From NCBI GenBank assembly GCA_937863465.1, contig CALMFG010000004.1, positions 1 to 32,625 on the forward strand: a DNA stretch of 32,625 nucleotides, written 5' to 3'. Under the pieces are notes generated by a model, which made no database searches, had not been told where the DNA came from, and worked only from the letters and a program-made list of their open reading frames with translations. Source of the stretch: an uncultured Clostridia bacterium (GTDB taxonomy: Bacteria; Bacillota; Clostridia; Christensenellales; CALMFG01). The position numbers and the translations under genes are program-made. Numbering within the stretch: position 1 is the first letter of the stretch; every line of letters starts with the position of its first letter. This document shows positions 1 through 32,625 of the stretch, one piece after another.

Positions 1-252
1 GTCTACACCGCCGATGACTGGGGAAGGTACTTTGGGGAACTAAAGGTTGCTGATTACGCGGACAAAGAGACGTTGGAGAAGGTACGGAAAATCGCACGCA
101 CAGCGCATCCGGTGAAGTTTGACGCTCAAGGCAAGATCAGCATTCCAGACAAGCACCGCAAGCACGCTTTAATCGCGGAAGGTATTGAAGTCACTATTCT
201 CGGTTTTGGCGATCGATTTGAAATTTGGAACAAAGAGAAGCTTGACGACTAA
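1..252 (+). CDS. mraZ: Transcriptional regulator MraZ (3' part, truncated by window start)
   Basis: Frame +1 reads VYTADDWGRYFGELKVADYADKETLEK...FDAQGKISIPDKHRKHALIAEGIEVTILGFGDRFEIWNKEKLDD*; MraZ-like C-terminus directly upstream of rsmH. Confidence 0.88.
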   Translation, partial: VYTADDWGRYFGELKVADYADKETLEKVRKIARTAHPVKFDAQGKISIPDKHRKHALIAEGIEVTILGFGDRFEIWNKEKLDD

Positions 253-270
253 AAGAAACGGGGAAGTGAG

Positions 271-1209
271 ATGTCGGAAGGCAGGCACATACCTGTTTTG
301 CTCAGCGAGTGTATACAATATTTAAATCTTGAACCCGGAATGGCTATCGCGGACGGAACATTCGGCGGTGGGGGTCACTCGGCGGAGATCCTGAAAAGGA
401 TTCTGCCGGACGGAACGCTGATTGGGATTGACAAAGATCCCGAAGCCATTTTGCGGGGCGAGAAAATTTTTAGTTTATATAGTAAAAATGTACGGCTGGT
501 ACACGACGACTATATGAATATCGAACGTATATTAAGTAATCTTAATATAAAGGAAATCGACGGCGCGCTGCTGGATCTGGGCGTTTCGTCATTCCAGCTG
601 GATGACCAAGCTAGGGGGTTTAGCTACAAGGCCGACGTCATGCTGGATATGCGCATGGACAACACAAAAGGGATTACAGCCCGGGATGTTGTGAATGGGT
701 ATAGCGCAAATCAGCTGGCGGATATATTTTTTAGATACGGCGAAGAAAAATGGTCAAAACGCATAGCGGAGTTTATCGTTCTGAGGAGAAAGACAAAAGA
801 AATCTCCACATCCGGGGAACTCACAGAGGTCATAAAAGCAGCAGTGCCAGTTGCAGCGCGCAAGGAAGAGAAATACCCACAAATGCGCGTGTTTCAAGCG
901 ATTCGCATCGAAGTGAATGACGAGCTTAAAAACCTGCAAATGGCATTGGATGGCTTTTCGAAGGTGATACGGCCTGGGGGACGGCTGTGTGTCATCACCT
1001 TCCACTCGTTAGAGGACAGAATCGTCAAACAGTTCTTTAACAAGATGCAGGACCCTTGCGAGTGTCCTCCGGATGCTCCGATATGCATATGCGGAAAAGA
1101 ACCCACGGGCAAAGTACTGACCCGAAAACCGGTTCTGCCGCAAAACAGCGAAATAACGCTCAACAGCCGGGCCAAATCGGCCAAACTACGTGTGGTTGAG
1201 CTTTTATAA
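271..1209 (+). CDS. rsmH: 16S rRNA (cytosine(1402)-N(4))-methyltransferase RsmH (MraW)
   Basis: HIPVLLSECIQYL, DGTFGGGGHSAEIL, LDLGVSSFQLDDQARGFSY, ITFHSLEDRIVKQFF motifs; dcw position. Confidence 0.97.
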   Translation: MSEGRHIPVLLSECIQYLNLEPGMAIADGTFGGGGHSAEILKRILPDGTLIGIDKDPEAILRGEKIFSLYSKNVRLVHDDYMNIERILSNLNIKEIDGALLDLGVSSFQLDDQARGFSYKADVMLDMRMDNTKGITARDVVNGYSANQLADIFFRYGEEKWSKRIAEFIVLRRKTKEISTSGELTEVIKAAVPVAARKEEKYPQMRVFQAIRIEVNDELKNLQMALDGFSKVIRPGGRLCVITFHSLEDRIVKQFFNKMQDPCECPPDAPICICGKEPTGKVLTRKPVLPQNSEITLNSRAKSAKLRVVELL

Positions 1210-1248
1210 ACTTTAGACCAAGATTGTGTTTTAGGCGGTGAGACGAGA

Positions 1249-1818
1249 ATGGAAAACAGAAATTCAAACAGCAGCCATTCCCCATTCTATGATTTGTCAG
1301 ATAGCGAATCCAAAAAGCGGAGCAGCTATGAGGGCGAATTACAGATTTTTTCGGAGAGCCTGAAACGCAACACCGAAGCGGACACACACCGAGAGACCGC
1401 TGCAAATCAGAGAACTTCTTACGCGCCTGCGCCGAGAATCAAGAAAAGAAAATCGAAATACCGGAATCGGACCATGGAAAACCGCGGTGTCACGCTGACC
1501 GTTGTGATGATTTACGCGGTGGTGGGTTTTTTTGTCGGTTCCTTGATGATTGGGAGATATTCGAATATAATAAGAACGGATGAGAAGCTGGACGCCGTTG
1601 AGGCGCAGATTGACGAAATGAAATCACAGTCCGAAGAACTGCGCTTGCAGGTTTCCCTGCAGGACGACATCGCCATGGTTCAGGAACAGGCCAAGGATCG
1701 GCTGGGTATGGATTATCCAAATAATGACCAAATCGTCTATGTGAATCTGGACGGCGGCGATGCGGAAACGAATGATACGGACACCGAAGTGATGCAGAGC
1801 GATGCCAAGGTGCAGTAG
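1249..1818 (+). CDS. FtsL/septum-formation-initiator-like bitopic protein
   Basis: Basic N-terminal cytoplasmic region, one TM segment (GVTLTVVMIYAVVGFFVGSLMIG), then a coiled-coil-like region (DEKLDAVEAQIDEMKSQSEELRLQ); lies between rsmH and the class B PBP. Confidence 0.75.
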   Translation: MENRNSNSSHSPFYDLSDSESKKRSSYEGELQIFSESLKRNTEADTHRETAANQRTSYAPAPRIKKRKSKYRNRTMENRGVTLTVVMIYAVVGFFVGSLMIGRYSNIIRTDEKLDAVEAQIDEMKSQSEELRLQVSLQDDIAMVQEQAKDRLGMDYPNNDQIVYVNLDGGDAETNDTDTEVMQSDAKVQ

Positions 1819-1851
1819 GTGTTCTAAAATAGGTTAGGAGCGTGAAAACGG

Positions 1852-3942
1852 TTGGCTAGACCTTCGATATCGAGCAAAAATAGGCTGATTGTCGTACTTG
1901 GGATAATCAGCTTGCTTTTTATAGTGTTGATTGTCCGATTGGTGACCATCATGTTTGTGGACGCGGACGAATTGAAAGCCAAAGCCGAAGCGCAGTGGAC
2001 CCGCCAGTTTGACGAAACCGCCAAACGCGGGGATATTCTGGACCGCAACGGCAACATTCTGGCGCACTCTTCGGCGATTGAAACCGTGTATGTCGACGTG
2101 GCCGATGTGGAAAACGCCGAATATCTGGCACAGACCCTGTCCGATGTACTGGACTTGGACTATGACACGGTCTATGCAAGAGTTACCGACACGACCAAAT
2201 CGCAGGTCTGGATTAAGCGGCAGGTAGACAGCAGTGTCACCGATAAACTCAAAGAATTCGATCTGCCCGGAGTGGGATATTATACCGAAACCAAACGCTA
2301 TTACCCGAATGACGCATTCTTAACGCAGGTGCTGGGTATAACATCCACCGACGGCGAGGGGCTGGAGGGCATCGAAGGCCGCTATGATTTGTCGCTCTCG
2401 GGTGAGGACGGCCGGCTGGTCGGCGAAACCGACCGCTTGGGCAATACCATTCCCTACGGCGACAGCATGTACATCCCGGCCGAGGACGGTAACAACGTGG
2501 TGCTGACCATTGACGAAGTCATCCAGATGTTTCTGGAAAGTGCGCTGGAAGACGCCGTCATCGAACATCAGGCCCTTGGAGCGGAAGGGGTGGTCATGAA
2601 CCCCAAAACCGGCGAACTGCTGGCTGTGGCGAATTACCCAGATTTTGATCTCAACAATCCGCCGAGAAGCGACACCACCCTGTTGCAGGAGCGGATACGG
2701 AATAAGGTGTTTACCGACGCCTATGAACCCGGTTCGACATTTAAAATCATCACGGCCGCATCGGCTTTGGACAGCGGCGCAATGACCGTGGCGAATGATT
2801 TCGAATGCGTTGGTTATGAAATGGTGGACGGCGAACGCATCAACTGCTGGCGAAGCTATCTGCCGCACGGCAAAGAGACTTTCGCCGAAGCCCTGCAAAA
2901 CTCGTGCAATCCGGCTTTCATGGAAATGGGGCTGGCGATGGGTACAGATATTTTTTACGATTATATTTTCAAATTCGGTTTCGGGGAAAAGACCGGCGTG
3001 GATACTATCTACGAATCTGAAGGCATTGTGCAAAACATCAAATACGTTAAAAATTTCGACTTGGCGCATATCAGCTTTGGCCAAAGCATTGCGGTGACAC
3101 CGCTCCAGCTGGTCACTGCGGTTTCGGCGGTGGTCAACGGCGGCGAACTGATGCAGCCCATGCTGGTGAAGGAAGTCACCAACAGCGAGGGCTATGTGGT
3201 TCAGGAGAATGAGCCAACGGTGGTTCGGCACGTCATCAGCGAGGAAACCAGCGCGACCATGCGCGAGCTGCTGCAGAGCGTGGTGGATGATGGCGGCGCA
3301 ACGCAGGCCAAGATTGACGGATACGCGGTGGGCGGGAAAACCGGAACCGCGCAGAAATATGGGGAAGACGGCGAAATTCTGGAGAACAAGTATATCGCTT
3401 CGTTCATCGGCTTTGCGCCGGCCAACGACCCGCAGCTGGTGGTGCTGATACTCGTGGATGAACCGAGCGAAGGCCAAACCTTCGGTTCGGTGGTTGCCGC
3501 GCCGTATGCCAAAGAAGTGCTGGAAAGTTCGCTGAAGTATCTGGGCATTCCGGCTACCTATACCAGTGAGAACTCGTACGTAACCGTACCTAATGTCACC
3601 GGCCTCACCGCCAGTGCAGCGACGGAATTGATCGAAAAAGCGGGTCTCTCGGTCATCATGGACGGCACTGGCTCTGTCAAAACCCAGTCTCCGGCCGCGG
3701 GCGCCAGTCTGGCCAAAGGCGGGTCGGTTCAGCTCACCATGAGCGTGAAGGCCACCGAAAACACAGTCTATGTGGATGTGCCCAATGTGGTGGGCCTCAC
3801 CATGGAGGAAGCGCTAACTGCGCTGAAAGACCTGGGTTTGGAAGTAATGATTGCCCAGTCGGGTACCACTGTGACCACACAGAGCATACCGGCAGGTTCG
3901 TCTGTGGCAAAAGGAACCATTATTACCTTAAGCGGATATTAA
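1852..3942 (+). CDS. Class B penicillin-binding protein (FtsI/SpoVD-type) with two C-terminal PASTA domains; TTG start
   Basis: N-terminal TM, GDILDRNG, EPGSTFKI (SxxK), SCN, KTGTAQ, and two PASTA-like repeats (VTVPNVTGLTASAATELIEKAGL; VDVPNVVGLTMEEALTALKDLGL). Confidence 0.93.
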   Translation: MARPSISSKNRLIVVLGIISLLFIVLIVRLVTIMFVDADELKAKAEAQWTRQFDETAKRGDILDRNGNILAHSSAIETVYVDVADVENAEYLAQTLSDVLDLDYDTVYARVTDTTKSQVWIKRQVDSSVTDKLKEFDLPGVGYYTETKRYYPNDAFLTQVLGITSTDGEGLEGIEGRYDLSLSGEDGRLVGETDRLGNTIPYGDSMYIPAEDGNNVVLTIDEVIQMFLESALEDAVIEHQALGAEGVVMNPKTGELLAVANYPDFDLNNPPRSDTTLLQERIRNKVFTDAYEPGSTFKIITAASALDSGAMTVANDFECVGYEMVDGERINCWRSYLPHGKETFAEALQNSCNPAFMEMGLAMGTDIFYDYIFKFGFGEKTGVDTIYESEGIVQNIKYVKNFDLAHISFGQSIAVTPLQLVTAVSAVVNGGELMQPMLVKEVTNSEGYVVQENEPTVVRHVISEETSATMRELLQSVVDDGGATQAKIDGYAVGGKTGTAQKYGEDGEILENKYIASFIGFAPANDPQLVVLILVDEPSEGQTFGSVVAAPYAKEVLESSLKYLGIPATYTSENSYVTVPNVTGLTASAATELIEKAGLSVIMDGTGSVKTQSPAAGASLAKGGSVQLTMSVKATENTVYVDVPNVVGLTMEEALTALKDLGLEVMIAQSGTTVTTQSIPAGSSVAKGTIITLSGY

Positions 3943-3948
3943 AATTAC

Positions 3949-3977
3949 TTGCTAACACGGCGCTGAACCATTATGAT
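3949..3977 (+). promoter_or_regulatory. Candidate sigma70-type promoter upstream of murE
   Basis: TTGCTA (3949-3954) - 17 nt - TATGAT (3972-3977) in the intergenic gap. Confidence 0.4.
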
Positions 3978-4023
3978 ATATTGGAACCAAAATGGAATAA
4001 AAGAAGGTTAAAAAACACAATAT

Positions 4024-5466
4024 ATGAGATTGGATGAATTAACGGCCACCATATCCTGTCAATTGACGGGAGAGGCCGGAACCGAAATCGCCGGTTTGCA
4101 GTATGACTCACGAAAGGTGCAGGCAGGGGATTTGTTCTTCTGCATTTCCGGCTTTAAAAAAGACGGGCACGAATATGCCGAATCGGCCGTGAAACAGGGC
4201 GCCGCGGCGCTGATGGTGGCGCGCCAGCTAGATTTGGATATCCCCCAGATTATCGTGGAAGACGACCGTCTGGCGATGGCGGAAATCGCGTGCCGGTTCT
4301 ATGGTGATCCGGCCAAAAAGCTGATGATGATCGGTGTGACCGGAACCAACGGCAAGACGACCATCACCTATATGCTAAAAAGTGCTCTGGAAAAAGCGGG
4401 CAAAAAGGTGGGGCTCATCGGCACCATCCACAACATGATCGGCGACCAAGAGATTCATACCGAACACACCACACCCGAAGCGCCCGACCTGAACGCCCTG
4501 CTGGCGCGTATGGTCGGTGAAGGATGCAATGCGCTGGTCATCGAGGTTTCCAGCCATTCGCTGGCGTTGAAGCGCGTGGCGGGCATCACATTTGATGTAG
4601 GCATCTTCACCAACTTAACGCAGGATCACCTGGATTTCCACACCGATTTTGACGATTACGCGGCGGCCAAAGCCAAGCTATTTGCGGCATCCAGACAATG
4701 CGTTTTGAATGCTGATGATGCGGCGTATAAGACCATGCAGGCCGCGGCAAAGGGCTGCGTAAAGCTTTACGGCATCAATAACAAAGCCGACTATTCGGCG
4801 GACGATATCGTCGTCACGCCCGAAGGCATCAGCTTTAACTACTATAGAGAAACCCAGTTGGTCAAACGGCTGAATATGCACGTAACCGGCTATTTCAATG
4901 CCTACAACGCACTGGCGGCGCTGGGTACGTTGGACGTGCTGGGTCTGCCGGAATCGGCGGGCATTGAGACGCTGGAGACCATGCATGCGGTGGACGGACG
5001 CTGTCAGGTTCTGCCCACCGGCGGCAGAGGGTTTTCTGTGATACTGGATTATGCGCATACGCCGGACAGCCTGCAAAGCACCATCTCCTCGGTACGACGT
5101 TTTGCCAAGGGACGCATCATCACGGTGTTTGGATGCGGTGGCGACAGGGACGCCAAAAAGCGGCCGATTATGGGCGAAATCTCGGGTCGGCTTTCGGATT
5201 TTTCGGTCATCACCTCGGACAACCCGCGAACCGAAGACCCGTTCAAGATTTTGGAGCAGGTAGAGGCAGGAATGAAACAGACCAGCGGGGAATATACGGT
5301 CATCGAAAACCGGCGGGAAGCGATGAAGTACGCCATGCAGATGGCGAAGCAGGACGACATCGTGATTCTGGCGGGCAAGGGCCACGAGACATATCAGGAG
5401 ATTAACGGCGTTAAGTATGACTTTGACGAAAAAGTGGTCGTCAAAGAACTGCTCTCTGAGATTTAG
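4024..5466 (+). CDS. murE: UDP-N-acetylmuramoyl-tripeptide synthetase MurE
   Basis: GVTGTNGKTTITYML P-loop, EVSSHSL, DYAHTPDSL, DNPRTEDP (meso-DAP-type motif). Confidence 0.96.
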   Translation: MRLDELTATISCQLTGEAGTEIAGLQYDSRKVQAGDLFFCISGFKKDGHEYAESAVKQGAAALMVARQLDLDIPQIIVEDDRLAMAEIACRFYGDPAKKLMMIGVTGTNGKTTITYMLKSALEKAGKKVGLIGTIHNMIGDQEIHTEHTTPEAPDLNALLARMVGEGCNALVIEVSSHSLALKRVAGITFDVGIFTNLTQDHLDFHTDFDDYAAAKAKLFAASRQCVLNADDAAYKTMQAAAKGCVKLYGINNKADYSADDIVVTPEGISFNYYRETQLVKRLNMHVTGYFNAYNALAALGTLDVLGLPESAGIETLETMHAVDGRCQVLPTGGRGFSVILDYAHTPDSLQSTISSVRRFAKGRIITVFGCGGDRDAKKRPIMGEISGRLSDFSVITSDNPRTEDPFKILEQVEAGMKQTSGEYTVIENRREAMKYAMQMAKQDDIVILAGKGHETYQEINGVKYDFDEKVVVKELLSEI

Positions 5467-5517
5467 AAGTATTAATTTAAGAAAACTATTTTTAAGGATA
5501 AAGGTTAGGAACAAGGT

Positions 5518-6513
5518 ATGAAGACACAGGTTTTGGCGATATTGGTGGGTTTTGCGGTTTCGCTGGCCAGCGGTTATGCGATAATCCCGACGCTGAAGCG
5601 TCTGAAGGCCGGACAGCACGTGCGTGACGACGGCCCGCAGTCCCATCTGCAAAAAGAAGGCACACCAACGATGGGCGGCATCATGACGCTCTTCGGGGTT
5701 GTGGCGGCCACGCTGATATTCGCTAAAGGCAATCTGGAACTGGTATTGGTTGCATTGGGCACCTACCTGGCGTACACGCTGATCGGGTTTATTGACGATA
5801 TGATTATCGTCACCAAAAAGCGTTCGATGGGTCTGCGCGCATGGCAGAAATTTTCGGCGCAGATTCTGGTGGCCATTCTGGTCGCCGTCTATGCGTATTA
5901 CAATGAAGATATCGGAAGCACGATTATCGTGCCCTTCTTCAACGTCACATGGAATCTGGGCGGTTGGTACATTCCGTTTACCGTATTCATACTGGTGGCC
6001 ATGGTCAACAGCGTCAACCTGATGGACGGCGTGGATGGGCTGGCCGGTTCGGTGACCATGATCAACGCGGGCACATTCGTCTTCATTTTCTCCAGTGTCC
6101 TGGGCGTCACCTTTGTGTTCGGCTCAGGCAGTCTTTATGATATGCAGAACATGGCGGTATTTTCGGCGGCACTGGCCGGCGCTCTGCTGGGATTTCTGCA
6201 TTTCAACGCGTATCCGGCCAAAGTGTTTATGGGCGATACCGGCTCTTTGGGTTTGGGCGCGGCGCTCAGTGTCATGGGCATTTTCTCCAAGCTCAGCTTG
6301 ATTCTGCCGATTATCGGTTTGATGTACGTCCTGACCGCACTATCGGTCATCATTCAGGTAAGTCACTACAAGCGCACCAAAACGCGGGTTTTCCGTATGG
6401 CACCCCTGCACCACCACTTTGAACTTGGCGGCGTCAAGGAACCCAAAATCGTTGCGTCATACTGCATCATCACGACCATCCTGTGCCTGCTCACCTTGCT
6501 GGGATTGGCGTAA
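5518..6513 (+). CDS. mraY: Phospho-N-acetylmuramoyl-pentapeptide-transferase MraY
   Basis: Multi-TM; GTPTMGGIM, NLMDGVDGLAGS, FMGDTGSLGLG, APLHHHFELGG motifs. Confidence 0.97.
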   Translation: MKTQVLAILVGFAVSLASGYAIIPTLKRLKAGQHVRDDGPQSHLQKEGTPTMGGIMTLFGVVAATLIFAKGNLELVLVALGTYLAYTLIGFIDDMIIVTKKRSMGLRAWQKFSAQILVAILVAVYAYYNEDIGSTIIVPFFNVTWNLGGWYIPFTVFILVAMVNSVNLMDGVDGLAGSVTMINAGTFVFIFSSVLGVTFVFGSGSLYDMQNMAVFSAALAGALLGFLHFNAYPAKVFMGDTGSLGLGAALSVMGIFSKLSLILPIIGLMYVLTALSVIIQVSHYKRTKTRVFRMAPLHHHFELGGVKEPKIVASYCIITTILCLLTLLGLA

Positions 6514-6537
6514 TCATATCATAAGGATTAAACGGAC

Positions 6538-7899
6538 ATGTTAGAGGTCAAAGGAAAAACGGCTCTGGTTGTGGGCATGGCCAAAAGCGGCATCGCCTGC
6601 GCCAAACTCTTGAAAGACAGCGGCGCAACCGTATATATCAACGACAGTAAAAAAGCGGAGGATTTTTCGCCCGAAGAGCGCGGGATATTCGATTCGGTCT
6701 GCGATCGTCAATTTCTTGGCGAAAGCCCGATGGATGTTCTGGACGAAGTGGACATGCTGGTGCTGTCGCCCGGAGTTCCACCCAAACGCGTACCGTTTAT
6801 CGTGGAAGCCAAAAAACGCGGCATTGAAATTATCGCCGAGATTGAACTGGGTTTTCGCGCATGCAGTGCGCCGCTGGTCGCCATCACGGGTACCAACGGC
6901 AAAACCACCTGCACCGCGCTGACCGGCGCAATATTCGGCAACACCGAGAAAAAGACCTATGTCCTGGGCAACATCGGAACGCCGTTTTCGCTGTTGGCGC
7001 CCGAAACCAAACCGGAAGATATGGTGGTTCTGGAGGCGGCGGCGCTGCAACTGGAGACCACGGTGGATTTTAAACCCATCGCCAGCGCGGTTTTAAACAT
7101 CACCGAAGATCACTTAGACCGCTTTGAAACGATGGAATACTACACCGAATGCAAAGAGAAGATTTTTGCGAATCAGGACAAAAACGATTTTGTCGTTTTG
7201 AACTATGATAACGATATCGCACGCGCGATGGCGGGTAAGCACAAAGCCAGAAACACGTGGTTCAGCCGGACAACCGTGCTGGATTTCGGCGCATTTGTCA
7301 AGGACGGGATGATCATCTTCAAGGACGGCGAAAAAATTACCGAAATCTGCCGCGCGGACGAGGTATATATTCCGGGTCAGCACAATCTGGAAAATGCGTT
7401 AGCATGCACAGCGCTGGCCTTTGTCTGCGGGGTTTCGCCCGAAATCATCGCGTATACCTTAAAGACCTTTAAGGGTGTGGAACACCGCATCGAATTTGTA
7501 CGTGAATTTGAAGGCGTACGTTACATCAACGACTCCAAGGGCACCAATCCGGACGCCACCATCAATGCGATTAAGGCGATGGATCGGCCGACCATTCTCA
7601 TCCTGGGCGGATATGATAAAAAGAATGAATTTGACAGCATGTTTGCTGAATTCAACGAATATATTGAGGGCATTGTGGTTTTGGGACAGGTGAAAGACAA
7701 ACTGCTGGCCGCGGCCCAGAAAGCGGGCTTTAAAAAAGTCAGCACGGCCGATACCTTTGAGGAAGCGGTTCTTGTTTCCAGACAAAACGCAAAACCCGGT
7801 TACAATGTGCTGTTGTCTCCGGCCTGTGCATCCTATGATATGTTTCGAAATTTTGAAATTCGGGGAGCGAGATTTAAAGAAATCGTCAACGGATTTTAG
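6538..7899 (+). CDS. murD: UDP-N-acetylmuramoylalanine--D-glutamate ligase MurD
   Basis: AITGTNGKTTCTAL, NITEDHLDRF, NDSKGTNPDATINAI, LSPACASYDMFRNFEIRGARF. Confidence 0.95.
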   Translation: MLEVKGKTALVVGMAKSGIACAKLLKDSGATVYINDSKKAEDFSPEERGIFDSVCDRQFLGESPMDVLDEVDMLVLSPGVPPKRVPFIVEAKKRGIEIIAEIELGFRACSAPLVAITGTNGKTTCTALTGAIFGNTEKKTYVLGNIGTPFSLLAPETKPEDMVVLEAAALQLETTVDFKPIASAVLNITEDHLDRFETMEYYTECKEKIFANQDKNDFVVLNYDNDIARAMAGKHKARNTWFSRTTVLDFGAFVKDGMIIFKDGEKITEICRADEVYIPGQHNLENALACTALAFVCGVSPEIIAYTLKTFKGVEHRIEFVREFEGVRYINDSKGTNPDATINAIKAMDRPTILILGGYDKKNEFDSMFAEFNEYIEGIVVLGQVKDKLLAAAQKAGFKKVSTADTFEEAVLVSRQNAKPGYNVLLSPACASYDMFRNFEIRGARFKEIVNGF

Positions 7900-7910
7900 G
7901 GGGCAAAATC

Positions 7911-9095
7911 TTGAAAGAACGGTTAATAGACAGAAAATACGATTATACCATTCTGGTGGTGACCATCGTGCTGGTCATGCTCGGCGTTATCATGGTTTTT
8001 TCCGCGAGTTTTTATCAGGCCGAAAATTCTGAGCAATATAACAACGACGGCCTGTATTTCTTTAAGCGACAGATTGTGGGCGCCATCCTGGGCCTGGGTG
8101 CTATGGCAGTCGGTATGCTGATGGACTATCATTTTTTAGCTAAATTTAAATACTGGGGACTCCTGATTTCGGCGGTTTTACTGCTTTTGGTCTATGTCCC
8201 TGGCGTAGGCGTGGAAATCAACGGCTCCCACCGCTGGATCAACCTGCGCTTCACCACGATCCAGCCTTCCGAGGTGGCCAAATTCTTTTTGATCATATCC
8301 ATCGCCAAAATTCTGGAGGATAACCAGCCTAAAGTCAGATCGTTTATTTACGGCATCTGGCCGGTCTTGGTGGTGGTGGGCGTCATTGCGGCGCTGATCG
8401 TCCCGCAGCCGAATTATTCGGCCATCATGATTATTGTCATCATCGCGTTTGCCATGATGCTGTGCGGCGGATCGAATTTGTTCTATTTGCTTGGATTCTT
8501 GATTCTGGCAGCCGGCGCCGCGGCCTATGTGCTTTCCACGCAGGAATACATCCGCGTGCGGCTGTTTGCCTATTTAACGCCCGAACTGGACCCGCTTGGC
8601 AAGGGCTATCAGATTCTTCAGTCGCTCTACGCCATCGGCTCAGGCGGATTTTTGGGGCGAGGACTCGGCAACTCCATGCAGAAATTCCTGTACCTGCCTT
8701 ACGGCGAATCGGACTTCATTTTCTCCATCCTCTGTGAGGAGTTGGGGTTTGCCGGCGCAATGTTGCTGATTATCCTGTTTGTCGTGCTAATCTATCGCGG
8801 CATCCGCACGGCCTTACGGTCTTCGGACGTTTTCGGTATGCTGGTTTCCACCGGCATCATGGTGATGATTGGCCTGCAGGTTGTTTTAAACATTGCGGTG
8901 GCCACGCGAACCATGCCGCCGACGGGCGTCTCACTGCCGTTTATCTCGCAAGGCTTAACCGCTCTTGTTATGTTCATGGGTGAGATCGGCATCGTGCTGA
9001 ACATCTCCTATCAGGGAAATCGGTTCCAGGATCAGCTGAAAGCGCATCAGACGCCGCAGACTATTCAGAGCAGCCGAAGAGCGAAGGGGTATTAA
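7911..9095 (+). CDS. ftsW: SEDS glycosyltransferase FtsW/SpoVE; TTG start
   Basis: About 10 TM helices; NGSHRWINL, QPSEVAKF, GRGLGNSMQKFLYLPYGESDFIFSILCEELGF, PFISQGLTAL. Confidence 0.93.
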   Translation: MKERLIDRKYDYTILVVTIVLVMLGVIMVFSASFYQAENSEQYNNDGLYFFKRQIVGAILGLGAMAVGMLMDYHFLAKFKYWGLLISAVLLLLVYVPGVGVEINGSHRWINLRFTTIQPSEVAKFFLIISIAKILEDNQPKVRSFIYGIWPVLVVVGVIAALIVPQPNYSAIMIIVIIAFAMMLCGGSNLFYLLGFLILAAGAAAYVLSTQEYIRVRLFAYLTPELDPLGKGYQILQSLYAIGSGGFLGRGLGNSMQKFLYLPYGESDFIFSILCEELGFAGAMLLIILFVVLIYRGIRTALRSSDVFGMLVSTGIMVMIGLQVVLNIAVATRTMPPTGVSLPFISQGLTALVMFMGEIGIVLNISYQGNRFQDQLKAHQTPQTIQSSRRAKGY

Positions 9096-9097
9096 AC

Positions 9098-9820
9098 ATG
9101 GAATATCAGGAAAAACGATCGGGCATTGGAATGCTCATCTTCATATTTATTCTGATGATGGCGCTTCTCTTCATCGGCTGGCGGTATTTTAGGGTATCAA
9201 AAATTGAAGTGGAAGGCAATATTAACATCTCTTCTGATTATATCACCAAGCTGAGCGGCATCAAAAAGGATCAGAACCTGTTTGATATCGATACCGACAA
9301 GGTGAGATCCTATATCAACTCGGACCCCTATCTGGAATACTACGGGATCAAACGGCTTTTCCCGTCAACTGTCCGCGTGGAGGTCTACGAACGGATTCCG
9401 GCGGCCCTGCTGATTGGGAAGGAAAGCAACTATGTTCTGGACAATCAGGGGAATGTATTGGAGTCCATCAATAAAGTCAATTACTCGGTTTTGATAATTA
9501 CCGGTCTCACCGGTTTTACCGCCGTGCCGGGCGAAAGCCTGACCACCGCGACGCCATACCAATATGATGCGCTGACGGCCATCTTAAAAGATGTGAAATT
9601 CAACGATTTATCCAGCGTGGTGACCGAAATGAATATGTCGGACATCAATAACATCATCATGCGCACCGATGTGGGGTTCACGATTGAGTTTGGACAGGCT
9701 GAAAAGGTCTCAGACAAAATCATTTGGATTAATAAAGCCATCGAAGAACTGACTGCAAAAAATATTTCAGCCGGCACAATTAACGTGGTTTCGGGTAAAT
9801 CGGCGAGCTATTCCGAATAA
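9098..9820 (+). CDS. ftsQ: Cell division protein FtsQ/DivIB
   Basis: N-terminal TM followed by a POTRA-like region (YFRVSKIEVEGNINISSDYI...) and RLFPSTVRVEVYERIPAALL. Confidence 0.85.
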   Translation: MEYQEKRSGIGMLIFIFILMMALLFIGWRYFRVSKIEVEGNINISSDYITKLSGIKKDQNLFDIDTDKVRSYINSDPYLEYYGIKRLFPSTVRVEVYERIPAALLIGKESNYVLDNQGNVLESINKVNYSVLIITGLTGFTAVPGESLTTATPYQYDALTAILKDVKFNDLSSVVTEMNMSDINNIIMRTDVGFTIEFGQAEKVSDKIIWINKAIEELTAKNISAGTINVVSGKSASYSE

Positions 9821-9963
9821 TTTTTCCGATTTATACGGCTATATGAGGCACTTTTTGACAAATTATTATTTATTATTTTGTTTACATCTGATATTATGTA
9901 TATGTAGTGGTATATGTGTTCCCGTATACACTATATTGGATATTAAGAAGGATACAAACCGGC

Positions 9964-11091
9964 ATGGGCAAATCTGTTATGACAGTGGAATTTGGAACAT
10001 CAAAAGTCATTTGCGCCATAGGCCGAAAGCGGTCTAGGGGACGGTTTGAGATTGTCTCGTTGGCCCAGATAAACTATGCGGGGTTAAAAAAAGGACGCTG
10101 GCAGGAGCTGGAGCTGGTGCCCGAAGTCCTGAAAAAGACGATTAAAGAAGCCAAAACCAAGGCCAAACAGAACCCGACTTCGGCGTATGTGGGCATCCCG
10201 CCCTGCTTTTGCCGGGTGCATTGCGCGTCATCGGCCATGGACATCATCGGGAACAACCGTGTCATCACGGCTGAAATCGTGGACAGGATGATGAAAAACG
10301 CCCAGCACTTTGATGTGCCGGATGAATATGAAATGGTGCACGCGAGTTCGGTGTATTTTAAATTGGACGGACAGAACCTGTTCATCGATCCTGTGGGCGT
10401 GGAAGCCTCGCACATTGAAGGGCAGTTTGCGTTTATCTTCGCCAAAAAACGTTTTTTATACGAAGCGAAGACACTGCTGGATGTGCTGAGTATTTCCATC
10501 ACGGCGTTTAAACCCGAGATGCTGTGTCAGGCGCTCTTCCTGATTCCCGTTGAGGAACGCGACGCGTCCTCGGTTCTGCTGGATATCGGGTTCTACGATA
10601 CGTCGGTTAGCATCATATACGGCGATACGGTCATCTACTCGCGCGTGATTCCGGCGGGCGGTGCCCAGATTACCAGCGACCTTTCACAGGTGCTGGATAT
10701 CGATATGGAATCCGCCGAGCGCATCAAACGCCGGTTTTCGTTTGAAACCACCATCTATCCGCAGCATGTGAAGGAAACGGTGCGGCAGGATGGAAACATC
10801 ATTGAAGTGGACAAGCAGATGATTGCCGAGATTATTCTTTCCCGGGTGGATCATCTGACGCATATGATTAAAACCGCATTGAATGAATCGCATGTGGAAC
10901 TGCCCGAAACCACCAAGGTGTATCTCACCGGGGCGGGGATTTCCATGATGAAGGGCAGCGCGGCCTATCTGGAGGACAATCTGGGACTCACCACCATATT
11001 GCCGCAGATCGACGCCACCAATTATTCATCACCGAATTTCCACAACGCGATTGGGCTTTTAGACCATGTGCTGTCCAATGAAGAAGGATAA
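9964..11091 (+). CDS. ftsA: FtsA-like actin-fold cell division protein (divergent, lacks C-terminal tail); ORF track extends to a GTG at 9907
   Basis: MTVEFGTSKVICAIGRK, LLDIGFYDTSVSIIYGDTVIYSRVIPAGGAQITSDLSQVL, VYLTGAGISMMKG; immediately upstream of ftsZ. ATG 9964 preferred because AAGAAGGA lies ~11 nt upstream. Confidence 0.82.
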   Translation: MGKSVMTVEFGTSKVICAIGRKRSRGRFEIVSLAQINYAGLKKGRWQELELVPEVLKKTIKEAKTKAKQNPTSAYVGIPPCFCRVHCASSAMDIIGNNRVITAEIVDRMMKNAQHFDVPDEYEMVHASSVYFKLDGQNLFIDPVGVEASHIEGQFAFIFAKKRFLYEAKTLLDVLSISITAFKPEMLCQALFLIPVEERDASSVLLDIGFYDTSVSIIYGDTVIYSRVIPAGGAQITSDLSQVLDIDMESAERIKRRFSFETTIYPQHVKETVRQDGNIIEVDKQMIAEIILSRVDHLTHMIKTALNESHVELPETTKVYLTGAGISMMKGSAAYLEDNLGLTTILPQIDATNYSSPNFHNAIGLLDHVLSNEEG

Positions 11092-11156
11092 GATAGATTA
11101 ACATATTCGGCCGACCGAAAAGAATAAACGGATCGGCTATAACAGGAGAAACAGAC

Positions 11157-12335
11157 ATGTCTCTGGATTTTGAAGTGGGAAGCAGCATGTACGCAAAAAT
11201 AAAGGTGATAGGAATCGGCGGCGCCGGAAACAACGCGGTCAACCGAATGATTCAAATCGGCCTTCAGGGCGCCGAATTTTTAGCCATCAACACGGATATG
11301 CAGGCGCTGAATATCTCAAAAGCATCCGTTAAAATCCAGATTGGTGAAAAGATTACGCGCGGACTGGGATCGGGCGGAGACCCCGAAACCGGCAAACAGG
11401 CGGCAATCGAATCGCGTCAGGCGATTAAGGACGCGGTGGCGGGCGCCGATCTGGTGTTTATCGCGGCAGGTCTCGGCGGCGGCACGGGAACGGGCGCGGC
11501 CCCTGTGGTGGCCGAAATTGTATCCGAACTCGGCATTCTTTCGGTGGCGGTTGTCACGCTTCCGTTTATCTTTGAGGGCGGACACAGAATGGAAGCGGCG
11601 CTGCAGGGACATCGGACATTGATGTCCAAAGTCAACACCATTGTCACCATCCCCAACGAAAAACTTGCGCTCATTCTGCCAAAGGGTACGCCCCTGGTGG
11701 AGTGCTTTAAGAAAGCGGACGACGTTCTGCGTCAGGGCGTTCAGGGCATTACCGACCTCATCAGCCGTCCTGGCATGATCAACCTCGACTTTGCCGATGT
11801 ACGCAAGGTGCTGTCCATGCGGGGCGTGGCGCATATGGGTATCGGAGACGGCAGCGGCGAATATAAGGTCATGGATGCGATTAAAGCGGCGATTGCTTCG
11901 CCCTTGCTGGAAACCACCATCAAAGGGGCAACTGGCGTTCTTTTGAACGTCATCGGCGACGAAACCATCAGCCTGACCGAAATTCAGGATGCGGCTTCCT
12001 TAATCCAGCGGGCGGTTCACCCGAAAGCGCATATCTACTTTGGCGCGGATACATTGCCCACCATGAAAGACGAGGTGCATATCACGGTCATTGCCACCGG
12101 CTTTGCCGAGATGCCGGATGAATTCGAGCATAAACCCGAGGACATGGAAGATGAACTGGACTTTGAGCCCGAACTGATGACCGACATCTTCAACACGGAC
12201 AGCGGCACGGGTACCATCAAGCAGGTTCCCAAGAAAAAGGTGCACATGGATTTTGGAGACTTTGACGACAGCAGTGAGCTGGATGTGCCGATATTTATCA
12301 AGAATAAAAACAAACTCAGCGAGGATGACGAATAA
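11157..12335 (+). CDS. ftsZ: Cell division GTPase FtsZ
   Basis: [39 protein letters not shown]-terminal peptide [11 protein letters not shown]. Confidence 0.98.
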
Positions 12336-12346
12336 GGAGCGGGCAC

Positions 12347-12685
12347 ATGAAAAAATACGTGTTTTTTGCGTTTAACGGTGAAATTATGTGTTTTAATCAT
12401 GTGTTGATTAATGCGCTGGAGATGAACGCAAAGGGTACCAAGGCGATTATCGTTTTGGAAGGCGAAGCGGTCAAGGTGATTGAAGAATTGGACAAGTCCG
12501 ACCATCCGGTCTATCAGCGGGTGAAGGAGCTGGGCCTTTTCGATTCGGTCTGCAAAGCCTGCTCTATCAAGATGGGCGTATATGATTATAACGCCGCATG
12601 CGGCATCCCGTTTAACGATGAACTCAACGGCCACCCCAGTATGCTGAAATACATCAACGAAGGTTACGAAATCATTACGCTGTAA
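12347..12685 (+). CDS. Small DsrE/DsrF-like family protein
   Basis: 112 aa; MKKYVFFAFNGEIMCFNHVLINALEMNAKG..AIIVLEGEAV..., with KACSIKMGVYDYNAACGIPF; fold-level resemblance to DsrE-like proteins. Confidence 0.5.
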   Translation: MKKYVFFAFNGEIMCFNHVLINALEMNAKGTKAIIVLEGEAVKVIEELDKSDHPVYQRVKELGLFDSVCKACSIKMGVYDYNAACGIPFNDELNGHPSMLKYINEGYEIITL

Positions 12686-12726
12686 ATAAGAATTTGTAAA
12701 CGGGTTTTTAGTTAATCGGGGTATCA

Positions 12727-12755
12727 TTGACAGCCGAAAAAAACCCATGTATAAT
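12727..12755 (+). promoter_or_regulatory. Consensus sigma70-type promoter driving the T-box leader/hisS
   Basis: TTGACA (12727-12732) - 17 nt - TATAAT (12750-12755). Confidence 0.75.
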
Positions 12756-12761
12756 AATTTG

Positions 12762-12990
12762 ACAATGCGGAAAAGGACTTTTTAAGGAAAACGCATCGCA
12801 CGCAGAAACAGGGAGTTTTCGGCAATAGACTGCAACCGAAAACGGCGCGTGATTCCGAAAAAACAACACCATTTCTGTCGATTTAATACGTACGATTGAG
12901 AGCCCGAAAAGGCGTACTTTTTGGGAAAGAAGGGTGGTACCGCGGGTTTGGCTCGTCCCAAGTTAACGTGGTATCTTTTTATTTTTTTAA
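12762..12990 (+). promoter_or_regulatory. T-box riboswitch leader (histidyl-tRNA responsive) upstream of hisS
   Basis: AGGGTGGTACCGCG T-box sequence at ~12931-12944; GTTTTCGG/CCGAAAAC Stem I-like hairpin; terminator pairing GGTACCGCG with CGTGGTATC followed by TTTTTATTTTTTT; candidate specifier CAC at 12867-12869. Confidence 0.9.
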
Positions 12991-13006
12991 TTAAGAAGGG
13001 TATGCG

Positions 13007-14266
13007 ATGAGCATTAGCGCACCAAAAGGAACGAAAGACGTCACCATACTGGAAAGTTATAAATGGCATTATATTGAGGATGTCATCCGGCGCGAGGTGG
13101 CCAAGTTTGGCTACAGAGAAAGCCGCACGCCTGTTTTTGAGAACACCGAGCTTTTTTTGCGGGGCGTGGGGGACACCACCGATATCGTCCAAAAGGAGAT
13201 GTACACCTTTGAAGATAAGGGCGGCCGTTCGATTACACTAAAACCTGAAGGCACAGCCGGTGCGGTTCGCAGCTTTGTTGAGAACAGCCTGTACGCCAAC
13301 GCCCAGCCGACCAAGATGTATTACTTAAATTGTCCTGTGTTTCGGTATGAGCGCCCGCAGGCGGGCAGACTCCGCGAACATCACCAGTTCGGCATCGAAG
13401 TTTTCGGTTCAACGGCGCCGTCCATCGACGCCGAAGTCATCAGCGTAGCCAAAAGTCTGCTGGACAAGATGGAGATTAAAGGCATCGCGCTCAACATCAA
13501 CTCCATCGGCTGCCCGGTATGCCGGCCCGCGTATCATGAGGTGCTAAAAGATTACCTGCGCGGCAATCTGGACAAGCTCTGCAAAACCTGCAACGAGCGC
13601 TTTGAGACCAATCCATTGCGCATATTGGACTGCAAGGAAGAGGGATGCCAGATAGTGGTGAAAGACGCGCCCAAGATGATCGACCATCTTTGCGACGACT
13701 GTCAGAACCACTTTGATGAATTACAGAAGATTTTAAAGATACTGAAAATCGAATACGCGATTAACCCGATGATTGTCCGCGGCTTGGACTACTACACCAA
13801 AACCGTTTTTGAATTTATCGCCACCGGCATCGGCGCGCAAGGAACGGTATGCGGCGGCGGACGGTATGACGGTCTGGTAGCCGAAATCGGCGGGCCTGAG
13901 ATGCCCGGTATCGGATTCGGCATGGGCATGGAGCGATTGCTCTTGGTCATGGAATCGCAAGGGCTCATCATTAAAGAGCCGGCGTTATATGAAGTATTTA
14001 TCTGCACCGCAGGCGAACCCGCACGCATGAAGGCCATTGAGATGGTCAGCGCGCTTCGGCAGGGCGGCATCAAGGCCGACCTCGATCACATGGGGCGCAG
14101 TTTGAAAGCCCAGATGAAGTTTGCCGATAAATGCGGCGCAGGGCATGTGGTGGTCATGGGTGACGATGAGCTGGAAAGCGGTATCATCCGCTTAAAAGAT
14201 ATGAAAGCCAATCAGGAGATTGAACTGACGATTGAAGAGCTGATTGGCGCATTATCACGAAACTAG
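13007..14266 (+). CDS. hisS: Histidyl-tRNA synthetase
   Basis: APKGTKDV, TLKPEGTAGAVRSF, RPQAGRLREHHQFGIEVFG, RGLDYYTKTVFEF, GGGRYDGLV. Confidence 0.97.
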   Translation: MSISAPKGTKDVTILESYKWHYIEDVIRREVAKFGYRESRTPVFENTELFLRGVGDTTDIVQKEMYTFEDKGGRSITLKPEGTAGAVRSFVENSLYANAQPTKMYYLNCPVFRYERPQAGRLREHHQFGIEVFGSTAPSIDAEVISVAKSLLDKMEIKGIALNINSIGCPVCRPAYHEVLKDYLRGNLDKLCKTCNERFETNPLRILDCKEEGCQIVVKDAPKMIDHLCDDCQNHFDELQKILKILKIEYAINPMIVRGLDYYTKTVFEFIATGIGAQGTVCGGGRYDGLVAEIGGPEMPGIGFGMGMERLLLVMESQGLIIKEPALYEVFICTAGEPARMKAIEMVSALRQGGIKADLDHMGRSLKAQMKFADKCGAGHVVVMGDDELESGIIRLKDMKANQEIELTIEELIGALSRN

Positions 14267-14284
14267 ATAAAAGGAGAAAACAAC

Positions 14285-14641
14285 ATGGCGATTCTCTTTG
14301 ATAAGGATGCCGATCTCTATATCGGCGCGCAGGGTTTTCAATCCAGTATCTTTTTGATGCAGGTACAGACCCGTCTGGCGGCAGGCGGCAGAGAATTTGC
14401 GACACGCATTGAAAGCGAGTTTGAAGATGCCTTAAGCGACGGTGTTCAGGCGGTCATCATCCGGGACGCGGACCTTTTGGAAAGCGTCACTACGGTTAAG
14501 TATGCGGACGGCACCGAAGCCGTGTTCCCCGAACATGAGGTGGAGAACTTCGTCATCGGCGAGCTGACCGGCAAAGTCACGGTATTCTGTGAGGAAGATG
14601 AGGACGACGACGGGGAATTTGAAGAAGATTTTGAAGAATAG
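14285..14641 (+). CDS. Hypothetical protein with acidic C-terminal tail
   Basis: 118-aa ORF in operon-like spacing with RBS AGGAG; tail EEDEDDDGEFEEDFEE. No family recognised. Confidence 0.75.
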   Translation: MAILFDKDADLYIGAQGFQSSIFLMQVQTRLAAGGREFATRIESEFEDALSDGVQAVIIRDADLLESVTTVKYADGTEAVFPEHEVENFVIGELTGKVTVFCEEDEDDDGEFEEDFEE

Positions 14642-14678
14642 TTCAATATATTTTAAATAATTCAGGAGTAAGACTTTC

Positions 14679-16469
14679 ATGAGCGAACAATTAATGGGAT
14701 GGAAACGCACGGATTATTGTGCGAGTTTTTCTGTGGCGGATATCGGCAAATCGGTGACCCTGATGGGCTGGGTACAGACGCGGCGCGACTTGGGCGCGCT
14801 GATTTTTGTGGATTTAAGAGACCGTTCCGGCCTCATGCAGGTGGTGTTTGACGCGTCCAAGTTTAAAGGCGATTTTTCGGCGGTGGAAAGCATCCGCAGT
14901 GAATTTGTCATCGCCGTCAAAGGCGAGATTGTCAAACGCGCCGAAGAGACTATCAACGAGAAAATGCAGACTGGCTGGATTGAAGTGAAGGTGGATGAGC
15001 TGAAAGTACTTTCAAAGGCCCAGACGCCGCCGTTTGAGATTGAAGACGGCAGTAAGGTGCGCGACGAAGTGCGCCTGAAATACCGCTACCTCGACTTAAG
15101 ACGTCCCGAGCTCCAAAAGGTGCTGATGATGCGGCACCAGATTGCGCAGGTCACGCGGGAATACTTAAACAAAAACGGGTTTCTGGAAATTGAGACGCCC
15201 ATGCTGATCAAATCGACGCCCGAAGGTGCCCGAGACTATCTGGTGCCCAGCCGTGTACATCCGGGCTCGTTCTACGCCCTGCCGCAGTCCCCGCAGATTT
15301 TCAAACAGATTCTGATGGTAGCGGGCTACGATAAGTACTATCAGATTACCAAGTGTTTCCGCGACGAGGACTTAAGAGCCGATCGCCAGCCCGAGTTTAC
15401 GCAGATTGATATGGAACTCAGCTTTGTGGAGCCCGACGACGTCATGAATGTCAACGAAGGGCTGATTAAAACGATATTCAAGAGTGCCCTGGATGTAGAT
15501 ATCAAAACTCCGCTAAAACGCATCACCTATAAGGAAGCGATGGAACGCTACGGCTCGGATAAGCCGGATACGCGTTTTGGACTGGAACTGGTCAATGTCA
15601 GTGATTTGGTGAAAGACACCGAATTTAAGGTGTTCGCTTCCATCGTGGAAAAAGGCGGCAGTGTACGCGCCATCAACGTGAAAGGCGCGGTGGAGGCGTT
15701 TGCCCGCCGTGAAATCGACGCGCTGGTGGATTTCGTCAAGATTTACGGTGCCAAGGGCATGGCCTGGATTTCCATGAAAGAAGACGGCATACAAAGCCCG
15801 ATTACCAAGTTTTTCACCGACGACCAGCTGAATGCCCTGTTAAAGCGCGTGGACGCTGAAACCGGCGATATCATCTTCTTTGTGGGCGATACCGAAAAAG
15901 TGGTCTTCGACAGTCTGGGTAACCTGCGCTTGAAACTGGCGGAGAAGCTGGAACTGATTGAGCCGAAAACCTATGACCTGCTTTGGGTCACCGAGTTTCC
16001 GATGTTTGAATACAGCGAGGAAGAGAAGCGCTATACCGCGATGCACCATCCCTTCACCGCACCCATGGACGAGGATTTGGAATTGTTTGAAACCGCACCC
16101 GAAAAAATGCGCGCCAAGGCCTATGATATGGTCTTAAACGGCAACGAAATCGGCGGCGGCAGCATCCGTATCCATTCCAATGAAGTACAGCAGATGATGT
16201 TTAAGGCATTGGGATACAATGAGACATATGCAACTGAACGGTTTGGATATCTCTTGGAAGCGCTGAAATACGGCACACCGCCGCACGGCGGTCTGGCTTT
16301 TGGGCTGGACCGTATCGTCATGCTGCTGGCGGGACGTGATTCCATTAAGGATACCATCGCTTTCCCGAAGGTGCAGAACGCTTCCTGCCTGATGAGCGAA
16401 GCGCCGGCACCGGTGGAACCGAAACAGCTGAAAGAACTATACCTGCGCATCGCAGAGAGCGCCAAATAA
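14679..16469 (+). CDS. aspS: Aspartyl-tRNA synthetase
   Basis: GWVQTRRDLGALIFVDLRDRSG, ETPMLIKSTPEGARDYLVPSR, QSPQIFKQILMVAGYDKYYQI, FRDEDLRADRQPEFTQID, GLAFGLDRIVMLLAG. Confidence 0.97.
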   Translation: MSEQLMGWKRTDYCASFSVADIGKSVTLMGWVQTRRDLGALIFVDLRDRSGLMQVVFDASKFKGDFSAVESIRSEFVIAVKGEIVKRAEETINEKMQTGWIEVKVDELKVLSKAQTPPFEIEDGSKVRDEVRLKYRYLDLRRPELQKVLMMRHQIAQVTREYLNKNGFLEIETPMLIKSTPEGARDYLVPSRVHPGSFYALPQSPQIFKQILMVAGYDKYYQITKCFRDEDLRADRQPEFTQIDMELSFVEPDDVMNVNEGLIKTIFKSALDVDIKTPLKRITYKEAMERYGSDKPDTRFGLELVNVSDLVKDTEFKVFASIVEKGGSVRAINVKGAVEAFARREIDALVDFVKIYGAKGMAWISMKEDGIQSPITKFFTDDQLNALLKRVDAETGDIIFFVGDTEKVVFDSLGNLRLKLAEKLELIEPKTYDLLWVTEFPMFEYSEEEKRYTAMHHPFTAPMDEDLELFETAPEKMRAKAYDMVLNGNEIGGGSIRIHSNEVQQMMFKALGYNETYATERFGYLLEALKYGTPPHGGLAFGLDRIVMLLAGRDSIKDTIAFPKVQNASCLMSEAPAPVEPKQLKELYLRIAESAK

Positions 16470-16472
16470 AAG

Positions 16473-17177
16473 ATGAGTGCGGCATGGCAGATTCGCACCG
16501 AACGCGTGCTGGGCAAATCGGGTTTAGCGCGGCTGAACCAAGCCACGGCGGTGGTCGTGGGTTTGGGCGGCGTGGGATCGTTTGCATTTGAAGCGCTGGT
16601 TCGGGCGGGCGTCGGGCATATGGTGGCCATCGACCGTGACGTGGTGGACTAGAGCAACATCAACCGCCAGTTGGTCGCCAGTGTTTCGACTTTGGGGAAA
16701 TCCAAAGCCGAAGTAGCCAAAGCGCACGCGCTGGATATCAATCCGTGCATAGACATTGTTGCGCATCAGGTGTTTTTAACTGCTGATAACGCGCGTGAAC
16801 TGATACCCGAAAATGCCGATGTGATCATCGACGCGATCGACAGTGTGGGCGCAAAAGTGGACTTAATCGTCTACGCAAAACAAAAAAACATCCCGATTTT
16901 CTCTTCGATGGGGACGGCCAACAAGACCGACCCGACCAAGCTGACCATCGGGGACATCTATAAAACCAGTGTGGATCCTCTGGCCAAGGTGATGCGAAAG
17001 CGTCTGAAAGATCAGGGGATTTCGGGATTAACCGTGGTGTATTCCACAGAAACGCCGAAAGTGAATCCGGACGACAGCACGGTGCTGGGCTCTGTGCCCT
17101 ATGTGCCGTCGGTTGCGGGGCTGATTCTGGCGAGTCTGGCTGTGGGGTGCATAACGGATGAACGAAAGGAGTTGTGA
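16473..17177 (+). pseudogene. TcdA/ThiF/HesA-family (E1-like) protein interrupted by an in-frame TAG at 16650-16652
   Basis: ATG 16473 frame reads MSAAWQIRTERVLGKSGLARLNQATAVVVGLGGVGSFAFEALVRAGVGHMVAIDRDVVD*SNINRQLVASVSTLGKSKAEVAKAHALDINPC..., same frame as the annotated 16671-17177 ORF. Confidence 0.82.
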
Positions 17178-17183
17178 TTCAAT

Positions 17184-17600
17184 ATGATAGAAAAAGGCGA
17201 AGTGGTCGGAACCGAAGGCAAACTGGCTTTTGTCAAATTTATACGGACGTCGGCCTGCGGCAACTGCACAGCGTGCGGGATGACGAAGGAACAGAAAGAT
17301 GTAGTGGTGCAAGTCTGGAACAACAAGGACGTCAAAAAAGGCGATATGGTGGAAGTGGAGATTGAAACCAAAAAGGTGATGGTATCTTCGGCCATCGCGT
17401 ATATCTTCCCGCTGGCCATGCTGGTGGTCGGTGCGGTAGTGGGGTATGCTTTAGGAAATGCCGGATTGCTCGGCATGAAAGCCGATATCCTCGGCGGTAT
17501 TTTCGGCATCGGGTTTACGCTGATTGCATATTTGATTATCCGCGCGCTGGAACCGATGTTTAAAGAGCGCCTGAAAAGCACATATAAAATAGCAGACTAA
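17184..17600 (+). CDS. SoxR-reducing system protein RseC/MucC-like membrane protein
   Basis: [32 protein letters not shown] (CxxC-x-C region) followed by two TM helices; typical RseC layout. Confidence 0.75.
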
Positions 17601-17622
17601 TAAAGCACCGAAGGAGAAGAAT

Positions 17623-17949
17623 ATGGCGGGACAGACAAAGACGTTGACGAAGGGAAACTTTGAAAGTGAAGTTTTAAAAGCGGAAAAGCCCGTGCTGGTC
17701 GATTTTTGGGCCACATGGTGCGGACCCTGCCGCATGATTGCGCCCACCGTGGAAGAACTGGCCGAGGAATATGCAGGCAAAGTAGTGGTGGGCAAGGTGG
17801 ACGTTGACGAAAACCCCGAACTGGCGCAGGCTTACGGCGTGATGAGCATCCCGACGCTGATTCTGTTTAAGGACGGCAAGGTGGCCAACCAGAACGTCGG
17901 GCTGTCAACGAAACGGGCGCTGATCAAACTGATCGAGGATCATCTCTAG
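17623..17949 (+). CDS. trxA: Thioredoxin
   Basis: [49 protein letters not shown]. Confidence 0.96.
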
Positions 17950-18014
17950 ACCACAGGCAAAAATAGAACGTGAAAAAGAGTGTGTTCCCAAGCATGGTTA
18001 CGCTGATAAGTAAC

Positions 18015-18043
18015 TTGACAAGCGGGAACGGCTATCTTATAAT
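18015..18043 (+). promoter_or_regulatory. Consensus sigma70-type promoter upstream of greA-lysS
   Basis: TTGACA (18015-18020) - 17 nt - TATAAT (18038-18043). Confidence 0.75.
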
Positions 18044-18131
18044 TGCAAAATACAACATGGAAGGTTTTTCATACGAACGAATTTAGCTTAACTGATGAGC
18101 GACAATACTCAATCATGCGAAAGGAATTTGA

Positions 18132-18608
18132 ATGGCAAACGATGCAACCATTTTAACCGCTAAAGGGGTTAAAGAACTAGAGAACAGACTGGACTACTTA
18201 AAGACAACCAGACGCAGTGAAATCGCGGATCTCATTAAAGTGGCGCGTGAATTTGGCGACCTTTCCGAAAACGCCGAATATGACGAAGCCAAAAACGAAC
18301 AGGCCCGTGTGGAAGTTGAGATTGGCAATATCGAAAAAATGCTTCGCAACGCCGTTGTGGTGGACGAGGGTAAAGTTGACTTGCGCAAAGTCGGTGTCGG
18401 CACAACTGTGAAAGTATTTGATAAGACATATAAAGAGGAAATCGAATATCAGATTGTCGGTTCGGCCGAAGTGGATTTGAAGAAGAATAAAATCTCAAAC
18501 GAATCACCCGTGGGCAGTGCTCTAATCGGCCAGAAGGTGGGCGATGTAGTGACTGTTTCTACGCCCGGCGGGGATCTCATCATGGAGATTAAGGATATAC
18601 ACAGATAA
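18132..18608 (+). CDS. greA: Transcription elongation factor GreA
   Basis: [51 protein letters not shown]. Confidence 0.96.
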
Positions 18609-18618
18609 GGCAGGAAAA

Positions 18619-20124
18619 ATGGAGAACAACGAGCAGAACAGCAATGTCAACGCACCGATTGAAGATTTAAACGAACAAAAAATCATACGCCGGGAGAAAC
18701 TGGCCGAACTGCGCGAAGCGGGGCATGACCCGTACGCGGTGACCCGGTTTGATAAATCCCACAGCGCACAGGAGATTAAGGCGAATTTCGCTTCGCTGGA
18801 AGGCCAAACCGTCACGATCGCCGGCAGAATGATGCAGAAGCGCGTGATGGGAGCGGCCAGCTTTTTGCATCTGCTGGACGCCACCGACCGCATTCAGGTC
18901 TATGCGCGTCGGGATGTAATGGGTGAAGAACCGTATATGGCGTTTCGCAAGAAAACCGATATCGGCGATATCCTCGGCGTCAAGGGCGTTGTTTTCCTAA
19001 CCGAGAAGGGCGAGATATCCGTTAAAGCGGATGAGATACTTCTGCTTTCCAAATCGCTGAACCCGCTGCCCGAAAAGTTCCATGGCCTGAAAGACCCGGA
19101 CTTAAGATACCGTCAGCGGTATCTGGACCTCATCGTCAACCCCGAAGTGAAGGACGTGTTTATCGCGCGTTCCAAAATCGTTAAGTCTATCCGAAGCTAC
19201 TTAGATGGTCAGGGGTATATTGAAGTGGAAACGCCCATCCTGCACGGCACAGCCGGCGGCGCGGCGGCCAGACCCTTTATCACGCATCACAACACGCTCG
19301 ATATCGACATGTACCTGCGCATCGCGCTGGAACTGCATTTAAAGCGGCTGATTGTCGGCGGTTTTGAACGCGTATACGAGATTGGCCGTGTTTTCCGCAA
19401 CGAAGGCATGGACTATAAGCATAATCCCGAATTTACCATGATAGAGCTCTATGAGGCGTATGCCGATTTTGAGCGCATGATGGATATCACCGAAGGCATT
19501 ATCGTCAACGCCGCTAAGGAAGTTTTGGGCAAAACCGAAGTGACATGGCAGGGCGAAACGGTGGATTTATCGGCCGGATTCGCGAGAAAAACGATGATCG
19601 ACCTCGTGAAGGAAAAGACCGGCGCGGATTTCGGCGCGGCTAAAAATGACGCCGAGGCGATTGCTTTGGCCAAGAAGATTGGCCTGGAGACCAAAACGGA
19701 AAGCACACGCGGCGAACTGTTGTATGCCGCGTTTGAAGCGTTTGTTGAGGAAACCCTGTTTGCCCCGACCTTTGTCATCGACTATCCGGTTGAGATTTCT
19801 CCGCTGGCCAAGCGCAAAGCGAGTGACCCATGGCTGACCGAACGGTTTGAACTCTTTATCACTGGCCGCGAGATGGCCAATGCGTTCAGCGAGCTGAACG
19901 ACCCCATCGACCAGCGTGAGCGGTTTATGGAGCAGGCGCGTCAGCGCGCGGCAGGCGACGAGGAAGCGCAGATGATGGACGACGATTATGTTCAGGCGCT
20001 GGAATACGGATTGCCGCCGACCGGTGGAATGGGCATGGGCGTAGACCGTCTGGTCCAGCTTTTGACCGACAGCTATACCATCAGGGATGTGATTCTGTTC
20101 CCGACCATGAAACCCAGAGACTAG
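18619..20124 (+). CDS. lysS: Lysyl-tRNA synthetase (class II)
   Basis: [85 protein letters not shown]. Confidence 0.97.
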
Positions 20125-20192
20125 ATTTCAGACTGCCGATAAAGGCTCAATCGTTTAATTTCCTTAAAAGAAATTAAACTTACTTCGTCAAA

Positions 20193-20253
20193 AAAGCCCT
20201 GCAAACCAGTAACGTACACATAGTACGCGGACTGATTTTCAGGGCTTTGTTTT
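20193..20253. terminator. Candidate bidirectional terminator between convergent lysS and M16 peptidase
   Basis: AAAGCCCTG (20193-20201) / CAGGGCTTT (20240-20248) flanked by an A-run upstream and TTTT downstream; nested CAGT/ACTG and GTAC/GTAC pairings inside. Confidence 0.65.
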
Positions 20254-20334
20254 CCTCGTCTTGTGCCTTTCTTGACAGCCTGAATGCGATTAACCGAAGA
20301 ATTTTCCTAACGAAAGTGAGATGATTTTAAAACA

Positions 20335-21600
20335 TCATTCGCAGAGCTTGGCCAGCGCCTTCTTGTCGGCGATGTTGCCGATAAAGTCGGCATTCAGCGT
20401 GCTCATATCGAACACAGCGGGGATGATGCGGATGACATCGTCCATCGTCACTGCCGCAAGCTTTTGCAGGGTCTCCTCCTGGCTGTCCACGCGCCCCAGC
20501 AGGATTTGTGATTTTCCCATGGCCTGCATGCGGCTGCTGGTGCTTTCAAGGCTCAAAAGATAGTTGCCGTGAAGCTGGGTTTTGGAATTCAAAAACTCAT
20601 CTTCGGGGATACCGTCTTTTTTTATTTTCTCAATCTCTTCAAAGATGCGCGCCAGCGCTTTTTCGGCGGTCTTGGCGCCCGTTCCGGCGTAGATGCCGAA
20701 CATACCAGAGCCAACGTAAGAAGCAGGGTATGAGTAGACGCTGTAGACCAGCCCCAGTTCCTCGCGGATGGACTGGAACAACCGAGAGCTCATGGAACCG
20801 CCAAAGAGGTTGGAGAGCACCATATAGGCCATACGGTCGTCGCTGTCGTAGGAAAGGCCTTTAAAGCCCAGCGAGATATGGGTCTGCTCAATGCTTCGGC
20901 TGACAAAACGGGTGTTCTTTTTGGGCGAAAACTCAATAATCGGCGAAGCGGCATACTCCGAAGATTCGGGGTTTTTCACATCGCCGAAGTATTGCTCCAA
21001 CAGCGCAATCAGCTTGGGTTCGTCGATTTTGCCCGCCACCGAAATCACCATATTGTCAGGGTAATAGTGCCGTCCCATATAGTCGATAAGGTCTTTGCGT
21101 TTAAACCGCTTGACGTTTTCGGCGGGTCCGATGATGGGTTTGGAATAATCTGAACCCTCAAAGTAATCAATGGAGACCTGTTCCAAAGCCAGTTCGTCCG
21201 GCTGGTCATTGACCATCGCAATCTCTTCTAAAATAACATAGCGCTCTTTATCCAGTTCGCCTTCATCCAGAACCGCGTTCTTGACCAGGTCGGAAAGGAT
21301 ATCGACCGCCACTTCAGTATCATCCGAAACCACCTTGGCGTAGTAGCAGGTGGCGTCCTTGGCGGTGAAAGCGTTCACCTGTCCGCCGATTTTATCAAAC
21401 GCGATGGCGATATCCTTGGCGCTTCGCGTGGTAGTACCCTTAAAAAGCATATGTTCGATGACGTGGGAGATGCCGTTTTCCTTATCGTTTTCATAGACTG
21501 AACCGGTTTTTACCCAAACGCCAATGCTGACCGAATTGAAATGCGGAAGATTCTCCATCACTACCGTGATGCCGTTATGTAATCGATGTGTTTTAATCAT
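20335..21600 (-). CDS. M16-family zinc peptidase (mitochondrial processing peptidase-like)
   Basis: HFNSVSIGVWVKTGSVYE, HVIEHMLFKGT (HxxEH), VNAFTAKDATCYYAKV. Confidence 0.93.
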   Translation of the reverse strand: MIKTHRLHNGITVVMENLPHFNSVSIGVWVKTGSVYENDKENGISHVIEHMLFKGTTTRSAKDIAIAFDKIGGQVNAFTAKDATCYYAKVVSDDTEVAVDILSDLVKNAVLDEGELDKERYVILEEIAMVNDQPDELALEQVSIDYFEGSDYSKPIIGPAENVKRFKRKDLIDYMGRHYYPDNMVISVAGKIDEPKLIALLEQYFGDVKNPESSEYAASPIIEFSPKKNTRFVSRSIEQTHISLGFKGLSYDSDDRMAYMVLSNLFGGSMSSRLFQSIREELGLVYSVYSYPASYVGSGMFGIYAGTGAKTAEKALARIFEEIEKIKKDGIPEDEFLNSKTQLHGNYLLSLESTSSRMQAMGKSQILLGRVDSQEETLQKLAAVTMDDVIRIIPAVFDMSTLNADFIGNIADKKALAKLCE

Positions 21601-21717
21601 GCAGGTTCCTTTGTTGATTTTTTTAAATTTATGTAATAGAGTATATCACAAGCTAATGGCATACAATAACAAATTATTTGTGAAACATCAGTGATTAATC
21701 GGAACGGAGCAAAACAT

Positions 21718-22974
21718 ATGACATGCGAAATCCTGTCCATCGGAACCGAGCTTTTGATGGGCGACACGGTAAACACCAATGCTTCGGCTGTCGCCAAAGT
21801 GCTGGCCGACTTAAGTATCGATAGCTTTTACCAGACTGTGGTAGGGGACAATCCCGATCGGCTGAAAGCGGCGATTGAAACCGCGTTTTCCAGAGCCGAT
21901 ATGGTCATCACCACCGGCGGTCTTGGGCCCACATATGACGACATCACCAAGGAAATCGTGGCCGGGTATTTCGGGAAAAAACTGGTGCAGGACGAAAAAG
22001 CGATTGAGAGCATCAATCGGTTGTTTGATTCGCTGGGACGCCTCATGACCGAAAACAACCTGCGTCAGGCGCTGGTCATTGAAGGGTGCACGGTGCTGGA
22101 TAATGAATACGGACTTGCGCCGGGCATCTATTATGAGCAGGACGGCAAGACGGTGGTCATGCTGCCCGGCCCGCCCTACGAGATGGAACCTATGCTGAAA
22201 AACAAGCTGTTCCCTATCCTCGAACAGCGCTCGGGGTTCACATTGGTCTCTAAAAACATACGGATATTCGGCATCGGGGAATCCCGCGTGGAGGATACGC
22301 TGTATGACCTGATGACGAAGAGCACCAGCCCCACAGTGGCGCCCTACGCCAAACAGGGCGAGGTGACCGTGCGCGTGACGGCGCGGGCGATAAACCGCGA
22401 AGCGGGGCTGGAAATCGTCGATCCTGTGGTGGAGAAAATCCGCGCTATCTTCGGTGAGAACGTCTATGCGGTGGATACGCCGAACCTGCAGACCGCGCTG
22501 GTGGAAACGCTGAAAGCCAAGGGGCTGACCGTCGCAACCGCCGAAAGCTGTACCGGCGGACTAATCGCCAAGAAAATCACTGAGATTCCTGGGTCATCCG
22601 ACGTATTCGGATACGGCGTGGTCTCATACGCCAATGACGCCAAGATGAGCATTCTTGGCGTCAGCGAAAGCACGCTGAAAAAATGCGGCGCGGTCAGCCG
22701 CGAAACCGCCGCCGAGATGGCCGAAGGCATTCAACGATTAAGCGGTGCGGACATCGCCATTTCGGTCACGGGCATCGCTGGACCGGGAGGGGGAAGCGAA
22801 GAAAAGCCGGTGGGGCTAGTCTATATCGGCATCTGCGGGCCGAACGGCACCGAGACGCACGAGTTTCGCCTAAGCCGCGGACGGAAAGATGAACGCGCGG
22901 CCATCCGCGAAAACGCCAGTCAGAACGCATTATATCTGGCATTAAAAAAAGCAGAAGCAATCAAAAAAGCTTAA
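21718..22974 (+). CDS. cinA: CinA competence/damage-inducible family protein (PNC amidohydrolase C-terminal domain)
   Basis: CEILSIGTELLMGDTVNTNA, TTGGLGPTYDDITKE, TAESCTGGLIAKKITEIPGSSDVFGYGVVSYAN. ATG 21718 with upstream GGAG preferred over the GTG at 21691. Confidence 0.94.
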   Translation: MTCEILSIGTELLMGDTVNTNASAVAKVLADLSIDSFYQTVVGDNPDRLKAAIETAFSRADMVITTGGLGPTYDDITKEIVAGYFGKKLVQDEKAIESINRLFDSLGRLMTENNLRQALVIEGCTVLDNEYGLAPGIYYEQDGKTVVMLPGPPYEMEPMLKNKLFPILEQRSGFTLVSKNIRIFGIGESRVEDTLYDLMTKSTSPTVAPYAKQGEVTVRVTARAINREAGLEIVDPVVEKIRAIFGENVYAVDTPNLQTALVETLKAKGLTVATAESCTGGLIAKKITEIPGSSDVFGYGVVSYANDAKMSILGVSESTLKKCGAVSRETAAEMAEGIQRLSGADIAISVTGIAGPGGGSEEKPVGLVYIGICGPNGTETHEFRLSRGRKDERAAIRENASQNALYLALKKAEAIKKA

Positions 22975-22998
22975 TGCGTTTTTCGCATCAAGCTTTTT
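22964..22998. terminator. Bidirectional hairpin terminator shared by cinA (+) and MFS gene (-), overlapping the cinA stop codon
   Basis: AAAAAGCTT-A-ATGCG-TTTTT-CGCAT-C-AAGCTTTTT. Confidence 0.75.
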
Positions 22999-23017
22999 AT
23001 TGTTGAAATACATGGGA

Positions 23018-24286
23018 TTATTCCGGCATCTCTTCCAGCTCGATATCCGCCGGATTGGTATGCACGGGGTGGTCGATTTTGACGAAGACGGCGACCGCCA
23101 GATTGGTCAGCGAGAGCGCCGCGGCGCCGTAGAATACATACTGCGGGCCAAAGTGCGTCCAGACGATGCCGCCGAGATAGGCGCAAAGGATACTGACCAC
23201 ATGGTCCATACTCATGCCGGTGGTCAGGGTATGCGTGATGTCCGTCTCGGATTTGGCAATGGCGCGTAAGTATGACACACGGATGATATCCATGCTCTCG
23301 CTCATCATATCCAGCACATACAGCCCATAGGCCAGAAATACGGGCAGACCGACCAGCGCGAGCTTACCCATGGCAAACATGCCGCTGACGACGCCGTAGA
23401 GCACATAGACGCCGATAAAGGTGATGGCGTCAAAATACAGCATCTTTTTAATGCCGATTTTATCGATATACCGTCCGACAGCCGGAATGAAGAACATGCA
23501 GGCAAAACCGCCCAGCATGTTAAGAACAGAAAGCGTATCTGCGCCCTTGGAGAGAATTTCGATGAGCACCCAAGGCCCGAAAACAAGTGCAATCTGCTTC
23601 TGTGCGCCATAGAGCACGGCCAGGATGTAATAGAACTTATAATCCTTATCAAATACCAGCTTGATTTTCCGGTGCGACTGCACGGCCGCGCCGATGCGTT
23701 TATTGAGAGTGATGAGCAGAATCAGCGCCACCAGCGTAAACGCGCCGGACAGAATGAAAATCCATTTAATTTTGGTGGTAAAGGAAAACAGTCCAAAGCG
23801 GAACCCGAAAAACACAATCAGCGCCGCTACCAGATTGAACGCGGTCTTCACCCCGCCAAAGGTACCCAGCCACCGCCCGATGGTCCGTTTGTCCTCGATG
23901 AGCGACATGCCGATGGATTTTTCCAAAGGAAAGAACAGGTGCATGCCCATTGAGTTGACGAACAGAAAGACGGCCATGACGGTAAACATGGGCGTTAAGA
24001 AACCCAGCGCCATGATGCCGAGAAAGGACAGCGTCTGCGCGATGACCGCGATACGGATATCGCCGAGATAGGACAGGACGGCGATGACCAGAAGGCTTAA
24101 TATGCCCGGCAGTTCACGCGGGAACTCGATCAGCCCGCGCTGGTAGGACGTGACCGAATAGGCGTCTTTAAAGTAGTTGGAGAACACCATGTTGGAAAGC
24201 CCCAGCGCCAGACTGACAAACGCCAGCGTAAAGATAAACAGAATGATGTTCTTGTTGTTGGTCTTGAAGAATTTTTTAATCATCAT
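23018..24286 (-). CDS. Major facilitator superfamily-like transporter
   Basis: 422 aa, about 12 hydrophobic segments; MFS-like segments (GLSNMVFSNYFKDAY, LSYLGDIRIAVIAQTLSFLGI, FFIPAVGRYIDKIGIKKML). Confidence 0.75.
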   Translation of the reverse strand: MMIKKFFKTNNKNIILFIFTLAFVSLALGLSNMVFSNYFKDAYSVTSYQRGLIEFPRELPGILSLLVIAVLSYLGDIRIAVIAQTLSFLGIMALGFLTPMFTVMAVFLFVNSMGMHLFFPLEKSIGMSLIEDKRTIGRWLGTFGGVKTAFNLVAALIVFFGFRFGLFSFTTKIKWIFILSGAFTLVALILLITLNKRIGAAVQSHRKIKLVFDKDYKFYYILAVLYGAQKQIALVFGPWVLIEILSKGADTLSVLNMLGGFACMFFIPAVGRYIDKIGIKKMLYFDAITFIGVYVLYGVVSGMFAMGKLALVGLPVFLAYGLYVLDMMSESMDIIRVSYLRAIAKSETDITHTLTTGMSMDHVVSILCAYLGGIVWTHFGPQYVFYGAAALSLTNLAVAVFVKIDHPVHTNPADIELEEMPE

Positions 24287-24437
24287 ATATCGTCACTTTA
24301 AAATTTATTTTTGTCGGGTTGAATGATATCAGCGGATATTATATCATAGTTGAGACTGGCTGATAAAAAGTTTTTGTTGAATTTTAAAAACAAATGTATA
24401 ATATAGGTTAAGAAATAGAGATAGAGGTGGATATACC

Positions 24438-26852
24438 ATGCCTGCACAAAAAACGGGGTCTAAAACGGGTACACGTGAGCACACACAAAAAGGCAAAGCA
24501 AAGAAACCCAAGCATCCGCTGGCCAAGGAATTTCAGGGCGTCATTTTGATTGCACTGGCCATCGCGCTCGGCATTTCAATCTACTCGGGCGGTCTTGGAA
24601 TGGTCGGGGCATTCTTGAAGTCCCTGATGCTGGGCCTTACCGGTGTTTTCGCCTATGCGCTGGCACCGCTGCTGTTTATAATCGGCGTGTTTCTCATCGC
24701 CGATTTCAAGTCGCAAGCCTTTGCCAATTTAACAACGTTCTACATCATCGGCGCGTTGTCGCTGGCGTCGCTGATTCATACCATATCCTTTTCGTCGCTG
24801 GATTTAACCGATCGGTATTTCGCGTTTATCGGGCATTCCTATCTGGCCGGAACGGATCAGAATTTCGGCGGCGGCGCGATTGGCGCGCTTTTAAGCTACC
24901 CTATCAATCTCTGGATGGGTAAGACCGGATGTTATCTGGTCTTTATATTAGGCCTTCTGCTGTCGCTCATGGTCATCACCAATTTCTCCATCAAAGCGAT
25001 GGTGAAAAACCTGAAAGCCGCCGGCGCTTCGGCACGGCAGAATATCCAGGAAAGAAAAAGTGAACGGGCGGAGACGAGAAGCCGTGTGAATGCAAATCAG
25101 CTGAACAACTCGGCATTCTTGGAAGAGAATCCAACGAAGAAGAAAGAGATGTTTGTCTTTGAGGATAAACCGGGACTGGTGAAGCAGGACGGAGAGCTGG
25201 ATGAGATTGATCGGATATCCACGCGCGCCGACCGCGGGAAGCATCCGGTCATTGTGCCTGAGGAATTTGACGATTTTAGTGCGGCCAAAAATAACGAGCC
25301 GAGACGGGATATCAAAATCACCGACATGTATGATGCGCCGGACAGCGGGAAATCCGTGACTGGCGGCAGTGCAAATTCGGCGCTGGATGACGGCTTAAGC
25401 GAGATTGAGCCGTACGTAAAGCCGCCGTACGCCCTGCTGAACACGCCGCCGATAAAACAAGGCTCCAAGGCCAACGAGACTAAATTGCGCGAGCAGGCGC
25501 ATGTTCTGGAAGAAACCTTGCGTTCGTTCAACCTGGACGCCAAGGTGGTCAACATATGCCGCGGGCCGGTCGTGACGCGGTTTGAGGTGGTGCCTGCGCC
25601 GGGTGTCCGTGTTTCCAAAATCGTCAGTCTGGCCGATGACATCGCGCTGAATTTGGCGGCGCAGAGTATCCGTATCGAAGCGCCCATACCTGGACGCGCG
25701 GCCATCGGCATTGAAGTGCCGAACGAAGAGCTGACGACCGTTTATTTAAAGGAACTCATCGATTCTTCCGAATTTCGAAATACACAGAGTTATCTGACGT
25801 TCGGACTCGGCAAGGACATCACGGGCAAAAAGATTTTTGCCGATATTGCGCAGATGCCGCATCTGCTGGTGGCCGGAGCGACCGGCGCAGGAAAATCGGT
25901 CTGCATCAACAGCCTCATCATGAGCATCCTGTATAACGCATCACCTGAGGATGTGCGCATGATTTTGGTTGACCCCAAGGTGGTCGAGCTTTCGGTGTTC
26001 AATGACATCCCGCATCTGCTGGTGCCTGTGGTGACCGACGCCAAAAAGGCGGCCAGCGCCGTCAACTGGGCAGTGGTGGAGATGCAGCGTCGGTATCAGG
26101 TTCTGGCGGGCGAAGGCAGCCGGAACATCGACGAATATAACGAAAAAGCGTTTGCCGAAGGCGAAAAGAAGATGCCCAAGATCATCGTGGTCATCGACGA
26201 GCTGGCCGACCTCATGAAGGTTTCGGCGAGGGAGCTGGAGGATGCGATATACCGCATCGCCCAGTTGGGCAGAGCCTGCGGCATCCATCTGATTTTGGCG
26301 ACTCAGCGGCCGTCTGTGGACGTCATCACGGGCACCATCAAGGCCAACATCCCGTCCCGAATCGCGTTTGCGGTTTCTTCGCACACCGATTCACGCACGA
26401 TCATCGATATCGGCGGCGCGGAGAAGCTCTTGGGCAAGGGCGATATGCTGTTCTATCCGGCAGGCAAAGATCAGCCGGTGCGCGTTCAGGGGTGCTTTGT
26501 GACCAACGGTGAAGTCAACGCGGTGGCCGAATTCTTAAAATCCAGAAAAGCCAGCCCATATGACCGAAGCGCGGTGGAGGACATCAAAAACGGTGTGACC
26601 CGGGATGACGAAAACGGCGGAGCGGACGACGAAGCCGATGACCTGCTGCCAAAGGCAGTAGAGATTGTGCTGGAATATGAGCAGGCATCCATATCCATGC
26701 TCCAGCGGCGTTTGCGCGTGGGCTACGCGCGGGCTGCGAGACTGATTGACGAGATGGAGATTCGAAACATCGTTTCGCGCTCCGAGGGCCCAAAACCCCG
26801 GCAGGTACTCATCAGCTGGGAACAATATAACGATATGTTCAAAGGAAATTAA
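24438..26852 (+). CDS. ftsK: DNA translocase FtsK/SpoIIIE
   Basis: N-terminal multi-TM region; HLLVAGATGAGKSVCINSLIMS, DPKVVELSVFNDIPHLL, ATQRPSVDVITGTIKANIPSRIAF, C-terminal gamma domain. Confidence 0.96.
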   Translation: MPAQKTGSKTGTREHTQKGKAKKPKHPLAKEFQGVILIALAIALGISIYSGGLGMVGAFLKSLMLGLTGVFAYALAPLLFIIGVFLIADFKSQAFANLTTFYIIGALSLASLIHTISFSSLDLTDRYFAFIGHSYLAGTDQNFGGGAIGALLSYPINLWMGKTGCYLVFILGLLLSLMVITNFSIKAMVKNLKAAGASARQNIQERKSERAETRSRVNANQLNNSAFLEENPTKKKEMFVFEDKPGLVKQDGELDEIDRISTRADRGKHPVIVPEEFDDFSAAKNNEPRRDIKITDMYDAPDSGKSVTGGSANSALDDGLSEIEPYVKPPYALLNTPPIKQGSKANETKLREQAHVLEETLRSFNLDAKVVNICRGPVVTRFEVVPAPGVRVSKIVSLADDIALNLAAQSIRIEAPIPGRAAIGIEVPNEELTTVYLKELIDSSEFRNTQSYLTFGLGKDITGKKIFADIAQMPHLLVAGATGAGKSVCINSLIMSILYNASPEDVRMILVDPKVVELSVFNDIPHLLVPVVTDAKKAASAVNWAVVEMQRRYQVLAGEGSRNIDEYNEKAFAEGEKKMPKIIVVIDELADLMKVSARELEDAIYRIAQLGRACGIHLILATQRPSVDVITGTIKANIPSRIAFAVSSHTDSRTIIDIGGAEKLLGKGDMLFYPAGKDQPVRVQGCFVTNGEVNAVAEFLKSRKASPYDRSAVEDIKNGVTRDDENGGADDEADDLLPKAVEIVLEYEQASISMLQRRLRVGYARAARLIDEMEIRNIVSRSEGPKPRQVLISWEQYNDMFKGN

Positions 26853-26857
26853 CGAAA

Positions 26858-28204
26858 ATAAATAATTCTAAAGAAAACAAAAAACCAATCATCGGCATCA
26901 TCTCGCTGGGGTGTGCTAAAAATACGGTAGACACCGAGATGATGATGGGCATCCTTCAGCGTGCGGGCTACGCGTTTACGTCCGAACCCGAAGAAGCGGA
27001 TGTGATGATTGTCAACACCTGCGGATTCATCAATGACGCCAAAAAGGAATCCATCGATACCATCTTTGAGACCGCCACCCTAAAGGACGGCAAACTTCAG
27101 GGTGTTGTCGTGACAGGATGCCTTTCCAAGCGATACAAAGATGTGCTGTTCGACGAGATTCCCGAAGCCGATGTTTTCCTCGGCACCGAAAACTATCACC
27201 ATATTGTCGAGGCTGTGGAAACCGCTTTTCGCGGGGAACGCAGGACTTTCTTTGAAACCGAGAACATCAACTACGAAAATGAAGACCGCGTGCTGACCAC
27301 CTATCCGCACAGCGCATATATCAAGATTGCCGAAGGGTGTGACAACCGATGCGCCTACTGCGCCATCCCGTTCATTCGCGGCAATTACCGCAGTCGGACG
27401 ATGGAGAGCATCGTGGACGAAGCGAAGATTCTGGTTTCGCGGGGCGTGAAGGAGATAACGCTGATTGCGCAGGATACCACCCAGTACGGTGTGGATATCT
27501 ACGGCAAAGCGCGACTGCCTGAACTCCTTAAAAAAGTTGCGGCTGTGAAAGGCGTCGCCTGGCTGCGCGTGCTCTACAGCTACCCCGAACGCGTCACTGA
27601 CGAACTGCTGGAAACCATCTATACAACTCCGAATATCGTCAATTATCTGGATATGCCGATTCAGCATTTCAGCGATTCGGTATTAAAAGCGATGAACCGA
27701 AAGAGCAGCTATGCTTCGGTGACGGCCCTGCTGAAAAAGCTGAGGGAACATTACCCCGACATGACCTTACGCACCACATTGCTGGTCGGTTTTCCCGGGG
27801 AAAGCAAACAGGACTTCGATCGGCTCTTAAAGAGCGTCAAGGAAACAGAGTTTGATCGGCTGGGGTGTTTTGCTTTTTCCAGAGAAGAGGGAACCAAAGC
27901 CTTTGATATGCCGGAGACGGTGAGCGAGAAGGAAAAAGAAAAACGCCGCGAGAAGGTGATGGCCGCGCAGGCCGACATCTCTCTGGCTAAAAATAAAGCG
28001 TGTATCGGGGAAACCATACGCGTCATCATCGACGAATATGATGACGATATCTTTATGTATATCGCAAGGTCCGAGGCATGCGCGCCTGAATCGGACGGGA
28101 AAGTCTATGTGTCGTCGCCCGAACCGCTGAAAATCGGTGAATTCTATGACGTCATCATCACCAACGCTGAATATCATGATCTGATGGGAGAGATTAACGA
28201 ATAA
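26858..28204 (+). CDS. rimO: Ribosomal protein S12 methylthiotransferase RimO (start uncertain; first ATG at 26939 truncates the conserved N-terminus)
   Basis: Upstream of ATG 26939 the same frame reads PIIGIISLGCAKNTVDTE; downstream VNTCGFINDAKKESIDTI, GCDNRCAYCAIPFIRG (radical SAM CxxxCxxC). No ATG/GTG/TTG in frame between the TAA at 26828 and 26939; the start given here is an ATA placeholder. Confidence 0.9.
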   Translation: MNNSKENKKPIIGIISLGCAKNTVDTEMMMGILQRAGYAFTSEPEEADVMIVNTCGFINDAKKESIDTIFETATLKDGKLQGVVVTGCLSKRYKDVLFDEIPEADVFLGTENYHHIVEAVETAFRGERRTFFETENINYENEDRVLTTYPHSAYIKIAEGCDNRCAYCAIPFIRGNYRSRTMESIVDEAKILVSRGVKEITLIAQDTTQYGVDIYGKARLPELLKKVAAVKGVAWLRVLYSYPERVTDELLETIYTTPNIVNYLDMPIQHFSDSVLKAMNRKSSYASVTALLKKLREHYPDMTLRTTLLVGFPGESKQDFDRLLKSVKETEFDRLGCFAFSREEGTKAFDMPETVSEKEKEKRREKVMAAQADISLAKNKACIGETIRVIIDEYDDDIFMYIARSEACAPESDGKVYVSSPEPLKIGEFYDVIITNAEYHDLMGEINE

Positions 28205-28747
28205 ATGAATACCGCTAATATACTGACAATCAGCCGCATTTTGCTGGTACCCGTGTTTATCCTGTTTTTTTACCTGCGCATACCCTATGCCACCATTTTC
28301 GCGCTGATTATCTTTATTGCCGCTTCGCTGACCGACCTCGTGGACGGCATGGTGGCCCGAAAGTATAATCAGGTGACCGACTTCGGGAAGTTCATCGACC
28401 CGATCGCCGATAAACTGCTGGCGCTGGCCGGCATTCTCATGCTGATGAGCGTCGATAAGATTCATCCGGTCATCGCGTTTGTGCTCATCGCACGCGAAAT
28501 GATTATGAGCGGTTTCCGCCTGGTGGCGGCCGCCAAGGGACAGGTGATGGCCGCGGGAATTTTAGGAAAAATCAAGACGGTCACTCAGCTGATCGCCATC
28601 TGCGTTCTGCTGATTACCGAATATCTGCCGCCGTTGTTCTACTATATCGGCTATATCACGCTGTATATCAGCGTGGTTTTCTCGGTGTGGTCGTGCGTGG
28701 ATTACATCGTCAAGAACCGAAGTGCGCTGGATTTGCGTAATTTATAA
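28205..28747 (+). CDS. pgsA: CDP-diacylglycerol--glycerol-3-phosphate 3-phosphatidyltransferase
   Basis: NTANILTISRILLVPVFI, DLVDGMVARKYNQVTDFGKFIDPIADKLL (CDP-alcohol phosphatidyltransferase motif). Confidence 0.95.
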   Translation: MNTANILTISRILLVPVFILFFYLRIPYATIFALIIFIAASLTDLVDGMVARKYNQVTDFGKFIDPIADKLLALAGILMLMSVDKIHPVIAFVLIAREMIMSGFRLVAAAKGQVMAAGILGKIKTVTQLIAICVLLITEYLPPLFYYIGYITLYISVVFSVWSCVDYIVKNRSALDLRNL

Positions 28748-28754
28748 AAAAAGC

Positions 28755-28799
28755 TTGCTAAAAAGGCGAACATATAGTACTATAAAAACAGATGTTCGC
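28755..28799 (+). promoter_or_regulatory. recA promoter region with widely spaced inverted repeat GCGAACAT...ATGTTCGC
   Basis: TTGCTA (28755-28760) - 17 nt - TACTAT (28778-28783); perfect 8-bp inverted repeat at 28766-28773 / 28792-28799 with an 18-nt gap; half-sites resemble Gram-positive LexA half-sites (CGAAC/GTTCG). Confidence 0.45.
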
Positions 28800-28822
28800 A
28801 ATTATCTTTCGAGGAGAAAACT

Positions 28823-29887
28823 ATGAATAGCGATAAAAGCAAAGCGCTGGATCTGGCGTTGGCGCAGATTGAAAAGCAGTTCGGCAAGGGCGCCATCATG
28901 AAGCTGGGCGAAGACGAAGGCGTCAATGTGTCGGTCATCCCGACCGGATGCCTGGAACTGGATATTGCGCTGGGTGTGGGCGGTGTTCCGCGCGGACGCG
29001 TGATTGAGCTCTTTGGGCCCGAAAGCTCGGGCAAGACCACCGTGGCTTTGCATATGATCGCTTCGGCCCAGAGTCTGGGCGGTGCGGCGGCGTTTATCGA
29101 CGCCGAACATGCGCTGGACCCGAAATACGCCAAGGCTCTCGGCGTGGATATCGACAACCTCTACGTTTCCCAGCCGGACACCGGCGAACAGGCACTGGAA
29201 ATCACCGAAATGCTGATTCGTTCCGGCGCACTGGATATCGTGGTCATCGATTCGGTGGCGGCGCTGGTGCCCAAGGCCGAAATCGACGGCGAGATGGGCG
29301 ACACACACGTGGCTTTGCAGGCACGGCTGATGAGCCAGGCGCTTCGCAAACTGGCGGGGGTTTTGAATAAATCCAATACCGTGGCGGTGTTCATCAACCA
29401 GCTGCGTGAAAAAGTGGGCGTGATGTTCGGGAACCCCGAAGTTACCCCGGGCGGACGAGCTTTGAAATTCTATTCCTCGGTTCGGTTGGATGTCCGCCGC
29501 ATTGAGACCTTAAAGAACGGCACCGAGATGGTGGGCAACCGCACACGTGTCAAGGTGGTGAAAAACAAGGTGGCGCCGCCGTTTAAACAGGCCGAGTTTG
29601 ATATCATCTACGGCGAGGGCATCTCGTTTGAAAGCTCTCTGATTTCGCTGGGTGTGGAATGCGGGCTCATCGATAAAGCGGGTGCGTGGCTCTCCTATAA
29701 CAATGAGCGCATCGGTCAGGGCCGTGACAATGCAAGGAAATATTTAATCGACAATCCGAAGATAGCGCAGGAACTGAAAGCCAAGATTCTGGACGAATAC
29801 GGCCTCGGCGAAAACAAGGACGGCAAGGCGCCAAAAGCCAAGCTGAAAACCGCATCGGATGACGATTCCAAGGGTTCGGACGAATAA
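28823..29887 (+). CDS. recA: Recombinase RecA
   Basis: [73 protein letters not shown]. Confidence 0.99.
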
Positions 29888-29899
29888 TTTAAACTGATG

Positions 29900-29925
29900 A
29901 AAAGGCCGTTTATAGCGGCCTTTTT
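29900..29925 (+). terminator. Rho-independent terminator downstream of recA
   Basis: AAAAGGCCG-TTTATAG-CGGCCTTTTT. Confidence 0.85.
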
Positions 29926-29993
29926 GGCACATTGTCCAAAAACAAGCGAAAAAAGTCAGATGTGAATAAATTTTTACGTTTAAACCCTACCCC

Positions 29994-30022
29994 TTGAAAG
30001 CGTTTTGGATATATAATATAAT
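29994..30022 (+). promoter_or_regulatory. Sigma70-type promoter of the OLE RNA-oapA locus
   Basis: TTGAAA (29994-29999) - 17 nt - TATAAT (30017-30022); predicted start at ~30028-30030 coincides with the 5' strand of the terminal helix. Confidence 0.75.
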
Positions 30023-30027
30023 CCATT

Positions 30028-30607
30028 ACGGTGGTGCAGTATTCTAGTCGGTACGCACATCTTCGAAGACGGGGCTAAAAATCCGTTAAAGAGCACATCG
30101 ATGAAGTCCCTTGTGTTGGCGGCTGACGCCCAGTCGGGTGCTGATGCTGGGGGTTAAGGTTGAAGGGCGATCTGCAATGGCATGCAGGCGTTGACCCAGC
30201 TTCCGTGGAGGGCCCAAGAGGGTGGTCTTTTTTGATTACTGCTTGGGTTAAACCTGTAATGTGGCGAAATGCTATGTACAGAGTAGCTTGCCTTGAGTGG
30301 AGTAGGTGGATTTCGGATTACGCGCGTTCGTAAGCATAGGCCATGCTGGAACGGGTGATTGCCGTTTGAAACCTATTGCTGCAAAAGAGGATAGAAGATG
30401 TGGTAGTGCTGTCGAGGAAAGCTCCTAGACTGTATACCAGGCATGTTGGGGATTATAGTGTGGTCTTAATGGTAATCCGGTCACGTGTGCGGTGACGCCG
30501 CGTAATGTGTGTTAAAGGGAAACCGCTCTTTTCGGCGACGAGGAGCCATACATTGAGAAATTCTACCGGACCTATGCTGCAAGGTTTACCCAGCGTGCTA
30601 CCACCGT
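30028..30607 (+). ncRNA. OLE (Ornate, Large, Extremophilic) RNA, ~580 nt
   Basis: Long non-coding gap after the recA terminator with its own promoter; closing helix TACGGTGGT (30027-30035)/ACCACCGTA (30600-30608); multiple internal hairpins; directly upstream of an OapA-like membrane protein and dxs. Sequence style and synteny match what I know of OLE. Confidence 0.88.
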
Positions 30608-30632
30608 ATTATTAAAAATTAGGAAGACGGTT

Positions 30633-31199
30633 GTGGCAGATACAGGAAAAAAGTCAAAACAGGTTAAGAATTGGGCTTTTAAAATTTTCTTTATATCCTT
30701 ACTGCTGGCGTCCGTCGTTAGCGTGGTTGCGGAGTACTTTACCCAAGGGTTATCCATCTTCGCAGCTTTTTTTATTTTGATTCTCATCGTCGGCATCGGC
30801 GTGGTGGCGGATATTGTGGGCGTGGCATTTGCCACCTGCGACCAGCAGCCGTTTATCGCCATGTCGGCCAAGCGTATCCCCAATGCCCGGGCGGCGCTGG
30901 ATATGCTGAAAAAAGCGGATATCGTCTCCAACTTCTGCAATGACGTCATCGGCGACATCTGCGGCATCGTTTCGGGTGCGGCGGGCGCGGCCATCGCCCT
31001 CAAAGTGGTGAGCGAGGTGGGTACGGACGGACGTGCCTGGATGGACAGCGCCATCGCCATTGGTTTATCGTCGCTGATTGCGGCGACCACTGTGGCGGGC
31101 AAAGCGATGGGTAAGTCCTTCGCCATGAAAAAGAACCGCGAGATTGTATCCATGATCGGGTCGGTTGTCGTCTTTTTTAAGGGCAAAGATAAGGTTTAA
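30633..31199 (+). CDS. oapA: OLE-associated membrane protein OapA; GTG start
   Basis: 188 aa, about 4 hydrophobic segments (FKIFFISLLLASVVSVVAEYF, FAAFFILILIVGIGVVADIVGVAFA, DICGIVSGAAGAAIALKVV, AIAIGLSSLIAATTVAGKAMG); position immediately 3' of OLE RNA; AGGA upstream of GTG. Confidence 0.83.
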   Translation: MADTGKKSKQVKNWAFKIFFISLLLASVVSVVAEYFTQGLSIFAAFFILILIVGIGVVADIVGVAFATCDQQPFIAMSAKRIPNARAALDMLKKADIVSNFCNDVIGDICGIVSGAAGAAIALKVVSEVGTDGRAWMDSAIAIGLSSLIAATTVAGKAMGKSFAMKKNREIVSMIGSVVVFFKGKDKV

Positions 31200-31216
31200 T
31201 TTTTAAAATTTAGTGG

Positions 31217-31222
31217 TATGAT
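31217..31222 (+). promoter_or_regulatory. Possible extended -10 element (TGGTATGAT) upstream of dxs
   Basis: TG-n-TATGAT in the 79-nt oapA-dxs gap; no good -35. Confidence 0.3.
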
Positions 31223-31278
31223 AGAAAAGCGGAAAATTCCATTGAAGCTTTTTTATTTTGATTATTGAAGGGAACAGC

Positions 31279-32625
31279 ATGACAAAATATCTGGACAGCA
31301 TCGAGAGCCCAAAGGATATCAAGGGCTTTTCGGCCAAGCAGCTGGAAGAACTGGCGGGGGAACTCCGTACATTTATCATAGAATCGGTCAAAGAGACCGG
31401 CGGGCATCTGGCTTCGTCTTTGGGCATGGTGGAAGTCACCTTGGCTTTACATACCGTCTTTGATTCGCCCAAAGATAAGATTATCTTTGACGTGGGACAT
31501 CAGGCTTACGCGCATAAAATTCTGACCGGACGAAAAGAGCAGTTTAAGACCTTGCGCCAATACGGCGGTATTTCGGGCTTTTTAAAACCCCAGGAGAGCG
31601 AACACGATATTTTCGCGGCGGGACATTGCTCTACATCCATCTCGGCGGGCGTGGGCATCGCGCGGGCGCGTGATTTGGCGGGCGAGGATTTCTCGGTGGT
31701 CAGCGTCATCGGTGACGGGGCACTGACAGGCGGCATGGCCTATGAAGCGTTGAACGACGCCGGACAGGCCAAACATAAGTTCATTATCGTCCTCAACGAC
31801 AACGCCATGAGCATCGCCGAAAACGTCGGTGCGATTCATACCTATTTCGGCGGCCTTCGGTCGCGTGCGGGGTATATCCGCTTCAAGCGCGAATTCGCCA
31901 ATCTGCTTAAAAAAATTCCCTATATCGGAAATTTCCTATATCACATGGTGGACGGGCTGAAACGCAGAATCAAGTATCTGTTTGTCAGAGGCGTCCTGTT
32001 TGAGGAACTGGGATTCACATATATTGGCGTGGTGGACGGGCACAACATCCGGCAGTTGACCAAGGCTCTTGAAAAAGCCAAGCGCGCGGGTAAACCGGTC
32101 GTGGTTCATGTGCATACCGTCAAGGGTAAGGGCTATAAGCCAGCTGAGGACGACCCCGAGAAGTACCACGGTATTTCGGGTTGCCAATCGACCGAGCCCA
32201 AAACCGATGTCCCCAGCAATTCGCAGGTCTTCGGCAACAAGATTCTGGAGCTGGCCAAAAACAACGATAAGATTGTGACCATCTCGGCCGCCATGCCCAA
32301 GGGTACGGGGCTGGATGTCTTTAAAGAAGCGTTTCCCGAACGATTTTTTGACGTAGGCATCGCCGAACAGCATGGCGTCACCATGAGCGCTGGAATGGCG
32401 GCACAGGGGTTTATTCCCGTTTTTGCGGTATACTCCAGCTTTCTCCAGCGCGCGTATGATCAGGTGGTGCATGACGTGTGCATGCAGAATCTGCCGGTCA
32501 TTTTTGCGGTGGACCGGGCTGGACTCGTGGGTGACGATGGCGAAACCCATCATGGCGTCTTTGACATCTCCTATCTGTCGCATATGCCGAACATGACGAT
32601 TCTGGCACCCAGCAACCGAGAAGAG
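31279..32625 (+). CDS. dxs: 1-deoxy-D-xylulose-5-phosphate synthase (3' truncated by window end)
   Basis: MTKYLDSIESPKDIKGFSAKQLEELAGELRTFIIESVKETGGHLASSLGMVEVTLALH..FDVGHQAYAHKILTGRK..., VIGDGALTGGMAYEALNDAG, DVGIAEQHGVTMSAGMA; open to the window end. Confidence 0.96.
   Translation, partial: MTKYLDSIESPKDIKGFSAKQLEELAGELRTFIIESVKETGGHLASSLGMVEVTLALHTVFDSPKDKIIFDVGHQAYAHKILTGRKEQFKTLRQYGGISGFLKPQESEHDIFAAGHCSTSISAGVGIARARDLAGEDFSVVSVIGDGALTGGMAYEALNDAGQAKHKFIIVLNDNAMSIAENVGAIHTYFGGLRSRAGYIRFKREFANLLKKIPYIGNFLYHMVDGLKRRIKYLFVRGVLFEELGFTYIGVVDGHNIRQLTKALEKAKRAGKPVVVHVHTVKGKGYKPAEDDPEKYHGISGCQSTEPKTDVPSNSQVFGNKILELAKNNDKIVTISAAMPKGTGLDVFKEAFPERFFDVGIAEQHGVTMSAGMAAQGFIPVFAVYSSFLQRAYDQVVHDVCMQNLPVIFAVDRAGLVGDDGETHHGVFDISYLSHMPNMTILAPSNREE

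Follow-up and report, generated by a model that had tools for sequence, protein, structure and literature searches.

The Ornate Large Extremophilic (OLE) RNA, family RF01071, is known from Halalkalibacterium halodurans, Clostridium acetobutylicum and Clostridium botulinum, and forms a class of large bacterial RNAs. Its gene and that of the membrane protein OapA have been described as almost completely mutually inclusive, such that the two might never appear independently (PMC11332333). Work on OLE RNAs of H. halodurans and Clostridium suggests that the RNA of a locus such as the one analysed here would be transcribed with oapA and have its two ends paired; it would dimerise via conserved loops, be anchored to the membrane by OapA, and be bound by OapB in its 3' domain and by OapC at a kink-turn in its 5' domain. 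The resulting particle may tune growth under stress and the handling of divalent metals (Mg2+/Mn2+); in many other species this role would fall to the Mg2+ exporter MpfA.

Results

A cmscan search of the whole window, a 32,625-nucleotide stretch of DNA from an uncultured Clostridia bacterium, returns OLE as the sole Rfam match, at 30015–30620 on the + strand (472.1 bits, E 1e-135, where the curated cut-off of the family is 50 bits). All positions of the model, 1–616 of 616, are spanned in 606 nt, and we place the RNA itself at 30027–30620. The full-length match, together with compensatory changes among relatives and an oapA gene directly downstream, bears out the original prediction of an OLE-class RNA, as does the longest + strand stop-to-stop stretch of 62 codons its claim that the region holds no credible + strand ORF. 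With P7–P9 and the 3' domain in place, the RNA is the full-length form of ~600 nt and a reduced variant is excluded; the published bit-score classes are only indicative here, since they were built with a different model. Within the same order, OLE was found in half of a sample of 200 genomes (100), most full-length matches scoring ~350–530 bits, and the window RNA ranks 23rd best among the 100. Its score is therefore typical, and the proposal that it is a divergent or odd homologue is rejected. The window genome (G000) carries no other OLE. The window RNA adds a new, complete and ordinary member to an established RNA family, with which it shares its length, the whole of the secondary structure, the conserved loops and palindromes, the downstream oapA, and the presence of OapB, OapC and bS21 genes.

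The structure was examined in an alignment of the window OLE with 62 other OLE RNAs, in which the Rfam structure and the proposed terminal helix were scored; one stray 10-nt row (L126), included unintentionally, enters as gaps at almost every pair. Across the 63 sequences 84.4% of structure cells pair, as against only 41–46% in a slid control with the 3' partners moved by 1–3 columns, and for 130 of the 160 pairs at least one sequence has both partners changed. The window RNA has non-standard pairings at 12 of the model's 151 base pairs. The 9-bp helix said to join the two ends is supported, with double changes in seven of its nine pairs and 84% of cells paired; it is formed by TACGGTGGT and ACCACCGTA at 30027–30035/30600–30608, one base outside the ends first given, and the Rfam structure line leaves these ends unpaired. 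The hairpins proposed within the RNA fare unequally. CCCAAG/CTTGGG (30213–30247) accords with the Rfam model, as a fast-evolving stem with ~50% of cells paired, and so does the hairpin within 30411–30430, whose GAG/CTC pairs are 100% paired and whose outer GTC/GAC pairs form in 90% of cells. TTACG/CGTAA (30318–30333) is a chance hairpin, pairing in 37% of cells, and its bases belong to a longer model stem. GTCAC/GTGAC (30480–30496) clashes with two covarying stems and is 69% paired, versus 93–100% for the model stems.

Several OLE matches in other genomes depart from the usual length or arrangement. One, L043:1147-1977, is an 831-nt OLE with extra sequence at several places and no N runs, which represents natural size variation. 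An apparent 200-nt insertion in the G186 OLE is a run of N, and the split or duplicated OLEs in G194, G033, G018 and G170 are assembly breaks, since the matches sit at contig ends.

The loops to which dimer contacts have been ascribed (A-rich P4, GCC/GGC kissing and P9 GGCC) are all present in the window RNA and are near-invariant or common in relatives; stem numbers were assigned by our own reading of PMC12265935. A hairpin at 30068–30087 (helix 2, 97% paired) presents the near-invariant A-rich loop GCUAAAAA at 30074–30081 and may correspond to the published P4 dimer contact. The palindrome CAUCGAUG at 30096–30103, near-invariant in the 63 OLEs, probably corresponds in position to the P4a palindrome, to which an OapA site has been ascribed (PMC12265935). 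The loop GCCCA at 30128–30132, near-invariant on a stem that is 96% paired, is complementary to the mostly near-invariant loop AUGGCA at 30177–30182, whose stem is 100% paired, and we read the two as the putative counterpart of the published inter-subunit kissing contact. The palindromic GGCC at 30339–30342, the helix 15 loop of the long stem P9, occurs in most aligned OLEs and would be a self-kissing dimer contact. Finally, the 3' domain (30440–30599) consists of nested stems closing on 30440–30450/30589–30599, with loops GGUGAC and GGCGAC; its helices 17–22 are 93–100% paired with many double changes, and it contains the region of the OapB site (P12.2/P13), placed after PMC9723947 and PMC11332333.

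A predicted promoter, TTGAAA-17-TATAAT (29994–30022, + strand), matches the consensus at 11 of 12 positions and is the best site in the region. It ends just before the GGUGGU region, with a predicted RNA start near 30029. Within 60 nt ahead of the RNA, 23 of the 30 same-order loci (L001–L030) show a similar promoter, versus 1.9 in shuffled upstream sequence, and 35 of 69 wider loci have a comparable one, versus 6.1 in shuffles. Because this promoter-like site is conserved ahead of the RNA, OLE in this order probably has a dedicated promoter of the sigma-70 type, whereas the H. halodurans OLE gene lies in a polycistronic transcript (PMC12265935). Further upstream, near 29901–29926, a hairpin that by eye looks like a terminator of recA, AAAGGCCG...CGGCCTTT, is present; it is absent from the list of the automated scan. 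Downstream, oapA (30633–31199, + strand) starts at a GTG behind an AGGA ribosome site at 30621–30624, which makes co-transcription of ole and oapA likely.

The position of the RNA beside recA, which the original prediction had singled out, is real, yet it is a lineage trait common to a sister family. With recA upstream and dxs downstream the window RNA differs from the previously known OLE RNAs; recA also precedes OLE in G186 and, in family f21, at the four loci L007, L020, L022 and L024, and the f21 OapA proteins form the sister group of the window OapA in the tree (support 100/98). The passages found in a paper that names OLE RNA, recA and gene cluster together describe no recA–OLE linkage. 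A dxs gene is nearby in most other loci read. In L027, ispA, identified by similarity in the sister loci, lies before OLE, and oapA is followed by what we take, from our own reading of the ORF, to be tlyA. Elsewhere in the window, 271–12335 holds an ordinary division and cell-wall cluster, presumably running from mraW/rsmH to ftsZ and unrelated to OLE.

The protein encoded by oapA is a 188-residue membrane protein. We assign it to OapA because each of the 30 same-order OLE loci read carries a homologue and because, among the best 80 relatives in named genomes, found with a profile built from the same-order homologues, 78 share their locus with OLE; the remaining two sit close to a contig edge. 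These 80 range from Oscillospiraceae MAGs to Clostridium, Fictibacillus, Halalkalibacter and Paenibacillus. The window protein is ~35–45% identical (range from ~34%) to most OapA proteins compared and 52% identical to the nearest, and sequence searches of Pfam (at 0.001), NCBIfam and the PDB gave no relative. It is like known OapA in size, in its four-helix membrane fold, in the DxxxD motif (D104/D108, invariant in OapA) and in a conserved segment around PFxAMAAKKVxGAK. The AlphaFold2 model (pLDDT 90) has long helices at 4–37, 42–68, 95–129 and 135–166, and its top fold matches are CNNM Mg2+ transporters (MtCorB 7m1t, TM 0.56, with E only 0.04). A CNNM-like fold has been published for H. halodurans OapA (PMC11332333). 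The predicted fold thus best matches the membrane domain of the MpfA/CorB/CNNM exporters (PF01595), but the window protein is without their CBS or HlyC/CorC domains and falls below the Pfam CNNM threshold by sequence.

The remaining partners are encoded elsewhere in the genome. On contig C171 map and infA flank the OapB gene, the product of which has "OLE-associated protein B" (7k9b, E 1e-11) as its best PDB match; matches from a KOW-domain search were tried as OapB and discarded, and it was the gene order map–OapB–infA that located the gene. OapC/YbxF is encoded between rpoC and rpsL, with YbxF (3v7e and 4lck) as the best PDB matches, and a bS21 gene is present. OapB and OapC are optional in the OLE family. 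A search of the window genome for CNNM/MpfA gave no match at E 10, where 12 of 14 control genomes have one; as the assembly is 97% complete and divided among 209 contigs, the absence is not certain. A lack of MpfA fits the published anticorrelation of OLE and MpfA. That exclusion is not strict, as G071 bears OLE and also has MpfA.

In the same 200 genomes OapA occurs in 124 and OLE in 100, with both in 98, OapA only in 26 and OLE only in 2. A laxer OLE search of the 26 OapA-only genomes found none at E up to 10. OapA is therefore present without OLE in 26 of 124 OapA-bearing genomes, a new result that contrasts with the view in PMC11332333. The absence of OLE tracks families, comprising 10 of 10 OapA-bearing genomes in f5, 2 of 2 in f7 and 8 of 10 in f28; the remaining single absences, in f13, f16, f18 and f32, may stem from gaps in the assembly or from weak matches. 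OLE-free oapA loci include L130, L144, L146–L148, L153 and L154 (f5), L131 and L145 (f7), and L139–L143 (f28). In f5 and f7 the gene order is ispA–oapA–dxs, with no room for OLE. Within one f24 genus, L027 has ispA–OLE–oapA and L155 and L156 have ispA–oapA with a short gap, which looks like a clean natural deletion of OLE within a genus. Judged from these loci, the losses look repeated. Full-length CNNM/MpfA proteins were found in all f5 and f7 genomes, and none besides OapA itself in the f28 genomes, so that OLE loss goes with MpfA in f5 and f7 and OapA alone remains in f28. The two f28 genomes that do carry OLE, G051 and G137, each encode OapA twice, once next to OLE and once at another site.

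In a few genomes OLE and oapA are split between contigs. Both lie well inside their contigs in G012 (L132, L133), where the two are therefore truly unlinked; the same arrangement is seen in G062 and G116 (f13) and in G029, position relative to the contig ends having been checked for G012 only.

We compared 111 OLE-linked OapA proteins with 14 of the OLE-free type, the latter from f5 and the second copies of f28. In the OLE-free type the conserved positions of residues 73–88 (window OapA numbering; 30849–30896) are kept in 29% of cases, as against 82% for residues 1–72, 81% for 89–120 and 86% for 121–187. P73 and M77 are kept in none of the 14, and D60, D104, G107, D108, G115, K157 and K161 in all 14. 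By correspondence of the DxxxD motif, D104 and D108 are the residues changed in the PM1 mutant of H. halodurans OapA (D100A, D104A; PMC9723947). The two OLE-linked copies of f28 keep segment 73–88, unlike the second copies of those genomes; OapA of f7 and f24 is intermediate there (68%). As the f5 proteins and the f28 second copies fall in separate clades of the tree, the segment was lost on at least two occasions. In the AlphaFold2 model residues 72–79 and 83–93 form two short helices, a helical hairpin between TM2 and TM3. These observations suggest segment 73–88 as a candidate contact site for OLE RNA, on the strength of about two independent events only; relaxed selection for another reason could also have led to its loss.

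Discussion

The region is best explained as an OLE RNA gene that is full-length and functional, a reading to which we assign a probability of about 90%, a figure that covers the whole reading including the particle role that the RNA would play. That the stretch is merely structured by chance, or cryptically coding, might be suggested by the fact that some of the hairpins first proposed are indeed chance, and this is already refuted by the cmscan match to the RNA family (E 1e-135) and the strong covariation, with at most 62 codons from stop to stop on the + strand. Decay into a non-working OLE gene is very improbable: the 12 non-standard pairs out of 151 would be in keeping with it, and against it stand a score of 472 bits that is 23rd of 100, the near-invariant loops, the promoter, and partner genes that are all intact.

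Somewhat less remote, though still improbable, is that the region serves as a long structured leader that regulates oapA mRNA in cis and yields no stable trans-acting RNA. On the same strand oapA follows OLE closely, no clear terminator separates the two, and they are neighbours in most OLE loci read, all of which a leader would explain. It would not explain the unlinked OLE and oapA of G012 (L132, L133), which sit on separate contigs away from contig ends, nor the 26 genomes in which oapA persists without any OLE; moreover, in H. halodurans OLE functions as an abundant RNA (PMC12265935). A functional OLE RNA gene is the reading we retain.

The window instance alone adds little. The wider comparison points to a scenario to which we give roughly even odds, namely that OLE was lost several times from genomes in which OapA stayed, that OapA there retained its transporter core with both Asp of DxxxD but in two separate lineages lost segment 73–88, that this segment is the OLE contact, and that OapA alone is a working metal transporter which OLE regulates. 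Natural genomes in which OapA was kept and OLE lost indicate that the partner protein can outlive the RNA. Together with a specific segment of OapA, these OLE-free genomes would allow one to ask directly what OapA does without the RNA and where the RNA binds.
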